Source of the DNA: Armatimonadota bacterium | GTDB taxonomy: Bacteria > Armatimonadota > Fimbriimonadia > Fimbriimonadales > Fimbriimonadaceae | NCBI GenBank assembly: GCA_025360125.1 | Contig: JANYCU010000037.1 | Location: forward strand, 1-64,000 | Length of the DNA: 64,000 nucleotides | Direction of reading: 5' to 3' | The notes under the pieces: model-generated | Told to the model about the DNA's origin: nothing | Seen by the model: only the letters and a program-made list of their open reading frames with translations | Databases searched by the model: none | Translations under genes and position numbers: made by a program | In this document: in pieces, positions 1-64,000 of the stretch | How the letters are laid out: each line of letters starts with the position of its first letter | Numbering within the stretch: the first letter of the stretch is position 1

Positions 1-85
1 ACGAACGAGACTTCGATATCTCACCAGAAGTGATCCTCTGACAGACATCGAGCTTGAACTCACGACTATAACTACGACGCATCAT
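1..85 (-). CDS. IS3-type transposase OrfA, N-terminal fragment (runs off the left edge)
   Basis: Reading leftwards from the ATG at 85-83, the peptide begins MMRRSYSREFKLDVCQR and continues open to the window edge (about 28 residues). The pattern R-R-x-Y-S-x-E-F-K-L-x-V is the usual start of the helix-turn-helix DNA-binding subunit (OrfA, Tnp_1 family) of IS3-group insertion sequences. A GGAG Shine-Dalgarno lies 8 bases upstream of the ATG. The rest of the element lies outside the window, so completeness and activity cannot be judged. The end of the element is probably near 140, where a TTAAATTAAGACAC-type sequence (minus strand) resembles IS3-family termini, but no second end is visible to confirm it. 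Confidence 0.7.
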   Translation of the reverse strand, partial: MMRRSYSREFKLDVCQRITSGEISKSRS

Positions 86-322
86 ATATATTCTCCACAC
101 CGAACATATTTGAGTGTCTTAATTTAAGGGCGCAGACCCCAATCGACTCATCCGGTTCGGTCCTCACCGACTTCTCTCGCCCTCGCGCGCAGATGCCTTT
201 TTGGCATCTGCTTCGCAGGGGACCTCAGAGAAGTATCTCGCTTCGCGAGGGGTGGGTGCGATGGCAAATGCAAGTGCAAGTGCAAGTGCAAGTGCAAGTG
301 CAAGTGCGAGGGCGAGGGCGAG
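86..322. other. Gene-free stretch between the IS edge and the first chromosomal operon
   Basis: No plausible gene. It contains the presumed IS end (about 100-140), a perfect hairpin at 189-211 (GCAGATGCC, loop TTTTT, GGCATCTGC), a second at 237-249 (CTCGC, loop TTC, GCGAG) and a hexamer tandem repeat at 265-318. The hairpins lie downstream of the minus-strand operon ending at 323 and could help end its transcripts, though neither has a clear U-run on that strand. Confidence 0.6.
265..318. repeat. CAAGTG hexamer tandem repeat
   Basis: Six perfect head-to-tail copies of CAAGTG occupy 271-306. They are preceded by one imperfect copy (CAAATG, 265-270) and followed by two copies of the related CGAGGG (307-318). 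Read on the minus strand this gives an artificial His-Leu repeat, which is not a gene. Such a short array is prone to copy-number change. Confidence 0.9.
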
Positions 323-736
323 CTAAAGATACTTCGGTAGTTTGAATCTAAATTTCCGCTTGGGAAAAAAGGACGAAGCAAGAACGAAGTATATGATCCC
401 TGGGGCGTTTAATGTGATGTTGGCGAAGGTTATCCACACGGTTAGATTTAGACCTTGACTAATGAAAAAGGCAAGCCTTTCAAGAGCGATCACCGGAAGA
501 CCCGTCAACACAATCAAAGAAGTTATATTGAGCCATAAATATTTGGACTTAGTAAACCGGGGCAAGCCAGTTTTGAACCGCCGAATATCGCCATGTCTGA
601 ATATGGCCACGATCGTGAGAATGAGGCTCAGGACAGTTCCGCAGACTATTTCGATCTGTCCCAGCAAGCTGAAAAGACCGATCTTCCACACAACTATGGA
701 GAAGTAGAGTGTAACCAGTTGTGTTAGGACTTGCAT
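323..736 (-). CDS. Small multi-pass membrane protein, unknown function
   Basis: 137 residues with about four hydrophobic segments (roughly residues 5-25, 28-47, 68-90 and 97-120) separated by short basic loops, and a basic tail rich in K and R. The composition is that of an integral inner-membrane protein with the tail in the cytoplasm. I do not recognise the family. It starts 18 bases after the stop of the CoA-binding protein gene on the same strand, so it is probably the last gene of the cupin-metY operon. It has no motif that points to a substrate. Confidence 0.6.
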   Translation of the reverse strand: MQVLTQLVTLYFSIVVWKIGLFSLLGQIEIVCGTVLSLILTIVAIFRHGDIRRFKTGLPRFTKSKYLWLNITSLIVLTGLPVIALERLAFFISQGLNLTVWITFANITLNAPGIIYFVLASSFFPKRKFRFKLPKYL

Positions 737-754
737 TGCTTTTTCCCGCCCTGA

Positions 755-1279
755 CTACATCTTCCTCCTTTGGGCGGAGATGACTTCGGTATTCATTCCC
801 GCCCAGTGCAGCATTCCGCCGTAGCGTCCGTGCTCCATCTTGATGCATTTGTCGACGACGGCGACAAGGCCCGCTGCCCTTGCGGCTTCGGCGGCCCCAA
901 AATTGATGATGCGAAGCTGCATCCAGATGGCTTTTGCGCCGATCTTGATTGCTTCATCGACAATAGCAGGGACTTCATTGGCGGGGCGGAAGATATCGAC
1001 GATATCGACCGGAAACGGGATCGAATCAAGATTTGGATAGGCCTTTTCACCGAGAATCTCGTCCGCCTTTGGGTGGACGGGAACGATTGTGAAGCCACGA
1101 TCCTTGAGGTACGAGCCAACCATATTGCTCGCCTTCGTTTTTTCGGTTGAGAGTCCGACGATGGCGATTGTTCTCGCGGTTCGTAAAAGCTCCTGAATTT
1201 CCTTTCCGTTCTGATACTTCTCACGCTGTTCCGGCGTGAGTTTTGTGTTCAAAGAGATATCGCAAACGAGGTCTGACAT
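755..1279 (-). CDS. CoA-binding domain protein (YccU-like)
   Basis: 174 residues. The core is a Rossmann-type CoA_binding_2 domain: TIAIVGLSTEKTKASNMVGSY near residue 37 (nucleotide-binding loop), then PVHPK, VDIVDIFR, and a C-terminal V-V-D-K-C-I-K-M-E-H segment carrying the conserved cysteine. Members of this family are small cytoplasmic proteins that bind CoA; their physiological role is mostly unsettled. An extra 30-residue helix-forming N-terminus precedes the domain. The gene follows metY by 3 bases, an arrangement that suggests co-translation and a link to sulfur amino acid metabolism (inference). Confidence 0.85.
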   Translation of the reverse strand: MSDLVCDISLNTKLTPEQREKYQNGKEIQELLRTARTIAIVGLSTEKTKASNMVGSYLKDRGFTIVPVHPKADEILGEKAYPNLDSIPFPVDIVDIFRPANEVPAIVDEAIKIGAKAIWMQLRIINFGAAEAARAAGLVAVVDKCIKMEHGRYGGMLHWAGMNTEVISAQRRKM

Positions 1280-1282
1280 GGG

Positions 1283-2569
1283 TTACACATTACCGAGGGC
1301 TTGGTCCAAGTCCCACAGAAGGTCGTCGGTGGTTTCGAGGCCAACCGAAAGTCGAATCATGGCCGCCGAGATTCCGGAGCTAGCCATTTCGGCATCGGAT
1401 AGCTGCTGATGGGTGGTTGATCCGGGGTGGATGACGAGACTCTTGGCGTCGCCGACGTTAGCGAGATGCGAGAAGAGCTGGAGGGATTCGATGAACCGTT
1501 TGCCAGCGGCGCGAGCGTCGCCGCTACCAGGATTGATCTCGAATGACATGACTGCTCCCGGTCCCTTCGGAAGGTATTTCTTGGCACGGTTGTAATGAGG
1601 ATGGCTGGCGAGACCAGCATAGTTGACCCGTGCGACTTTTGGATGCTGTTCGAGGAATTCGGCGACCTTCTGGGCATTGTGGACGTGCCGTTCCATGCGT
1701 ATTGACAAGGTTTCTAGGCCGAGAAGAAGCATGAATGAATTGAACGGCGAGATGCACGCGCCCGTGTCGCGGACGGTCTCGGCGCGGAGCTTCATCAGGA
1801 ATCCGTAGTGCCCAAACGTGTCGAAGAACTTGAGTCCGTGGTACGAATCGGTTGGGTCGGCGATAGTTGGATAGGTGGAGAAATCGAAGTCGCCGGAGTC
1901 GACCACGAGTCCGCCGATGCTGGTTCCGTGGCCACCAATGAATTTGGTCGCCGAGTGGATGACGATGGTTGCGCCGTGCTCGATTGGTCGGCATAGGTAC
2001 GGAGTGGCGAACGTGCTGTCGACGATGAGCGGAAGGTTTTTGCTCTTGGCTAAGTCGGCGTAGGCCGAGAGATCGGCGATGCTCCCGATGGGGTTGCCAA
2101 TAATCTCAATGAACAAAGCTCGGGTCTTTGGAGTTATTGCTGCTTCCCAAGCCGATAGGTCATCTGGATCGCAGAAGGTCGTCTTAATCGATAACTTTTT
2201 CGCCGTATGGGCCAGCATGGTTAGGGTTCCGCCGTAGAGTTGCGACGACGCGACGATCTCGTCTCCGGGGCTGCACAGGGTCATGAGTGTGCCGAACTCG
2301 GCCGCCATTCCGCTGGCAACTGCAACTGCTCCGGTGGCGCCTTCCAGCGACGCGATTCGCTCCTCGAGAACTGCGGTGGTTGGATTGCTGATTCGCGAAT
2401 AGATGTTGCCGTACTCTTTCAGTTCGAAGAGGTGAGCGGCCTCGTCGGTATCTCCGAAGACGTACGACGTGGTTTGGTAAATCGGGACGGCGCGGGCACC
2501 GACGTAAGGATCAGGAATCTGCCCGGCGTGGAGCATCTTCGTTTCGAAGCCAAATTGTCGCTTGCTCAT
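1283..2569 (-). CDS. metY: O-acetylhomoserine sulfhydrylase (PLP-dependent)
   Basis: 428 residues, the usual length for the Cys/Met metabolism PLP enzymes that make homocysteine from O-acetylhomoserine and sulfide. Seen: the cofactor-binding stretch [14 protein letters not shown] (about residue 76), the substrate-loop tyrosine and arginine in [21 protein letters not shown] in the middle, and the Schiff-base lysine in [12 protein letters not shown]. The N-terminal [14 protein letters not shown] is typical of MetY rather than of cystathionine synthases. The start ATG overlaps the stop of the upstream cupin gene (ATGA), so translation is coupled. The product acts in the cytoplasm in methionine synthesis. 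Confidence 0.92.
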
Positions 2570-3006
2570 ACTCGGATGAATTCTCCTACCTTGGGAATTT
2601 GGTTGAGTTCGGTGAGGTTCTCGGGGGTGGGGCGTTGGGGTTTGTCGCGGTCCATGCTGACCACGCAGAGGAAGCCAAGTTCCTCGCCGTTGGTTGCGCG
2701 AAATTGATGCCAGGTGAAGGCGGGAATGTGGACAACGTCGTGAGTGTTGATCGGCGTGATAGTTTCGCCTACGAAAACTTGGCCTGAGCCGCGAATGATC
2801 ATGACCGCGTGTTGGTGTTGGTGTCGTTCGAGGGTCGAGTGGCCGTCCTTTGCCATCTCAAAGTAGCGCATCTCGACTGGCAGGTCGTTGCTGCCTTGGA
2901 ACAGAGTTTGGCGGGAAATGCTCTTGAAGTGCGTTCCGCCATCTTCTTTGTAAGGGAGGACATCGACGCCATGCCAGCGGAATTTGTCGGAAGTGTGCCT
3001 AATCAT
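2566..3006 (-). CDS. Cupin domain protein
   Basis: 146 residues of a single-domain cupin. Motif 1 is visible as H-Q-H-Q-H-A-V-M-I-I-R-G near residue 62, and motif 2 as HIPAFTWHQFRATNGEELGF, giving the His residues that normally hold a metal in the beta-barrel. The specific substrate cannot be told. It is the first gene of a minus-strand operon with metY, so a role in sensing or handling a sulfur compound is possible but only a guess. No Shine-Dalgarno is visible before the ATG; a perfect TATAAT box lies about 55 bases upstream. Confidence 0.8.
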   Translation of the reverse strand: MIRHTSDKFRWHGVDVLPYKEDGGTHFKSISRQTLFQGSNDLPVEMRYFEMAKDGHSTLERHQHQHAVMIIRGSGQVFVGETITPINTHDVVHIPAFTWHQFRATNGEELGFLCVVSMDRDKPQRPTPENLTELNQIPKVGEFIRV

Positions 3007-3059
3007 GGGTGGGGGCCAATAGATTCTACGTTGGCGGGGCCGTGCGGGTCGCCAGGATA

Positions 3060-3065
3060 ATTATA
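3060..3065 (-). promoter_or_regulatory. -10 box of the cupin-metY operon
   Basis: A perfect TATAAT on the minus strand, giving a leader of roughly 45-50 bases before the ATG at 3006. The -35 region is weak (a TGGGTC-like hexamer about 17 bases upstream). I looked for a SAM-type riboswitch in the leader and did not see one. Confidence 0.5.
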
Positions 3066-3174
3066 CTTGGCAGCCTGTCATTGACCCAGTGGGGCCGAGG
3101 AATCGAAGGTCGATCGTGGTAGCGAGCCTAATTATTCCAGTCCATTCATCATTTTCAGCGCAAGATAGTTTTGG

Positions 3175-3507
3175 TCAGGGAGCCATATTGATATGGTACG
3201 AATTCTGAATCGAATCCACTTTGAGGACTATGCGTGCTCTTTTTAGATCTTGTTCACGGACAAGATAAGTCATGAGGGTGCCACTATCTCCATCAATACA
3301 GGGGATGCCCGCCTTTTCAAGTGCAAGTTCTAGCTTGGGACAGTCGAAAAGACTCAACGAAGCCACGGTTACTCGCTTCTCCTTTCCGGTAAGAGTCGGT
3401 ATAACTGAATTTGGAACGTCAGGCACACCATTATGCAAAAATCCAAAAAAGATTGGAATAGCGAGAATTGCCATCATCGAGCCTAAAAATAAGTACTTCG
3501 ATTTCAT
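3175..3507 (-). CDS. Membrane-anchored small protein with a DUF2007-like tail
   Basis: 110 residues. The start is taken at the ATG at 3507, with an AGAGAAG-type ribosome site just upstream; a TTG one codon earlier is less likely. Residues 5-25 form one hydrophobic anchor or uncleaved signal. The remainder, from about residue 48 (VASLSLFDCPKLELALEK) to the motif DLKRARIVLK, resembles the beta-alpha pattern of DUF2007 domains (two-residue GI turn, then a closing helix containing RA). That family is thought to be a small ligand-binding or signalling domain, but its function is unproven. The similarity is judged by eye only. Confidence 0.55.
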   Translation of the reverse strand: MKSKYLFLGSMMAILAIPIFFGFLHNGVPDVPNSVIPTLTGKEKRVTVASLSLFDCPKLELALEKAGIPCIDGDSGTLMTYLVREQDLKRARIVLKVDSIQNSYHINMAP

Positions 3508-3567
3508 CAAACTTCTCTCTTGCCTGAACTAATTTTCGGTCGATGCGATCTAGTTCATTCTATCCAG

Positions 3568-4089
3568 TTAACCCAACCGGGCCAGGATCGAGTCGATGAA
3601 CTCTGTTTTGCCTGCTGAATAGCTTGAAATATCCTTCGGGAATTGCTCGGCTAGAGATTTTTTCAAGTCGGCATATTCCTTTGCCTTAACTGGATTCTCT
3701 CGAAGAAAGTCGCGAAAGCCAATTCGCTTTTGCCATGCGGACCCGTCAAATTCGATCATGTGAACGTGGTGGGTACGTGGCCTTCCTAAGATGAAGAAAT
3801 GCCTGCGAGGAACCCCCACCTCACCACGGAAGTTGTATCCAAGTTCGGACATCAATGGAATCGTGTCGAACGCCTGATCAAAGTCGCGAATTCCAATGGC
3901 GATGTCGAGAATCGGTTTGCTCGGCATATTGGGAATCGCGGTGCTACCGACGTGCTCGATCGCCAAAGCCCAATCACCTAGAGCGCCATTCAATCTTTCA
4001 GCTTCCTCGGCGTAAAGCCGTGGCCATTCCGGATCATACGGATGAACCGCGACCTTATGTTGAGGTAAGCCTAAACTGATGGCTTGAAT
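3568..4089 (-). CDS. GrpB/UPF0157 family nucleotidyltransferase-fold protein with a non-AUG start
   Basis: From the first full-length codon this is 173 residues and matches the GrpB (UPF0157) family: V-H-P-Y-D-P-E-W-P-R-L-Y near the N-terminus, then the hallmark IEHVGSTAIPNMPSKPILDI with the nucleotidyltransferase-like G-S-T and D-I-A-I. The family function is not established. The open frame begins after a TGA and has no ATG, GTG, TTG or CTG until the TTG at 3993, which would delete the conserved first 32 residues. The likely starts are therefore ATT at 4089-4087 or ATC two codons later, 5 bases after the MFS stop, implying co-transcription with it. A short protein from 3993 is the alternative. 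Confidence 0.7.
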   Translation of the reverse strand: MQAISLGLPQHKVAVHPYDPEWPRLYAEEAERLNGALGDWALAIEHVGSTAIPNMPSKPILDIAIGIRDFDQAFDTIPLMSELGYNFRGEVGVPRRHFFILGRPRTHHVHMIEFDGSAWQKRIGFRDFLRENPVKAKEYADLKKSLAEQFPKDISSYSAGKTEFIDSILARLG

Positions 4090-4094
4090 GGTAC

Positions 4095-5402
4095 CTAAGG
4101 AGTGACACCATGTTCAAAAGCTTCAACCATTGCCTCTTCGGTTGCCTCGTCAGAATCATGAGTTTGAATGAGATACTTTGGTACGAGCAAGAGCATCGGC
4201 AGGATTAGGGCATAGACCCCAATCGTGATCCAAGCGGCGAGCGCGAAGCCTCCCTTCTTGTAGAGCCAAGCTCCAAATAGGTCGCCAAATCGCAATGCGA
4301 TGAAGAATCCAGTGTCGGCCAGCATCATCCCAGTACCTTCCAAGCCTTTTGGACATGAGCGCATGAGCAAATCGATATATGCGGCGGTCGCGACCCCGCC
4401 CGAAAGTCCAATTGGGACGGCCAAAAAGAGGGCCTGGTTCGGTGAATGAAGGAACAGCAACGGGAACATCTGAGGAACTGCGACGATTGTTCCCCACCAG
4501 AGCAGCTTCTTAAGACTAACTCGTTGGCAAAGATAACCATAGAGCAGGAAAGTCGGAATAAATGAAAACGCAAAGATTCCGAAGAACAGGCCGTATTGGG
4601 TATCCGTCGCCTTGATGACATTGGTGAGATAGAAGAGGAGAGGGGTAGAGAATCCCGGTGCGAATGACCATAAGAGCCAAATGATCGCCGCGGGCCAGAC
4701 AGGACGATGCTTCAGAACGCGGACTACTTCCGGCCAAAACGGTTTAAGGTTGGCGGTCCGGTCGTCATCACCTTCGTAAACAGCCTTTGGCTTCCAGAAT
4801 CCAAGAACTACATAGATCAGGGTTAAGGCTGCCAAGAATTCGAACGTTTGGCTATAAGTTAAATGATCTGAGACCCAACCACCAATCACATAGGCAACGC
4901 CCGCAAGAAGATTCCAGACGATATTCCAGATTGTGCTGATTCGGCCCGTCATGCCTCTTCGTTTGCCCACGTCGGCGGCGAGACCCTGGGTTGAAGCGGC
5001 TAAGAACCGGTAGGCGACGGTTGCGGAAATTGCGCCTACGAGGAGTCTGGAGTAGTCCAATTTCCCCGTTGCAAGGTAGCCAAATGAAAGGACGGCGATC
5101 GGGGCGAAGATCCAAAAGATCGCACGATCGCCCCGGCGGAAAGGATTCCAACGGTCGCGAATGAATCCGAAAAGGAAGGCAACGTAGGTAGGAGCAGCAA
5201 TGAGCAGGCGGGCGAAAGCAGTCTGTTGAGGATCGAGCTTGAGGGTGTCCTTCAGAAGGAAAGAGATTGGGATGTCAGCGAATCCACCTTGCGGAGTGCA
5301 AAGGTAAAAAACCAGGAACATTAGGCCAAAATAGCCGCCGATCTGGCGATGCTCTTTGGTTAACTTCTGATGAACGTCAATTGGCTCGGGAACTGCAGAC
5401 AC
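4095..5402 (-). CDS. MFS transporter, similar to folate/biopterin (BT1-like) carriers
   Basis: 435 residues with about 12 membrane spans and a cytoplasmic N-terminus. After the first span comes FADIPISFLLKDTLKLDPQQ, a pattern seen in BT1-type and some other MFS carriers. The loop between spans 2 and 3 is FIRDRWNPFRRGDR, the usual D-R-x-x-x-x-R/K MFS motif. The substrate cannot be named. The start is a GTG only 6 bases after a perfect TATAAT box, so the mRNA probably begins at or beside the start codon. The GrpB-like gene follows immediately. Confidence 0.8.
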   Translation of the reverse strand: MSAVPEPIDVHQKLTKEHRQIGGYFGLMFLVFYLCTPQGGFADIPISFLLKDTLKLDPQQTAFARLLIAAPTYVAFLFGFIRDRWNPFRRGDRAIFWIFAPIAVLSFGYLATGKLDYSRLLVGAISATVAYRFLAASTQGLAADVGKRRGMTGRISTIWNIVWNLLAGVAYVIGGWVSDHLTYSQTFEFLAALTLIYVVLGFWKPKAVYEGDDDRTANLKPFWPEVVRVLKHRPVWPAAIIWLLWSFAPGFSTPLLFYLTNVIKATDTQYGLFFGIFAFSFIPTFLLYGYLCQRVSLKKLLWWGTIVAVPQMFPLLFLHSPNQALFLAVPIGLSGGVATAAYIDLLMRSCPKGLEGTGMMLADTGFFIALRFGDLFGAWLYKKGGFALAAWITIGVYALILPMLLLVPKYLIQTHDSDEATEEAMVEAFEHGVTP

Positions 5403-5408
5403 CCGGGC

Positions 5409-5437
5409 ATTATACGGTTTGCAGGGGGAGATTGTAA
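5409..5437 (-). promoter_or_regulatory. Promoter giving a leaderless MFS mRNA
   Basis: Minus strand: TTACAA at 5437-5432, 17-base spacer, perfect TATAAT at 5414-5409. Transcription would start about 7 bases later, which is the GTG start codon at 5402 itself. Confidence 0.6.
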
Positions 5438-5480
5438 GCTCTATTTTCGCGGTCGCTCTGAAGGGCCGAAGGTCCGATTC

Positions 5481-5531
5481 AAGTTAGCCCAGCCCTTCGG
5501 ACTGGGCTAACTTGGCTCGCCCCTTCGGGGC
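5481..5531. repeat. Double hairpin (REP-like) element
   Basis: A perfect 11-bp inverted repeat (AGTTAGCCCAG at 5482-5492 with CTGGGCTAACT at 5502-5512) is followed at 5519-5531 by GCCCC, loop TTC, GGGGC. Read on the minus strand the order is CCCCGAAGGGG, a short spacer, then TTAGCCCAG. The same order of parts occurs at 43558-43590, which suggests a dispersed repeat family. Confidence 0.6.
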
Positions 5532-5589
5532 TGAATATTTAAGAAATAGCCTTGAAAACAGAGATGTGTTGCTTGTCCAAATGATGAGG

Positions 5590-5629
5590 CAAAAGAAAAA
5601 GGAGGCATTCCGAAGTGGAAGGCCTCCTT
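5590..5629 (-). terminator. Rho-independent terminator of the Gfo/Idh/MocA gene
   Basis: AAGGAGGC (5599-5606) pairs with GCCTCCTT (5622-5629), and inside it TTCC pairs with GGAA around loop GAAGT. On the minus strand the stem is followed by TTTCTTTTG. It lies 15 bases past the stop of the gene ending at 5644. Confidence 0.85.
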
Positions 5630-5643
5630 GGTGTTCTGAATGA

Positions 5644-6954
5644 CTAAATTCCGTAGCCTTTTCGGTAAGCAGGACGAATAAGTGAGTCATATTCATTGGT
5701 TCCCTTCACTTGCATTTTCTTGGCATCCCACTCGAGACGGGGGCCGTCCGCCCAGATGGCGAGGTTGCCCAATAGCACTGCCTCGGCAAGTGGTCCAGCA
5801 TAGTTAGGGAAGTTTGAAACGGCTGGTTTTCCGCCCATAGCCGCTCTGGCGAACTCAGCCATATGACCTGGGGACTCGTCTACGGCAATATCGGGAATTG
5901 TTCCCCCACCGACGATGTGATACTCTCGGTTGCTTTCATTAGGGCTATAGATGGTGGCCTTTTCGCAGACGACAATCACGCCGTTGCCAGGGTAGGCAAA
6001 CTCTGGCGCAAGGTCTGGATCGGGTTTTCGTCCGCCGTCGTACCACGTCAATTTGAATTCTGGCCGATCACCTACTTTAGGATATTCATAGCTTACGATT
6101 GCCCACGCCGGAAATGTTTCTTTGTTGTGACCGCTGGTTTTGGCTTGTACGGCGATTGGCGAACCGAGGTCAAGGGCCATATGCGGCATGTTGAAAATGT
6201 GGCATCCCATGTCGCCCAAGGCGCCAGTGCCAAAATCCCAGAACCCGCGCCAAACAAATGGGTGATAGCCTTTTGCATAGGGTCTCTCTGGTCTTGGTCC
6301 TACCCAAAGATCCCAATCGAGTTCCTTTGGAACTTCGGAAGGTGCAGGTCGATCGACTCCTTGGGGCCACATTCCACTGGCTCGGTTCGTCCAGAGGTGG
6401 ATTTCCTTCACAGCACCAAAATGGCCGGACTTGATGAGGGCAGCCATTTTTCGCATCGGGGTGCTTTCGGTGCTGTTGTTGCCCATCTGGGTCATTACTT
6501 TCTTTTCTCGAGCAATCTTGGCAAGCTGTCTTGCTTCCCAGATGGTTCGACAAAGTGGCTTTTCGCAATAAGTGTGGATACCTTGGCGCATAGCGAGGGC
6601 GGAGGCGATACCATGATGGTGATCGGGAATGCTGATCACGACGGCGTCAAGTTTGCCCCGCATAGCCTCAAACATGAACCGGTAGTCATCAAAGCTTGAA
6701 GCCTTGGGATGGGTCATCATTCCTTTGGCTCTGGCGGTCGCGTCGACATCACATATTGCGACAATATCACCGTGCTTTGCTGCTTCGGACATGCCACTTT
6801 CGCCCTTGCCTCCACAGCCGATGATCCCGAACCGTAGTCGTTTGCCTGGTTCAGGAGTCTGTGCCCCTTCAGCGAAGGCTGACCCCATTGCTAGTCCTGC
6901 GACTGCGACTGCCGATCCTCGTAATACATCTCTTCTTGAAAGCTCGTTTGCCAT
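5644..6954 (-). CDS. Tat-exported Gfo/Idh/MocA oxidoreductase (paralogue 1)
   Basis: 436 residues from the ATG at 6954, chosen because AGGGA lies just upstream and the protein then begins with a twin-arginine signal (MANELSRRDVLRGSA followed by a hydrophobic stretch). The mature part starts with the Rossmann motif FGIIGCGGKGESG, followed by DAVVISIPDHHH and the family signature CEKPL. Proteins of this type oxidise or epimerise sugars with tightly bound NAD(P), and the Tat signal agrees with export of a folded, cofactor-loaded enzyme. The closest relative here is the gene at 14138-15454, nearly identical over long stretches. The substrate is unknown; the neighbours are glycosidases. Confidence 0.88.
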   Translation of the reverse strand: MANELSRRDVLRGSAVAVAGLAMGSAFAEGAQTPEPGKRLRFGIIGCGGKGESGMSEAAKHGDIVAICDVDATARAKGMMTHPKASSFDDYRFMFEAMRGKLDAVVISIPDHHHGIASALAMRQGIHTYCEKPLCRTIWEARQLAKIAREKKVMTQMGNNSTESTPMRKMAALIKSGHFGAVKEIHLWTNRASGMWPQGVDRPAPSEVPKELDWDLWVGPRPERPYAKGYHPFVWRGFWDFGTGALGDMGCHIFNMPHMALDLGSPIAVQAKTSGHNKETFPAWAIVSYEYPKVGDRPEFKLTWYDGGRKPDPDLAPEFAYPGNGVIVVCEKATIYSPNESNREYHIVGGGTIPDIAVDESPGHMAEFARAAMGGKPAVSNFPNYAGPLAEAVLLGNLAIWADGPRLEWDAKKMQVKGTNEYDSLIRPAYRKGYGI

Positions 6955-7090
6955 ATTTCCCTGTGCGCAATTGTACCGCTGGCTTTTGACGGCAGGGATT
7001 CCCATGGAAGATTTCTTACTCCGGGTATCCACGAATTTCTCTTTTGTTGTCAGCGAGAACAAGTTCGAACAGTCACGCGTCTAAGTTATC

Positions 7091-7852
7091 ATGCGATTTC
7101 GGTTTGTCATTGCCCTTTTTTGTGCGCTTGTTGGCGCGACAGCCTTTGCCCAAGTTCAGCAGACCCAGTTTGATATTAACGGCAATAGTTGGGCCTATCG
7201 AGATTCGAAATTTGACCTGCGTGGAGCCATTTTTCGACAACAAGGTCCTGGACCGTTTGGCGCGGTCTTGATTGACTTTGGGCGCAGTCGATCTGCCTCA
7301 TCGAATAGTTATTCGGCGGCAGAACAATTATCCAAGCTTGGGCTGGTTGTCATGACGGTTGAGTCCTCGTTCTCGAGCCCAGGCAAAGGGTTTGGGCAAG
7401 CAGCCGTGAATAAAGAAGGCGTCGATCGAATGTTGAAATGCCTCCAGCTTTTGCGCGAAATGAAGGGCGTTGATGGGCGACGAATCGCCGCTTATGGCGA
7501 TGGATCAGGTTCCTATGTGACCATTGGACTGGCCGCCGAACGTTCGGGCATTTGTACCGCGATCATAACGGCGGGAGGAATTGCGAACACGGGTGGGCAC
7601 GCGGCTCCCGGTCCCGATGTCGCGAAGAGGATTCGCGTTCCGATGCTCATGTTGCATGGCGAGACCGATAGCACAATTCCACCGGAGCGTTCACTTGAGC
7701 TGAAGACGATCTTGGACGACCAGAAAGTCCAGAATGACCGCTACGTCTATCCTGGCGCAGGTCACGACATAGTTAAGACCCAAACCGCTGACGTTCTGGA
7801 CCGGATCAGACAGTGGCTCACGAAGGTAGGAGTCCTGAAAGGCTCGAACTAA
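7091..7852 (+). CDS. Secreted alpha/beta-hydrolase of dienelactone hydrolase type, atypical nucleophile elbow
   Basis: 253 residues with a clear signal peptide (hydrophobic to about residue 18, cleavage after AFA). The fold is recognisable by AVLIDFGRS near the oxyanion strand, LHGETDSTIPPE with the acid residue, and GAGHDI with the catalytic His. The elbow, normally G-x-S-x-G, reads Y-G-D-G-S-G-S-Y; aligned with related enzymes the nucleophile position holds Gly, not Ser. It may be inactive, or one of the adjacent serines may serve. It is divergent from paralogue 1 of the Gfo/Idh/MocA genes and ends tail to tail with the GH116 gene in a CTAA overlap. Confidence 0.75.
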   Translation: MRFRFVIALFCALVGATAFAQVQQTQFDINGNSWAYRDSKFDLRGAIFRQQGPGPFGAVLIDFGRSRSASSNSYSAAEQLSKLGLVVMTVESSFSSPGKGFGQAAVNKEGVDRMLKCLQLLREMKGVDGRRIAAYGDGSGSYVTIGLAAERSGICTAIITAGGIANTGGHAAPGPDVAKRIRVPMLMLHGETDSTIPPERSLELKTILDDQKVQNDRYVYPGAGHDIVKTQTADVLDRIRQWLTKVGVLKGSN

Positions 7853-10266
7853 GTTAAGACAATGTGATCGACTTTTAGTGATCCCTCGATTTCGTTGACC
7901 GTAACTTTGTCACCGTCTACGGTGATGGTTCCAAATGCGGTTGCGGTCGAGAAGAACGACGTTTTGTTGCCTCGCTTGATGTTGAGAGTCCGGTTGACCG
8001 CCGAATAATGGAATCCGGTGTACGCCTGGAGTAGGGAGTAGCTCGCCATCGCCCGAGCGTAGTAGTTGCCACATTCGTACTCGTTGAACGGGTTGCGGAC
8101 GTGTCCATCATAACGACTCCGAACCGCTTCGACGATCTTGGTTCCTTCGTCGAATAGCCCTTCGGCGACGCAGTGAGCCGCCACTTGATATTCGATTCCG
8201 GTCCATACTTCATCCGAATAGACGAACGGGAGGGTTGGTTTTTTCCCTCGCGGCCATGTGCAAAGCAGAAGTCCGCTTTCGTTGCCGAGCGCGTATCCGG
8301 GTCGTTGTAGGCACGCGTGCTCGCTCAGGTCTTGCTTGAAGTTGAATCGGAAAATTGAGCGGAGATGGGATTGGACTTTGTGCTTGTCGAGCGGGGTCTC
8401 GATGCCGTACATTCGGGCCATCCAAGCTCCGATCACGCCATCCGAAATGCATCCGATGCCGTACTGATATTTGGGACCTTCGTTCTTCAGCAGTTGCGAG
8501 ACCTCGTCCGCCGATCCATCGGTCGGAATTGACATGAGCATGTCGGAGAATGATTTGTCTCGGAGGCCCTCAACTTGAACGTGATGCTCGTAATATTCGC
8601 CATTGAACAAGGTTGAATCGAGGTACTTTGCGCCTCGTTCTGCGATTTGGGAATAATGATTGTGATTTTCGTCGCCCGCCGCTTTACCCATGTCGGCCAG
8701 CGCGCATAGGGCACCGATGTAGACGCTGCTGCACATTCCGTCTGGACCCCAAAACTCAATATCGTAGGTGTTGTGGTGGGGTTCAAAGAGCGCTCCTTGG
8801 TGGTCGGGGTCCCAGGTTTCGATGCAGTAATCGAGACTTCTTTTTGCCAGCGGATAGAGCCTTTTAAGCCACTCGGTATCGCCTGAAATTTGCCATTCTC
8901 GCCAAAGCTTCATGATTCCGCCGAGTTGACCATCGGAGGCCGCGTGGAACGAGTGCGAGGTTTCGCCGTCGGGTAATGCGCTGCGGAAATTGACGTGTCC
9001 ACGGGGATCCATCGAGCGGACATATTCCTGCTCGCGCAAGGTGCGCTCGAGGGCCGGAAAGAGGTGGGGAATCGCCTGGGCGTAGTTCCACACGTGGGTG
9101 CAACTGCCGTGACAGCATCCAGAATTGATGAAGCAACCTTCCCAACCCCAGAGGTTTCCGCTTGATTGGCGGAGGACGGTTGGCGACTTGATGATGGCCA
9201 GATTGCTGGCAATGGCATCGACAACAATCGGATTGAGAGTCGTACTGTGAAGGGCGTTGGCAAACGCTTTGGTTCGTTTATGGAGGCTCGAAAGATGATC
9301 TTGAACGTAGATCGAGACATCCTCGGCGTCTTTCCACTGGGTGGTGTACCACGGGTGCCAATCCATCTTGACCTGGTTTGCGAGGCCGACATTGTACGGA
9401 ATATTGGGGAAGTACCAAGTGAGGATGACTGGAACGGTTTGCTTTTCGCCGGGCTTTAGGCTGAGTTTGACGAGCACGGATCCGCCGTTGCGTCCGTCGG
9501 AACCCTTTTCACTGCCCAGACCGTCGTTGGCGAGGAATTTCCCGGTCGAGACTTCGCGGTGCAGGGCGGAGATTGAATCGAACCAACCGCCTCGGAACCA
9601 CATTCCTTTATTGGTGGTTTGGTGCCCGGCAATGGCAACAGAAGCACTGCCATAGGTTTCGTCCCGAGCTTCTTCGATGTTCGAAAAGAAAACGCCTTGG
9701 TGATTGCTTAGGAGGCGATTTCGAGTTCCTACTTCACCTTTGCTTCCTTGGGCAGGGTGGGCAAGATGGTAAGAAAACTCGAGGTCAACCGTCTTGCCGG
9801 ACGTGTTTTCGAGCGAGTAAGTAAGGATCGCAGCGGGGATGCCGGAGACTTTGTCGTCGTTGGGCACAAAGGGGCTCCACCCTTCGATTTCGACCTTGAC
9901 TGGCACTTTGGGGTCATGCAGTTTGACCGTTCCGTAGGGATATTGACTGTGAAATTCGCACTCTTTGAAGCGAGGAATGCCTTCGTGTCCACCACCACGA
10001 TATCCTTGGCCTTGGAGTCCTAGATTGTAGAGCTTTTCGGGTGGAATCGGCCCTTCGGCAAGCCGAGTGATGTCGGTGCCGACGATATGGAGGAGGGCGA
10101 AGGCTGCATCTCGGAAGCCGTGCCCATCGGCGGTTGCGCTCGTAGCGGGTTTGTTGTAAATCGAGAAATCTTGAAGGCCGCCGTAGCCGTTGAGGCAGAT
10201 GCAACCTGCGCCGATGCCGCCCATCGGCATCGCAATTTGAAGCAACTTCGCTCCTTTGTAAACCAT
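7849..10266 (-). CDS. GH116 family beta-glucosidase (GBA2-type glucosylceramidase-like)
   Basis: 805 residues, the normal size for bacterial GH116. The N-terminal M-P-M-G-G-I-G-A-G-C-I-C-L-N motif is the start of the GBA2_N beta domain. The catalytic (alpha/alpha) domain begins near residue 340 and shows WGWEGCF, CTHVWNYAQAIPHLFPALER, and NTYDIEFWGPDGMCS, where the D of TYD corresponds to the acid/base of the family and a Glu of the earlier segment is the likely nucleophile. No signal peptide is visible, so it is probably cytoplasmic, acting on imported glucosides. A TAAAAT box 9 bases before the ATG suggests a leaderless mRNA. Confidence 0.9.
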   Translation of the reverse strand: MVYKGAKLLQIAMPMGGIGAGCICLNGYGGLQDFSIYNKPATSATADGHGFRDAAFALLHIVGTDITRLAEGPIPPEKLYNLGLQGQGYRGGGHEGIPRFKECEFHSQYPYGTVKLHDPKVPVKVEIEGWSPFVPNDDKVSGIPAAILTYSLENTSGKTVDLEFSYHLAHPAQGSKGEVGTRNRLLSNHQGVFFSNIEEARDETYGSASVAIAGHQTTNKGMWFRGGWFDSISALHREVSTGKFLANDGLGSEKGSDGRNGGSVLVKLSLKPGEKQTVPVILTWYFPNIPYNVGLANQVKMDWHPWYTTQWKDAEDVSIYVQDHLSSLHKRTKAFANALHSTTLNPIVVDAIASNLAIIKSPTVLRQSSGNLWGWEGCFINSGCCHGSCTHVWNYAQAIPHLFPALERTLREQEYVRSMDPRGHVNFRSALPDGETSHSFHAASDGQLGGIMKLWREWQISGDTEWLKRLYPLAKRSLDYCIETWDPDHQGALFEPHHNTYDIEFWGPDGMCSSVYIGALCALADMGKAAGDENHNHYSQIAERGAKYLDSTLFNGEYYEHHVQVEGLRDKSFSDMLMSIPTDGSADEVSQLLKNEGPKYQYGIGCISDGVIGAWMARMYGIETPLDKHKVQSHLRSIFRFNFKQDLSEHACLQRPGYALGNESGLLLCTWPRGKKPTLPFVYSDEVWTGIEYQVAAHCVAEGLFDEGTKIVEAVRSRYDGHVRNPFNEYECGNYYARAMASYSLLQAYTGFHYSAVNRTLNIKRGNKTSFFSTATAFGTITVDGDKVTVNEIEGSLKVDHIVLT

Positions 10267-10318
10267 GTTGCTCTCATTTTAACCCCATGAATTTGGCTTG
10301 TTGTGATACATTTAGCAA
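10267..10318. promoter_or_regulatory. Divergent promoter region, GH116 and GH172 genes
   Basis: 52 bases separate the two start codons. On the minus strand TAAAAT at 10281-10276 lies 9 bases before the GH116 ATG. On the plus strand a weaker TACATT-like -10 lies 6 bases before the ATG at 10319. The shared region implies that both glycosidases may be controlled together. Confidence 0.5.
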
Positions 10319-11404
10319 ATGTCTTCTTTCAACGGTTTAGGACTCCACCTCGGAAACATCTCTCGACTTTCAAACGCGAAGACGCGTTCGATTAGCCCGG
10401 AGAACTTTACGGGTGAGAAAGGAAAGGGCGGAATGTCGATCGACGGCCCCGCCAAGAACTGCGCGAGAGACTTGGGGCAAGGGTGGAAGCTCTCGCCTTT
10501 GGTGCGAATTCCGGCTGGTGAAGAGCATGTAGTTGCCGATATTGAAGGCCCAGGCGCGATCCAACAAATCTGGATGACTCCCACAGGAAATTGGCGATAC
10601 TCGATCATCCGAATCTACTGGGATGATCAGGAGCATCCGTCGGTTGAGTGTCCAGTAGGTGATTTCTTCGCCTGCGGCTGGGGCAAATATGCTCAGGTTT
10701 CGTCATTGGCGGTTTGCGTGAATCCGGGTAGTGCGTTCAATTGTTATTGGGAAATGCCGTTTCGTAAGCGATGCCGAATTACGATGACGAATATTGGAGA
10801 AGATCAGATGGTGTTGTACTACCAAGTCAATTACACGTTGACCGAAGTCCCCGAGGACTGCGCTTACTTTCACGCTCAGTTTCGCCGGACAAACCCGTTG
10901 CCGTACAAAGAGGTCTACACGATTCTTGATGGTGTGCAAGGTCAGGGGCAGTTCGTGGGAACCTACATGGCGTGGGGTGTGAATAACAATAATTGGTGGG
11001 GCGAGGGCGAAATCAAGTTCTATGTGGACGGCGATGGCGAGTTTCCGACTATTTGCGGCACGGGAACCGAGGATTACTTCTGCGGCTCGTACAACTTCGA
11101 TGTTGGTAAGGAGAATGGCGGGTACCGGGAATTCACGACACCCTATGCGGGAATGCCCCAGGTGTTGCGGCCAGATGGACTGTATCAATCGAACACGCGG
11201 TTTGGGCTATACCGTTGGCACATCATGGATCCGGTTCGGTTTGAGCAGGACCTCAAAGTAACGATCCAGGCGCTCGGATGGAGAAGTGGCGGCCGATATC
11301 TGCCATTGCAAGATGATATTTCGAGCGTGGCGTATTGGTATCAGACGCTGCCGACGGCTCCTTTTCCAACATTGCCCGACAAGGATTATTTAGAGATCAT
11401 CTAG
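10319..11404 (+). CDS. DUF2961 / GH172 family glycoside hydrolase-like protein
   Basis: 361 residues matching the DUF2961 domain, now GH172, whose characterised members act on fructofuranoside linkages (difructose dianhydride-type). Seen: N-terminal SISPENFTGEKGKGG, GPGAIQQIWMT, the acidic segment WWGEGEIKFYVDGDGE and the family hallmark CGTGTEDYFCGSYNF. The Glu of GEGE and the Glu of GTEDYF, about 20 residues apart, are the likely catalytic pair. No signal peptide, so it is probably intracellular. It is divergent from GH116, suggesting shared substrate use. The exact sugar cannot be told from sequence. Confidence 0.88.
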   Translation: MSSFNGLGLHLGNISRLSNAKTRSISPENFTGEKGKGGMSIDGPAKNCARDLGQGWKLSPLVRIPAGEEHVVADIEGPGAIQQIWMTPTGNWRYSIIRIYWDDQEHPSVECPVGDFFACGWGKYAQVSSLAVCVNPGSAFNCYWEMPFRKRCRITMTNIGEDQMVLYYQVNYTLTEVPEDCAYFHAQFRRTNPLPYKEVYTILDGVQGQGQFVGTYMAWGVNNNNWWGEGEIKFYVDGDGEFPTICGTGTEDYFCGSYNFDVGKENGGYREFTTPYAGMPQVLRPDGLYQSNTRFGLYRWHIMDPVRFEQDLKVTIQALGWRSGGRYLPLQDDISSVAYWYQTLPTAPFPTLPDKDYLEII

Positions 11405-11410
11405 CCTAGT

Positions 11411-11439
11411 TTGGAATTGTAGGGAGAGTTAGGTAGCAT
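11411..11439 (+). promoter_or_regulatory. Promoter of the S10 peptidase gene (leaderless type)
   Basis: TTGGAA (11411-11416), 17-base spacer, TAGCAT (11434-11439), then 7 bases to the ATG at 11447. No separate ribosome-binding site can fit. Confidence 0.55.
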
Positions 11440-11446
11440 CCCGACT

Positions 11447-13036
11447 ATGGGAAAGATATTTTCATTTGCTCTCCTTTCAATTCTATCAATTTCGAGTGTG
11501 TTTGGTCAGCAGGGTGACCAAACTGGGGCGGGGCGACAGGGTCGCGGCGGTGGCGGTGCCAATCAGGGAACTCAAACCACGACTCCAGTAACCCAGACCC
11601 CCAAAACTGGTGCGGCGACTGACTCAAACATCGAGATTAAGCCGTCAGTAACGACGCACTCGATCAACCTTCCGAGCGGGCCTCTCAACTACACGGCAAC
11701 CGCCGCCCAGATTCCGCTTCGGAACGATGCGGGCGAGGTCGAATGCCGCATGTTCTATGTGGCCTATACCAAAGACGTAGCCGACATAGGCAAGCGACCC
11801 GTTACCTTCGCGTTCAACGGAGGACCAGGCAGCGCGACGATGTGGCTCCACATGGGAGCGCTCGGACCAAAGCGAGCCCCGATGCCCGACGACGGTTCGC
11901 TAAGTGCTCCTCCTTATCACACCGAAGATAATCCAAGCACGTGGCTAGATTTCACCGACGTCGTCGTCATCGATGCTCCTGGAACGGGCTACAGTCGAAT
12001 TGCCCGTCCAGATCTTTCCACAAAGTTTTATGGCGTCCAGCCCGACATCACCGCGTTCACTGACTTCGTACGAAATTGGCTCAAGGAGCATCACCGTTGG
12101 TCATCGCCAATCTTCATTGCGGGAGAAAGCTACGGTGGAATTCGAGGCTCGGGACTCAGTGCGAGCCTCGTCCGAGCCGGAATTGGCGTCAATGGCTTCA
12201 TCAGCATTTCCGGTGTGAGCAACTATATGACCATTCGTGGAATGCGTGGCAACGATACACCGTTCCTAGGCTTCTTCCCTTCGATGGCAGCTTGTGCTTG
12301 GTACCACCACAAGCTTGCACCCCGATTCAAGAGCGTTGACATGGTGGTCAAGGAGGCTCAGGAGTGGATCGATCAAGAATATGCATCTGCCCTCGCGAGA
12401 GGCGACAGCCTCAGCGACAAAGAGAAGGACCACATTGCGACAAAGATGTCCGAGTTCCTCGGAGTCAGCAAGAAGTACTGCCTCGGCTCGAATCTCAAGG
12501 TTAGCGAGCAAGCCTTCTTCACTGAACTGCTACGTGACGAGAGGCTACAGATCGGTCGGTACGATGGTCGCCTGGTCGGTAAGGAAGAATTCGGTGTCGC
12601 TGGTGGACGCGGTCCTGGCGGAGGCGGAGATCCGAGTGACGAAGCCACGACTCCGGCGTTCACGAGCGCGGTGAATGACTATCTTGATCGAGAACTCGGG
12701 ATTAAAACTGACCTGAGATACCTTAATTCCGGTAACGTTCGACCTTGGTCCGAAACCGAAGGTCAGTATTCAGAAACGAGCACCGACCTAGGAAGGCTGC
12801 TCATGCGAGATAAGCACTTCCGCGTGCTCTATTGCTGTGGTTATTACGATCTAGCTTGCCCGCTCAACGGGACGGTCAACATCTTTAACCACATGGGATT
12901 GGACAAGGATGCGCGATCGCAAGTGTCGTTTGCGTTCTACCCGGCGGGGCACATGATGTACATCGAGAAGTCATCGCGAGAGAAGCTTCACGAGGATGCG
13001 AAAAATTTCGTGAATTCCGCTTTGAAGGGAAATTAG
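11447..13036 (+). CDS. Secreted serine carboxypeptidase-like protein (peptidase S10)
   Basis: 529 residues. A signal peptide (to about residue 20) is followed by a low-complexity Gly/Gln/Thr linker (residues 21-60) that probably spans the cell wall region. The S10 fold is shown by FAFNGGPGSATMW (oxyanion hole), IDAPGTGYSRI, the nucleophile elbow FIAGESYGGIRG, the Asp in YYDLACPL and the His in AGHMMYIE. These form the Ser-Asp-His triad of enzymes that trim C-terminal residues of peptides. Bacterial members are usually periplasmic or outer-surface. A perfect hairpin without a U-run follows the stop. Confidence 0.9.
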   Translation: MGKIFSFALLSILSISSVFGQQGDQTGAGRQGRGGGGANQGTQTTTPVTQTPKTGAATDSNIEIKPSVTTHSINLPSGPLNYTATAAQIPLRNDAGEVECRMFYVAYTKDVADIGKRPVTFAFNGGPGSATMWLHMGALGPKRAPMPDDGSLSAPPYHTEDNPSTWLDFTDVVVIDAPGTGYSRIARPDLSTKFYGVQPDITAFTDFVRNWLKEHHRWSSPIFIAGESYGGIRGSGLSASLVRAGIGVNGFISISGVSNYMTIRGMRGNDTPFLGFFPSMAACAWYHHKLAPRFKSVDMVVKEAQEWIDQEYASALARGDSLSDKEKDHIATKMSEFLGVSKKYCLGSNLKVSEQAFFTELLRDERLQIGRYDGRLVGKEEFGVAGGRGPGGGGDPSDEATTPAFTSAVNDYLDRELGIKTDLRYLNSGNVRPWSETEGQYSETSTDLGRLLMRDKHFRVLYCCGYYDLACPLNGTVNIFNHMGLDKDARSQVSFAFYPAGHMMYIEKSSREKLHEDAKNFVNSALKGN

Positions 13037-13041
13037 CCAAC

Positions 13042-13078
13042 CAGCTGGTGAACCAGATGATTTCTGGTTCACCAGCTG
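13042..13078. repeat. Perfect 16-bp inverted repeat
   Basis: CAGCTGGTGAACCAGA (13042-13057), loop TGATT, TCTGGTTCACCAGCTG (13063-13078). It begins 5 bases past the S10 peptidase stop. Neither side has a T-run, so it is either a processing or stability hairpin at the 3' end of that mRNA or a protein-binding palindrome upstream of the DinB-like gene. Confidence 0.85.
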
Positions 13079-13152
13079 AACGACTAAGGATTCTTGACAA
13101 GTCTTGCCCGGTTACGATTCGGCAATCAGATTTTCGGTAAGATTTGGTTCTT

Positions 13153-13644
13153 ATGAACGCAACCAATCAACAACTTATCGAAGCAGCGAAAGCTGAATTC
13201 CTTCGAGCCAAGGGGCGACTAGTCAGTGGCCTTGCTGCCACTCCAGACGACAAAATCAACTGGTCGCCATCCGAAACCGCACGAACTCCGCTCGATCAAG
13301 TTTCGCACTGCGGAATGTCGATTTCCGGCATGCAAGGCTGGCTCGACGGCCAACCGTTCCCATTTAAGGATATGGTCGAACTCGGCGACTTCTGTCGAAA
13401 AGCAGAAAAGGAAATCACGACTCGCGAGCAGGCTCTCGGGCTATTAGAAACCAATTCAGACGGTTACATCGCTTGGCTGGATGGACTGACCGACGAGAAA
13501 CTTGCGGGCACCCTAAAAACTGGCATGGGCGATTTCCCGATGACGATGGCTATCACCTTCATGGCCGATCATCTTCGTTCACACGCGTCGCAGTTGGAAT
13601 ACATTCAAACCATCTACGGCGACCGCGAAATGCGCATGGGCTAA
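13153..13644 (+). CDS. DinB-like putative metal-dependent hydrolase
   Basis: 163 residues from the ATG at 13153 (a TTG three codons earlier is less likely). It has the all-helical DinB/YfiT four-helix-bundle pattern: an N-terminal helix AAKAEFLRAKGRLVSGLAAT, P-D-D-K-I-N-W-S-P, and His residues in VSHCGMS and DHLRSHASQ that would form the metal site. Many members are thiol-dependent transferases or hydrolases, but this one cannot be assigned. TAAGAT lies 9 bases before the ATG. The gene overlaps the convergent gene by the 4 bases CTAA. Confidence 0.8.
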   Translation: MNATNQQLIEAAKAEFLRAKGRLVSGLAATPDDKINWSPSETARTPLDQVSHCGMSISGMQGWLDGQPFPFKDMVELGDFCRKAEKEITTREQALGLLETNSDGYIAWLDGLTDEKLAGTLKTGMGDFPMTMAITFMADHLRSHASQLEYIQTIYGDREMRMG

Positions 13645-14045
13645 ATCGCTCGCATCTTGTTGTTCTTGGGCTCGTGGGTTGCTTCTGCGAGGCCAAGAGC
13701 TTCCATTAGGGGTGGAACGTATACACCAAATCGCCCTCTTAACCCTTTCTTGAGGCCATACCAGCCGCCGACCGGATTGGTGGTGTCGCGACCCCATGCT
13801 TCAACCGTTCCGAGCTTGGCTTCTTTTTGCTCGTCGGTACCACCAAGGTCCATCCAATCTCCGTGCGCCGTCAGCATTGCATGCAGGTCGTTTAGGCATC
13901 TTGCGTCGTACAGAAGCGTTGTTGATCCGACAACGCAAACGATGATTTCTTTGCCGTCTTTCGTGTCTTTATACATCTGGTATTCAGATGTGTTAGGTGG
14001 GGTCTTCAGTTTCCACGGGTTGTCTTTCGTGCCAATTTCGCTCAT
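13641..14045 (-). CDS. Conserved hypothetical protein (DUF6855-like)
   Basis: 134 residues, soluble, no signal or membrane span. The pattern GTKDNPWKLKTPPNTSEYQM at the N-terminus, CVVGSTTLLYDARCLNDLHAM in the middle and VGGWYGLKKGLRGRFGVYVP near the end resembles a small conserved family that I recall as DUF6855. No function is known to me. The strong conservation of Gly and aromatic residues suggests a compact globular fold. It is convergent with the DinB-like gene. A hairpin terminator for the next upstream gene separates it from 14138. Confidence 0.65.
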   Translation of the reverse strand: MSEIGTKDNPWKLKTPPNTSEYQMYKDTKDGKEIIVCVVGSTTLLYDARCLNDLHAMLTAHGDWMDLGGTDEQKEAKLGTVEAWGRDTTNPVGGWYGLKKGLRGRFGVYVPPLMEALGLAEATHEPKNNKMRAI

Positions 14046-14089
14046 GATTTGAGCTTATCTCTCGCTACGAGTTGAATGAGTTAGGAGGA

Positions 14090-14125
14090 AAAAAAGCAAA
14101 CCAATTTCTTGGTTTGCCCTTTTTA
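14090..14125. terminator. Bidirectional terminator
   Basis: GCAAACCAA (14096-14104), loop TTTC, TTGGTTTGC (14109-14117), with an A-run on the left (a T-run on the minus strand) and CCTTTTTAGTTTT on the right. It ends transcripts of the Gfo/Idh/MocA paralogue 2 gene, 20 bases past its stop. Confidence 0.85.
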
Positions 14126-14137
14126 GTTTTGGATACA

Positions 14138-15454
14138 TTAAACGCCGTAGCCTTTTCGATAACTTGGGCGAATGAGTGAGTCGTATTCGTTCGTTCCCTT
14201 GACTTGCATTCGTTTCGAATCCCACTCTAGGCGCGGACCGTCGGCCCAGATGGCTAGGTTGCCAAGGAGGACGGTTTCGGCCAGTGGTCCGGCGTAATTT
14301 GGGAAGTTAGAGACTGCGGCTGGCCCGCCCATTGCGGCTCTAGCGAATTCGGCCATGTGACCAGGAGACTCTTCGACCTGGATGTCGGGCATCGTTCCGC
14401 CACCGACGATGTGGTACTCGTTGTTGTCGGCATCGGGGCTATAAATAGTTGCCTTTTCGCAGATGGTTATGGTCCCATTTCCTCCGAATTCAAAGCCTGG
14501 AGCAAGATCTGGATCGGGCTTTCGACCACCGTCGTACCAAGTCAACTTAAAAGCTGGGCGATCCCCCTTGGCGGGGTATTCGTAGTGAACGATAGCCCAT
14601 GCGGGGAACGTTTCTTTGTTGTGGCCGCTGGTTTGAGCTTGGACGGCAAGTGGCGCGCTGAGGTCGAGGGCCATGTGCGGCATATTAAAGATGTGACATC
14701 CCATATCGCCAAGAGAGCCAGTTCCAAAATCCCAATATCCGCGCCATGAGAACGGGTGATAACCTTTGCCGTAGGGTCGTTCTGGTCTTGGGCCGAGCCA
14801 AAGCTCCCAATCGAGTTCGCGTGGTACTTCGGCCACTGGTGGTCGTGGCGTACCTTGATCCCACCAGCCTTTGGCCCGGTCCGTCCAGAGGTGAATTTCT
14901 TTGACTGCGCCAAAGTGACCAGATTTGATCAGGGCAGCGATTTTGCGCATGGGAGTATGGGCGGTGCTTTGGTTGCCCATTTGGGTTGCGACTCGCTTAT
15001 CGCGGGCGATTTTTGCGATTTGGCGAGCCTCCCAGATTGTTCGGCAGAGCGGCTTTTCGCAATAGGTGTGGAGGCCCTGGCGCATGGCGAGGGCCGAAGC
15101 AATTGCGTGGTGGTGGTCGGGGGTGCTGATGACGACTGCGTCCATTTTCCCGCGCATAGCTTCGAACATGAATCGGTAGTCGTCAAAGCTGGATGCCTTC
15201 GGGTGAAGAGTCAATGCCTTCATTCTTGGGGTGACGTCGACATCGCAGACGGCAACAATGTCGCCGTGTTCAGCGGCTTGAGACATGCCACTTTCGCCCT
15301 TTCCACCGCATCCAATGATTCCAATGCGGAGTCGGTCAATTTTCCTCTTTTCTTGTGGTGTCTCGGCGGCGAATGCCGTGCCGCCAACTGCTATTCCTGC
15401 GACAGCAACTGCTGATCCTCGTAATACGTCTCTTCTTGAAAGCCCTTTTTCCAT
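14138..15454 (-). CDS. Tat-exported Gfo/Idh/MocA oxidoreductase (paralogue 2)
   Basis: 438 residues. It begins MEKGLSRRDVLRGSAVAVA, a twin-arginine signal, followed by the NAD(P) loop IGIIGCGGKGESGMS, VVISTPDHHH and C-E-K-P-L. It is very similar along its whole length to the gene at 5644-6954, including the C-terminal segment TNEYDSLIRP and the ending YRKGYG, so the two arose by duplication. Differences are clustered in the signal and in surface loops. The exported sugar oxidoreductase role is known for the fold; the substrate is not. An AGG ribosome site precedes the ATG, and a strong terminator follows the gene. Confidence 0.88.
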   Translation of the reverse strand: MEKGLSRRDVLRGSAVAVAGIAVGGTAFAAETPQEKRKIDRLRIGIIGCGGKGESGMSQAAEHGDIVAVCDVDVTPRMKALTLHPKASSFDDYRFMFEAMRGKMDAVVISTPDHHHAIASALAMRQGLHTYCEKPLCRTIWEARQIAKIARDKRVATQMGNQSTAHTPMRKIAALIKSGHFGAVKEIHLWTDRAKGWWDQGTPRPPVAEVPRELDWELWLGPRPERPYGKGYHPFSWRGYWDFGTGSLGDMGCHIFNMPHMALDLSAPLAVQAQTSGHNKETFPAWAIVHYEYPAKGDRPAFKLTWYDGGRKPDPDLAPGFEFGGNGTITICEKATIYSPDADNNEYHIVGGGTMPDIQVEESPGHMAEFARAAMGGPAAVSNFPNYAGPLAETVLLGNLAIWADGPRLEWDSKRMQVKGTNEYDSLIRPSYRKGYGV

Positions 15455-15527
15455 TGGTTTGCCTGCGGGGATTTTACCGTTGAGAGATTGGGTTTGCTGG
15501 TCGCCGTCAAAATTTGCTCACAAAAAT

Positions 15528-15553
15528 GCCGCTGAAAATTTCTCTTCAGCGGC
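15528..15553. terminator. Terminator at the end of the dapB-cyclophilin cluster
   Basis: GCCGCTGAA (15528-15536) pairs with TTCAGCGGC (15545-15553). On the minus strand the stem is followed by ATTTTTG, on the plus strand by TTTTTTC, so it can act in both directions. It lies between paralogue 2 and the last cyclophilin gene. Confidence 0.85.
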
Positions 15554-15576
15554 TTTTTTCGGCTGATGGCTGACGG

Positions 15577-16236
15577 CTACTTAACTGGCCACTTGGCGAT
15601 CTTAACTGTCACTTCGATTCGCTCCTTCGGCAAATCGTTTTCGTTTCGCTCTTGGGCGACAATCTTGTCGGCGACATCGAGACCGGAAAGTACTTCACCA
15701 AAGGCGGAGTACTTGTGGTTCAAGTCCGGGTGGTCATTGGTAACAATGAAGAATTGTGAGCCCCCCGAGTTTGGCGAGCCAGTATTGGCCATCGAAACCA
15801 CGCCACGCTTATGATCGAGGCCATTGAATTCGTCCTTAAGGGTATATCCAGGTCCCCCGCCACCGTAGGTTGCGACTTTTGCCGGATCCTTGGTGTTCGG
15901 ATCTCCGCCTTGGATCATGAATCCCGGAATGATGCGATGGAAGATGGTCTTGTCGTAAAACCCTTTGTTCGCCAAGGTCTTGAAGTTCTCGACATGTTTT
16001 GGCGCAAGGTCTGGTCGGAATTTGAAGACAATATTTCCAAACTTTGTTGTGACAACGGCAACATCATCACCTGCTTTGGGAGCTTCGAATTTTGGTGCCT
16101 CAACGGGAGGAGCGTCAGCGGTCGAATAGTGATCCTTAAGCGTTCCGTCAGAGACAACTGTTTCGGAGTTTGACGCACCAGCGGCACTGCAACCGGCCAA
16201 TACAGCAACGAGGGGAAGTAGAGTAAGTACTTTCAT
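15577..16236 (-). CDS. Lipoprotein cyclophilin (peptidyl-prolyl cis-trans isomerase)
   Basis: 219 residues from the ATG at 16236, chosen because the protein then starts with a lipoprotein signal ending in V-L-A-G-C (cysteine about residue 16). After a short linker the cyclophilin domain runs to the C-terminus: ENFKTLANKGFYDKTIFHRI, PGFMIQGGDPN, GGSQFFIV and the closing KIAKWPV. The Arg of FHR, the Phe/Met/Gln of FMIQ and the QFF are the usual active-site residues. It folds proline-containing proteins outside the cytoplasm. The gene starts 2 bases after the stop of the next cyclophilin gene. Confidence 0.9.
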   Translation of the reverse strand: MKVLTLLPLVAVLAGCSAAGASNSETVVSDGTLKDHYSTADAPPVEAPKFEAPKAGDDVAVVTTKFGNIVFKFRPDLAPKHVENFKTLANKGFYDKTIFHRIIPGFMIQGGDPNTKDPAKVATYGGGGPGYTLKDEFNGLDHKRGVVSMANTGSPNSGGSQFFIVTNDHPDLNHKYSAFGEVLSGLDVADKIVAQERNENDLPKERIEVTVKIAKWPVK

Positions 16237-16238
16237 AA

Positions 16239-16751
16239 TCAATCTTCTAGCGGCCAAGTTTGGACCGTTAATTTCTCCATTACGCAAGGCTCGGTCGGCA
16301 CGTCTCCAGGGCCACGCAATGAAACTATTTTATTTGCAACGTCCATGCCATCGATGACATAGCCGAAAGCGGAATACTGTCCGTCCAGGTGCGGCGACTT
16401 GGCAACCATCAAGAAAAACTGTGAACCAGCGGAATTTGGGCTTTGGCTTCGGGCCGCGCTGAGGATTCCTATATCGTGAGGGGTGTCGTTAAATTCAGCA
16501 TCAATTTTGTAGCCGGGGTCGCCAGTTCCTGGGTGGCCAGTTGCTCCGTCTCGGGTATTCGGACATCCTCCTTGGATCATGAATCCGGGAATGACTCGGT
16601 GGAATTTCAGGCCGTCGTAAAAACCCTCAGTCGTGAGCTTTTTGAAATTGGCGACATGGTTCGGAGCTTTGTCTGGACGGAAACCAAGGACGATCTTACC
16701 GTGGTTGGTCTGCATAACGACGACTTCTTCGCCGGCGACTGGTGTAGGCAT
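16239..16751 (-). CDS. Cytoplasmic cyclophilin (peptidyl-prolyl cis-trans isomerase)
   Basis: 170 residues from the ATG at 16751, where the sequence M-P-T-P-V-A-G-E-E begins just ahead of the cyclophilin fold. A TACAAT box lies 7 bases upstream. Active-site residues are intact (LKFHRVIPGFMIQGG, SAGSQFFLMV). Unlike its two neighbours it has no export signal, so it should work in the cytoplasm. It is shorter and more divergent (C-terminal TVQTWPLED) than the other two. It is the middle of three tandem paralogues. Confidence 0.88.
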   Translation of the reverse strand: MPTPVAGEEVVVMQTNHGKIVLGFRPDKAPNHVANFKKLTTEGFYDGLKFHRVIPGFMIQGGCPNTRDGATGHPGTGDPGYKIDAEFNDTPHDIGILSAARSQSPNSAGSQFFLMVAKSPHLDGQYSAFGYVIDGMDVANKIVSLRGPGDVPTEPCVMEKLTVQTWPLED

Positions 16752-16797
16752 AAACCTAATTGTATCCGTTTTTGAGGCAACAGAGCATCGAGCCTCA

Positions 16798-16838
16798 AGC
16801 CTCAAGCCACAAGAAAATTGAGCTTGCGGCTTGAAGCT
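16798..16838. repeat. Imperfect 16-bp hairpin between cyclophilin genes
   Basis: AGCCTCAAGCCACAAG (16798-16813) and CTTGCGGCTTGAAGCT (16823-16838) are complementary with two mismatches, around a 9-base loop. Flanking CTCAAGC/GGCTTGGGGCTT repeats extend the structure. It may partly terminate or protect the transcript between the two genes. Confidence 0.6.
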
Positions 16839-16851
16839 AGTGGCTTGGGGC

Positions 16852-17454
16852 TTATTTAACCGGCCACTTCGCGATCTTGACCGTCATTTCAATCCGCGAA
16901 TTAGGCATTTCCATCTCATTTCGAGGTTGGGCGACGATCTTGTCGGCAACGTCCAATCCCGAGACGACTTCACCAAACGCTGAATATTGGTGGTTGAGGC
17001 TCTTGGAATCTTGAACCATGATGAAGAACTGTGATCCGGCAGAGTCTGGGTCTTGGGATCGGGCCATCGAGAGGACTCCTCGCTTGTGGTTGAGATTATT
17101 AAACTCGGCTTTAACTCCGTAGCCGGGGCCGCCTTGTCCGTATTTAGATGTGTCTGAACCCTTGGTGTTGGGGTCGCCACCTTGAATCATGAAGTTTGGA
17201 ATGACGCGATGGAAAATCGTCTTGTCGTAGAAGCCCTTGTTGGCAAGCTTCTTAAAGTTTTCGACATGCTTTGGAGCTTTGTCGGGTCGAAACTTCAGAA
17301 CGATTTTTCCGAATTTTGTCGTGATCACCGCAACTTCTTCGCCATTTTTTGGCTTGGCAAATTTTGGTTCTTCGAGAGGGCCTTGGAATGGCTCGATGAC
17401 AGTGTTCGGTAGAACCGTTGCGATGGAGAGTGAGATTAGTGAGATGAGGGCCAT
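16852..17454 (-). CDS. Exported cyclophilin (peptidyl-prolyl cis-trans isomerase)
   Basis: 200 residues. The N-terminus MALISLISLSIATVLPNT is a signal sequence, then a short linker leads to the cyclophilin domain with IFHRVIPNFMIQGG, DSAGSQFFIM and the ending TVKIAKWPVK shared with the lipoprotein paralogue. The enzyme acts in the periplasm. An AGGA site lies 7 bases before the ATG. It starts 12 bases after dapB ends, so it is probably co-transcribed with dapB. Confidence 0.9.
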   Translation of the reverse strand: MALISLISLSIATVLPNTVIEPFQGPLEEPKFAKPKNGEEVAVITTKFGKIVLKFRPDKAPKHVENFKKLANKGFYDKTIFHRVIPNFMIQGGDPNTKGSDTSKYGQGGPGYGVKAEFNNLNHKRGVLSMARSQDPDSAGSQFFIMVQDSKSLNHQYSAFGEVVSGLDVADKIVAQPRNEMEMPNSRIEMTVKIAKWPVK

Positions 17455-17466
17455 GAGTTTCCTATT

Positions 17467-18231
17467 TTACAGCAAATGCTCCATTCCAACCGTAAAGCCA
17501 GTCAGTTGGCCTACTTTGGAACAACACAATTTGATGCCCATTTCAAAAGACGAACGATCCATCGAATCGTGTCGGATGGTGAGCAATTCTCCCACTCCGC
17601 CGAAATGAACTTCTTGGTGAGCCAAGAGTCCCGGTAGCCGAACCGAGTGGATCGTGACGTCGCTGACATTGGCTCCCCTTGCTCCCGCCGCCTTCAGTTG
17701 TTGCTCGGGAAGCGGGGTTGTGGCCTTCGTGCGGGCGGCCGAAATCATTTCGGCGGTGCGCATCGCGGTTCCACTGGGGGCATCGACTTTCTTTTCGTGG
17801 TGAAGTTCGATGATCTCAGCGTCGGGCAGATACTTGGCCGCCATGGCCGAGAATTGCATCATGAGCACGGCTCCGATGGAAAAATTGGGGACCAAAAGGC
17901 AGGACGCTATTGTGGTTGCAGATTTGAGGGCTTCGATGTCTTCGGCGGGGACTCCGGTTGCGCCGATGACGACAGGGATGCCCAGCTTTACCGCGGTTAG
18001 GGCGTGCTGGCCCGCAGTCTTGCCGATGGTGAATTCGAGCATCACATCTGGCTTGGTTCGCTCGAGGCAGGCCGAGAGGTCGCTTTCGATAGGGAGACCG
18101 AATTCGGAGGAGTCGCTTGGACTCCGATCGACCATTCCGACGAGGGTAAACGCTGGGTCGTTGAAGAAACAGCGCGACGCCGTCGCTCCCATTCGGCCTG
18201 CGGCTCCGACAACAACAACACGGGTGGACAT
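17467..18231 (-). CDS. dapB: 4-hydroxy-tetrahydrodipicolinate reductase
   Basis: 254 residues, the usual length. The N-terminal NAD(P)H loop is VVVGAAGRMG; the middle has ATG and PNFSIGAV; the catalytic signature ELHHEKKVDAPSGTA is complete (His pair, Lys and the PSGT substrate loop); and HSVRLPGLLAHQEVHFGG completes the fold. It reduces the dapA product on the path to diaminopimelate and lysine, needed for peptidoglycan. Other lysine genes are not adjacent, but aspartate kinase, the first step, is present at 43761-45119. It is the first gene of a cluster with three cyclophilins. Confidence 0.94.
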   Translation of the reverse strand: MSTRVVVVGAAGRMGATASRCFFNDPAFTLVGMVDRSPSDSSEFGLPIESDLSACLERTKPDVMLEFTIGKTAGQHALTAVKLGIPVVIGATGVPAEDIEALKSATTIASCLLVPNFSIGAVLMMQFSAMAAKYLPDAEIIELHHEKKVDAPSGTAMRTAEMISAARTKATTPLPEQQLKAAGARGANVSDVTIHSVRLPGLLAHQEVHFGGVGELLTIRHDSMDRSSFEMGIKLCCSKVGQLTGFTVGMEHLL

Positions 18232-18285
18232 GCCATAAGGTTACTTGAACCAAATCAAGGCGAATCCCGTATTATGGGATAGAAA

Positions 18286-18678
18286 TTGGAAATCCTGGCT
18301 CAAGCAAGTAGTCCCGGCCTATCTGGCGAAATGGCAGGAATAGTTATTTTTATCTTCCTGGCTTTTACGGCCGCCATTGGCTGGTGGCAATTGAGTCTCA
18401 AACGGGAATTCAAAGTAGCTTTGGAGATGTTCCAAATGAACCCATCGGACAAGGGGGCCGAAAAACGCCTTGTTGATGCCGCGAGGTATCGAGCCGATGA
18501 TGGAAAGTCATCGGTTGATGTGGCCCGGTTGATCCAGGAGCAACTTGAAATTAGGCAACGTGAACTCGGTGGAAAAAGCAAATTTGTAGCCGAGCTTGCG
18601 ACTTTGGTGGATATTCATAAGCGGGGAGGCTTAACTGACGAGGAATTTGATCGAGCCAAGACCAAACTACTCGACTAA
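18286..18678 (+). CDS. Single-span membrane protein with SHOCT domain
   Basis: 130 residues from a TTG start, 10 bases after a TATTAT box. One membrane span (about residues 16-35, ending in GWWQL) is followed by a helical cytoplasmic region and a C-terminal SHOCT motif: LATLVDIHKRGGLTDEEFDR then AKTKLL. SHOCT tails are short oligomerisation-type modules found on many unrelated bacterial proteins. Function unknown. A related gene follows immediately (18713-19142), and the two were probably produced by duplication. Confidence 0.7.
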   Translation: MEILAQASSPGLSGEMAGIVIFIFLAFTAAIGWWQLSLKREFKVALEMFQMNPSDKGAEKRLVDAARYRADDGKSSVDVARLIQEQLEIRQRELGGKSKFVAELATLVDIHKRGGLTDEEFDRAKTKLLD

Positions 18679-18712
18679 CGACCTTGCTATTTCGTATGAT
18701 TAGATGAGATTC

Positions 18713-19142
18713 ATGGATTTGTTTCTACAAGTTAGACCATCGACCCAATATGATCCGTACAATCCGGCGACGAGTCACCAGTCGAATGGCGATGATATAG
18801 TGGTTTGGGGATTGACCTTTTTTGTCATCATTGCAATTGCGGTTTTTTTGGTGGCTTTTCGTGGTCAAAACTAGTTTCAATGAAGCGAAAGATGCCTTTC
18901 GCCGAAATCCCACTGACCCCGTGACGAAGCAAAATCTCATTGACGCAGCAAAGCGGGTGAGCAACGACGGTCAAACAAGTTATGAAGTGATGGCGATGCT
19001 TGAAGCCCAGCATGATCGCGAGAAGCGTCAAGCCTCGAAAAAATCTATTGCGACCGAGCTTGAGACACTGGCCGATCTCCGCGGCAGAGGCGTATTAACC
19101 GATGAGGAATTTGAATTAGCTAAGAAGAAACTCCTAACCTGA
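18713..19142 (+). pseudogene. Second SHOCT membrane protein, frameshifted at a T7 run
   Basis: The N-terminal part starts at the ATG at 18713 and encodes a hydrophobic span but stops at the TAG at 18872-18874. The C-terminal half (N-E-A-K-D-A-F-R-R-N-P to the SHOCT motif GVLTDEEFELAKKKLL) lies in the next frame. Removing one T from the seven at 18843-18849 joins them and gives ...VFWW... exactly aligned with the GWW of the upstream paralogue, with no gap up to the conserved NP. It is therefore a single gene with a one-base insertion, or one rescued by slippage on the T-run, or an error in the assembled sequence. Confidence 0.75.
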
Positions 19143-19215
19143 GCAAATTTACGTCTAAAGTACGGCATTTTGGGACAAATGTCCACCGAAATTGGGTAAA
19201 AATAGGACATCCCCA

Positions 19216-21408
19216 ATGAGTGAGCCTGACCCTAGGAGTATCATCGTCGAGTCGGACCTGGATTCCCGGGGACGTCTCGGCCGAACGACGCTCACGATCG
19301 AAAATGGGGTCGCCACCCGCACCGAATTGACTCCGATTGGCGAAGAAACGATTGGCGAATACAAAGTCGCTGACCTTACTAACCCGCGCCTTGAAGACTT
19401 GGTCGACGCTACCGCACTGATCGCGGATATTAATGGACACTCGGTCGAGCTCATTCGGGCAACCAACCGTCAAAACCTACCCCTCGCTAGCCTCGAAAAG
19501 CAACTTAAAGCCCTCGTCGCAGGCAAGCCAGTGCCAGCCGCAGATAACGAAATGCGAGTCTGCCCCAAGTGTGGCCGACCACTTCCGCAATACAACAACG
19601 TCTGCGAGGCGTGCGTTCACCGCGGCAAAACGCTGCTTAGACTGTTTGGATACACGAAGGAGTATCGCGGACGCTTGGTGTGGGGAAGTTTGCTCAGCAT
19701 CGGCGGAATGGGCCTCGAACTCGTCCCCCCTTTCCTGCAGATGTTGCTGATCGACAACGCGTTGCGACACAAAGACGCTGCACTATTTGGCCGACTGATC
19801 CTGATCTACATTGGCGTCCGAGTTTTGATTCTCTTCGTGCAGATTGCCCGTGGCCGAAACGTTGGGTTCCTGGGAGCAAAGATTGCGGTTTCGATTCGGG
19901 ACAGTCTGTTTAGAAAGCTTCAATCGTTATCCCTCAACTTCTACGATAAGCGGAACGTCGGTTCGCTCATGTCGAGAATGACCAACGATACAGGCGCTTT
20001 GTATGACGTTCTCGTCGATGGAATCCCAGTTCTGTTGAACCAAGCGATCCTGATTGTTGCGATTCCGATTACCATGATGGTGATCAACTGGAGAATTGGC
20101 CTTTTGGCCATCGTTCCGCTTCCATTCGTCATGGTTTCGGTGCATATCTTCCGCAAGAAGATGAACCGAGTGTGGAGCCGCTTCTGGCACCAGTGGAGCC
20201 GAACGGGCGCGACACTCAACGGTACCTTGCAGGGAACTCGGGTCGTCAAAGCTTTCTTTGGCGAAGACCGAGAAGTCAAAAAATTTAATAAGCGGATTAC
20301 CGATTTGGCCGATAGCGGATACATTGCTGAATCGAGTTGGGCCACGTTCTTTCCTTTCGTTTTGTTTGCCATGTTCCTTGGCGTGATTACGGTGTGGACG
20401 GTGGGTGGCAACGCGGTTTTAGCAGGCACGATGACGGTCGGCCAACTGGTTGCCTTTATCGCCTATGTTCAGCGCCTCAATGACCCTTTGATGACGCTTC
20501 AGCGAATCATTGACTGGTCAACTCGGGCCCTGACTGCCGCCGAGCGAGTCTTCGAGATCATGGATACGCCGGACGACATCAAAGATAACGAAAACTCAGT
20601 GGCAATGCCCGTCGTTCGGGGTGACGTTAAGTTGACCGAGGTTCACTTTGGCTACGATAAATTGCGGACGATTTTGCATGGCGTTGATCTGGAGGTGAAG
20701 GCGGGCGAAATGATCGGAATTGTTGGCCATTCAGGATCAGGCAAGACCACGCTGATCAACATGATCCTTCGGTTCTATGATCCAACCCAAGGGCATATTG
20801 AGCTCGACGGGGTTGACCTTCGCAACATCAAGATTGAAGATTTCCGTCGCCAGGTCGGCGTTGTGCTGCAAGAAAGCTATTTGTTCCCCGGTTCGATCAT
20901 GCACAACATTGCTTACGGTCGTCCAGACGCTTCGATGAAAGAAGTCATGGCGGCGGCGAAGGCTGCGAATGCCCACGACTTCATCTGCAAGTTCCCCGAC
21001 GGGTACGACACCTACGTTGGCGAGCGCGGTCAGCGGCTGAGCGGTGGGGAACGGCAACGAATTTCGATTGCCCGAGCGATTTTGCACAATCCGAAAGTCT
21101 TGATCCTTGATGAGGCAACCGCCAGCGTCGATACTGAAACCGAAAGGTTGATTCAGGAAGCGATTGAGAATTTGGTTGATGGTCGAACGGTCTTCGCGAT
21201 TGCTCACCGACTTTCCACGTTAAGGAATGCCGACCGATTGGTCGTCATGGACGAAGGGCGCATAGCCGAGATGGGAACTCATGAGGAACTTCTTGCCCTG
21301 CCCGATGGTATCTATGCAAAGCTGGTCCGAATGCAAAGCGAAATTAGCAAGATGCGTCAGAATATGCTGGGCGTCGAAGAAGTCGAAGAAGAAAAGGTCG
21401 AAGCTTAA
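19216..21408 (+). CDS. ABC exporter (permease-ATPase fusion) with N-terminal zinc ribbon
   Basis: 730 residues from the ATG at 19216 (AGGA site upstream). Residues 1-110 form an unusual N-terminal domain, then a zinc ribbon (CPKCGRPLPQ, C-E-A-C near residues 115-135), then a six-span exporter membrane domain (about 145-430) and a C-terminal ATPase: Walker A GHSGSGKTT, signature RLSGGERQR, Walker B VLILDEATAS and the H-loop FAIAHRLS. MsbA-like half-transporters with this build work as homodimers that export lipids or small molecules. The zinc ribbon lies on the cytoplasmic side and could sense metal or bind a partner. The substrate is not deducible. Confidence 0.88.
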   Translation: MSEPDPRSIIVESDLDSRGRLGRTTLTIENGVATRTELTPIGEETIGEYKVADLTNPRLEDLVDATALIADINGHSVELIRATNRQNLPLASLEKQLKALVAGKPVPAADNEMRVCPKCGRPLPQYNNVCEACVHRGKTLLRLFGYTKEYRGRLVWGSLLSIGGMGLELVPPFLQMLLIDNALRHKDAALFGRLILIYIGVRVLILFVQIARGRNVGFLGAKIAVSIRDSLFRKLQSLSLNFYDKRNVGSLMSRMTNDTGALYDVLVDGIPVLLNQAILIVAIPITMMVINWRIGLLAIVPLPFVMVSVHIFRKKMNRVWSRFWHQWSRTGATLNGTLQGTRVVKAFFGEDREVKKFNKRITDLADSGYIAESSWATFFPFVLFAMFLGVITVWTVGGNAVLAGTMTVGQLVAFIAYVQRLNDPLMTLQRIIDWSTRALTAAERVFEIMDTPDDIKDNENSVAMPVVRGDVKLTEVHFGYDKLRTILHGVDLEVKAGEMIGIVGHSGSGKTTLINMILRFYDPTQGHIELDGVDLRNIKIEDFRRQVGVVLQESYLFPGSIMHNIAYGRPDASMKEVMAAAKAANAHDFICKFPDGYDTYVGERGQRLSGGERQRISIARAILHNPKVLILDEATASVDTETERLIQEAIENLVDGRTVFAIAHRLSTLRNADRLVVMDEGRIAEMGTHEELLALPDGIYAKLVRMQSEISKMRQNMLGVEEVEEEKVEA

Positions 21409-21439
21409 TACCAATACCTCGGTAGCAAAAGAGCCAAGC

Positions 21440-21511
21440 ATGAAGATTATTCGTGAGCCATCGTGGGCGGATGAACTTGCTGCCGACGCTAAGAAACCGA
21501 ATCAAATATGA
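21440..21511 (+). CDS. Possible 23-residue leader peptide, coupled to the amidase gene
   Basis: A short open frame (MKIIREPSWADELAADAKK, then four more residues) whose stop overlaps the amidase start as ATGA. It is the only frame linking the ABC exporter and the amidase gene and could couple their translation. Its ribosome site is weak (AAGAG-like), and there is no protein-level evidence. Confidence 0.35.
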   Translation: MKIIREPSWADELAADAKKPNQI

Positions 21512-22182
21512 AACTCATTTCCCAACTTGTCTTTTGCGCAACAGTTCTTGCGACTGCCGTCTGCCAAGCTCAGACCGTTTGCATCGACCCAGGTCACCCC
21601 AGCGAAGTCGGAAGTGGCACCCACGGAAAGAAAATAACCGAGATAGCGGCGGCTTGGAAAGTTGCCCAGTTTCTCAAGACCGAGTTGGAGAACGCAGGTA
21701 TCAAGGTCGTCATGACCAAGAGTAGTGAGAACGAATTTGTCAAAAACAAGAATCGAGCGAGTATCGCCAACAAGTGCAAAGCTGATTTAATGGTGCGCTT
21801 GCATTGCGATTCGGAATCAGGATCCGGGTTTGCGGTCTATATTCCGAAGAAGACCGGAACCGCGCAAGGAAAAACCGGACCTTCGAAATCAGTCTTATCC
21901 GAATGTGGAAAGGCAGGCCCAATTTTTCACACGGAACTTGCGGCGAGATTGAAAGGCAAGCTGAAGGACAACGGACTGCTGCCCGATACCGCGACAGCAG
22001 TTGGTGGCAAATTTGGAGCCTTGATTGGTTCAATTTTCTCCGAAGTTCCGGTCGTTTTGGTCGAGATGTGCCGACTGAAGAATCCCAAAGACGAAGCGTT
22101 TATAGCAAAGCCAGCTGGACAGAAAGCAATGGCAGTTGCATTGGCCCGTGCAACTTTAAAGGTCGTTCGACCGGATAAATAG
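21508..22182 (+). CDS. Secreted N-acetylmuramoyl-L-alanine amidase (Amidase_3)
   Basis: 224 residues. The signal peptide ends at about residue 22 (CQAQ). The zinc-dependent Amidase_3 fold shows the first ligand in C-I-D-P-G-H-P, the second in the Glu of HGKKITE, the third in MVRLHCDS, and the catalytic Glu in V-L-V-E-M-C. It cleaves the amide bond between muramic acid and the peptide stem. It is compact and carries no extra wall-binding repeats. The start overlaps the stop of a short upstream frame (ATGA). Confidence 0.9.
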   Translation: MKLISQLVFCATVLATAVCQAQTVCIDPGHPSEVGSGTHGKKITEIAAAWKVAQFLKTELENAGIKVVMTKSSENEFVKNKNRASIANKCKADLMVRLHCDSESGSGFAVYIPKKTGTAQGKTGPSKSVLSECGKAGPIFHTELAARLKGKLKDNGLLPDTATAVGGKFGALIGSIFSEVPVVLVEMCRLKNPKDEAFIAKPAGQKAMAVALARATLKVVRPDK

Positions 22183-22200
22183 TACAATTGGATAACTTTC

Positions 22201-22983
22201 ATGCAAACCGTTGACCTAGAAGTGGTCATTCCTGCCTATAACGAACAAGACCGCATCGGTCGGACGCTTGATCGCGTCTGTGAATACTACGGTGGACAAT
22301 CGTACACATGGCGATGCACGATTGTTAGTGATGGCTCGACCGATAATACTGAGTCAATTGTTGCTGCATTTTGCAAGGATCATCCCGAGTTTCATTTGGA
22401 GCATTACACTCAGAATCGGGGAAAAGGTTACGCCGTTCGGCTTGGAATGTTGAAAGCCCAGGCGAGCAGAATCTTGTTTTGCGACGCCGACTCAGCTACC
22501 CCTCAAAGTGAAACGGAAAAGCTTTGGAAGGCGATGGACGAAGGCTTTGATATCGCGATCGGAAGTCGTCCCCTGAAGGATTCTAACCTCGAAGTACACC
22601 AACCATGGTGGCGTGAGCATCTTGGGCGGGTGTTCAATCGCGCGGTACAAACGCTGGCGACGAAGGGGATCGACGACACCCAATGCGGATTCAAGATATT
22701 TACCCAAAAAGCCGCTCAAGATATTTTCTGCCGATGTGAGTTTGATGGGTTTAGCTTTGATTTTGAAGCCCTTATGATTGCCCGCGACCTGGAATACAGA
22801 ATCGCTGAGATTCCCATTCGCTGGAGTCACCAAGAAGGCTCAAAAGTAAGTATGTGGAGGGATGGCCCTAAAATGCTACGAGACCTGGTGAAGCTTCGCG
22901 CAAAGGGTAAACGGGCTCGCATTCGAATTAAGGACGGGACCAATAGCAGGGAACTGAACAATAGCGTTCAGGACCCGTGTTAA
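22201..22983 (+). CDS. GT2 glycosyltransferase, dolichyl/polyprenyl-phosphate glucosyltransferase type
   Basis: 260 residues. Starts V-V-I-P-A-Y-N-E, followed by V-S-D-G-S-T-D-N-T and the Mn-binding F-C-D-A-D-S-A-T-P (DAD in place of DxD), then ATKGIDDTQCGFKIF typical of ALG5/DPM-like enzymes, and ending with IPIRWSHQEGSKV. These enzymes transfer a hexose from a nucleotide sugar to a polyprenyl phosphate at the membrane. There is no C-terminal membrane pair, so it is probably peripheral. TACAAT lies 12 bases upstream of the ATG. Confidence 0.85.
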   Translation: MQTVDLEVVIPAYNEQDRIGRTLDRVCEYYGGQSYTWRCTIVSDGSTDNTESIVAAFCKDHPEFHLEHYTQNRGKGYAVRLGMLKAQASRILFCDADSATPQSETEKLWKAMDEGFDIAIGSRPLKDSNLEVHQPWWREHLGRVFNRAVQTLATKGIDDTQCGFKIFTQKAAQDIFCRCEFDGFSFDFEALMIARDLEYRIAEIPIRWSHQEGSKVSMWRDGPKMLRDLVKLRAKGKRARIRIKDGTNSRELNNSVQDPC

Positions 22984-22992
22984 CTGGGGAAT

Positions 22993-24021
22993 ATGGGAAC
23001 AACTTTTTGCTTAGCTGCGGTGTTGATGATGGGACAAACGTCATCGGGCGGGAGTCTGACCGAAAAGACGAGCCTCCTTTCGGACGACCTAAGACAAACG
23101 ATGACCTTGTTCGATATTTCGAAGGCAAAGGTCAAAACCGAAGCCGAGGGGAAAACCCTCATTACACAGTTCAATCAAAAACTGAATCAGGTTGCCCAGA
23201 ACGCGGTGAAATATCTGGTTCAGGCCAAAACGGATGAAGCGCGAATTCCGCTTGCCATGATTCGATTTGAGGCACTAGGCAGCTGCATTCAGAAGGATTC
23301 TCCGACCGAAGCAAACGCAGCCGAGATCGCGACCAAATACCGAGAGTCATCTGCGCTTTGCCCCTATATTGAGAAGTTAGTTTTCCTCCAGTACTTGGCG
23401 CGCGAAAAGTATATGCCGTTTGATGCTGAGTTAAAGAAGAGTAAAAATCCAGAAGTTGTTGCGTCGGCGAACCTGGCAATGTACTTTGCACAGACGATCG
23501 AAGACACGATCGACATCAATCGTTTTAAGCAGCTCGCTGAAATTTATCCAAACACCAAGGCGGGAAAACGCTCGGCAAGAGTTTACGATTTTAGAACCAA
23601 AATGAGCCTCGGAGCTCCAATGCCCGACCTTGAAGTGGAGCTACTGAACGGATACAAACTTCAAGTGAATTCGCTCAAAGGGCGAGTTGTGGTTCTTGAT
23701 TTTTACGGATTTTGGAGCTCGCCGTCAGTCGCCGAGATGCCCGAGATCAAGGATTATGTTGCAAAGAATCCGACGAAGCTGGCTTGGATCGGGGTGAATA
23801 CCGATACCTATACCAAGGCCTATATCACCCAGCGGCTCAAGGAAGGGCAAGCCAATTGGCAAAACTCGCTGGCGGGATCAACAGGTGGGCAATTACCGAT
23901 GGACCTTGGCGTGATTGCGTACCCCTCGAAGATCATTATTGATTCATTCGGGATCGTGAAGTACGTTCCGTCTATCCGCGATTGGCGGGCGGTTCTCGAA
24001 GAAGCACTTGGGCGGGCCTAA
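22993..24021 (+). CDS. Secreted TlpA/AhpC-type thioredoxin-fold protein lacking its active cysteines
   Basis: 342 residues. An N-terminal hydrophobic stretch suggests export. Residues 25-200 are a helical region without a known domain. Residues about 205-342 are a redoxin fold: P-M-P-D-L-E-V, then VVVLDFYGFWSSPSVAEMPE, and the cis-proline region I-A-Y-P-S-K-I-I-I-D. In active members the centre reads W-C-x-x-C; here both cysteines are replaced (SSPS). It is likely a binding or scaffolding member rather than a thiol oxidoreductase. The stop overlaps the convergent GH36-like gene by CTAA. Confidence 0.8.
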   Translation: MGTTFCLAAVLMMGQTSSGGSLTEKTSLLSDDLRQTMTLFDISKAKVKTEAEGKTLITQFNQKLNQVAQNAVKYLVQAKTDEARIPLAMIRFEALGSCIQKDSPTEANAAEIATKYRESSALCPYIEKLVFLQYLAREKYMPFDAELKKSKNPEVVASANLAMYFAQTIEDTIDINRFKQLAEIYPNTKAGKRSARVYDFRTKMSLGAPMPDLEVELLNGYKLQVNSLKGRVVVLDFYGFWSSPSVAEMPEIKDYVAKNPTKLAWIGVNTDTYTKAYITQRLKEGQANWQNSLAGSTGGQLPMDLGVIAYPSKIIIDSFGIVKYVPSIRDWRAVLEEALGRA

Positions 24022-26015
24022 GTCTTCGTAAAGGTCAGCTTCCACGCCACCGCGCCGTTTCCGAGCGGTATGGTTACTGTCATTACTTCGCCTTCTAGTT
24101 TGGTCTCGACGCCTTTCGGTTCGGCCTTCGCCAACGCGTAGCCCTTGGGAACCATGACCTTCATGGACCACTTCTGGCCGGGGCCGATCATGTAGGTTCC
24201 GGACAGAACGTTCGCATCCCATTTAATCTTGTCAAGGTCAAAGGCACCTTGCGAGATGTGACGTTCGGTGCCAAGAACCTGAGGATGGTCTTGGATTGGC
24301 CGCAGGGATATGACTTGGCAGTGTCCCGACTTCAAAGCATCGAGCTTGAGCTTAGAGTCGACAATGCCGAGATACTTCTGCTGCCAAAAATCAAAGGCGT
24401 AGTATTTGCCCTTGACCACGCCAACTTGAGCGAGTGAAACGGTCTTGACCGGAGAATCTTTCCAGGCGTTGTGCGAGATAACCGTCCAGCTCTCGCCGAA
24501 TTTTCGGTTGTGCAGAGTGAAAAACTCGGGGTCAGCTGCTTCTTGAGCGACATTGATTGGCCGCGAGAAAACCGTCGGCGAGACCCGCCGCATGATATTG
24601 ATGTGCTCGGGCGAGTAGTCCGCGGGTTTATCGCTAATCATCAAATGCCCACCCGCCAAGGAAGTCATCGATGCCCACGATCTAGCGAGCTCTGGGTCAA
24701 GTCGGAGGCACATATAGTCCGGATCATTGCGCCATACGATGTTGTTGAGGTGGTGAAATTGGGCGATGTATTTGGCCGACCGACGCATCGAATCGAAATC
24801 GGGGCCAACATCTTCTCCGATTCGCGCTCCATTAGGAAGTCCTGCAAGCTCCGGCATGGTCCCCCAACAGGCGAGAACGTACGAACCGCCCGCCTCCCGC
24901 TTAACCCCCGCAACAACGGCTCGAAATGCTTCTTCCATATTCTGCTCGTTGAACTTCCAATAGAACGGATTCTTTCGATAGTTGTCGTACAAGATGTGGC
25001 GTAGCGTATCGATCTTGAAGTAGTTCCAGCCCTGTTTTTTGAGGACTCGAATGGTGGAGAAGTAGGCCTCGTCGGCGCCAGCAGGGTTCAATCCATTCAT
25101 AGCGTAGTTGACCCAAGGGCCACGAAACGGTTTGCTGTCCACGTTCGAAACGTAATCTTTGGCGTTGGTGAGCCCAAGCGGCGTGTAAAGGCCAACCCAA
25201 ATTCCTGGAGTGATGCCTTTCGACTTGATATAGGTAGCCAGGGCCTCCAGGCCCGACGGGAATTTGTTGTTGGGAATCGTCCAGTAGTCGGAATAATGGT
25301 CTCCCGGGTTCATTTTTAGATCACCGGACTGTGGCGTTCTCTGGAAGCCGTCATCCATCTGTACAATGTTGTAACCGTACGGAAGCAGGTTTTTGTTGAT
25401 GAAGTCGCTCGCTTCCTTCATATTGGCTTCGGTCACGTCTTGGTAGTATGCGGCCCATGAGCACCAACCGACGATGGGGGGTTGCCAGACGGCGCGCGCG
25501 GGATCCCAAAGGAAGTATCCGAGATGGTTCTGGACGTAGTCCGTCTTTGCGATAACCGGGGAACTCTTTGTTGGCTCAAGGACGAAGAACGTTCCTTCTC
25601 GCTTGACGAGGCCGTTAATGGTGACGAGGCAGTCAGCGTCGCGAAAATAGACCGAGTCAGCGGCCAAATCGGTGACATCGCCAAAGGTGCTGCCAATGAG
25701 TCCGGGGTTTTTGCTGTTGCACAGCATGGCGTCGGGTGTAAAAGGGATCCGTAATCGCAAACGGCTAACATCACCCTGAAATTGGAACTCTTTGGTAAAC
25801 GCAGTTCGGTGCTGAGGCACATATTCTGAAGTTTTTGGGCCGTGGGGGTAACCAAGATTGACAGGCTTACCTTCCTCATTTGTATTCTTTTCCTTTGGCA
25901 ATGCCTTTGAGCCGTGGATGAATAGTGTAACTCCCTGGCTGAGGTTGACGGAAAGGTCAGCCGAGCCTTGGACGGTGGCTAAGGCTAAGCCGGAAATGAA
26001 GAGGCCGAGTAGCAT
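24018..26015 (-). CDS. Secreted alpha-galactosidase-like enzyme (clan GH-D, GH36 type)
   Basis: 665 residues with a signal peptide (to about residue 17). An N-terminal beta domain (20-180) precedes the catalytic barrel beginning with V-G-W-C-S-W-A-A-Y-Y. Visible catalytic parts are YGYNIVQMDDGFQ, the nucleophile region W-N-Y-F-K-I-D-T-L-R (KxD pattern) and the acid/base region R-I-G-E-D-V-G-P-D-F-D-S. The C-terminus is a beta-sandwich. The nearest described relatives act on alpha-galactosides such as raffinose-type sugars, but the specificity here is inferred only. TAGACT lies 8 bases before the ATG, suggesting a leaderless mRNA. Confidence 0.85.
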   Translation of the reverse strand: MLLGLFISGLALATVQGSADLSVNLSQGVTLFIHGSKALPKEKNTNEEGKPVNLGYPHGPKTSEYVPQHRTAFTKEFQFQGDVSRLRLRIPFTPDAMLCNSKNPGLIGSTFGDVTDLAADSVYFRDADCLVTINGLVKREGTFFVLEPTKSSPVIAKTDYVQNHLGYFLWDPARAVWQPPIVGWCSWAAYYQDVTEANMKEASDFINKNLLPYGYNIVQMDDGFQRTPQSGDLKMNPGDHYSDYWTIPNNKFPSGLEALATYIKSKGITPGIWVGLYTPLGLTNAKDYVSNVDSKPFRGPWVNYAMNGLNPAGADEAYFSTIRVLKKQGWNYFKIDTLRHILYDNYRKNPFYWKFNEQNMEEAFRAVVAGVKREAGGSYVLACWGTMPELAGLPNGARIGEDVGPDFDSMRRSAKYIAQFHHLNNIVWRNDPDYMCLRLDPELARSWASMTSLAGGHLMISDKPADYSPEHINIMRRVSPTVFSRPINVAQEAADPEFFTLHNRKFGESWTVISHNAWKDSPVKTVSLAQVGVVKGKYYAFDFWQQKYLGIVDSKLKLDALKSGHCQVISLRPIQDHPQVLGTERHISQGAFDLDKIKWDANVLSGTYMIGPGQKWSMKVMVPKGYALAKAEPKGVETKLEGEVMTVTIPLGNGAVAWKLTFTKT

Positions 26016-26108
26016 ATGAGGCGAGTCTACACCTCTGAACCTGCGGGATTCAGTACTTTATTCATGAATGGCGGATAGATATCTGAACCCTTTACCGCCT
26101 AAAAGATG

Positions 26109-26114
26109 TATAAA
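26109..26114 (+). promoter_or_regulatory. -10 box of the SBP-OmpA / ABC cassette
   Basis: TATAAA(T) about 50 bases before the TTG start at 26164. The -35 is not convincing. The GAGGAAA ribosome site lies just before the start, so this operon, unlike many here, has a normal leader. Confidence 0.4.
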
Positions 26115-26163
26115 TGAGTAGTTCTCACAACCAATCAGGTTCGGAGCGATAGAGGAAACAAAG

Positions 26164-27984
26164 TTGAAAATTAAGCCAGCAGGCAAAATAGCAGCACTTC
26201 TCATTATTTTTGGCGCGCTTTACGGAGTTCTACGCGTCACGGGTTTATGGACAAAAATCTTTCCGGGTGCAAAATCGCAGGAAGCATCGGTGCCAATCAC
26301 CGCCACTTTGCCAAAGTTCATCAATAGCGGCAGTTCGAATCCGGTGACCAATGTCAAGATGCCGGAGAAAGGTTTGGCTGGCGGCGGTGACCAAATGCGC
26401 GGCCTCGTTTGGGCCTGGAACGCTCAGATGGGCATGATGTTTGCTAACGGCGGTCCTGAAACGACCTCTGGAAGTTTGATGGCAGAACACCGCGTCAATC
26501 TAAAGCTGACCAGACAAGACGACGCAGCCAAAATGCAGGATTCGCTCGCCGAATTTGCCCAACAGCTCAGTCAAGGCAACGCCCAACCTACTCGTGGTTC
26601 GCACTTTGTCTGCATCATGGGTGACGGAGCCGCGACATTCCTTCAAGGATTGAACGCTACATTGGCGAAAAACGGTCCTGAGTACAAAGCAAAGATTATC
26701 GGCACCTGTGGCTTTTCTCGCGGTGAAGACAAGTTCATGGGGCCCGCCTCATGGCGACAAAATCCCGCTGCTTCGAAAGGCGGCGTTGTCTCTGGCTACC
26801 TTCGAGACGGCGACTGGAATATTGCCATGAAGTGGCTTGGCGACAACAACCTCAAGAATAATCCCGACGAAAAGACTTATGATCCCGACGCTCTGAACTG
26901 GATCGCGGCAAGCGATTACATCGATGCCGCCGAAAAGTACATCACAGGCTATACCGAAGAGCGAGATGTCGTTAAGAACGGCGTTCGAACGGGTGAAAAG
27001 AAGAAGATTCATGTTGACGGAGTTGTTACGTGGACCCCCGGTGATGTCTCAATTGCGGCCAAAAAGGGCGGCGTAGTCAGCATCGTCTCAACTCAGGAAT
27101 ATTCGGCCCAGATGCCCTGCGTCATCATCGCGATTGACCAATGGTGTAAGAACAACAAAGATAAGGTCGAGGCATTTTTGAGTGCAATCTTTGACGGTAG
27201 TGATTCGGTTCGAGGCAACCAAGACGCCCTGCGAAAAGGCGCCGAAGTAAGCCAAGAGGTTTACCAAGAGAAGAACGCCAATGCCAGCTATTGGCAACGG
27301 TATTTCAAGGGCTCTGACGAGAAAGACGCAACTGGTGTAACCATTCACCTCGGTGGTTCGTCCGTCAACAACCTTGCCGACAACATGGTGTTGTTCGGCA
27401 AGGTAACTGGCTCGGCTAACGTATACAAGGCGGTTTACGAGACCTTCGGAAACATCGTTGTGCAGCAGTATCCGAGCTTAGTCAAGGAATATCCACCGTA
27501 CGACGATATCGTCGATACGAGCTATATCGAAGACATCGCCGGGAAAGCTAATTTCGACCGATCCAAGCCGAATGTTGAAATTCCCACCCTGGGTAATCCT
27601 GGGAAAACCAAGAACAAGCCCACGGGCCTTGTTGGTCAAAAAGTCTACGACATCAAGTTCGAGACTGGGCGTGCCACCTTTACCCAAAGTGCGAATGCGG
27701 GCCTAAAGCGGTTGATGACGGACACGGTCATTGCGGGTAACACCACAATCGAAGTGAACGGCCATACCGATAACGTTGGCAACGCCGATGCCAATTTGAA
27801 ACTATCCGAAGCAAGAGCCTTCGCAGTGAAACGTTGGCTAGAGTCGAACTATCCACAACAGTTCCCCGAAGGGCGAATTACGGTGAAATCTCATGGTCAG
27901 ACCGAACCAATCGCCGAGAACTCGAGCGATTCGGGACGAGCTAAGAATCGTCGCGTCGTCATCAAAATCAGGTCTTCTTCCTAG
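26164..27984 (+). CDS. Inner-membrane-anchored substrate-binding protein fused to an OmpA peptidoglycan-binding domain
   Basis: 606 residues from a TTG start with a GAGGAAA site. Residues 9-27 form one membrane anchor. Residues about 60-470 look like an ABC importer binding protein of the NMT1/sulfonate type: QMRGLVWAWNAQM, then a VVSGYLRDGDWNIAMKWLGD segment, DGVVTWTPGDVSIAAKKGG and AFLSAIFDG. Residues about 490-606 are a complete OmpA-like domain: V-N-G-H-T-D-N-V-G, LKLSEARAFAVKRWL and G-R-A-K-N-R-R-V-V-I, with the Asp and Arg that bind diaminopimelate. The protein would be tethered both to the membrane and to the wall. It is the first gene of a five-gene cassette with its permease and ATPase. 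Confidence 0.85.
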   Translation: MKIKPAGKIAALLIIFGALYGVLRVTGLWTKIFPGAKSQEASVPITATLPKFINSGSSNPVTNVKMPEKGLAGGGDQMRGLVWAWNAQMGMMFANGGPETTSGSLMAEHRVNLKLTRQDDAAKMQDSLAEFAQQLSQGNAQPTRGSHFVCIMGDGAATFLQGLNATLAKNGPEYKAKIIGTCGFSRGEDKFMGPASWRQNPAASKGGVVSGYLRDGDWNIAMKWLGDNNLKNNPDEKTYDPDALNWIAASDYIDAAEKYITGYTEERDVVKNGVRTGEKKKIHVDGVVTWTPGDVSIAAKKGGVVSIVSTQEYSAQMPCVIIAIDQWCKNNKDKVEAFLSAIFDGSDSVRGNQDALRKGAEVSQEVYQEKNANASYWQRYFKGSDEKDATGVTIHLGGSSVNNLADNMVLFGKVTGSANVYKAVYETFGNIVVQQYPSLVKEYPPYDDIVDTSYIEDIAGKANFDRSKPNVEIPTLGNPGKTKNKPTGLVGQKVYDIKFETGRATFTQSANAGLKRLMTDTVIAGNTTIEVNGHTDNVGNADANLKLSEARAFAVKRWLESNYPQQFPEGRITVKSHGQTEPIAENSSDSGRAKNRRVVIKIRSSS

Positions 27985-27992
27985 TCACAAAA

Positions 27993-28835
27993 ATGGCAAC
28001 TAAACCAGAACCCGGAGTCAATAAGGCTCCGGGTCCAAACCAAAAGAAATTCAATTTCGCGGATATTTTTCTGCCGAATCGGGTCGTGTCGCAAAGCACG
28101 ATGCTCGGAATATCCGTGCTTTGGATTTTAAGCATCCTACTCATATGGTCCGCTAATCCGGTCAAAACGATTCCAAAGCCAGCCGAGGTCTTCCACGAGT
28201 TTGGAAACCTTTGGGGGACTATGGGTCTTGGGCAGGAATTGCTCACAAGTCTTAGCTTGAATTTTCGAGCCCTCGTCGCCTCATCACTGATCTGTCTAGG
28301 GCTTTCCTATTTAACGGTGATTCCCTTTTTTCGCCCTCTGGTCATCGCATTATCGAAAGGGCGATTCTTGAGCTTGGTCGGCTTTTCGTTCGTGTTTTCG
28401 ATCCTCATCGGAGGCGGAGAGACCATGAAAATGATCTTGCTCGTGATTGGCATGACCGTGTTTTTGCTGACTTCGATGGCAACGGTTGTGGCGGAAATCC
28501 CGAAGGCGGATTTCGATCACGCTCGAACCCTGCGAATGTCTGAGTGGAAAGTTGTTTGGGAAGTCGTGGTTCTTGGTACCTTGGACCAAATGTTTGAGGT
28601 CATTCGTCAAAATGCAGCCATTGGCTGGATGATGCTAACGATGGTTGAAGGAATCGTTCGGTCTGGCGGTGGAGTCGGGGTGTTGCTTCTTGATGAACAT
28701 AAGCACATGGAAATGGGTGCAGTATTTGCCATCCAAATTATCATCCTTATCGTCGGACTGACCCAAGACTATGTGATCGGAGCCCTTCGCCGGCTTGTTT
28801 GCCCTTACGCATCATTAACTCTGGAGCGAAGATGA
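27993..28835 (+). CDS. ABC transporter permease (SsuC/TauC-like)
   Basis: 280 residues, about six spans. A long cytoplasmic N-terminus (30 residues, Pro/Lys-rich) is followed by a first span and the BPD_transp_1 core. The coupling region that meets the ATPase is seen as AEIPKADFDHARTLRMSEWK, corresponding to the EAA loop of importers. It lies 8 bases after the SBP-OmpA gene and its stop overlaps the ATPase start (ATGA). The substrate is unknown; sulfonate/nitrate/taurine-type transporters share the permease fold. Confidence 0.85.
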   Translation: MATKPEPGVNKAPGPNQKKFNFADIFLPNRVVSQSTMLGISVLWILSILLIWSANPVKTIPKPAEVFHEFGNLWGTMGLGQELLTSLSLNFRALVASSLICLGLSYLTVIPFFRPLVIALSKGRFLSLVGFSFVFSILIGGGETMKMILLVIGMTVFLLTSMATVVAEIPKADFDHARTLRMSEWKVVWEVVVLGTLDQMFEVIRQNAAIGWMMLTMVEGIVRSGGGVGVLLLDEHKHMEMGAVFAIQIIILIVGLTQDYVIGALRRLVCPYASLTLERR

Positions 28836-29656
28836 ACTACCAATACGAAGTCAAAGAAACGATTCTCAAAATCGAAAATGTGAACCTCACGTTGGGCGGA
28901 AAGTTAATCCTCAAGGACGTCAACGGCGAGGTCAAAAATATTCGACGAGAGGAAGTTCAGCAAGGTCAGGTTATCGGTCTGCTTGGTCCTTCGGGAATGG
29001 GAAAGACACAACTGTTTCGAATTCTATCTGGATTGAACATGCCCGACACGGGCACGGTCTTTGTCACCGAGCAAATGACTCCGGTCAAAGCAGGAATGGT
29101 GGGAGTTGTCGCGCAAAACTACCCGCTGTTTAACCATCGCACGATCATTTCCAATTTGATTGTCGCGGGTAAGCAAGCCGGGATGGATAATTCCATAGCC
29201 GAGACCAGAGGAAAAGAGCTGCTTCACCGATTTGGCCTTGACGGACATGAAGATCAATATCCGGTTCAACTTTCGGGTGGCCAACGCCAGCGAGCGGCAA
29301 TTGCCCAGCAGTTTATGTGCAGTGAGCACTTCTTGCTCATGGACGAACCCTTCTCGGGATTGGACCCAATCGCTCTTGGTGAGATGTGCAGCTTCATCTG
29401 CGAGATGGCCCAAACCGACGAACTGAAAACGTTTGTAGTTGTCACTCACGACATCGATTCCGCAGTTTCGGTTTGCGATAGCCTGTGGCTTTTGGGCCGA
29501 GATCGAGACGAACATGGCGATCCGATCCCCGGAGCAAAAATTCAACACGTGATCGATTTAGCCGCCCGCGGACTCGCGTGGCGCGAAAATATCCGAGAAA
29601 TCCCGTCGTTTGCTGTCACTGTCAACGAGGTAAGACAGCTTTTTGCGACGCTTTAA
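28832..29656 (+). CDS. ABC transporter ATPase (SsuB/TauB-like)
   Basis: 274 residues. The start is the ATG at 28832 overlapping the permease stop. Walker A is GPSGMGKTQ (Gln follows the Thr), the Q-loop VVAQNYPLF, signature Q-L-S-G-G-Q-R-Q-R, Walker B F-L-L-M-D-E-P-F-S-G, and H-loop V-V-T-H-D-I-D. A 50-residue C-terminal extension follows the H-loop region. It energises the permease at 27993-28835. Confidence 0.88.
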   Translation: MNYQYEVKETILKIENVNLTLGGKLILKDVNGEVKNIRREEVQQGQVIGLLGPSGMGKTQLFRILSGLNMPDTGTVFVTEQMTPVKAGMVGVVAQNYPLFNHRTIISNLIVAGKQAGMDNSIAETRGKELLHRFGLDGHEDQYPVQLSGGQRQRAAIAQQFMCSEHFLLMDEPFSGLDPIALGEMCSFICEMAQTDELKTFVVVTHDIDSAVSVCDSLWLLGRDRDEHGDPIPGAKIQHVIDLAARGLAWRENIREIPSFAVTVNEVRQLFATL

Positions 29657-29676
29657 GGGAATAATTCATTCAATAG

Positions 29677-30654
29677 GTGAATATCGATCCATCCCAAGGA
29701 AATTACCGGAGCTCTCGGCATCGCTATAAATCGGCGTTAGCGGAGAGCTTTAATGTCGTTGGCATGGCAGCTGCTGCGGCCGTTGCTCTTGCTACTGGCA
29801 CCTTTATCCCTATTATCCTCGGGGTCGCGGCTGAGGCGGTTTATATGCTGTTCGTCCCCGATTCTAAATGGTACGAGGTGCGGCTGAAATCGAAATTTGA
29901 CGCCGAGGTTCAGGCTCGTCTGCAAAAGCTTCGCGACCAAGTGTTTCCCCAAATCCACAGTTCTGTAAAGGAGCAATTTTCTCGGCTCCAATCGGCCCGT
30001 GATCAGATCGGTCAGCAGTCTCGGTCAGAGGAGACATGGTTCCGAGAGGCTTTACGGAAGCTCGACTTTTTGATGGAGAAGTATTTGCAGTTCGCGCTCA
30101 AAGAGTCTCAGTTCATCAAGTACCTCACCAGCCTCATCGACGAGGCTTACGACAACCTCAATCAGGATGAGCGAAGAAAGCTTGATACGTTGGTGAGCCG
30201 GTCATCCTCGAAGATTAAACCACCTCGGGATATTGACTATTCGAACGGTCAAACTGCCGTTTCTCAGGGTCCGGCTCCTTCAGAAGATTGGAATAACACG
30301 ATTGCCGATGTTTTGTTTAGCCAATACGGCCGCGAAATTGAAGATTTGAAATCTCGATCAGCGAGTGAGCAAGTGTTCGCCACCAAATCGATTCTGGATA
30401 AGCGAGTTGAGATTCTCACCAAGCGACAAGAGTTCGTTGAAAGAATTGTCCAGATCTTGAATAACCTTCGCCACCAGATGCAGTTGATGACCGACACGTT
30501 TGGATTGATCAACGACGAGATACGGGCCCGATCGCCGGAGCAAGTCCTTGCCGATATCGACGAAGTCGTTACCACCACCAATTCGCTCACCGAAGCCCTC
30601 GAAGCAGTTACTCCGTTTGAGCAACTTGTCTCGACGCCAACCTATAAGGAATAA
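29677..30654 (+). CDS. Unrecognised membrane protein with long coiled-coil region
   Basis: 325 residues from a GTG start. Residues 25-60 are strongly hydrophobic (two close spans or a hairpin, rich in Ala/Gly/Ile). Residues 65-325 are mostly helical with charged heptads, including V-Q-A-R-L-Q-K-L-R-D-Q-V, L-R-K-L-D-F-L-M-E-K-Y and VEILTKRQEFVERIVQILNN. The protein probably sits in the inner membrane with a rod-like cytoplasmic part. No family is recognised. It is 20 bases after the ATPase and 3 bases before the next cassette gene, so it belongs to the same operon and may bridge the transporter to other machinery. Confidence 0.65.
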   Translation: MNIDPSQGNYRSSRHRYKSALAESFNVVGMAAAAAVALATGTFIPIILGVAAEAVYMLFVPDSKWYEVRLKSKFDAEVQARLQKLRDQVFPQIHSSVKEQFSRLQSARDQIGQQSRSEETWFREALRKLDFLMEKYLQFALKESQFIKYLTSLIDEAYDNLNQDERRKLDTLVSRSSSKIKPPRDIDYSNGQTAVSQGPAPSEDWNNTIADVLFSQYGREIEDLKSRSASEQVFATKSILDKRVEILTKRQEFVERIVQILNNLRHQMQLMTDTFGLINDEIRARSPEQVLADIDEVVTTTNSLTEALEAVTPFEQLVSTPTYKE

Positions 30655-30657
30655 ACC

Positions 30658-31374
30658 ATGAGTATCAAAAACGTATTCAAGAAAGCAGCCGAAATGTTTG
30701 TGGAGCTGCCCGAAGACCAAATGGACTATTCGACCTTTAAGTCGACAATGGACCCAGGTCCGGTTTCTACACCACATCTTGCTGCGCCAACGCCAACGCC
30801 AGCACCTGCCCCCGTTGCCGTTCAAACTTTATCGGTGAAGCAGATCGTCGAGAATACAGAAGGACCAAATTTGGACGAGATATCGCTGACCGAAGAGCAA
30901 GCCCGCGAAGGCTTGGCTCCGGGCGGAATTCCGAATTTCGAAAAGGTTTACTCCAATGCGAGCCTGCCGAAATCGTCCTTTGGTGCCGAGCAAGCGCTCG
31001 ATGTCATGGCCTCGCTCCCGGCTGACTTGCCACTCAACGTCAAGAGGTCAACAGTTCAAGCCACCCTGACGGCCATGGGTAAGGCGATGGGAGTTGATAC
31101 CGAGTCAGTGGTTGCCGATGCTTCTCGAAAGATGGCGGCATTAAGCGCGTTCGAAGACTCGCTTAATCTGCAAAGCAAGCGGTTTATTGCCACGATGACG
31201 GCCGAGATCGACGCCCATCAGGCGAAGATCGCCGAGCTCAATGCGAAAATGGATGAATCAAAGAAGTCGCTAGAGACTGCGTTGGCAAAGTGCCACGAAG
31301 AGAACGAGAAATTGGACGATGTACTTGAGTTCTTTACGCTTGACATCGGTGCCAGCAAAAACGCTCCGCAGTAG
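30658..31374 (+). CDS. Unrecognised Pro/Ala-linker and coiled-coil protein
   Basis: 238 residues, no signal or span. Residues 1-35 are amphipathic, residues 36-60 are a Pro/Ala/Thr-rich linker (APTPTPAPAPVAV), and residues 100-150 form a helical domain with SLPADLPLNVKRSTVQATL. Residues 170-225 form a coiled coil (A-K-I-A-E-L-N-A-K-M-D-E). The ending is short and acidic. I do not recognise the family. It is the last gene of the SBP-OmpA/ABC cassette and is likely cytoplasmic, perhaps partnering the coiled-coil membrane protein upstream. Confidence 0.65.
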   Translation: MSIKNVFKKAAEMFVELPEDQMDYSTFKSTMDPGPVSTPHLAAPTPTPAPAPVAVQTLSVKQIVENTEGPNLDEISLTEEQAREGLAPGGIPNFEKVYSNASLPKSSFGAEQALDVMASLPADLPLNVKRSTVQATLTAMGKAMGVDTESVVADASRKMAALSAFEDSLNLQSKRFIATMTAEIDAHQAKIAELNAKMDESKKSLETALAKCHEENEKLDDVLEFFTLDIGASKNAPQ

Positions 31375-31401
31375 CTATTAAGATTGCTGATAAGATGAGA
31401 T

Positions 31402-32637
31402 ATGACTATCAAACGTCATCGGTATCTTTTTGTCCTTGCCCTGCTGGGCACCGGATGTCAGTCTGGTTCTGAAAATTCGCAATCAAACCAAAGTGCAGAG
31501 CCCGTATCAATCGACTCAACCTATCGGAATTTGCCCAAGCAGTCGATTGAGCCAATCAATGAATTTGCGGTGCAAACCCTTAGAGATATGGCAGGAACGA
31601 ATGACACCGCCAATGCAATGATTTCACCATGGAGCGCGGAGGAATGTTTTGGAATGATTCGCTTGGGCGCCAAGGGCCAGACCGATGAGCAACTAAAGAG
31701 TTTTCTGCATCAAAACGTCTCGCCAGAAGAGCAGGCAAAAGTGATGTCAAGACTTCGCGTTGGCATTGCAAATCTTGTCTCAGCGAACATTATTCGTCAG
31801 GCGAACGGAATATGGGTTAACAAGAATTTTTCGATATTGCCGAAATTCGTATCCGGAACTCGAGACTTTTACAAGGCTGAGAGCAAACAAACCGATTTCC
31901 CCGAGCCCGGACTATCGGAAATCAACTCATTTGTATCGAAAGAAACCAACCAACTCATCCCCAAGCTATTCGATAGTCTCAATGCTGCCACGATGCTCGT
32001 ACTCGTCAACGCAATTTCCTTTAAGGATCGTTGGGATACGCCGTTTGAGAAGTCGATGACAAAGGATATGATTTTTCGGGTTGATTCCTCAAATTCACCT
32101 TCTGTCGCCACGATGAGCCGAACCGGGAAATTCTCGTATGGTGAGAACGAGAAGTGTCAGTGGCTTAACCTTCCGTACCGAACGGGATTGAGGATGCTTG
32201 TGCTCCTTCCAACGCAAGGAACATCTTTGCAGGCTGCCATCGAACAGAAAGGACTGCTGGAAGAGATTGATTCTCATTTCCGTCAACGGGAAGGAACGGT
32301 TTGGATTCCGAAATGGAAATCCAATTTCGATTGGAACATTAAAACTTGGATGAACCAACATGGACTATCGAAACCTTATGATGGATCAGCTGATTTTAGT
32401 GGAATATCGTCAGGCAGCTTATCTTTGTCTCAGGCGATTCAGAAGACGTATATCCAAGTCGATGAAGTAGGAACGACTGCTGCAGCCGCCACTGGTGAAT
32501 TCACTGCTGCCGCAAATCATGAGTCAACACAGGAGAAACCGTTTGAATTTAAGGCGGATCACCCTTTTGCATATTTTATTTGGGCTCCAGGCGGGGTCGT
32601 ATACTTTGCCGGACTAGTTAGGGATCCCACCAAGTGA
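31402..32637 (+). CDS. Serpin (serine protease inhibitor), exported
   Basis: 411 residues. A signal peptide ends in G-T-G-C, which may be a lipoprotein site although the residue at -3 is atypical. The serpin fold is complete: N-terminal N-A-M-I-S-P-W-S, LVLVNAISFKDRWDTPF, and the reactive loop hinge DEVGTTAAAATGEF preceding KADHPFAYFIW. The hinge E-x-G-T-x-A-A-A-x-T is that of inhibitory serpins. Counting from the hinge Glu as P17, P1 would be an Ala of T-A-A-A-N, which suggests an elastase-like target (inference). TAAGAT lies 5 bases before the ATG. Confidence 0.9.
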   Translation: MTIKRHRYLFVLALLGTGCQSGSENSQSNQSAEPVSIDSTYRNLPKQSIEPINEFAVQTLRDMAGTNDTANAMISPWSAEECFGMIRLGAKGQTDEQLKSFLHQNVSPEEQAKVMSRLRVGIANLVSANIIRQANGIWVNKNFSILPKFVSGTRDFYKAESKQTDFPEPGLSEINSFVSKETNQLIPKLFDSLNAATMLVLVNAISFKDRWDTPFEKSMTKDMIFRVDSSNSPSVATMSRTGKFSYGENEKCQWLNLPYRTGLRMLVLLPTQGTSLQAAIEQKGLLEEIDSHFRQREGTVWIPKWKSNFDWNIKTWMNQHGLSKPYDGSADFSGISSGSLSLSQAIQKTYIQVDEVGTTAAAATGEFTAAANHESTQEKPFEFKADHPFAYFIWAPGGVVYFAGLVRDPTK

Positions 32638-32660
32638 TCACCCCCATCCATAAGCCAAGG

Positions 32661-33092
32661 TTAGATTAAGTTCCAAACCATCCGTACATCGGGCTGCTTC
32701 TCTTCGTTGTTTGCCCCATCGGTGAGTTCGACTTCGTGAAACCCTTCTCTTCCGTAGAACCTTCTGGCCGATCCGTTGAGTTGGAAGGTCCAGAGTTGCA
32801 GCCCTCCTGGCTCTCTTGATTTGGCAAAGTCGAGAAGTTGTTTGCCGATACCTTTTCCGGTGTGACCGCGCTTGCAGTAGAGCTGATTAAGCATTCCTTG
32901 GTGGACGTCGACCCAACCAAGGATTTCCCCGTTCTCTTCATAAACGAAGGACGACCATCGAGGGAGAAGGAACGATTCGATGTACCACTTGATTCCCTGG
33001 ATGTCATGAAAGACAGGAACCGTATCCTTCCGGATGTCGTGGTAGAACTCGGCGACGATAGAGGCTTCGGATGGGTGGAGCGGGCGGATCAT
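32661..33092 (-). CDS. GNAT family N-acetyltransferase
   Basis: 143 residues, single GNAT domain. The acetyl-CoA loop is R-G-H-T-G-K-G-I-G-K-Q-L-L (R/Q-x-x-G-x-G/A pattern), with LNQLYCKR as the preceding strand and NGSARRFYGREGF as the C-terminal motif. The acceptor cannot be told. It lies about 100 bases downstream of sufB on the same strand and is convergent with the serpin gene. Confidence 0.88.
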   Translation of the reverse strand: MIRPLHPSEASIVAEFYHDIRKDTVPVFHDIQGIKWYIESFLLPRWSSFVYEENGEILGWVDVHQGMLNQLYCKRGHTGKGIGKQLLDFAKSREPGGLQLWTFQLNGSARRFYGREGFHEVELTDGANNEEKQPDVRMVWNLI

Positions 33093-33193
33093 AGCTTTTC
33101 TGCGAGTGGCATTGATACACAGAGCGAGGTGTAGGAATGAGCACGGATAAGCTTTGGTCGTTCCTCCCGTCGCGTATCCGTGCCACCCGAATC

Positions 33194-34726
33194 TTAACCG
33201 ACGGAACCTTCTAAACTCACGCCCAACAGCTTTTGCGCTTCGACTGCGAATTCCATTGGGAGCTCGCGGAAGACGTCCTTACAGAAGCCGCTAACGATCA
33301 TGTTGACCGCGTCTTCGGTGGGGATTCCTCGCTGGTTACAGTACAGAATCTGGTCTTCGCCGATCTTCGACGTCGATGCCTCGTGCTCAACTGTCGCAGT
33401 CGGATTCTTCACTTCGATATAAGGGAAGGTGTGCGCGCCGCATCGGTCGCCCATCAGCATCGAGTCGCACTGAGAGTAGTTTCGTGCGCCATCGGCACCC
33501 GCGTTGATCTTCACTAATCCGCGATAAGTGTTCTGACCGTTTCCGGCTGAGATTCCCTTGGCGACGATGGTCGATTTGGTTCGCTTGCCGATGTGGATCA
33601 TCTTGGTTCCGGTGTCGGCTTGCTGCTTTCCAGCCGTGAGAGCCACGCTGTAGAACTCACCAATCGAGTCGTCGCCTTTGAGGATGACGCTTGGGTACTT
33701 CCATGTGATTGCGGAACCAGTTTCGACCTGGGTCCAGGTGACCTTCGAGGCCTTACCGTTGCAGATCGCACGCTTGGTGACGAAGTTAAAGATTCCGCCG
33801 ACGCCAGTCTTGGGGTCGCCGGGGTACCAATTCTGGACAGTGCTGTACTTGATCGTCGATTTGTCGCCGTTGGCTACGAGCTCGACAACCGCAGCGTGAA
33901 GCTGGTTCTCGTCACGCATCGGCGCAGTGCAACCTTCTAGGTAACTGACGAAACCACCTTCCTCGCAGATGATGAGCGTTCGCTCAAATTGACCCGTGTT
34001 CTCGGCGTTAATTCGGAAGTAGGTGCTGAGTTCCATCGGGCAACGGGTGCCCTTCGGAATGTATACAAACGAGCCATCGGAGAAGACGGCGGAGTTTAGG
34101 GTCGCATAGTAGTTGTCGCTGTACGGCACAACCGAGCCGAGGTGCTTTTGCACCAATTCGGGATGCTCATGAACCGCTTCGCTGATCGAGGAGAAGATAA
34201 TTCCAAGTTCACCCAGCTTCTTTTTGAAAGTAGTGACGACCGAGACGGAGTCGAAAACCGCGTCCACTGCGATCTTGCCTTCAAGTTCTTCGTAAGTTGC
34301 CTTGCGAGCGTCTGCAGCCGAAACCGCTGCACCCTTCACGTTCAACAAAACCTTTTGCTCCTCGACCGGAATTCCGAGCTTTTGGAAGGTCTTGAGGATC
34401 TCAGGATCGGCATCCTCTAAAGAATCCAAAAGAGGCTTCTTCTTTGGCGACGAGTAATACGAAATCGATTGGAGATCGACTGGCTTATAGTGAACGTTGG
34501 GCCAGGTCGGCTCCTTCATGGTGAGGAAGTGCTTGTATGCCTTGAGTCGCCAATCTAGCAGCCATTGCGGCTCATTCTTCTTGGCGCTAATGCGACGAAC
34601 GGTATCTTCGTTCAGACCGGGTTCGATGGTTTCCGACTCGATGTCGGTTTCCCAGCCATGTTCGTAGTCGCGATTGGCAAATTGCTCTAAGAGAGCGGTG
34701 GATTCATCCAGCACTTTTTCTGACAT
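33194..34726 (-). CDS. sufB: Fe-S cluster assembly scaffold protein SufB
   Basis: 510 residues, slightly longer than the usual 470-490 because of an acidic N-terminal extension. Typical SufB segments are present: PEWLLDWR-like [62 protein letters not shown] and the C-terminal [19 protein letters not shown]. It forms the scaffold on which Fe-S clusters are built with SufC and SufD. Neither partner lies beside it here. A GAGTGA site precedes the ATG, with a TATACT promoter about 58 bases upstream. Confidence 0.93.
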
Positions 34727-34783
34727 ATTTCACTCTGCGTTCGTCCTCCTGGCAGCACCAGCTACACGTTCGCATATGTTTAA

Positions 34784-34789
34784 AGTATA
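34784..34789 (-). promoter_or_regulatory. sufB promoter -10 region
   Basis: TATACT on the minus strand, with TTCATG 16 bases upstream as a poor -35. It is embedded in an AT-rich, partly palindromic stretch (GTTTAAAGTATACATTAAAG on the plus strand) that could be an operator. Leader about 50 bases. Confidence 0.4.
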
Positions 34790-34852
34790 CATTAAAGTCG
34801 AGATTCATGAACGGGTGAACCATTCGGAAGTTCTAAGGCATCTAACTATAGA

Positions 34853-35629
34853 ATGATAGCCACTACTCTCTTTCTATCTACCATGCTTTTGACCCAGCAG
34901 CAGGTCCAAGCTCCGGTCCTGAAGGGATTCAAGTTAGGCACTCGACACGTGAAGGATCTTCCCGATAACGGCGGCTATCAAGTGTTTCAAAAGGATGGCA
35001 AAATCAAGGTCTTAACGAGAGTTGCATGGGTTCGGCATCAGCACGCCAAGAAATATCCGCCCAATCCAAAAGGAACCGTGAGGATAACTGAATCTGGGTT
35101 TCGAGCCTTCCTAACCCCCTCGGATGGTGTTGCGGCAACCGGAGGCAGACTCTATGGAATCGAAGTAGGAGAATGGGGAGGCGGAATTTACTTTGTTCCG
35201 AAGGACCGAAAGTCATTTTCAAGGGTGAGCACGCGTAACACCGACTGCCTAGATAGCTTCGGAAATGATATCTATGCCTTCCAGTCCTTAGATCACATGA
35301 TGTTTTCCTATGCTGACCTGGTTCAAGTTGAACCGAGGGAAGGCAAATGGAGCACCCGAGTAGTCAAGAGTTTTACCGAAGCACCAAGTGTTGTGGACCG
35401 AGACGGGGACCATTTTGTCTTGCTGATGGACTCGGAAGTCCTGGCATTGCGGCCTAATGGAGAGCAGAGGCAGATCTATAAAATCAATCTGAAGGGCGAG
35501 CGGTTCTGGTGCATGACAATTTTGCCAAATGGCCAAATCTGGATTGGATGCGATTCTGGAGTTACCGCGCTCGTTCCTACGGCGAATGGAACGTACAAGC
35601 CTTTCAGTTATATTCCGATCAAAGCCTAA
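34853..35629 (+). CDS. Secreted protein of unknown function, possible partial beta-propeller
   Basis: 258 residues. The N-terminal MIATTLFLSTMLLTQQQVQA is a signal sequence. The rest is beta-rich with repeated short strands such as RLYGIEVGEWGGGIYFVP and CMTILPNGQIWIGCDSGVTA, the latter like a blade of a two-component-regulator-type propeller. No catalytic motif is seen and no family is recognised. It diverges from sufB and ends 2 bases from the convergent gpsA. Confidence 0.6.
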   Translation: MIATTLFLSTMLLTQQQVQAPVLKGFKLGTRHVKDLPDNGGYQVFQKDGKIKVLTRVAWVRHQHAKKYPPNPKGTVRITESGFRAFLTPSDGVAATGGRLYGIEVGEWGGGIYFVPKDRKSFSRVSTRNTDCLDSFGNDIYAFQSLDHMMFSYADLVQVEPREGKWSTRVVKSFTEAPSVVDRDGDHFVLLMDSEVLALRPNGEQRQIYKINLKGERFWCMTILPNGQIWIGCDSGVTALVPTANGTYKPFSYIPIKA

Positions 35630-35631
35630 TG

Positions 35632-36684
35632 TTAATGCCCCGTCTTGTCGTCGAGGTCCCTTTCCATCTTCTCTCCACCGTACGTTTGGTGGGTTAAGTG
35701 ACCAAAATCAAGACCTTCTTCGCGAGTCATTCGCTCCATCAGCAAAGCAACCGCGCCGCGAGGGGCGATCTTCTCTCGAACGACGCCGTCGATCATTTCA
35801 AAAACCGGAATCTGAATCCCTTCGTGGCGAGCAACGTGCATGACGGCCTCGGCTGTGTTCACGCCTTCGGCCACTTGACCGATGTCTCTTAACGCTTCGG
35901 CAATATGCTTGCCCGAACCGATGGCGTAGCCAAGGCGATAGTTACGAGAGAGTTTGGAACTTGCAGTCGCAAACAAATCACCAACTCCGGCGATACCCAT
36001 AAAAGTCTCCAGTCGTCCGCCATGAGCAAGACCATAAGTAATCATTTCCTTGAGACCACGCGCCATCAGCGCGCCCTTCGTATTGTCGCCAAATCCAAGT
36101 CCGTCGGAAACTCCGCCGCCGATCGCGAGAACATTCTTAAGCGCTCCTGCCAGTTCAACCCCAATAACATCATCGCTGGCGTAGACACGGAAAGATGGCG
36201 AGTTAAGGTTGCCACGAATCCTGTCTGCTACGGCGGGATCTTTGCTCGCGGCAACGGCCGCGGTCGGGATACCTTGAACGACTTCCACGGCTAGGTTTGG
36301 GCCGCTGACAACCCCGACTTTGGCGTTGGGAAAGCACTCTTCAGCGATGGTGGTGGCTACCTTTCCAGAATCAGTTTCCAGACCTTTGGTCGCCATGATG
36401 AGGATCGGCGTCTCGCCCTTCATCTCGCTAAAGACATTGCGAATAGCGCTTGCCGGCAGGGCAATGTAAGCGATTGGCGCGCCTTGATAGTTCTTAAGTT
36501 CGTCGACCGAAACTTCCTTTGGGAACGGAAATCCTGGAAGGTATTTCATGTTCTCGCGGCATTGGCCCATGATCATGACTTCCTCGTGATCTCGACCGTA
36601 AATGGTGACGTCAAGCCCATTTCGAGCAAGAAGAATAGCTAGAGCCGTTCCCCAGCTTCCGGCACCAATAACCGCGACGTCCAT
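35632..36684 (-). CDS. gpsA: Glycerol-3-phosphate dehydrogenase [NAD(P)+]
   Basis: 350 residues from the ATG at 36684 (a TTG at 36693 is possible). The NAD loop V-I-G-A-G-S-W-G-T-A-L-A, substrate segment V-S-G-P-N-L-A-V-E-V, catalytic Lys in GALKNVLAIGGG and the R-L-E-T-F-M-G-I-A-G-V-G-D-L region are all present. It makes sn-glycerol 3-phosphate for phospholipids; the next enzyme of that path, plsY, is at 56258. A perfect TATAAT 8 bases before the ATG implies a leaderless transcript. Confidence 0.94.
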   Translation of the reverse strand: MDVAVIGAGSWGTALAILLARNGLDVTIYGRDHEEVMIMGQCRENMKYLPGFPFPKEVSVDELKNYQGAPIAYIALPASAIRNVFSEMKGETPILIMATKGLETDSGKVATTIAEECFPNAKVGVVSGPNLAVEVVQGIPTAAVAASKDPAVADRIRGNLNSPSFRVYASDDVIGVELAGALKNVLAIGGGVSDGLGFGDNTKGALMARGLKEMITYGLAHGGRLETFMGIAGVGDLFATASSKLSRNYRLGYAIGSGKHIAEALRDIGQVAEGVNTAEAVMHVARHEGIQIPVFEMIDGVVREKIAPRGAVALLMERMTREEGLDFGHLTHQTYGGEKMERDLDDKTGH

Positions 36685-36692
36685 TGTTACCA

Positions 36693-36698
36693 ATTATA
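36693..36698 (-). promoter_or_regulatory. gpsA -10 box (leaderless)
   Basis: Perfect TATAAT on the minus strand, 8 bases before the ATG at 36684, between crcB and gpsA. It shows that gpsA can be transcribed separately from crcB. Confidence 0.55.
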
Positions 36699-36720
36699 AT
36701 CGGTATTTTTACGGTAAAGC

Positions 36721-37074
36721 TTAACCCGAGAGCTTAGATCCAAAAGCGAACCCAATTGCGCATAATGCGATGCTAGCGATCGTCTGGAGGGAAACGTTTC
36801 CGATGGCGGCCAAATATTCCTTCCGTTGGAATTGCTCGACGACATCCAGGGAAAAAGTTGAGTAGGTCGTGTATCCGCCCAGGATGCCCGTCCCAAGGAA
36901 GAGATATTTCGGATCTTGCTTGGCGAACACGGCGGCGACAATTCCGAGGAGAAAGCTGCCCGAAATGTTGATCAGCGCAATGGTCCATGGCGGCTTTTGG
37001 ATTGCGATGAGCAGACCGTACCGCGCCATCGCACCAATCATCGCTCCAATTCCGACCAGCAAGGCGTTTTTCAT
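36721..37074 (-). CDS. crcB: Fluoride channel CrcB/FluC
   Basis: 117 residues, four spans. Seen: G-A-M-I-G-A-M-A-R-Y-G near the N-terminus, the invariant Asn in T-I-A-L-I-N-I-S-G-S-F-L-L-G, and GTGILGGYTTYSTFSLD carrying the phenyl-box residues. It forms a dual-topology dimer that exports fluoride from the cytoplasm. A TAAAAT box lies 9 bases before the ATG. I did not find a fluoride riboswitch upstream. Confidence 0.92.
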   Translation of the reverse strand: MKNALLVGIGAMIGAMARYGLLIAIQKPPWTIALINISGSFLLGIVAAVFAKQDPKYLFLGTGILGGYTTYSTFSLDVVEQFQRKEYLAAIGNVSLQTIASIALCAIGFAFGSKLSG

Positions 37075-37128
37075 GCTATGTTAATTTTAGCGTTTTTACC
37101 CCAATTTTTTGGGAAATTCCATTGGCTT

Positions 37129-37194
37129 TCAATCATCCACCCAGTCACTTCAGCTATGGCCCCTGAAGTGCCAGCCCTCCATTCTTTGGAGGGC
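37129..37194 (-). repeat. Two-hairpin repeat, left copy (reads leftwards)
   Basis: Read on the minus strand from 37194: GCCCTCC, loop AAAGAAT, GGAGGGC, then TGGCACTTCAG, loop, CTGAAGTG, and a tail containing GGATGATT. It has the same parts in the same order, including loop AAAGAAT and tail GGATGATT, as the copy at 37674-37760. The two copies lie on either side of the DUF559 gene and point outwards. Confidence 0.75.
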
Positions 37195-37224
37195 ATATAT
37201 CCGAGCAGAGTCCAAGATCATTTT

Positions 37225-37629
37225 CTAGTCGATGTCCTTAACATCGACCTCGCCAAGACAGATCAATCGAATGAAGTCAGCAACGCCAGCCGGATTCTCG
37301 AAAACTCTTCTTGCAGAGATTCGCACGACGGTTACTCCGGCGCTTCGAAGTTTTTCGTCTCGGATTGAATCTGAATGCTCCTTCAAAACATGGATATTGC
37401 CATCGATTTCGAAAGCGATTTTCTTCTTAGCGCAATAGAAATCGACGATAATTCCAGGCAATATGGCGGCTTGACGGCGGAATGTAAATCCCTTGTTGTA
37501 CTTTGGCCGCAGATGTTGCCAAAGAATGACTTCTGGCGGAGACATTTCCTTTCGAAGTCTTCGCGACCGGGATATCTGCTTAGGTGCAGCTTTTGACAAG
37601 TGTTTTCGCTGAGATTCTTTTTCACTCAA
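37225..37629 (-). CDS. DUF559 endonuclease-like protein (Vsr-type fold)
   Basis: 134 residues from a TTG start, with a TAGAAT box 9 bases upstream. The DUF559 pattern is clear: S-R-R-L-R-K-E-M-S-P-P-E-V-I-L-W, KGFTFRRQAAILPGIIVDFY, then F-E-I-D-G-N-I-H and VVRISARRVFENPAGV. The Asp of VDF and the Glu/Asp of EIDG would be the metal site of a PD-(D/E)xK nuclease. These genes are common stand-alone accessory genes and often travel between genomes. It is bracketed by two inverted copies of a hairpin repeat. Confidence 0.85.
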   Translation of the reverse strand: MSEKESQRKHLSKAAPKQISRSRRLRKEMSPPEVILWQHLRPKYNKGFTFRRQAAILPGIIVDFYCAKKKIAFEIDGNIHVLKEHSDSIRDEKLRSAGVTVVRISARRVFENPAGVADFIRLICLGEVDVKDID

Positions 37630-37673
37630 ACTCTATCGATTCTACTAAACATTTGCATTGTAAAAGACTTAAT

Positions 37674-37760
37674 CCTTCCCAAAGAATGGGAAGGTGGCGC
37701 GCCAGTCACCCCAAAATCACCGCAAAGCTTGACTGGCGCGACGGAAGGGATGATTCGACC
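37674..37760 (+). repeat. Two-hairpin repeat, right copy (reads rightwards)
   Basis: CCTTCCC, loop AAAGAAT, GGGAAGG (37674-37694), then CGCGCCAGTCA (37698-37708) pairing with TGACTGGCGCG (37730-37740) and the tail ACGGAAGGGATGATTCGACC (37741-37760). It has the same architecture as 37129-37194 in inverted orientation. Confidence 0.75.
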
Positions 37761-37793
37761 ACATGACGCGAGTGCAATAGTGGAAAATATGTC

Positions 37794-38849
37794 ATGCCTC
37801 GAAAAGTGTTGATCGCCCCGAATGCCTTCAAAGGCACTTTTTCTGCTCTAAAGGTCTGCGAGGCAATCTCAAAGGCGATCAACCCAGCATTCGAGTTCAA
37901 AGCTCTGCCACTATCGGACGGGGGAGACGGCTTTGTCGACGTCATCCACTACTTGATTCCGGAATTGCCAGTCTTAGCAACCGAAGTAACCGGACCTATC
38001 ACGAACCAACGAAAGGTGCATGCTCGATGGATATGGGATGAAGGCAACCGGATCGCGTACATCGAATCGGCCAAAGCCTGCGGAATGTCACTCTTAGAAG
38101 GACCGTTGAACCCAATGGAAGCGACGTCGTATGGCCTGGGTGAACTCATTGCTGCAGCCATTGGCAAAGGTGCGGAAGACATTTATGTCGGTCTTGGTGG
38201 AACAGCTTGCACCGATGGTGGAGTTGGTGTCATGCAGGCTCTTGGTTGGCAGTTCTTGGATCAAGCAAATCGCCAGATTGGACCCGGCGGCGGACGACTC
38301 ATTGAAATTCACCGAGTCCTGCCTGGCCCGAAAATAAAGGTCAATTTGAACTTGATGACCGATGTCAATAACCACTTGCTTGGCGACAATGGCGCGGCTC
38401 CGGTGTTTGGCCCCCAAAAGGGAGCGAATCCCGCCCAGGTCTTTGAATTGGAAAAAGGGCTATCCAATCTCTGGCTTCATATCTACAAGATCTTCAAAAT
38501 GAATATCGACTTTCCAGGGGCTGGAGCTGGGGGCGGAATCCCCGCGGCAATGGCTTTGACCGATTGCGCTTCGGTCGGCTCAGGATTCGAGCTAATTGCC
38601 GACCTTGGCGATCTTGAAGAACTGATCGCTTGGGCGGACATCGTTGTCACGGGTGAAGGGAAGTTCGACGCCCAGTCTACGATGGGCAAGGCTCCTGGCC
38701 AAGTCGTCAATCTTTCGCGGGCACAAGGGAAACGAGTTGCCCTTTTTGCGGGCTCGATTGAGCAGAAGGTAGGTGACGTAAATATCGAACTGACCAAGTT
38801 CGGCGGAGACCTGGAGCAAGCAGCCGTGGCGTTGGCGAATCAGCTTTGA
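37794..38849 (+). CDS. Glycerate kinase (type 1, GK-I family)
   Basis: 351 residues. Starts V-L-I-A-P-N-A-F-K-G-T-F-S-A, with L-S-D-G-G-D-G-F and VGLGGTACTDGGVGVMQALG, then GAGAGGGIPAAM and the C-terminal DIVVTGEGKFDAQSTMGKAP. These match the family that phosphorylates glycerate to 2-phosphoglycerate (or 3-phosphoglycerate in some members). It lies downstream of the right copy of the hairpin repeat. The stop overlaps the convergent MFS gene by 10 bases. Confidence 0.9.
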   Translation: MPRKVLIAPNAFKGTFSALKVCEAISKAINPAFEFKALPLSDGGDGFVDVIHYLIPELPVLATEVTGPITNQRKVHARWIWDEGNRIAYIESAKACGMSLLEGPLNPMEATSYGLGELIAAAIGKGAEDIYVGLGGTACTDGGVGVMQALGWQFLDQANRQIGPGGGRLIEIHRVLPGPKIKVNLNLMTDVNNHLLGDNGAAPVFGPQKGANPAQVFELEKGLSNLWLHIYKIFKMNIDFPGAGAGGGIPAAMALTDCASVGSGFELIADLGDLEELIAWADIVVTGEGKFDAQSTMGKAPGQVVNLSRAQGKRVALFAGSIEQKVGDVNIELTKFGGDLEQAAVALANQL

Positions 38850-40021
38850 TCCTCAGTCTTATGATTTCGTGCCACAAAGAGGACGGGAATCGTCGGGAAA
38901 AGAAGCAAAGCGGCAGTAACGACCGCGCTCATCGCCGATAGCTTCTGACCAATACCGCCAACGATTGGCCCGCCCGCGATCTCACCAAGGCTGTGTGATT
39001 GGGACGAGAATGAAAGAATGGTCGCCCGCGTCTGCGGCGGAGCGTACAGATTCGTCCAAGTGGTGAGCAAAGGATCAACCATTCGCCTAATCGAGCGGCT
39101 AATGACATAAAAAATGATCGCAATGGTAAACGATTGAGTGAGGGCAAAGCCAAGGATAGAGCAGATCAAAACTCCGGTCAGAATAAGCAGCGCAGTGGTG
39201 ATCGAGCGGGCAGAGTTCATGTCGAGCACTTTCGAAATTCCGACATTGAGCCCCATGCCTCCGACCTGGGTCAGGATTCCAAACAGAGCCCACCAAAACG
39301 TGTCGTCAAACGGTCCAATATGCGGCATTGGACTAAATGCATCGAGGAACGTCTTGCTCCATAAGCGATCAAAACCCTCTGATGCAAATCCGTAAAACAC
39401 GCTGACGAGCAGCACCAAGAAGAGCAGCCGATAGAGTCGAACGGTGGTCCACCCTTCTCGAAAAGTCGACCAGAATTTTCGTTCTTGATCGCCCCGATGA
39501 AACCCCCGTTCAGTCATCCATAATCGGGCGGAGATCGCGAAGATGAAAAAGCCAATTCCCGAAACGAGGAACACCATCGGGAGGCCAAACAGGGAGAGAA
39601 AAAGCGCGAAAACGGGTCCCAACATTCGTCCGATAAAGGAAGTCCGCTGACCGAGAAAAAACGCTTGACCAGCACTCACACCCGGATCGGTAAACGGAAT
39701 TTCATCGGCGACCCACGCATCATGAGCACCACTAACAAACGTATCTCCGATGCCGAGAATAATTTGCGACGCGATGACCACCCCGGCAATGGGAAACGCC
39801 CCTTGCAAGAAGAACGCAATGCCGACGACAAACCAGCCGATGACGACACTGGTTCGGCGGCTGAAAAGGTCCGCAACAACCCCCGTAGGGACTTCAAAAA
39901 GGAGAATGGAAAGCTCGTAAAGAGTCCCCATAAACACCACCATGAAAGCTCCGAAATGGATGTTTTTAAGGTGATAGACGGTTTGAATCGTCCAAACACT
40001 GGAAAACAGGAATCCATTCAA
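38840..40021 (-). CDS. MFS transporter
   Basis: 393 residues if started at the TTG at 40021, with about 12 spans. After span 2 comes EVPTGVVADLFSRRTSVVIGW, the D-x-x-x-R-R motif A of MFS drug/sugar carriers, and span 4 is followed by G-A-H-D-A-W-V-A-D-E. The frame stays open for 14 codons upstream (T-A-L-K-T-Y-R-L-N-S-F-L), a typical MFS N-terminus, but contains no ATG, GTG or TTG. A start at ATC 40057 or GTC 40060, 6-9 bases after a TAGCAT box, is therefore possible. The substrate is unknown. Confidence 0.78.
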   Translation of the reverse strand: MNGFLFSSVWTIQTVYHLKNIHFGAFMVVFMGTLYELSILLFEVPTGVVADLFSRRTSVVIGWFVVGIAFFLQGAFPIAGVVIASQIILGIGDTFVSGAHDAWVADEIPFTDPGVSAGQAFFLGQRTSFIGRMLGPVFALFLSLFGLPMVFLVSGIGFFIFAISARLWMTERGFHRGDQERKFWSTFREGWTTVRLYRLLFLVLLVSVFYGFASEGFDRLWSKTFLDAFSPMPHIGPFDDTFWWALFGILTQVGGMGLNVGISKVLDMNSARSITTALLILTGVLICSILGFALTQSFTIAIIFYVISRSIRRMVDPLLTTWTNLYAPPQTRATILSFSSQSHSLGEIAGGPIVGGIGQKLSAMSAVVTAALLLFPTIPVLFVARNHKTEDQS

Positions 40022-40118
40022 AAACGAGTTGAGTCGGTAGGTCTTAAGGGCAGTGATGACCGCTCAATGCTACCCCGCGCAACCGAAACCGTCGGAACGG
40101 AGTATTGTTTCCCTAGCG

Positions 40119-40568
40119 ATGGCCCCAATTTCTTCGATGAACCAGTTCAAAGAGCACGAAAAGGTCCTTGCTGCTACCGTAAACGTTTCCGCGATTTTCG
40201 TCCCCTACTTGGGACCAATTATTGGCATCATTGTCGGGGCCAAATCGCCCTACGTCAAGTACCACGCTTACCGAAATCTGATCGAAGAGATCATGTCGTT
40301 CTTGGTCATCACATTCCTCATCATCTGCTCCCTATCCTATACGATCTACTCTCTATACCACTCCCAAAGGGATGGATTCGATCTGGCGAAAATCGATTGG
40401 GTTACGATCATCTTCAAAGCAGTCTTGACTTGGCTTCTCCTCGGATTGTGGACGGTTGTGAATACCCTCCTGAGCATTCGTGATGCCATTCAAGCATTGA
40501 GTGGCAAACTGCCTGCCAAGCCTAAGTGGAGCGAGCGCAAAGCAATGAGTCTCTCTGGATTGAGCTAA
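40119..40568 (+). CDS. DUF4870-like small membrane protein
   Basis: 149 residues from the ATG at 40119; an in-frame ATG at 40137 is the alternative. Three spans: about residues 20-40 (VSAIFVPYLGPIIGIIVGAK), 55-75 and 100-120. The loop P-Y-V-K-Y-H-A-Y-R-N-L after the first span is the conserved H-A signature of DUF4870 proteins. Function is unknown. It is divergent from the MFS gene, and their 5' regions face each other. Confidence 0.7.
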   Translation: MAPISSMNQFKEHEKVLAATVNVSAIFVPYLGPIIGIIVGAKSPYVKYHAYRNLIEEIMSFLVITFLIICSLSYTIYSLYHSQRDGFDLAKIDWVTIIFKAVLTWLLLGLWTVVNTLLSIRDAIQALSGKLPAKPKWSERKAMSLSGLS

Positions 40569-40640
40569 TTCCAGTTTGCATTTCTTGCGGTTATTCGGCT
40601 GATCCGACCCAAAGGAGCCGGAATTTGCTAAGATCTGAAT

Positions 40641-40976
40641 ATGAAAACATATGTTCTGTTGATGCTCGACGATGATATTTGGCAGACTTTTGACGAAGCC
40701 AGCCAAAATCTATGGATTTCCAAGTATCGACTGTGGGCGCAAGAGATCGACGACAAAATCATCAAGGCCGACCCAATTAACTCAGCGGGGCAGTTCATCA
40801 GCGTCGTTGATGGCGAGGTCATGGTCGAAGCCAAAGACTATACGGGCGACCCGGACCACATGACGGGCTACTTCATCTACCAAGCCGAGGATTGGGACGA
40901 AGCGGTTGAAATCGCCAAGGGTTGCCCAACGCTCCAATACGGTGGGCGTATCGAACTTCGAGTGGTGGGCCATTGA
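40641..40976 (+). CDS. YCII-domain protein
   Basis: 111 residues with the ferredoxin-like YCII pattern: T-Y-V-L-L-M-L-D-D-D, a central V-V-D-G-E-V-M-V-E-A, GYFIYQAEDWDEAVEIAKGC and the ending G-R-I-E-L-R-V-V. Family members are small, often dimeric proteins with poorly known catalytic roles. TAAGAT lies 6 bases before the ATG. Its stop overlaps the start of the next gene (TTGA). Confidence 0.85.
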   Translation: MKTYVLLMLDDDIWQTFDEASQNLWISKYRLWAQEIDDKIIKADPINSAGQFISVVDGEVMVEAKDYTGDPDHMTGYFIYQAEDWDEAVEIAKGCPTLQYGGRIELRVVGH

Positions 40977-42160
40977 CCGAGAAAATCCGGGCGTATTTGG
41001 CCCACCGCCAGGGCCTTTTGGAGTTTTCGACCAAGTCGAACCGCGAAGTCCTATCCGAGGTTGGCTGGGTAAGGAGTGTCGGTGGCCACAATGTCTACAT
41101 AACCTTGCTGGCTCGGAACCAAAGCACGAAAGCCCAGACCGAACAGGACGCCAAGAACCACGAGATTTATGAGTTCGCCAGCGCGCGCGGCTGCACGTAC
41201 TTTTTGCCGAGTGACGACTTCCATGTCGGAATCAAATGTGGTCAAGGATTCAACGATGCTTCTTCAATCCGAACCGCCAAAACGAAACTTGGCTTTACCG
41301 ATGATGACCTGGTGAAGTTGAAGACCGGAATTGTCAGGGCCCTAAAAAACGGTGCCCTTGACACCAACGGAATCAAAAAGGAGCTCGGTGACCTCGTCAT
41401 CAACTTTGGCGAGCTTGGCAAAAAGGTCGGACAAACGACGAGCCTTTCGCTCGGGCTGCTTAGCCTGCAAGCCGAAGCACAGATTCGTCGGGTGCCGAAA
41501 GGTTGGGCACTCGAAGCTCAAAGCTACGAATATGAACTATTCAAAAATCCGCCCAACGTCGGGGATTCTTACTCAAAGGACCAAGCCTACGCCGATCTCG
41601 CCGAGCGATATTGGAATTGGATCGGACTAGCCAACCCTGATCATTTTCAATGGTTCAGCGGACTCGGAGTCGGTGCAGCAAAGAAAGCTGTCGAGGGTTT
41701 AAGCTTAGTTCCCGTAGAGGGAACTGACCTGCTCATTCATGCCGATCTTGCCGACGATTTCCGCAGATTCGAAGTGCCGTTGAAACCTGTCTATCGGCTC
41801 ATTACTAACCTCGATGGCCTGTTCCTGCACCGCCGCGAAATCCAATCGCTGATCGATCCGGCCGACCTGGATCGCCAAGTGCCCGCCGAAAAGGGAACCG
41901 GGTCCCTCCTCAAAGCCCAAGATCTCAGCAACCACGCCATCGTGGATCGAGGCAGAATCGTCGGCCTGTGGGAGTTCGAACAGCATTCGGGCTCTCTTGT
42001 TCATGCTTTATTCGTGCCGATGAACGATGAGCTGCAAGCAGAAATTAGGCGAACCGAGGCTTTCATCCGCGATCAGTTAGGCGATTGTCGATGCTTTAGC
42101 TTAGATTCACCGAAGTCGCGACAACCCGCCATCGATACGCTCCGCGCAATGTCACAATGA
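40973..42160 (+). CDS. AlkZ/YcaQ-like winged-helix DNA glycosylase family protein
   Basis: 395 residues from the TTG at 40973, chosen because it overlaps the YCII stop (TTGA) and gives a natural N-terminus T-E-K-I-R-A-Y-L-A-H-R-Q-G-L. The HTH_42 architecture is seen as three winged-helix-like segments, with DDLVKLKTGIVRALKNGALD in the middle, AEAQIRRVPKGWALEAQSYE, and GRIVGLWEFEQHSGSL near the end. Characterised relatives excise bulky adducts from DNA. Here the active-site QxQ motif of AlkZ is not obvious (a HRQG stretch is at the N-terminus), so activity is uncertain. Confidence 0.75.
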   Translation: MTEKIRAYLAHRQGLLEFSTKSNREVLSEVGWVRSVGGHNVYITLLARNQSTKAQTEQDAKNHEIYEFASARGCTYFLPSDDFHVGIKCGQGFNDASSIRTAKTKLGFTDDDLVKLKTGIVRALKNGALDTNGIKKELGDLVINFGELGKKVGQTTSLSLGLLSLQAEAQIRRVPKGWALEAQSYEYELFKNPPNVGDSYSKDQAYADLAERYWNWIGLANPDHFQWFSGLGVGAAKKAVEGLSLVPVEGTDLLIHADLADDFRRFEVPLKPVYRLITNLDGLFLHRREIQSLIDPADLDRQVPAEKGTGSLLKAQDLSNHAIVDRGRIVGLWEFEQHSGSLVHALFVPMNDELQAEIRRTEAFIRDQLGDCRCFSLDSPKSRQPAIDTLRAMSQ

Positions 42161-42167
42161 AGATAGC

Positions 42168-42632
42168 GTGGATATTGGCTTAGTCAAAGATCTTTCAATC
42201 ATTGTAGGTGGCACCATTGCGTTCATTACGCTTTGGCAGGGCTTGTTTCAATACGCCCGACAGAACCACGCGAACCGAGCAAACCAACTCATCTCCATGC
42301 GTCGCCGTTTCCTCGAGGAGAAGTCCTTTCAGGCGATTTTGACCAAAATCCACGACGGATGCCCGGAGATTGGAAAAGTCTCTATCCAGGATCGTCGAAA
42401 CCTCGTGGGCTATTTTGAAGAGGTTGCATTGATGATGCACTCCGGCCTTATTCGGCCAGAAGTTACCCACTACATGTTTGGCTATTACGTCATCCTCATC
42501 GACGACTGCAAGCAGTTTTGGGAAGGGCTGGAGCGAGAGAGTGACTATTGGGTGGTTTTCCGCGCCTTTGCCGCCCGAATGCGCAGCATGCCGATCAGCT
42601 CGTCGGTCAAGCACGGCGAAATCAAGATTTAG
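42168..42632 (+). CDS. Conserved hypothetical single-span membrane protein
   Basis: 154 residues from a GTG start, 7 bases after the AlkZ-like gene. One N-terminal span (DLSIIVGGTIAFITLWQGLF) is followed by a helical cytoplasmic domain with A-N-R-A-N-Q-L-I-S-M-R-R-R-F and F-E-E-V-A-L-M-M. The pattern resembles DUF4760-type proteins but I cannot confirm it. Its 3' end overlaps a convergent YjbR gene by 11 bases. Confidence 0.6.
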   Translation: MDIGLVKDLSIIVGGTIAFITLWQGLFQYARQNHANRANQLISMRRRFLEEKSFQAILTKIHDGCPEIGKVSIQDRRNLVGYFEEVALMMHSGLIRPEVTHYMFGYYVILIDDCKQFWEGLERESDYWVVFRAFAARMRSMPISSSVKHGEIKI

Positions 42633-42954
42633 GCCCGCGTCTAAACTTCACCTTAGCCGGAGCATCGTCCCACGATGCTTGAATCAACTCCCTCGCCAAC
42701 TCAGGACTCAAGAGTTCGAGATTCGCATGCAACGCAGGGTAGTCGTTGAAGTGGGGAGTGGTGTACAAAACATCTGGGTAGCGATCAAGCTTGTCGTCGA
42801 TTTCATCCCAACTCATCTTTATGCAAAGCAGGACGCCCTTTTTGAGCCAAAACATCGACTGACCATCGCGACTAAAGCTCGGACCGCTGGTGCCCATTGC
42901 CTCCGCGGTGCCGGGCAGGGTCAAGGCGATATTGACGAAGTCGTCGTAGGTCAT
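42622..42954 (-). CDS. MmcQ/YjbR family protein (paralogue A)
   Basis: 110 residues from the ATG at 42954. The pattern T-Y-D-D-F-V-N-I-A-L-T-L-P-G-T, then M-F-W-L-K-K and D-V-L-Y-T-T-P-H-F-N-D-Y-P with a final L-I-Q-A-S-W is the MmcQ/YjbR fold, a small CyaY-like domain said to bind DNA. It starts 5 bases after a related gene at 42960-43286, so the pair is a tandem duplication in one operon. Confidence 0.85.
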   Translation of the reverse strand: MTYDDFVNIALTLPGTAEAMGTSGPSFSRDGQSMFWLKKGVLLCIKMSWDEIDDKLDRYPDVLYTTPHFNDYPALHANLELLSPELARELIQASWDDAPAKVKFRRGPKS

Positions 42955-42959
42955 AGTCG

Positions 42960-43286
42960 TTATTCCTTGCTTCGCTTGTCGGGTATGGGCGCAAATTCCC
43001 AAGAAGCAGCGATCAATTCCTCCGCCAAATTAATGGGAAGATTTTCAAGTCGGGCGAGAACCGCCGGATAGCCTTCGTAATGTGGAGTCTTGTAAAGCAC
43101 CATGGGGTTGGCAGTCATGAGTCGATCATGCGTTTCCCAATCGAGCCGAACGACGATGTGTTCCCCATCATTACCGAGCCGAAGCATAAACCGCTTCTTT
43201 CGCTTGAGCGCCGGAGTGCCCCACGCCATCGTGTCGATGACGTCTGGTTTGGTCAATCCAATTTGAATGATATCGTCATAGGTCAT
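42960..43286 (-). CDS. MmcQ/YjbR family protein (paralogue B)
   Basis: 108 residues from the ATG at 43286. T-Y-D-D-I-I-Q-I-G-L-T-K-P, then A-W-G-T-P-A-L-K-R and M-V-L-Y-K-T-P-H-Y-E-G-Y-P with L-I-A-A-S-W match its downstream paralogue at about the family length. Function in this organism is unknown. A zinc-ribbon microprotein gene ends 28 bases upstream on the same strand. Confidence 0.85.
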   Translation of the reverse strand: MTYDDIIQIGLTKPDVIDTMAWGTPALKRKKRFMLRLGNDGEHIVVRLDWETHDRLMTANPMVLYKTPHYEGYPAVLARLENLPINLAEELIAASWEFAPIPDKRSKE

Positions 43287-43314
43287 GGTCGTTAGCAAAG
43301 GACTCCGTACATTG

Positions 43315-43425
43315 TTAACAACCGCCGAAATGCTTTGCCGTGGGGACTTCCACGTTCGCACTCTGCCCACATCGAGGACAAAACGCGAGTTCGATGGGCT
43401 CCCCGCAATTCTTGCACTGTTTCAT
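43315..43425 (-). CDS. 36-residue zinc-ribbon microprotein
   Basis: ATG at 43425 to TAA at 43315. The peptide begins MKQCKNCGEPIELAF, then C-P-R-C-G-Q-S: two CxxC knuckles spaced as in a rubredoxin-like zinc ribbon, followed by a short tail ending in Cys. It is too short for normal gene finders. Zinc ribbons of this kind usually occur fused to other proteins, so a free one is notable. It precedes the two YjbR genes on the same strand and may be their first operon member. Confidence 0.65.
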   Translation of the reverse strand: MKQCKNCGEPIELAFCPRCGQSANVEVPTAKHFGGC

Positions 43426-43760
43426 CGATGACACCGGATTGCCCCAATGTTATCCCATAAACTAATCTCCTAATAACGCCACCAATTGCACTAAGTGTCG
43501 ATCGCGAGGTCAGATGCTGAATGGCTTTGCACGAATGCTTACTCATGCCAAAGGACCGACCCCGAAGGGGTCACAGACATTAGCCGGGGTGTCGTAGCAC
43601 CATGAGCCTAAGCGAAATGAAAGCGAAGACCCCCGGAGAGGTCGAAACAGTCTTAGGTCCAAGGTCGCTCCAAAAGTCTTCGAAACTTGGTCAACTCTGA
43701 GAGCGACCCCGGCTGTTACAGCCGCATCTCTTAAAAGACGGGGTACCAATAATTTAGATA
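43426..43760. other. Gene-free stretch with a structured repeat-like element
   Basis: 335 bases with no convincing gene. The right two-thirds hold the element at 43558-43724. The left third (43430-43550) is the likely promoter region of the zinc-ribbon/YjbR genes. Open frames here have composition unlike neighbouring proteins and no recognisable motif. Confidence 0.6.
43558..43724 (+). repeat. Multi-stem structured element (repeat or RNA candidate)
   Basis: GACCCC, loop GAA, GGGGTC (43558-43572) is followed by AGCCGGGGT (43582-43590), complementary to ACCCCGGCT (43706-43714). Between them CCTAAG (43607-43612) pairs with CTTAGG (43652-43657), CCAAG (43659-43663) with CTTGG (43686-43690), and GGTCGCTC (43663-43670) with GAGCGACC (43701-43708); some of these exclude one another. 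It ends in CGGCTG-TTA-CAGCCG. The opening CCCCGAAGGGG plus TTAGCC resembles 5481-5531. Confidence 0.6.
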
Positions 43761-45119
43761 CTAAACCACTTCAGCCAAGCCAAACCGTGCATGGAGCAGC
43801 TTTACCGTGCGCATCGTGTCCGCTTCAGGAACCAACACGCTGAGCGAGAAGTCCGAATCCGATGTCTGTAAAACACCGATCTGCTCGTCCTCCAATACCT
43901 CAAGCGCTCGCAAGAAGACTCCCGGCTGCTGCATGTACTCATGCCCTACTACGCTCACCATTGAGCAGCCTTCGGTCAGTTTTGCCGCCACCCGCCGCAC
44001 CTCTCCAAGGCTCTCCAGAAGCTTGACTTGGGTTTCGACTTCCGGCGTGGCTTTGCCGAGTTGGAACACGTAAACCACGCGGGAATCGCTGTCGCCGACC
44101 GGAATGACCAGTCCGTCAAGCACATCTTGAACGATTGCATATTGGTCGCGCGGAACCGCAAAACCCGTCGATTCTGGGCTGACATTGAGCATGAAAAGCT
44201 GAACTCCGTACCGCTCCATCGTGCCATAAATACTCGCCTCAAGGGTTCCCCGGTGAGTTTTTTCCGAAGCGCTTAAGTCGAACTGAAGAAAAACCAGTTT
44301 TCCGGTGTGGGTGACGCCCGTAACTCTGCGTCCAGGAAACTTGTCTCGGCTCACGATTTCGGTGCCAATATCATCGCTAAAGGTGTTCTTGACCCACAGC
44401 GGGATGTTGTAATTCATCGCAATTTCGGCGGCGCGTGGGTGAACAACTTTCGCGCCAAGGTGAGCGATTTCGGCGACCTCGTCGTAGGTTACTTGTCGCA
44501 GAGTTGGAGCTTCTTTGACCGCGTCTGGGTCGGCGGTTTTGACTCCGTCAACATCAGTATAAATCTCGACCGCGGTGGCGTGCATCGCTGCGCCAAGAGC
44601 CGAGGCGGTAGTATCGGATCCACCACGTCCAAGGGTGGTTAACTCTCCGCCTGGCAAAGTTCGATCTTCGGAGAAGACGCCCTGGAACCCGCAAACGACC
44701 GGAATTGCGCCCTGATCGATGCACTTGAAAAGCGCAGTAGGATTGATCGAAACGATTCGAGCATTGCCAAAAACTCCGTCGGTACGAATTCCGGCTTGTC
44801 CGCCTCGAAACGCCATTGCGGTGTGTCCCAGAGTCTTGAGCGTATGGGCAAAAATAACCGAGCTCATGATTTCGCCGCAGGCGATGAGGAGGTCCAACTC
44901 TCGCGGGTCTGGCTCGACCGTCGGGTCAATTTCCTTGAGCAAATTAATAAACGTATCGGTGGCGTAAGGCATGCCGCGTCGACCGATAGCGCTGACAACT
45001 ACCACGGGCTGGATGCCTTTTTCTTTGGCACTGATGACCCGCATCGCTGAGATCATTCGGGCTTCGGGCGTTGCGACGCTGGTGCCGCCAAACTTCATGA
45101 CGTGAACGTTATGAGCCAT
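43761..45119 (-). CDS. lysC: Aspartate kinase
   Basis: 452 residues from the ATG at 45119, where V-M-K-F-G-G-T-S-V gives the normal beginning. VVVVSAIGRRGMPY, L-L-I-A-C-G-E-I, the G-R-G-G-S-D-T-T-A ATP loop, Y-T-D-V-D-G-V and A-K-V-V-H-P-R-A-A are all present. Two ACT domains follow from about residue 300 (GKLVFLQFDLSASEKTHRGT, then CSMVSVVGHEYMQQPGVFLR). It phosphorylates aspartate, the entry to Lys/Met/Thr synthesis; dapB and metY are in the same window. The 5' end overlaps by 11 bases an upstream gene for a stand-alone ACT protein, so the two are made together. Confidence 0.93.
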   Translation of the reverse strand: MAHNVHVMKFGGTSVATPEARMISAMRVISAKEKGIQPVVVVSAIGRRGMPYATDTFINLLKEIDPTVEPDPRELDLLIACGEIMSSVIFAHTLKTLGHTAMAFRGGQAGIRTDGVFGNARIVSINPTALFKCIDQGAIPVVCGFQGVFSEDRTLPGGELTTLGRGGSDTTASALGAAMHATAVEIYTDVDGVKTADPDAVKEAPTLRQVTYDEVAEIAHLGAKVVHPRAAEIAMNYNIPLWVKNTFSDDIGTEIVSRDKFPGRRVTGVTHTGKLVFLQFDLSASEKTHRGTLEASIYGTMERYGVQLFMLNVSPESTGFAVPRDQYAIVQDVLDGLVIPVGDSDSRVVYVFQLGKATPEVETQVKLLESLGEVRRVAAKLTEGCSMVSVVGHEYMQQPGVFLRALEVLEDEQIGVLQTSDSDFSLSVLVPEADTMRTVKLLHARFGLAEVV

Positions 45120-45621
45120 TGACGCCTCCCTTTTCGATGAGTGACTTGAACCGTTCGGCTTGGCTCTCGTCAGTGACAATGAGGATTCGATCATGCATAT
45201 CTGAAGCGTGGTCAACCGTGATTCCGGTCTCGATAACTTGGCGAAGAATTCCTGCGATCATGCCTTCCTCGTCTCGCATGTTCACCGCATGGACGAGCAC
45301 AATTCCTCGGCCCGTCGCCAACTGATTCTTGATGTTGGCTTTGGTGAGCGTGTCCGCAATGAGTTGGGTTTGGTCGGCGGGGATCACAAATGACATTCCC
45401 GTCGGGGTCAGCTTTAGAAAGTCGAGGCTGATTTTGGCGTCGGCGACGACTTTCATCACCTTTAGTCGACTTTTCGATGTGGGACTATCGAGGTCCAGAA
45501 TGTGAACCTGGGTCAATCCAGTTCGAACTTCGACGTGGCTGATACCGCGCTGTTTTTCGAAATCGGTTTCGGAGATCTGGCTTTTTGAAAACGAGCTCGG
45601 TGATCCGGTTTGTTGCGTCAT
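45109..45621 (-). CDS. Stand-alone double-ACT regulatory protein
   Basis: 170 residues from the ATG at 45621 (45642 is possible). After a 30-residue Ser/Gln-rich N-terminus two ACT folds are seen: VRTGLTQVHILDLDSPTSKS through P-T-G-M-S-F-V-I-P, and RGIVLVHAVNMRDEEGMIAG through M-H-D-R-I-L-I-V-T. These resemble the ACT domains of aspartokinase itself, where they bind the feedback amino acid. Its overlap with lysC suggests a separate regulatory subunit (inference). Confidence 0.75.
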   Translation of the reverse strand: MTQQTGSPSSFSKSQISETDFEKQRGISHVEVRTGLTQVHILDLDSPTSKSRLKVMKVVADAKISLDFLKLTPTGMSFVIPADQTQLIADTLTKANIKNQLATGRGIVLVHAVNMRDEEGMIAGILRQVIETGITVDHASDMHDRILIVTDESQAERFKSLIEKGGVNGS

Positions 45622-45689
45622 TCCTTTATCTTTTCCCCGCATGACTCCGAAGGCAAAACAGGAGTTGGGGAACCTAAATAGGATACCTG

Positions 45690-47663
45690 CTATTCGATTT
45701 TGAAGAGAAACCGAGTCTTGGAAAACGCGGTAACCAGAGTGATTTTCTTTGCCGCGACCGCTTCGGCAAACAGCACTCGCCACTTGTCCCGCTCGTCAAG
45801 CATTGCCTTCGTTCGAATGTCGGCAGGATAAGGAGTTGCGACGCCAATCGTGGCATCTGATTGCAAACCCATCGCTTCGTCAAATCGCTTTTCGGCTTCG
45901 GGGTCGAGCTTAAGGTACTTATTCGTCACGTATGCATGCGAAATGTTGAGCTTTTTCAGGTTCGATACGAAGGCGTCGGCTGTCGTAATGTTCGCGTAAT
46001 CTAGCTCGGTGGTGTGTCCGGGGCCCGCCCAGAAATACGGCTTGTCTAGGTAGTAACCAAATACCTCGTCGAACAAGGCAACTTTGGTGATATTTGGGTC
46101 GGCATTGATAGCTTTCGACAACGCGTAGGTATCAACATGCCCCTTGTCCAGGCTGCCGTCCTCGCGCTTAAAGCCACCCAAGAACTCGTCGCGGGTGAAA
46201 GCACCGATAAGAACCGGAAGTCGCTCCGCAAACATACTGCTGCCGTTTGTCGAGACCCAAATCGAAGCGATGACCTGCAACGTAACCGCTCCCATAACCA
46301 GCTTGCTCATAGGTTTCCACTCCAATGCGATGGCCACGAAATAAAGCATTGGGACCACCAGAGTGAGGATGTATCGGCTTTGCTGGCTGAGGGCAAACCA
46401 AGCAACCAGTTGGAGCAAAATCATCAACGCCAATGATTTATCGAACTTACTGGTCAACCCCCTAACGATCCCTATCACGGCTCCGGCGACGACGGCAAAC
46501 CCCAGCGAGACGAAGGCGAAACCGTTTCCGATGGCGGGTTGAGGATTCGTGAATCTCCCAGGCGAGGTCACGAGACCAAAAAGGCTTTGACCCAAGTTCG
46601 CGATTCCGTGGTAGCCAAAAGTCTTTTGCTCATCCGCGTAGATGTCTCCATTAAATTTGTCCCAATTCTTGCCGCCAAACACGCCGAAGAAGAAGGGGTA
46701 GACCGGGTTGCCAACGAGGATCCAATTCTTGATGTACCAAAAGCTTGAAAGCACTGCGGCGAGCCCACCCATCTTCACCGCTCCAAGTTTGTCGGCCTTG
46801 TTGATCAGGAGCAGCACCACGAGCGAGGCGATGAAGATCGCCTGAAGTCCGGTGTATTTGGAGCCCGCTGCGAAGGAAAGTAGAACAGCGGCAAGGATGA
46901 GGTCAGCCTTCTCCCGCTTCTCGATGTACTGGGCCGCGAACACAAACCCGAATCCCGCAAATAGTCCGTTGGCGACGTCGATATAGGCGGTTCCGCTCTC
47001 CCACATTACCATTGGAATACTGGCAAACGCGATCGTACAAAGCCAAGCGGCAGTTGCGTTAAATCGATCCCGGATGAATCCAGAAATAGCGATTGCGCCG
47101 TAAACCGTGAACCACCAGGTAAAGGTCTTTGCGGCCGTTTGGCCTCCGATGAGTTCGCCGACGGTGAACCACGAGTCAACTGCTCCGGGGAAATTACTGT
47201 GATGGATATAAGAGATTGAACTTGCGTGTCCTTGCTGAATCCATAGTTTGGGAACGGCCAGGTGATACGCGATCGAATCCCAGTCAAGAGAAGTGGATGG
47301 AGTTATGACCCCTATTAACGAAATCAATCCAAGTAGGATGGCGCAACAGGCGAAGATCATCGATATGTCATAAAGTGGTCTCGGATTCTTCGGCACTGGT
47401 TGCTTCGGCAAGCCTTTAAACCAAACTGCGGTGCAGATTCCACTGACAACGGCGACTAAGATAACCGACCATAACGCAACCGCCCCGGGAATCAGAAAGA
47501 GCATTCCCAAGAGAGTGCCTACCGCTCCGAGCCCGATGAGTCCGGCCAAGCCGAACATCAAGTCGCCCTTTATATCTTGCCGGGCGAGCCGCAAAATCAA
47601 TCCGCCTGCCCCAATTGGCAGAACGGCCAACACACTCGCCATCAAGAACTTCAAAAGCTCCAC
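45690..47663 (-). CDS. Multi-span glycosyltransferase-like membrane protein (GT39/ArnT type)
   Basis: 657 residues from a GTG start, about 12-13 spans and a C-terminal soluble domain of some 170 residues. After the first spans comes TSLDWDSIAYHLAVPKLWIQ, the acidic loop (D-x-D) of polyprenyl-phosphate-dependent glycosyltransferases, and FWYIKNWILVGNPVYP is another family mark. Such enzymes use polyprenyl-linked sugars on the outer face of the membrane; a GT2 enzyme that could supply them is at 22201. The acceptor is unknown. It is divergent from an ABC-2 permease gene. Confidence 0.75.
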   Translation of the reverse strand: MELLKFLMASVLAVLPIGAGGLILRLARQDIKGDLMFGLAGLIGLGAVGTLLGMLFLIPGAVALWSVILVAVVSGICTAVWFKGLPKQPVPKNPRPLYDISMIFACCAILLGLISLIGVITPSTSLDWDSIAYHLAVPKLWIQQGHASSISYIHHSNFPGAVDSWFTVGELIGGQTAAKTFTWWFTVYGAIAISGFIRDRFNATAAWLCTIAFASIPMVMWESGTAYIDVANGLFAGFGFVFAAQYIEKREKADLILAAVLLSFAAGSKYTGLQAIFIASLVVLLLINKADKLGAVKMGGLAAVLSSFWYIKNWILVGNPVYPFFFGVFGGKNWDKFNGDIYADEQKTFGYHGIANLGQSLFGLVTSPGRFTNPQPAIGNGFAFVSLGFAVVAGAVIGIVRGLTSKFDKSLALMILLQLVAWFALSQQSRYILTLVVPMLYFVAIALEWKPMSKLVMGAVTLQVIASIWVSTNGSSMFAERLPVLIGAFTRDEFLGGFKREDGSLDKGHVDTYALSKAINADPNITKVALFDEVFGYYLDKPYFWAGPGHTTELDYANITTADAFVSNLKKLNISHAYVTNKYLKLDPEAEKRFDEAMGLQSDATIGVATPYPADIRTKAMLDERDKWRVLFAEAVAAKKITLVTAFSKTRFLFKIE

Positions 47664-47678
47664 GAATCAAAGTATGCT
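47650..47678 (+). promoter_or_regulatory. Promoter of the ABC-2 permease gene (leaderless)
   Basis: TTCAAA (47650-47655), 17-base spacer, TATGCT (47673-47678), then 8 bases to GTG at 47687. It overlaps the 5' end of the divergent GT39-like gene. Confidence 0.5.
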
Positions 47679-47686
47679 TCAAAACG

Positions 47687-48466
47687 GTGCGCCACTACTG
47701 GAGGATTTACCGAACGTTTTTCAAAAGCTCCTTTGCCCGGGAGCTTCAGTTTCGCGTGAATTTCATCGCCAAGATGCTCCAAAACACGGTCTGGTTTGGC
47801 TTCTTCCTCGTCGTCCTCTTCGTGGTCTACGCCAACGTCAAAACCATTGCGGGTTGGGACCGCCGAGAAGCCCAGATTCTCGGCGCGACCCTCTACATCG
47901 TTAGCAGTCTCAACAACCTACTGGCTGCGTCGCTGCTTGAGATTCCCAACCACGTTCGCCAAGGGACGCTCGACTTCATTCTCACCAAACCCGTCGATTC
48001 TCAGTTCTGGGTGAGCGTTCGCAAGTTCAATTTTGCCGAAGTCGGCTCTCTCCTCGGCGGCATAGTGCTGGTATCGGTATCCCTTATCGGCATCCATCCG
48101 TCGTTCACCCAGTTCGCCCTGTACGTCGTCGGAATCGTCTGCGCCGTCGTTAACCTCTACGGTTTCCAACTCATGCTCATGACGACGGGAATCTATTTCA
48201 TCCGGGTTGACAACCTTTGGGTGCTCGGCGAAACCATGACGGGCCTCGGGCGGTATCCGATGGACATTTATCCAACCGGACTGCGATACCTGCTCACCTT
48301 CATTCTTCCGGTTGCGTTCTTCGCCTATTTTCCTGCCCTGCAATTGGTGCGCCAGCCAAGCTTCCTAGTTGCGGGCGAAGCGATTTTGTTGGCCATCGTG
48401 TTCTTCTTTCTTAGTCGCATTTGGTGGCGGTACTCGATGAAGCATTACGCCAGCGCAAGTTCCTAA
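47687..48466 (+). CDS. ABC-2 type permease (PF06182-like)
   Basis: 259 residues from the GTG at 47687, which gives the family-typical N-terminus R-H-Y-W-R-I-Y-R-T-F-F-K-S-S-F-A. Six spans with FILTKPVDSQFWVS in the cytoplasmic loop and YPTGLRYLLTFILPVAFFAY near span 5. Proteins of this family normally work as a pair of permeases with a separate ATPase, for export of an unknown compound; neither partner is adjacent. Earlier in-frame codons (from 47615) would give an unusual, Arg/Pro-rich leader and were rejected. Confidence 0.78.
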   Translation: MRHYWRIYRTFFKSSFARELQFRVNFIAKMLQNTVWFGFFLVVLFVVYANVKTIAGWDRREAQILGATLYIVSSLNNLLAASLLEIPNHVRQGTLDFILTKPVDSQFWVSVRKFNFAEVGSLLGGIVLVSVSLIGIHPSFTQFALYVVGIVCAVVNLYGFQLMLMTTGIYFIRVDNLWVLGETMTGLGRYPMDIYPTGLRYLLTFILPVAFFAYFPALQLVRQPSFLVAGEAILLAIVFFFLSRIWWRYSMKHYASASS

Positions 48467-48528
48467 TTCAGGGCAATGGCTCGCTACGCTATCGCGATGG
48501 CAAGGGGAAAGGCGCCTGAACAATTTCA

Positions 48529-48557
48529 TTGACTAACCAGTCAAGACAGCTTAAACT
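48529..48557 (+). promoter_or_regulatory. Promoter of the GH2 gene (leaderless type)
   Basis: TTGACT (48529-48534), 17-base spacer, TAAACT (48552-48557), 8 bases to ATG at 48566. This is the best -35/-10 pair in the window. The AGGA directly touching the ATG is too close to serve as a ribosome site. Confidence 0.65.
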
Positions 48558-48565
48558 AAGCAGGA

Positions 48566-51500
48566 ATGGTTGCCCGTCTGTCCCTCATTATTTTCTGTCT
48601 TTGCACCATGTGGGGAACCGCATTTGGTCAGCGCAACAACTTGGCAAATTTGGCCCACGCCAGCGCCTCCGAATTCCAGCCCGGTCTTCCGCCAGAACTC
48701 GGCAACGACGGGAAGGAAAACACGCGATGGTCAGGCATCCCTGGTCATACTTCCGGACTCTGGTATCAACTCGAATGGAGCACGAAGGTCTCGGTTCGGC
48801 AAATCGTGGTCAAGCAATATGCGCGCTACTCCCACGAATGGGACGTCCAGATTTGGGACGACCAGACCAACGATTGGCGAACGATCAAACACGACGGAAA
48901 AGCTGGCGAACCTCTTCCTTTGGTTGTACTTGACACTCTCGACGCAAGCATCACCACTCAAAAACTGCGCATCGGCAATATCACGAACGGACCAAGCTTC
49001 AACGAAGTCGAAGTGTATGACTCCGTTGCGGTCTATCCCAATGTTTTGAACCTGGCCTCCGACCTGCGCGGCAACTTTGTCGGCATGGTGTGCGACGCCT
49101 TCGGCTCAAGCCCAACCGCCGGAAAGACGGTCAACATTACCTGCCAAACCAACCACGGTTCGGTCGTCTCTTCGACGGTAACCGATGTTAACGGGATGTT
49201 CTTCACCAAGATGCCGGTCGGCCTCAAAGGCGATGTCATGGCCGAATTTGATGGCCATCGCCAAGGGTTCCCTTGGACCAAGTTTCAGCGTGCCGTGACT
49301 CCCCTTGACCCCAAACAAACGATTACCAACCTGGCCGCGGGTTGGAAGTTCCAAGCCGACCCGCCAGTTGGGTTCCAAAAGCAGTCGTTCAATGACTCGG
49401 GATGGAATGCCATAAAAGTCCCCGCCCACTGGGAAATGGAAGGTCACCGCGCGAAAACCGGAATCGGTGGATACCGCGTCCACTTCAAGGCTCCGGCAGG
49501 GACCGGACGATTGATGCTGCGGTTCGACGGCGTCTACAGCGGGGCCGATGTCTGGGTCAACAGCACTCCGGTTGCTCGTCACCTGGGCGGGTTTACGCCG
49601 TTCGAAACCGACATTTCCGGTCTCATCCAACCCGGTGACAACGTCATCGCGGTTCGAGCGGTCGAGCACACGGTGGTGAGCGACCAAATGGACAAGATGA
49701 GCCAATACGCCGACTTCGGCCTTGGTGGGATCATGCGCAAAGTGACTCTGTTCCGGGTGCCTGAGGTTCATATTGAAGGGTACGAGCAGCGAACTTTGTA
49801 CGCAGGCTCCAGTGCACAGATTGTCGGGTCCGTTGCTTTTGTGAATTTGCTCAAGACCCCGTTTAAGGGCCAATTGTTCATCTTCCTTACCGACCCGAAC
49901 GGAACCATGGTTACTAATTCTCAAACGTCCGTCAGGCTAGGCGCAAATGACCGAACAGAGGTTCCGATTGCCCTATCAGTCAAGAACCCGAAAGGGTGGA
50001 ACGCCGAGCATCCGAACTTATACCACCTGGATTTTACGTTGGTGAAAGAAAGGCTGGTTGATCATGAACTAGCTCTCCGAGACTATACACTGAACCAACA
50101 AATCGGATTCCGCGAGACCAAAATCGATGGAACCAGAATCCTCATCAACAACACTCCGGTGAAGTTCAAAGGCACATGCCACCACGACCAGTATCCAACC
50201 ATGGGGCGGGCTGTCACTCCAGAACTCGAGCGGCTCGACCTCGACATGATCAAAGGCGCGAACCTGAATTCGGTGCGCACATCGCACTATCCCCCTTTGC
50301 CCGAGCTTATTGACCATGCCGACAAAATCGGCCTTTACGTCGAAGACGAAGCCGATTTCTGCTGGGTCGGAGCTTCGGATGACCTTCGTAACACGCCGCA
50401 AATCATCCAATTAACCGGGGAAATGCTGGCTCGAGACCGCAACCATCCAAGCGTTTTCATCTGGTCGATTGCCAACGAAAGCGAATATGGATTCGGTTTC
50501 CAACGAAGCCACGAATGGGTTCGAAAAGTCGATTCGAGCCGACCCACATCCGCGGCAACCACCGCTGACTTAGAGATCGCCACCCTGCACAATCCAATCT
50601 CCATTGCCAGGATGAACCGAGCCGAGACGCTGGATCGTCCAATGCTGTTCGACGAAGCATGGTGCATTTACCAAGGCATCTGGGGCGACGTGAACGAAAT
50701 GTGGGTTGACCCCGGCATTCGTGACTACTATGTCGAGCCCCTCAAAGGAATTTGGGATGTTTTCCTCAAGAGCAAAGTCACTCAAGGTTCGCAAATATGG
50801 GCGTGGTCCGATGACCTTTTCTGTGTCCCCGGGCGGGGTCTAGCGTACGGCCGCGGTACCACCCAAAACCACTTTGTTGAACGGGAATACACGATGCCAG
50901 GGCGAGGGATTGTCGGCGATGCCCCCTGGGGAGTTGTCGATGGATGGCGACGAGAAAAGCCCGAGTATTGGTACACCAAGCATCTCCAGTCGCCGATTCG
51001 GGTCGAGGAACATGACTTCATTTCTGGAACGCCTACGACGATCACGATTCATAACGACTACGATTTCACGAACCTATCCGAACTCCAATTCGAAGTCTCT
51101 TCGGACTCGAGCCGTTACGATTTCGTAACCGTGAAAATTGCCCCCCACTCGACTGGCGTCGTGACCATTCCCAGCCACACATCAAATCGACCGCTCACCC
51201 TGTCGGCATATACAATTAAGGACCGAAAGCTCGTTGACCGATGGCAATTCTCCCCGAAGACCAGGCCCACCTGGAACACCGCCGGACCCCGCCTCACGGT
51301 GACAGACGTCCCCATGCTCGCGGGCAATACCATCTCGGTTGACGGAGCAAAATTCCATTTGTCGTTTGATCGCGACAGCGGCACCCTCCGCGAGTGCTTC
51401 GCCAGCGGCGAGCCCACTTTGTTCGAGCTACCCAGCATCCACATTCTCCGCTCAGATTCTCCCACCAACGAACTGCCAGCCCGGACGAGTTGGCATGTCG

Positions 51501-52114
51501 AATCGACCGACTTCCAAATGACTCCCCAGTTTGATATGCACGCGGTCATCAAAGGCTCGTATCCTGACTTCACAGGTCAATACGACATCACCGTTTCGAA
51601 GGGCGGGACCATGGTGGTCAAATCCGAATTTACTTACACTGGTAAGCCAATTCTGGCAAGGGAAATCGGCATGCGTTTCTCCGTGCCCAAAGGGTGCGAC
51701 ATTCTTTCTTGGAATCGCAATCCCGAGTTCGGTTACCTTCCCGACAACCACATCGGACGTCCAGTTGGAGTCGCCAACGCCCACGCCGATCATAAAGAAA
51801 TTGTCCCACCGCAATGGGGCTTTGCCCAGGACAATTCTCCGATGGGCTCGAACGACTTCCGCAGCACGAAACGGCATCTTAATTACGGCTCTATCCGTTA
51901 CGCTGGCGGAGCCGGAGTTGCCTTCCTCAGCGATGGTCAGCAAGCACTTCGGGCCATCGTCGATAGCGATCGAATCTCGGTTCATCTGAGCGATTGGTAC
52001 GGCGGAACCAACGTCGGTCTTGGCGAATGGGTTCAGAACTACGGGCGAGGAAAAGAGATCAAAACGGGCGAGGTGCTGAAGTCCGAAGTCAAGTTAGACT
52101 TGGTGAAGCACTAA
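48566..52114 (+). CDS. Large secreted GH2 glycosidase (beta-galactosidase-like) with N-terminal discoidin-like domain
   Basis: 1182 residues. A signal peptide (about 1-21) is followed by a discoidin-like carbohydrate-binding domain (about 25-150, ending R-I-G-N-I-T-N-G-P-S-F-N-E-V-E-V), a carboxypeptidase-regulatory-like domain (160-240), the GH2 sugar-binding and immunoglobulin-like domains and a catalytic barrel from about residue 500. The acid/base is seen in S-V-F-I-W-S-I-A-N-E-S-E-Y-G; the nucleophile Glu is probably in P-M-L-F-D-E-A-W. The C-terminal third contains the beta-galactosidase small-chain-type fold (LRECFASGEPT). The substrate, a beta-linked glycoside, is inferred. The stop overlaps convergent lptD by CTAA. 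Confidence 0.88.
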   Translation: MVARLSLIIFCLCTMWGTAFGQRNNLANLAHASASEFQPGLPPELGNDGKENTRWSGIPGHTSGLWYQLEWSTKVSVRQIVVKQYARYSHEWDVQIWDDQTNDWRTIKHDGKAGEPLPLVVLDTLDASITTQKLRIGNITNGPSFNEVEVYDSVAVYPNVLNLASDLRGNFVGMVCDAFGSSPTAGKTVNITCQTNHGSVVSSTVTDVNGMFFTKMPVGLKGDVMAEFDGHRQGFPWTKFQRAVTPLDPKQTITNLAAGWKFQADPPVGFQKQSFNDSGWNAIKVPAHWEMEGHRAKTGIGGYRVHFKAPAGTGRLMLRFDGVYSGADVWVNSTPVARHLGGFTPFETDISGLIQPGDNVIAVRAVEHTVVSDQMDKMSQYADFGLGGIMRKVTLFRVPEVHIEGYEQRTLYAGSSAQIVGSVAFVNLLKTPFKGQLFIFLTDPNGTMVTNSQTSVRLGANDRTEVPIALSVKNPKGWNAEHPNLYHLDFTLVKERLVDHELALRDYTLNQQIGFRETKIDGTRILINNTPVKFKGTCHHDQYPTMGRAVTPELERLDLDMIKGANLNSVRTSHYPPLPELIDHADKIGLYVEDEADFCWVGASDDLRNTPQIIQLTGEMLARDRNHPSVFIWSIANESEYGFGFQRSHEWVRKVDSSRPTSAATTADLEIATLHNPISIARMNRAETLDRPMLFDEAWCIYQGIWGDVNEMWVDPGIRDYYVEPLKGIWDVFLKSKVTQGSQIWAWSDDLFCVPGRGLAYGRGTTQNHFVEREYTMPGRGIVGDAPWGVVDGWRREKPEYWYTKHLQSPIRVEEHDFISGTPTTITIHNDYDFTNLSELQFEVSSDSSRYDFVTVKIAPHSTGVVTIPSHTSNRPLTLSAYTIKDRKLVDRWQFSPKTRPTWNTAGPRLTVTDVPMLAGNTISVDGAKFHLSFDRDSGTLRECFASGEPTLFELPSIHILRSDSPTNELPARTSWHVESTDFQMTPQFDMHAVIKGSYPDFTGQYDITVSKGGTMVVKSEFTYTGKPILAREIGMRFSVPKGCDILSWNRNPEFGYLPDNHIGRPVGVANAHADHKEIVPPQWGFAQDNSPMGSNDFRSTKRHLNYGSIRYAGGAGVAFLSDGQQALRAIVDSDRISVHLSDWYGGTNVGLGEWVQNYGRGKEIKTGEVLKSEVKLDLVKH

Positions 52115-54375
52115 AAGTCTCGACCCGAACCAGACCCGAGGGCGTTTCCAAGTCGACCGCGGCCAAAGCCCGAATCGGTCGGGATCGCTTTGAGTCGAAT
52201 AAAGAACCCAATCTCTCGGCCCGATCGGAATCCAGTTCCGAAGTCTGAAAGCGTAAACACGGCCTCGGCGCAGTGCAAGTCGTACACAAAGTTGTACTGC
52301 TGCGAGTCAAATCGTTTGGTGTAGCCGTTGTAGTTCAGAACGGTGCCGATCTTCGTTTTGCCATAGGTAATGCCGTCGATATAGGTGCTGATCGAGGCCC
52401 ATCGGCTGGTCGATGCATCGTATCGGGCGCTGATCGAGGCAGTAAGCAACGGAGAATTCCACACCGAATCAAGCCGAACATTGCTCCACTTCTGTTTAAA
52501 GGTGTCGTACGTCGATAGGGTCCGGAAGTTGTAGGCATTTCCCAACTTGTATTCCGACCGAAGGCCAACTTGCTGCCAAGGGATTTCCCCTTTTGATCCA
52601 CGAATGAAGTCGTATCCAGTTTGAAGACCAAAGCTGGACCGAGAATTCTTCATGAACGAAATGTCCATCGTAGTCTGATCGGTCGATCCAGTACGGTCAA
52701 TCGCCAACGGACTGTATCCGAACGGCTTTAGGTTAGAGTAGCGGAAGTTGATGCCGAGTTTTTTGCCTAGCGCATACGAAACCGCGGTGCCAATACTGTA
52801 GCGATATTGGGCGGTGTCATCGGAGTACATGTTTTGCTTAAAGTCCCCATTGAAATCCCACCTCCAAGGTCCTTTGTCCCGAACTCCTCTACTGAGATTG
52901 AAGTCGAATGACCCTTTACTGATGCGTTGCTTGAGGATCGGATCAAGATATTCGCCAACGGTAAACTCCGTTCGAAAAGGCGTTGTTTTGAAGGAATCTT
53001 TTCCAAACAGCCGAGTGGAATCCGTTCGGAACGAAAGCACAGGCGTCTTATCCGAGCTTGGAAAAAAACTGGTGACTTGCCCGATGGGAATGGTTCGTTG
53101 GTAGTCCAAACCAATGGTTCCAACCTTGACGTCCTTGTTTCCCGAGAAGCGGACGTCCATGGTTTCTCGAGAAGAACTCGGTGACCCTCCACTTTGGTTC
53201 AGTGTGATATCCAAAGTTGTATTTGTTTTGCCCCATTGGCGCGCATCATTAAAGGTCATCGTTTGGTTGTAACTGCTAAACCCAGATGTGCTTTGCTTTT
53301 GCTGGGAAAAGGTCAGGGTTGTGAACTTAACAAACCTAAACTGCGCTCGGGTGTTGGTGAGTGTTGAACCCGGCGCGGAGAGATAGTTGTTTTGCTGAAT
53401 ATCATTATCAAGGGTCAGTCGGCCCGCTTTAAACTGCTGTTCGTGCTGATTCGATATGGCTACGGTTTTTGAGGGACCAGAGACTTCGTAGAATTTCGCG
53501 ATTCCATTCATAGTGGAATTACGATAATAGTAATTGGCTCCGAGTCCAATTCCGAGTTTGGACATGTAGTCCAATCGGATTGCCCCACGGTCCTCGCCAT
53601 GCATGGGGAACCCGTACATGTTCTTGACGTAAAAGCCTTCGTCGGCCGACTGTCCAACTTGAGGTAAATATTTAAAGCTGCGATCACCCAGCGGAATCCA
53701 AAGGATGGGCAAGGTCAAGACCGTTTTGCCTAAGATGATGATCTTAACTTTACGAAGAATCGCTTCCTTATCCGGTTCAATGGTGCTGCTTTGAGCATCG
53801 AAATGGAAGTGAGGCAGCTCGTAGTTACAGGTCGTAAAGACCGAGTCCTTCGCCTGGATCTTCTTGCTGTTACCATAGGCCTCCTTACCCGAAAGGAAGA
53901 CATCGTCTTTGACTTGGTTTTTCAGCAAATTAGGTCGAATTTGAGCTTTGCCGTAAGTTGCGAAAAACGTCTTGTTTCGGAAGTTGATGGTGACCGATTC
54001 GCCTGTAATCGTCTCGTCTTCGCCGATGATCCGCACATCGCCTGAGCAGGTGAAGATTTCGGTCCCTTTGTTTCCTTTAATGGAGTCAGCAAGACACCGA
54101 AATCCGTGAATCTGAATTTCGACCCCGTCAGTTAATTCCAAATCATCGCCACTTCCCCCAAAGCTTCCGGCGTGAATGATTTCAAGCTGATGCTCGTCGT
54201 CTGGCTGGGCAGGTAAAGGCGTCGTCTTTGGTGGCTGCTTTTCGCCCGATAGCTCCTGCTTAACCTTGATTTGGCCCGTGTTATAAATCGCACTGGCCAT
54301 CGAATTAAAGCTGGCAAATTGAGCATTGCCAACGGCAGCAACGCCAAAAACGAGGCACAATGCGGCGACTCTCAT
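52111..54375 (-). CDS. lptD: LPS-assembly outer-membrane protein LptD (OstA/Imp-like)
   Basis: 754 residues from the ATG at 54375, which overlaps the LptF/G stop (ATGA). The signal peptide ends near residue 20 (GNAQ). Residues about 70-200 form the OstA jellyroll with SGDVRIIGEDETITGESVTI and KDSVFTTCNYELPHFHF; from about residue 230 onward a beta-barrel with alternating aromatic residues runs to the end. The typical LptD cysteine pairs are reduced here. In Gram-negative bacteria LptD inserts LPS into the outer membrane. Its presence implies that this organism has an outer membrane with LPS-like lipid (inference). Confidence 0.85.
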   Translation of the reverse strand: MRVAALCLVFGVAAVGNAQFASFNSMASAIYNTGQIKVKQELSGEKQPPKTTPLPAQPDDEHQLEIIHAGSFGGSGDDLELTDGVEIQIHGFRCLADSIKGNKGTEIFTCSGDVRIIGEDETITGESVTINFRNKTFFATYGKAQIRPNLLKNQVKDDVFLSGKEAYGNSKKIQAKDSVFTTCNYELPHFHFDAQSSTIEPDKEAILRKVKIIILGKTVLTLPILWIPLGDRSFKYLPQVGQSADEGFYVKNMYGFPMHGEDRGAIRLDYMSKLGIGLGANYYYRNSTMNGIAKFYEVSGPSKTVAISNQHEQQFKAGRLTLDNDIQQNNYLSAPGSTLTNTRAQFRFVKFTTLTFSQQKQSTSGFSSYNQTMTFNDARQWGKTNTTLDITLNQSGGSPSSSRETMDVRFSGNKDVKVGTIGLDYQRTIPIGQVTSFFPSSDKTPVLSFRTDSTRLFGKDSFKTTPFRTEFTVGEYLDPILKQRISKGSFDFNLSRGVRDKGPWRWDFNGDFKQNMYSDDTAQYRYSIGTAVSYALGKKLGINFRYSNLKPFGYSPLAIDRTGSTDQTTMDISFMKNSRSSFGLQTGYDFIRGSKGEIPWQQVGLRSEYKLGNAYNFRTLSTYDTFKQKWSNVRLDSVWNSPLLTASISARYDASTSRWASISTYIDGITYGKTKIGTVLNYNGYTKRFDSQQYNFVYDLHCAEAVFTLSDFGTGFRSGREIGFFIRLKAIPTDSGFGRGRLGNALGSGSGRDF

Positions 54376-55454
54376 TCGAGACTCCTCAGCCCAAGAAGGC
54401 CAGCGATCATGAAAATGATGTTGGGTAGCCATGCCGCAACGGCGGGATTGACGTGAGGATCTTTACCGATGATCTGGGTTGAAATGACCCAGGCGTTGAA
54501 ATAAAGCATGATCACCACCATGCTGATGACTACGCCAATGAACCCACCCTGCTTCGCAAATTTTATCGAGAATATGGGTGAGACAAGCGAGAAAATTAAG
54601 CACATAAATGGCGTGCTGATCTTATTGTGATAGGAAATTTGCAGGAGACGGGGATCCTGGCCGAGTTTTTTGATCTCTTCAATCTTCAGCTTCGTGGCCT
54701 GGATTCCGAGTGTTTCTGGTTCAGGTGCCATCATCAGGTCCCGAACCGTGATCTTTTGATTGATTTTAAGATATCGGGAATTCAGCGTTTCCATCGATTT
54801 TGTGCCGAATCGGCTCTTGAAGGTTGTGGCATTTTGGAACAGCCAAAGCCCTTGGCGATAGTAGCCGTCGGGCGCCATGATGATGTTGACCTGGTCCGGC
54901 TCGGGCCGCTCAATCAGAGTGATGTTTTTGAGCAATAGCTTGTCGTCCTTGCTGTTTTCCTTGGTGATCGATCCGATGTTGACCCAGTACCCGCCCAGCT
55001 TAATTTGAACGTTTGTTATGAATTGACCGACGCTTGCGAGAATGTTGACATTAGTCTTTAGCTCCATGCTTGCCTTAGCGCAAGCAGGGGCAAGTGAATC
55101 GGTTACATAGTAGTCAACTCCCCCAATCATGGCTCCAAATATTGCCACTGGCAGCAGGACCCGCATGATGCGAACACCTGCACTTCGAAAGGCGGTTAAC
55201 TCAGACTCTCGAGCGATTCGTGAAAGGGCAAGCGATGCCGCAAGCGATACTGCAATTGGCAAAGTCTGGATTAGGAAACCCGGAGTTTCAAGAAACAGGA
55301 TTTTCAATACAGCCCCAATCGGCACGTTACGGGTGAGGTCGTTTTTGCCAAGTGCCATATAAAAATTGGCCTGGAACATCACGATAACGATCAAAACCGC
55401 CATGAAAAATGGAGGCACCATTTCTTTGAAAATATATCGATCGATTCGTTTCAT
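54372..55454 (-). CDS. LPS export permease, LptF/LptG family
   Basis: 360 residues from the ATG at 55454, which overlaps the stop of the upstream gene. M-K-R-I-D-R-Y-I-F-K-E-M is the classic YjgP/YjgQ start. Six spans in two groups of three flank a periplasmic beta-jellyroll (about 110-260); the elbow ESELTAFRSAGVRI between spans 2 and 3 contacts the ATPase. With its partner permease and LptB it pulls lipid out of the inner membrane. The partner and LptB are not in this window. It is translationally coupled to lptD. Confidence 0.88.
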   Translation of the reverse strand: MKRIDRYIFKEMVPPFFMAVLIVIVMFQANFYMALGKNDLTRNVPIGAVLKILFLETPGFLIQTLPIAVSLAASLALSRIARESELTAFRSAGVRIMRVLLPVAIFGAMIGGVDYYVTDSLAPACAKASMELKTNVNILASVGQFITNVQIKLGGYWVNIGSITKENSKDDKLLLKNITLIERPEPDQVNIIMAPDGYYRQGLWLFQNATTFKSRFGTKSMETLNSRYLKINQKITVRDLMMAPEPETLGIQATKLKIEEIKKLGQDPRLLQISYHNKISTPFMCLIFSLVSPIFSIKFAKQGGFIGVVISMVVIMLYFNAWVISTQIIGKDPHVNPAVAAWLPNIIFMIAGLLGLRSLE

Positions 55455-56248
55455 TTTTTGCCAAATCCTATTCCAAACGCCGACACAACCGCATACAATC
55501 CCAGGCTCAAAAGAGCGATAACGCTGGGGACTGCAATCACTGGCCGAACATTGCCCAGCATCGGAATTGCGAACAAAACCGCCAGAATCGTCATCCAAAT
55601 CGCAATGATCTTTTGGGTTTTCGTGGTGCCTTTGAGGTTGACACCCTGGACTCGATCGAGGTGAAGGCTGCCCAAGCAGTTTGGACAAATTAGCGCTCCG
55701 ATCGGAACCACCTTTTGGCACGCAGCACATTTGACTTCGGTCGGCGCAGTCGGGTCAATCGAACTTTTCCAAACTTGATACAACTTGTGTTCGTCGCGGA
55801 AAAGGTTTTGGGATAAGTGAGGAATAGCTCCGTCCGCGATCGCAATCGCAGCATGCTTGTCGCCTTTCTTATAGAGCAGTTGTGCGAGTCGAAAAGCAGC
55901 CATGGCGTTTTGTGGGTTCAAGCGGATTTGTTGGTAGCAAATTCGGATTTGCTCGGCCTCAATCAGGCGGTCATCCACCTTATCCGCAAGAAACGTTAAT
56001 ACAGGTAACCCAATAATGAGACTAATAATTCCTGCTAGTGCAGCATAGTGCAAATACGGGTCATTAATGAGGCAAATGACGCCCAATAAGTACATTGATG
56101 TACCTGCCATCATCATTGCGGTAACGCATCCGATCTCGCCCATGATCGATCGATTGGCGAGGTAAATGATGAATGGCGGCAAGATCAGAAAGACCACGCA
56201 CGGCGCAAATGATCCCAAGGGGGCATGGATATCAGCAAAGGGAAACAT
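55451..56248 (-). CDS. Membrane protein with helical (TPR-like) segment and zinc ribbon
   Basis: 265 residues. Four or five spans: two before residue 90, and two at the C-terminus from about 215. The middle, roughly 95-165, is helical with TPR-like spacing (IRICYQQIRLNPQNAMAAFR), and is followed by a zinc ribbon, C-A-A-C then C-P-N-C-L-G, on the cytoplasmic side. No family recognised. It lies between plsY and LptF/G with overlapping ends, so it probably serves envelope biogenesis. Confidence 0.65.
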   Translation of the reverse strand: MFPFADIHAPLGSFAPCVVFLILPPFIIYLANRSIMGEIGCVTAMMMAGTSMYLLGVICLINDPYLHYAALAGIISLIIGLPVLTFLADKVDDRLIEAEQIRICYQQIRLNPQNAMAAFRLAQLLYKKGDKHAAIAIADGAIPHLSQNLFRDEHKLYQVWKSSIDPTAPTEVKCAACQKVVPIGALICPNCLGSLHLDRVQGVNLKGTTKTQKIIAIWMTILAVLFAIPMLGNVRPVIAVPSVIALLSLGLYAVVSAFGIGFGKK

Positions 56249-56257
56249 TTGGACAAG

Positions 56258-56929
56258 TTAGAGACGATTTTCAGGGTCGTTTCGTTCTTCCTTTTCTTCT
56301 TCCTTTTCCGTTGGCTCATCGTTCTTTTTGAATCTGAATTTGCTCTCGGTCCCGTTCATGATCCTCACGATGTTCTGGCGGTGCTTCACGATCACCACAA
56401 AGTTGAACAAAATCAAAATAGGGAGGACTTGAATCGAGTCATGGACCAAGAACCGAGAGAAAAAGATAGACGCGACCGCTGCAACGATGCTCCCCAACGA
56501 AACATAGCGACTCATCGACGTCACCACGAGCATGACGAGCAACGACCAAAGCGCGGTCTGAGGGATTGACGCCAACATCGCACCTAACCCGGTGGCGATG
56601 CCTTTGCCGCCCTTGAACTTGATCCACGGGCTAAACATATGCCCGAAAATCGAGATACTGCCGAGAACAAAAGCCCAAGTCTGGGCATCTATCGAGAAGG
56701 GATAGTCCTTGATCACGAACCGAGCGATCAGGCCCGGAAGGTAGCCCTTCAGTACGTCAAGAAAGAAAACCGTGAATCCGAGCGCAGGGCCAACTGCCCG
56801 CACAACATTGGTTGCGCCGATGTTGCCGCTGCCAACGGAGAAGATGTCGACTCCCTTTGCCCGGCAAATAATGACCCCAAAGGGAATGGAGCCAAGGAGG
56901 AACGCAAAAACGGCAAGCGCGAATAACAC
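56258..56929 (-). CDS. plsY: Acyl-phosphate:glycerol-3-phosphate acyltransferase PlsY
   Basis: 223 residues. The three motifs are intact: L-L-G-S-I-P-F-G, then G-S-G-N-I-G-A-T-N, and F-K-G-G-K-G-I-A-T-G-L-G with D-V-L-K-G-Y between. Five spans, and an unusual acidic/basic tail (P-T-E-K-E-E-E-K-E-E-R) about 25 residues long. It adds the first acyl chain to glycerol 3-phosphate made by gpsA. It is the second gene of the envelope operon. Confidence 0.92.
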   Translation of the reverse strand: MLFALAVFAFLLGSIPFGVIICRAKGVDIFSVGSGNIGATNVVRAVGPALGFTVFFLDVLKGYLPGLIARFVIKDYPFSIDAQTWAFVLGSISIFGHMFSPWIKFKGGKGIATGLGAMLASIPQTALWSLLVMLVVTSMSRYVSLGSIVAAVASIFFSRFLVHDSIQVLPILILFNFVVIVKHRQNIVRIMNGTESKFRFKKNDEPTEKEEEKEERNDPENRL

Positions 56930-56945
56930 TGAACCTATTTATAGC

Positions 56946-58103
56946 TTATTTCTTGTATGGCCGACACAGAGGATCGCCCACCACAATGTCTTTCCACTTT
57001 ACGAGGGGCGAAGCGGCATAGAAACTTTCCGCCAAATTGAACCCGCCATAGTAGCGATCAAAGAGTATTTCAGATCGGCAAAGGGCGACAGTAAATGGTT
57101 CACTGACGTAACCTTTCACCCCCGTTACTCCTTGGTGAATGAGGTCCGCGATGAGGCTTTGACCGCCCGAGGTCGGGGTGAACGTTCGACCGCTGGTCGA
57201 AACAAAGGTCTCCGCAAGAGCTCCTGGTACAAATTTCAAATCATGATAGACGTTGGCGTCAAATTTCGGGTCATTGCTGCCCCAACTGCAGTATCCCGCC
57301 AAAATTTCACGACCATTCGAGAACTCTTCGGTTTTCTCGTAGTAAACATTGATGCCCTTTGCCGACAACCGTTCGTTGGCTTCATTGAGCGTCAATTCCA
57401 TGTCCCAATAGGCGCTCCCGGGCTGGAACCTTGGCTGTGAATCGAGTAAAACGACTGCCTTGCTTGGCTTGGCATTCATCGAATTATCGATCAAGGTTAG
57501 GCAGTCTGCAACCGTGTATCCAGTGATTCGATTGACTAAGTACATTCCAGTTTTTGCGTGGCTGAATGGTTCGGTTGAGCCGAAGTAAGGATTTCGACAC
57601 CGTCGAATCGCCCCTTGCTCGTCTCCTTCGGTAATACCAAATTTCCCCGGTGTTTGCCCGATCGGGGCAAAATTCAGTTCCATCGACGCCAAGGTTGCGT
57701 CCACCGAATATCCACCTTGGTCAATCAGTCGGATTGGCACTCCTTTGGTCAGCACGATAAAGTCAATATTCTTATTTTTGGCTAGGGCCGCTTTGATCGG
57801 TGCTTCGATCTCAGCCTTGTACTTTTCTGGAGAAATATCATCGCTCGTGCCTGTTTTGAGGCTAACTAGCTGGTCGCGGGCGATCTTCCGCTTTTGCATA
57901 TAGTAGCCAGCAATCTTGACACTGTTTAGGTCAGTTTCGTTCATCACGACCAATACTCGCTTGGCATCTCCTTCGGATTTTACGGAGGATGACTGAACAG
58001 CGATCAAGGGTTTTGGCTCGTTACAGGCAACCAAACTTAGAGCGAGGGCCGACGCAAGAAAGCACATATTTACGATTGTAGTAGATTTTCTTACGCTCAC
58101 CAT
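56946..58103 (-). CDS. TIGR03790-family lipoprotein
   Basis: 385 residues. A lipoprotein signal ends in S-L-V-A-C, cysteine near residue 27. The body matches the TIGR03790 family: VLVVMNETDLNSVKIAGYYM, D-F-I-V-L-T-K-G-V-P-I-R, and a final VTGVKGYVSEPFTVALCRSE with a C-terminal G-D-P-L-C-R-P-Y. The family has no proven function. It is the first gene of the run plsY, membrane protein, LptF/G, lptD. GATAAT lies 5 bases before the ATG. Confidence 0.8.
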   Translation of the reverse strand: MVSVRKSTTIVNMCFLASALALSLVACNEPKPLIAVQSSSVKSEGDAKRVLVVMNETDLNSVKIAGYYMQKRKIARDQLVSLKTGTSDDISPEKYKAEIEAPIKAALAKNKNIDFIVLTKGVPIRLIDQGGYSVDATLASMELNFAPIGQTPGKFGITEGDEQGAIRRCRNPYFGSTEPFSHAKTGMYLVNRITGYTVADCLTLIDNSMNAKPSKAVVLLDSQPRFQPGSAYWDMELTLNEANERLSAKGINVYYEKTEEFSNGREILAGYCSWGSNDPKFDANVYHDLKFVPGALAETFVSTSGRTFTPTSGGQSLIADLIHQGVTGVKGYVSEPFTVALCRSEILFDRYYGGFNLAESFYAASPLVKWKDIVVGDPLCRPYKK

Positions 58104-58165
58104 TAAGGATTATCGGCGAATGCAGAAGGATTCATGCTCAATGTGACAATATCTGTTGTAAGAAC

Positions 58166-59224
58166 ATGCGAGTGGCGGTAATAATGGCGGGTGGGTCGGG
58201 CGAACGGTTTTGGCCGCTGTCTCGAAAGCTTAAGCCAAAGCAACTGCTTCGGCTGACTGATCCAAACAAGACAATGCTTCAAGAAGCCGTGGATCGGATT
58301 GCGCCGTTGGTCGGTCGAGAAAATGTTTATATTGCGACCGCAACACACCTGGAAACTCCCATTCGAGCGGCCGGAATCGTGCCCGATTCGAACGTCATTG
58401 CCGAACCCGATAAACGCAACACGTTAGGCTGTCTCAGCTGGGTCGCTGCAACATTCCTATCGCGTGGAATGGACGATGTTTCGGTTGCCATTTTAACCGC
58501 TGATCACGTCATTGAGAGCCCTGACAACTTTCGAGAAACGGTTGATCGGGCGATTACTCTTTCGGAATCATCAGGCGGCCTTGTCACCATGGGAGTCACT
58601 CCCGTCCGGCCAGAAACCGGATATGGCTACATCGAAAGTGGAAATGACATTAGCGAATTTGCCAAATCCGTTGTTCGCTATCGTGAAAAGCCTGACTTAG
58701 AAACTGCGAAACAGTTTGTATCCGCCGGAAATTTCTATTGGAACAGCGGAATGTTCTTTTGGACTCAAGAAGCATTCTTCAAAGAGTTGAATGACACTCA
58801 ACCGGAAACTGTTTCCATCATCAATCGCATGGCAAGCGCGCTCAAAGCAGGGAACAACGAAACTGCGATCGAAGAGTTTCGAAACATTCCCAATATTTCG
58901 ATTGACTACGCCCTCATGGAGCGAGCGAGCCAAGTTTATGTTGTAAAAGCTGAGTTCCCCTGGGATGACGTTGGTGCATTTGATTCCCTCTTCCGCACGA
59001 TGCCCCACGACGAAAACGGAAATGTCTCTATTGGCTCCGTCACGGCTACCGATTGTACCGGATGTATTTTTTACAATGACTCTACAAATGGCGTCTTAAC
59101 GGCAGTAGGACTGAGCGATATGATCCTCATCCAAACCGATGACGTGATCCTCGCAGCCCCTTCGACCGATGCCCAGCGGGTCAAAGAGCTTGTTACCCTT
59201 ATGAAGGGCTCTTTGCACCTTTGA
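58166..59224 (+). CDS. manC: Mannose-1-phosphate guanylyltransferase
   Basis: 352 residues, the nucleotidyltransferase domain without the C-terminal isomerase cupin. Starts V-A-V-I-M-A-G-G-S-G-E-R-F-W-P-L-S-R with K-P-K-Q-L-L, then T-A-D-H-V-I, V-R-P-E-T-G-Y-G-Y-I and FYWNSGMFFW. It makes GDP-mannose for exopolysaccharide, LPS or glycoprotein. It is divergent from the TIGR03790 operon, and its stop overlaps the convergent GH20 gene by 26 bases. Confidence 0.92.
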   Translation: MRVAVIMAGGSGERFWPLSRKLKPKQLLRLTDPNKTMLQEAVDRIAPLVGRENVYIATATHLETPIRAAGIVPDSNVIAEPDKRNTLGCLSWVAATFLSRGMDDVSVAILTADHVIESPDNFRETVDRAITLSESSGGLVTMGVTPVRPETGYGYIESGNDISEFAKSVVRYREKPDLETAKQFVSAGNFYWNSGMFFWTQEAFFKELNDTQPETVSIINRMASALKAGNNETAIEEFRNIPNISIDYALMERASQVYVVKAEFPWDDVGAFDSLFRTMPHDENGNVSIGSVTATDCTGCIFYNDSTNGVLTAVGLSDMILIQTDDVILAAPSTDAQRVKELVTLMKGSLHL

Positions 59225-61742
59225 GGGGTATCAACGTGATTCCGTTAATCGTCAATCCCGAATAGCGATTGGTTGATCGGAAAGTAACATTTTTCAATGC
59301 TTTTGGCTTTGTTTTGAACCGAAAGCAGGTTAAATCGTTATTCCGCTCTCCAAACAATGTAGACCCGGGGTCATCACTCGATCGAACGTGGTGTCCGTAA
59401 TAGATCGGCGACTTATCTTGAGTTCCATCCGCATAAGCCACGGTCATTTCGGCAATGACTTCACCCGCCATCAATTGCGCATCGCAGCTCAAGGCAAAGG
59501 CCACTTCTTTTGCTGTTCCGTTCAGAGAAACTTCGAGCGATTCGGGAGCAGTGATGCCAGCAGGTGTGATTCCCGGTAACGACATTCCTTCCAGAAGCGA
59601 AAACTTGATGTGACCAGACTCGAAAATAGTCCCGCGCCCAAACAGCTGTGCAGGAGATGCCACGGTGGGTGATTGGCTTGGGTAGTACATTTTGGCGAAG
59701 ATATTTGCCGCGTTGTACGGCAACTGCTCAATTCTCTCGGCTCGACCGCTCCATCCGTAGTCTCCCGCAAGCACCATCGCCGTAAATTGATCCAGGCTCC
59801 GAAGCATATGGGCTTCATCGCTTACCGTTCCGGCCCAAGTGGTTTGTAAGGTTCCAGCCCCTTCAACGTCAGCCGCAACATCAAAACCGCGCACGTTCTC
59901 GGGTCTGTACCAAGTTGAGGCAATCGGATGGAATCCTTCAAGTTTCCATTTTTGAAGCGACTTGAGGAAGGGAACATGGGCTTGCTCGGCTTTGTAATGC
60001 CAATCGGCGATCATCGACCCCTTAGGAATCGCAGCCCGGCGCTTGGCTGCGTTACTCGCATCATCACCATTGGTTGCGTCAATGGCCTCGTTCGGCGCCA
60101 AGCCTTCGTCACCCCAAAGCATCAAATTGACATGATTGTCTTTGGCCATCCCCCCCAGAGATCCCAACATATACTTCCAGAGTTCAGTCGTTAGGTCTGG
60201 ATTTTTGGCAGTAAACCCTCGAAGGTCAACTTCATCCAATCCAATGTGAATGGTGGTTGGCTTCAGAGTAGTAAATACTTCGGACCAAATTCCACCGATC
60301 AATTCCTTTGCCCCTGGCTTCCTCGGGTCCAAAGTGTAAGGAACCGATGGATTGACCGCAAGGTCTTTTCTTGAGCCCGTATCCAATAGCCACTCCATGT
60401 GACCGAGGCTTTGAATGAGCGGAATCGGCTCAACCTCTTGCGATCGATACCACTTGAAGAGTTTGGCGAGGTCTGCCACTTTCATCGTGGCGGGGTCTAC
60501 CGCTGGCCACAATGAAGCCCAGTTCGTTCTTTCACATTCCAACACAACTTTGTTGAATCCTAATGGTCGTAAAACGTTGGTCCACAACTTTTGGTGAAAC
60601 TCAAAGGCGTCGGGCCCGACAAAGAGATGCACTCCGCGAAAATCTGAGCGGGGTTCATCCTCTATCACGCCTGTTGGCAAACAGATTTTTCCACCTCGAA
60701 TGAACGCCATCTGAGCCAGGCGGTACATGGCATTTCGCAAGCCAGCTGCCTCTTGCCCATAGACCGAAATCGAGTTCTTGGTGATTTTGACGTGGTAGGT
60801 TCCTTCTCGCTGCTTAAAGTCCGACATGCCACCGTCAAAAGCGATACGGTTTTCTAACGAGCCAACTTCAGGCATTTCAAATCGCTTCTCAAGCTCGCTG
60901 CGGAAAAGGTCGAAGAACTTCGGCCTTCCCGCCGGGAAGTTCCAGAGGTTGCTGATCGTGAGAGTGTGATCCCAATCCAAAACCGACATCTTCGGATTGG
61001 GAATAATAGGTGGAATCGTTTCGTCGGGCATCACTCCGTCTTTAACCGGAATTGGAGCAAGAACAAGTTTTTTTGCGGCCCCAGGCGTCGACGGCTCAAC
61101 CCCAATGACATACTCTGAATGGACCTTGGTTGGAGTCCCTTTGTGGACTGGTAGTGCGAGAATTCCTTGCCAATACACCGGAGCGGCTTCGGCCCACTCC
61201 TGATCATATTTACGCCCATCAAAGGTGGTGACTGGTTCGCTCGATGTTAGACTTACGGTGGCTACTTGGCTTAAAAATGAAGTGATTTTAGCGGGGGATG
61301 ACAAGAGTCGTTTGTCTAATCCTCCGATCGGGGCTAATTGGGGCACGGTTCGCGTGACACCATCAAAGGTAGCTCTAGCATTTCGAAAGGGTGGAACCCA
61401 AATCAACCCATTGTTCAGCTCAATCAGTGCTTCGCCATTGCCATTCCAGTTAAATTCGTGGTCAATCGTAAGCTGGTTTCCGTTCTTGCGATAAGTGATG
61501 GTTCCGGAAGCTCCACCTTCGTTGAACTTAACTTCGACCGTTCGGTCGTCAATCCGCTGGACAACTTGGTCTTGCCAACGACTGCTGTAATATCCTTTGG
61601 TCCAACCCGGAGCATAAAACTGAAAGCCCGAACCACGAATCACCGGGACACCGTTAGAAGAAACCGTCAGACCCTCGTGCGGCCGAACATAGAATTGGAT
61701 TTCCGAAGTCTTTATTTGAGAAAGAAGGATCCAAGCAAGCAC
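59199..61742 (-). CDS. Secreted GH20-like beta-N-acetylhexosaminidase
   Basis: 847 residues from a GTG start. A short hydrophobic N-terminus suggests export. Residues 20-260 are a beta-rich N-terminal part; the GH20b-type domain precedes a catalytic barrel from about residue 370, with DFRGVHLFVG, then the acid pair in T-T-I-H-I-G-L-D-E-V-D-L, where the canonical motif is H-x-G-G-D-E. The adjacent D-E is intact while the second Gly is Leu. Substrates are usually N-acetylglucosamine or N-acetylgalactosamine glycosides. A TAGAAT box 6 bases before the start lies inside the end of ppk, though co-transcription with ppk is also likely (9-base gap). Confidence 0.85.
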   Translation of the reverse strand: MLAWILLSQIKTSEIQFYVRPHEGLTVSSNGVPVIRGSGFQFYAPGWTKGYYSSRWQDQVVQRIDDRTVEVKFNEGGASGTITYRKNGNQLTIDHEFNWNGNGEALIELNNGLIWVPPFRNARATFDGVTRTVPQLAPIGGLDKRLLSSPAKITSFLSQVATVSLTSSEPVTTFDGRKYDQEWAEAAPVYWQGILALPVHKGTPTKVHSEYVIGVEPSTPGAAKKLVLAPIPVKDGVMPDETIPPIIPNPKMSVLDWDHTLTISNLWNFPAGRPKFFDLFRSELEKRFEMPEVGSLENRIAFDGGMSDFKQREGTYHVKITKNSISVYGQEAAGLRNAMYRLAQMAFIRGGKICLPTGVIEDEPRSDFRGVHLFVGPDAFEFHQKLWTNVLRPLGFNKVVLECERTNWASLWPAVDPATMKVADLAKLFKWYRSQEVEPIPLIQSLGHMEWLLDTGSRKDLAVNPSVPYTLDPRKPGAKELIGGIWSEVFTTLKPTTIHIGLDEVDLRGFTAKNPDLTTELWKYMLGSLGGMAKDNHVNLMLWGDEGLAPNEAIDATNGDDASNAAKRRAAIPKGSMIADWHYKAEQAHVPFLKSLQKWKLEGFHPIASTWYRPENVRGFDVAADVEGAGTLQTTWAGTVSDEAHMLRSLDQFTAMVLAGDYGWSGRAERIEQLPYNAANIFAKMYYPSQSPTVASPAQLFGRGTIFESGHIKFSLLEGMSLPGITPAGITAPESLEVSLNGTAKEVAFALSCDAQLMAGEVIAEMTVAYADGTQDKSPIYYGHHVRSSDDPGSTLFGERNNDLTCFRFKTKPKALKNVTFRSTNRYSGLTINGITLIPLKGAKSPS

Positions 61743-61751
61743 GTAATCATT

Positions 61752-63827
61752 CTACGTTCGAAAACATGATTTGGAACTTGGATGTTGCATAAACCAATCT
61801 TGGGAATTCAGTTCAACCGCGTTTTTCTTCTTTTCCTTCACATATTCGCCAGTAGAATTGAGTCGCCATGACTTCTCCGTGTCTAAAAGACTGTTCTCGA
61901 GAATATGGCTTCGGATATGCAGTTTGAGATTTGAATCGAGAACGGGCGCTAGCACTTCGACACGACGGTCTAGATTCCGACGCATAACGTCGGCACTTCC
62001 GATATAGACCTCAGGATCTTTGTCATTTTCAAACCAATAGATTCGGCTGTGCTCTAAGAATCGGCCAATGACAGAGTTAACGGAAATATTCTCGCTCATC
62101 CCCTTCACCCCTGGCCTTAAACAGCAAACTCCACGCACGATGAGGTCCACCCTCACACCAGCATTTGATGCTTCATAAAGGGATTCAATAACCTCGGGAT
62201 CAACCAAAGCATTGATTTTCCAGATGATTCTCGACACCTTCCCGAGCTTTTTGTTGCGAATTTCGCGCTGAATTTTCTCCATGATTCCATCACGGAGGTT
62301 GACGGGAGCGACCAGAAGTTTGCGATATTGGGTTTGCTTGCTAAATCCGGTTAGGTAGTTAAACAGTTCGGCAATGTCTTGAGTGATGTCTTCGTCGCAC
62401 GTAAACAGTCCGAGGTCCGTATAGAGACGAGACGTTACCGGATTGTAGTTGCCCGTGCCAATATGGGCGTAGGATCGCAGCCCACCTGCTTCTCGCCGTA
62501 CAATGAGGCATAGCTTTGCATGGGTCTTCATTTCCGAGAAACCGTAAGTGACGTGCACTCCCGCGCGCTCCAATGCGCGGGCCCAAACAAGGTTATTACT
62601 TTCATCGAATCGCGCTTTAAGCTCAACCATTGCGGCGACCTGCTTATCCTCTTCGGCGGCATCAAGCAGACTTTCGACAATTTTCGACTCAGTACCGACG
62701 CGATAAAGGGAAATTTTTATGCCGAATGCCTTGGGGTCATCGGCAACCGATCCAACAAACTCTTCTACGGGACGAAAAGAATCATACGGATGATGAAGGA
62801 GAACATCTTTCTGAGAAACTTGCTCGAAAATTGAAGTGTGATTTGTAAGTTGTTCAGGCAAATAAGGCTGAAAAACAGGAAACTTCAACGCAGGCTTATC
62901 GATCTTTGCTAGCTCCCACAAAACTTCCATCCCGAGTGGTCCATCGATCACCATTAAATCTTCTTCGTCGAGACTCAAGAGGCGGAGTAGGAGTTCTCGC
63001 GTGGACGATGGCATGCTTTTGTGAACTTGTAACAGCACCGGGTCGCCAAATCGGCGAAGTCGAATAGTTTCTTCGATTGTCGAAATAAGATCGGCGGCCT
63101 CCAATTCTCTAATTTCAACGTCTGCATCTCGCAGCACCCTAAAGAGGGATGCACCCTTGATTTCGAGGCCCGGAAAGAACATTTGAATGTTCCGTATGAT
63201 GAGCTCCTCGAGCAAAACAAAGTCATTTCGTTTTGGCGTTAAGCGTATTGCTCGGGCGATAACCGTTGGTACTTTTACACGCGCCAATCGAGGCTCTTCA
63301 CCTGGAGCCGCCAGTTCGACGACAATGTTAAGTGATCGATTTGAAATAAATGGCACCGATACGGCTGGGTACAGAACCAACGGAGTGCAGAGCGGAAAAA
63401 TTTCCGACATGAAATACTCATCGAGTTCTTCAAGCTTTTCTGGCTTCAATGAATGGATGGGACGAAGGTGAATGGCTGCCTTGTCAAGTTGAGCAAGAAT
63501 ATCATCAACTAATATTCGTGCCGCTCGATTTCGCATTGGGGAGCTTATGGATGCTATCGCTTCAAGTTGGTCACCCGCCGTTAATCCGTCGGGTGAAAGC
63601 ATTTGCACTCCGGCTTCTACTTGTTCGATGAGTCCGCTAACCCGAACCATAAAGAATTCGTCAAGGTTCGACTCAAATATTGCTAAAAACTTCAGCCGCT
63701 CCAACAGCGGATTGAGTGGATCGGCCGCCTCGTTAAGGACCCTCTGGTTAAAGTTCAACCACGAGAGCTCACGGTTAATAAATCTTGACTCAACTGCGCC
63801 GATCGGCTTCTTCTTGGCCTTGCTCAA
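61752..63827 (-). CDS. ppk: Polyphosphate kinase 1
   Basis: 691 residues from a TTG start that overlaps the ppx stop (TTGA), with GGGAGG upstream. All four PPK1 domains are present: N-terminal RELSWLNFNQRVLNEA, head domain, then HHPYDSFRPVEEFV, the ATP-site VELKARFDESNNLVWA and the first catalytic His in E-M-K-T-H-A-K-L-C, followed by GTGNYNPVTSRLY and the second active-site segment E-H-S-R-I-Y-W-F-E-N. It makes long-chain polyphosphate from ATP. It pairs with an exopolyphosphatase directly upstream. Confidence 0.94.
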   Translation of the reverse strand: MSKAKKKPIGAVESRFINRELSWLNFNQRVLNEAADPLNPLLERLKFLAIFESNLDEFFMVRVSGLIEQVEAGVQMLSPDGLTAGDQLEAIASISSPMRNRAARILVDDILAQLDKAAIHLRPIHSLKPEKLEELDEYFMSEIFPLCTPLVLYPAVSVPFISNRSLNIVVELAAPGEEPRLARVKVPTVIARAIRLTPKRNDFVLLEELIIRNIQMFFPGLEIKGASLFRVLRDADVEIRELEAADLISTIEETIRLRRFGDPVLLQVHKSMPSSTRELLLRLLSLDEEDLMVIDGPLGMEVLWELAKIDKPALKFPVFQPYLPEQLTNHTSIFEQVSQKDVLLHHPYDSFRPVEEFVGSVADDPKAFGIKISLYRVGTESKIVESLLDAAEEDKQVAAMVELKARFDESNNLVWARALERAGVHVTYGFSEMKTHAKLCLIVRREAGGLRSYAHIGTGNYNPVTSRLYTDLGLFTCDEDITQDIAELFNYLTGFSKQTQYRKLLVAPVNLRDGIMEKIQREIRNKKLGKVSRIIWKINALVDPEVIESLYEASNAGVRVDLIVRGVCCLRPGVKGMSENISVNSVIGRFLEHSRIYWFENDKDPEVYIGSADVMRRNLDRRVEVLAPVLDSNLKLHIRSHILENSLLDTEKSWRLNSTGEYVKEKKKNAVELNSQDWFMQHPSSKSCFRT

Positions 63828-64000
63828 CTGGCAATCCTCCCGGCGGCCATTTCAAGAATCGCTCCCTCGCGAACTCCGAACTCGCTGATCAGGCATTCTT
63901 CAATCCCAAAGTGCTCCATCAATGCTAAATAAACCATACATCCGGGAAGCAAGGTTCCCGCACGCTTTGGCTTGACATTAAACCTCGAACCAATTCGATC
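63824..64000 (-). CDS. ppx: Exopolyphosphatase (Ppx/GppA), C-terminal end; runs off the right edge
   Basis: The last 58 codons only, entering from the right edge. K-R-A-G-T-L-L-P-G-C-M-V-Y-L-A-L and C-L-I-S-E-F-G-V-R-E-G-A-I-L-E are the C-terminal hallmarks of Ppx/GppA enzymes. The stop TGA overlaps the TTG start of ppk, so the degradation and synthesis enzymes are translationally coupled. The nucleotide-binding N-terminus is outside the window. Confidence 0.8.
   Translation of the reverse strand, partial: DRIGSRFNVKPKRAGTLLPGCMVYLALMEHFGIEECLISEFGVREGAILEMAAGRIAS

Follow-up and report, generated by a model that had tools for sequence, protein, structure and literature searches.

A cassette of five genes, in which a substrate-binding protein (SBP) fused to an OmpA domain is followed by an ABC permease, an ABC ATPase and two proteins of families without names (HYD and CC), is real and widespread in the Armatimonadota, and its arrangement is far beyond chance, because many families of the phylum show the genes in this order. 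HYD, and CC beside it, persisted through replacements of SBP, permease and ATPase. The reading that we prefer, at a probability of about 0.5, is an importer of the Nrt/Cmp/Tau class with a receptor that would bridge the inner membrane and the wall, served by a portable sub-membrane HYD-CC module. The window (the whole stretch of 64,000 nucleotides that was analyzed) carries the cassette at positions 26164-31374 of the + strand, with all five open reading frames present:

26164-27984, + strand: SBP-OmpA fusion, 606 aa, TTG start; transmembrane segment (TM) 9-27, divergent NMT1-like SBP part, OmpA domain 499-596 with Asp536 and Arg551
27993-28835, + strand: ABC permease, 280 aa, divergent, probably of the Nrt/Cmp/Tau class
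28832-29656, + strand: ABC ATPase, 274 aa
29677-30654, + strand: HYD, 325 aa, GTG start, family without a name
30658-31374, + strand: CC, 238 aa, family without a name

The genes abut one another with intergenic gaps of 8, -4 (ATGA), 20 and 3 bases, and the first-pass annotation, which had described a five-gene cassette with this spacing, is borne out base for base. The start of the ATPase was placed at TTG 28799 in the mechanical list of open reading frames; homologues agree with the ATG at 28832. A serpin gene (31402-32637; PF00079, E=1.5e-87) with a start that looks lipobox-like by eye follows the cassette on the same strand after a gap of 27 bases; elsewhere a serpin gene was seen downstream of the cassette only at two loci (L004 and L005). 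The region directly upstream (24018-26015, minus strand) encodes a divergent melibiase-like glycoside hydrolase (PF02065, E=2e-5, below cut-off).

Among 291 Armatimonadota genomes, HYD was found in 46 and CC in 43. A full SBP-OmpA fusion was present in 39 genomes, all of which (39/39) also had HYD. HYD was encoded on the same strand at a distance of no more than 5 kb at 35 of the 40 fusion loci, and at 32 of the 40 this was true of CC as well. The five exceptions were one genome with fusion and HYD divergent within 1.3 kb (G210), two with fusion and HYD farther apart on one contig (G003 and G106) and two with fusion and HYD on separate contigs (G016 and G075). The hypergeometric P for co-occurrence of fusion and HYD was 1e-41, which is to be taken as a rough scale since it ignores the kinship of the genomes. 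The order SBP-permease-ATPase-HYD-CC was kept in the majority of the 28 genome_contigs loci, and one locus (L058) showed the permuted order HYD-CC-SBP-permease-ATPase. The first-pass annotation had placed the last two genes in one cassette with the transporter, and the genome search found both of them together with it in dozens of genomes.

The OmpA domain of the fusion was assigned to PF00691 (E=2.7e-17, 63.4 bits vs a cut-off of 27.2), and the N-terminal TM was located by a TM scan. The OmpA part aligns with the solved peptidoglycan-binding domains of OprF, omp38 and MotB, and its Asp536 and Arg551, which lie 15 residues from each other, do not vary among 20 fusions that represent both transporter subtypes (see below). 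We take these residues to be the diaminopimelate-binding Asp/Arg pair, with the spacing of 15 that Asp271 and Arg286 have in A. baumannii OmpA. The alignment and the retained pair agree with the proposal that the OmpA part is an intact, predicted peptidoglycan-binding domain. Given an N-terminal TM together with an OmpA domain, the natural reading is that the receptor would be fastened to the inner membrane at one end and to the wall at the other, and as a prediction from sequence the wall tethering is well supported. The SBP-OmpA architecture has a precedent in plasmid operons of Vibrio, where the NCBI name is 'substrate-binding/OmpA family protein'. A plasmid search with the SBP part of the window alone gave no match, and several plasmid matches to OmpA were ordinary OmpA proteins, e.g., from type VI secretion or conjugation regions.

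Regarding the transporter class, two subtypes were distinguished, a (the type in the window) and b, both of which keep OmpA. The SBP part in the window reaches NMT1 weakly (E=0.029, below the Pfam cut-off), so that the ligand class is uncertain; the SBP of subtype b, also fused to OmpA, is over the NMT1 cut-off and matched a taurine-binding protein among PDB sequences. The window permease matched SaoP (1.5e-9) and TauC (2e-8) in NCBIfam, and its nearest PDB sequences were CmpB (4.9e-6) and then a nitrate permease (0.011); against BPD_transp_1 it yielded 0.0051, which is below cut-off, and a homologue (L040) was over it. The weak NMT1 match in the window, the stronger one in subtype b and a permease nearest to CmpB and TauC together indicate that the class is probably nitrate/bicarbonate/sulfonate-like. 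The ATPase (PF00005, 5e-25) has all catalytic motifs, i.e., Walker A, Q-loop, LSGGQ, Walker B, D-loop and H-loop.

Neither HYD nor CC belongs to a Pfam or NCBIfam family, and a member-by-member Pfam search of both yielded coiled-coil noise only. HYD is composed of a hydrophobic hairpin at residues 20-60 and a subsequent helical domain (model pLDDT 77); by positive-inside reasoning both ends of the hairpin would be inside and the helical domain would be cytoplasmic. CC is devoid of a TM and contains an N-terminal amphipathic segment, a Pro/Ala linker, a helical domain and a conserved C-terminal LDDVLEFF.LD motif; its model (mean pLDDT 79) has one long helix at 148-229 (about 80 residues). The hairpin, the linker and the long helix match the original description of a hydrophobic/coiled-coil protein and a coiled-coil protein with a Pro/Ala linker. 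The hydrophobic moment of the start of the window CC was 0.58, with none of 400 shuffles as high, and the amphipathicity is modest across the family (median p 0.08). Fold searches of the PDB with the HYD and CC models (Foldseek, VIA-align) returned generic helical matches only, as is usual for helical proteins; the best scores for HYD and CC, respectively, were E values of 0.12 and 0.65 and VIA Z values of 9.6 and 6.1. HYD had no match among plasmids and phages, and in a scan of genome_contigs with short near-exact patterns, which leaves room for distant relatives elsewhere, it was restricted to Armatimonadota.

The permeases of subtypes a and b are 18-21% identical. In a maximum-likelihood phylogeny of HYD, at least four switches between a and b transporters are required by well-supported branches; for instance, a b locus (L029) and an a locus (L025) are sisters (100/96). 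HYD and CC, constant through these changes, are therefore not tied to one substrate, and the replacement of the transporter under HYD with CC, with both kinds tethered by OmpA, argues that the pair serves the tethered architecture and not the substrate. The retention of the pair through several pump exchanges suggests that it is a module dedicated to sensing or scaffolding in connection with the wall, and the repeated exchange constitutes a natural experiment on its role.

Relatives of both proteins were also found outside the standard cassette. Four more distant loci (L122-L125) have a b-like SBP-OmpA fusion, a relative of HYD (hhalign 97%, E=7e-11) and, where callable, transporter genes, with no match to CC. 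At two further loci (L127, 8491-11246; L128, 345-3190) HYD adjoins a PspA/IM30-like protein, which at L128 is assigned to PF04012 with E=1.6e-16; at L128 HYD also adjoins an anchored SBP-like protein, and no transporter gene was detected nearby. The row at L127 also contains a TonB-C protein. A third copy of HYD in one genome (G021, L130) comes after an anchored SBP_bac_11 protein. Members of the CC family also exist independently of the cassette, as relatives that stand alone, without HYD or transporter (L142, L143, L144, L147, L148 and L150), some of them C-terminally extended.

In the preferred reading, an importer of the nitrate/bicarbonate/taurine class, driven by ATP, would have its binding protein fixed to the membrane by the TM and to peptidoglycan by OmpA, and the receptor, staying in place between membrane and wall, would feed the ABC transporter. 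HYD, with its two-TM hairpin and helical domain, and the helical, peripheral CC would be a dedicated pair on the cytoplasmic side, a portable module under the membrane that may bind the receptor-transporter complex and may report, gate or stabilize it according to receptor occupancy or wall state. Gene content, its conservation, the anchoring residues, the intact ATPase motifs and the repeated switch of transporter type are observed in this scheme, and we infer the topology, the direct contacts, the class of ligand and a part for HYD-CC in sensing or scaffolding. The first-pass annotation had favored a wall-coupled sensor-transporter over simple uptake; the part of this that gains support is a module beyond uptake, given that HYD-CC was kept while the transporter type changed and that HYD also accompanies an anchored SBP and PspA where no transporter gene lies close by. 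Mechanical or ligand signaling on the cytoplasmic side is pure conjecture. We consider it tentative, and on balance rather unlikely, that the whole is an envelope-spanning sensor-transporter, whose doubly fixed receptor would report wall spacing or ligand state via the ABC transporter to HYD-CC, the pair filling a TelA-type place in Armatimonadota.

The constancy of HYD-CC with two transporter types would also be expected of a general assembly factor. One alternative, at perhaps one chance in three or slightly less, is a plain importer whose receptor is fixed, in which HYD and CC would help with assembly or stability so that the doubly tethered receptor is placed correctly, and in which no signaling takes place. 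It is in line with the tight adjacency and order of the genes and with the intact ATPase; it accounts poorly for the locus where HYD adjoins PspA and an anchored SBP-like protein and no transporter gene was detected, and for the CC relatives in other contexts. The adjacency to PspA speaks for a system devoted mainly to envelope stress, in which the anchored SBP and ABC proteins would be the sensor and HYD-CC a stress module similar to TelA/XpaC or PspA, transport being secondary or lost. Plasmid operons of Vibrio, Variovorax and Sphaerotilus in which TelA accompanies anchored SBP proteins, SBP-VWA or SBP-OmpA fusions point the same way, as does TelA (PF05816) being over the cut-off in none of the 291 Armatimonadota genomes. 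In Listeria, loss of TelA raises the sensitivity to nisin and tellurite, and the XpaC-TelA pair is linked to both tolerances (PMC12791056); TelA was proposed to form sub-membrane structures (PMC7824862). We nevertheless regard a primary stress function as doubtful, because neither HYD nor CC showed detectable homology to TelA or PspA when profiles were compared (for the PspA/IM30 profile vs HYD or CC, hhalign 0.1%, with PF04012 in neither), the source genome has a separate true PspA, and the ATPase keeps all its catalytic motifs. Chance neighbors, or a lineage-specific operon without a functional tie, are highly improbable: the serpin gene, downstream in only three related genomes, illustrates that neighbors can be accidental, but the order conserved across many families, the permuted arrangement of the same five genes and the HYD tree all contradict such an origin.

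Two protein families without names are now defined, with strong testable partners, and an importer receptor with a predicted wall anchor emerges as a design that this diderm phylum, which has been little studied, has conserved. The parallel to TelA operons may help to explain widespread, poorly understood envelope-tolerance genes. The plasmid rows used for comparison are:

L176, 7456-18341 (also L177 and L178): Vibrio plasmid operon
L179, 5755-9804, and L180, 6463-10830: betaproteobacterial plasmid TelA rows

The operon of the Vibrio plasmids (pSEA2, pIFO15640 and pAM7) combines SBP-OmpA fusions, ABC genes and TelA in the row ABC ATPase, NMT1-like SBP-OmpA fusion, VWA, second fusion (NCBI name 'phosphate ABC transporter substrate-binding/OmpA family protein'), two-TM coiled-coil protein, TelA, urea-type SBP and permease. 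It gives the impression of a receptor system tied to TelA and so far undescribed. It resembles the cassette in that a single row encodes SBP-OmpA fusions, the ATPase and permease of an ABC transporter, a coiled-coil protein with two TMs and a helical protein of the cytoplasm, whereas TelA and VWA are found in the Vibrio operon only. HYD and the Vibrio two-TM protein share the two-TM layout, and their hhalign probability was 0.3%, with a Vibrio profile from 3 sequences. On the Variovorax and Sphaerotilus plasmids TelA comes after an SBP-like protein and before an SBP-VWA protein (SBP parts partly read by eye); the row at L180 is near Wadjet genes. Since no homology of HYD or CC to TelA, PspA or the Vibrio two-TM protein was detectable with these profiles, the likeness appears to be one of arrangement only, with HYD and CC in a comparable position in the row of genes. 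Nothing direct on a TelA/SBP-OmpA system was found in the literature. In the XpaC-TelA pair (Listeria lmo1966-lmo1967) a small membrane protein is joined by a helical protein of the cytoplasm. Like this pair and the Ter systems, HYD-CC would combine a membrane protein with a helical cytoplasmic protein, again a likeness of arrangement only; XpaC-TelA is linked to envelope tolerance. TelA itself was not found in the source genome or, as stated above, over cut-off in the genome set.

Compared with the MotB/PomB and Pal-type OmpA anchors, the fusion has an N-terminal TM and a C-terminal OmpA domain, as in MotB, but a periplasmic SBP sits between the two. A partner of the MotA/ExbB/TolQ type, as in the MotAB, ExbBD and TolQR stators, was not detected among the five cassette proteins with Pfam and NCBIfam. 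The systems NrtABCD, CmpABCD and TauABC-SsuABC, with an NMT1-type SBP, a BPD_transp_1 permease and an ABC ATPase, are resembled by the cassette in its permease, which is near CmpB, nitrate permeases and TauC/SaoP, and in the SBP of subtype b, which is an NMT1 protein over the cut-off, whereas SBP and permease of subtype a in the window are below the Pfam cut-offs. The cassette differs from these importers in that its SBP is fused to OmpA and carries a membrane anchor, and in that HYD and CC are added.
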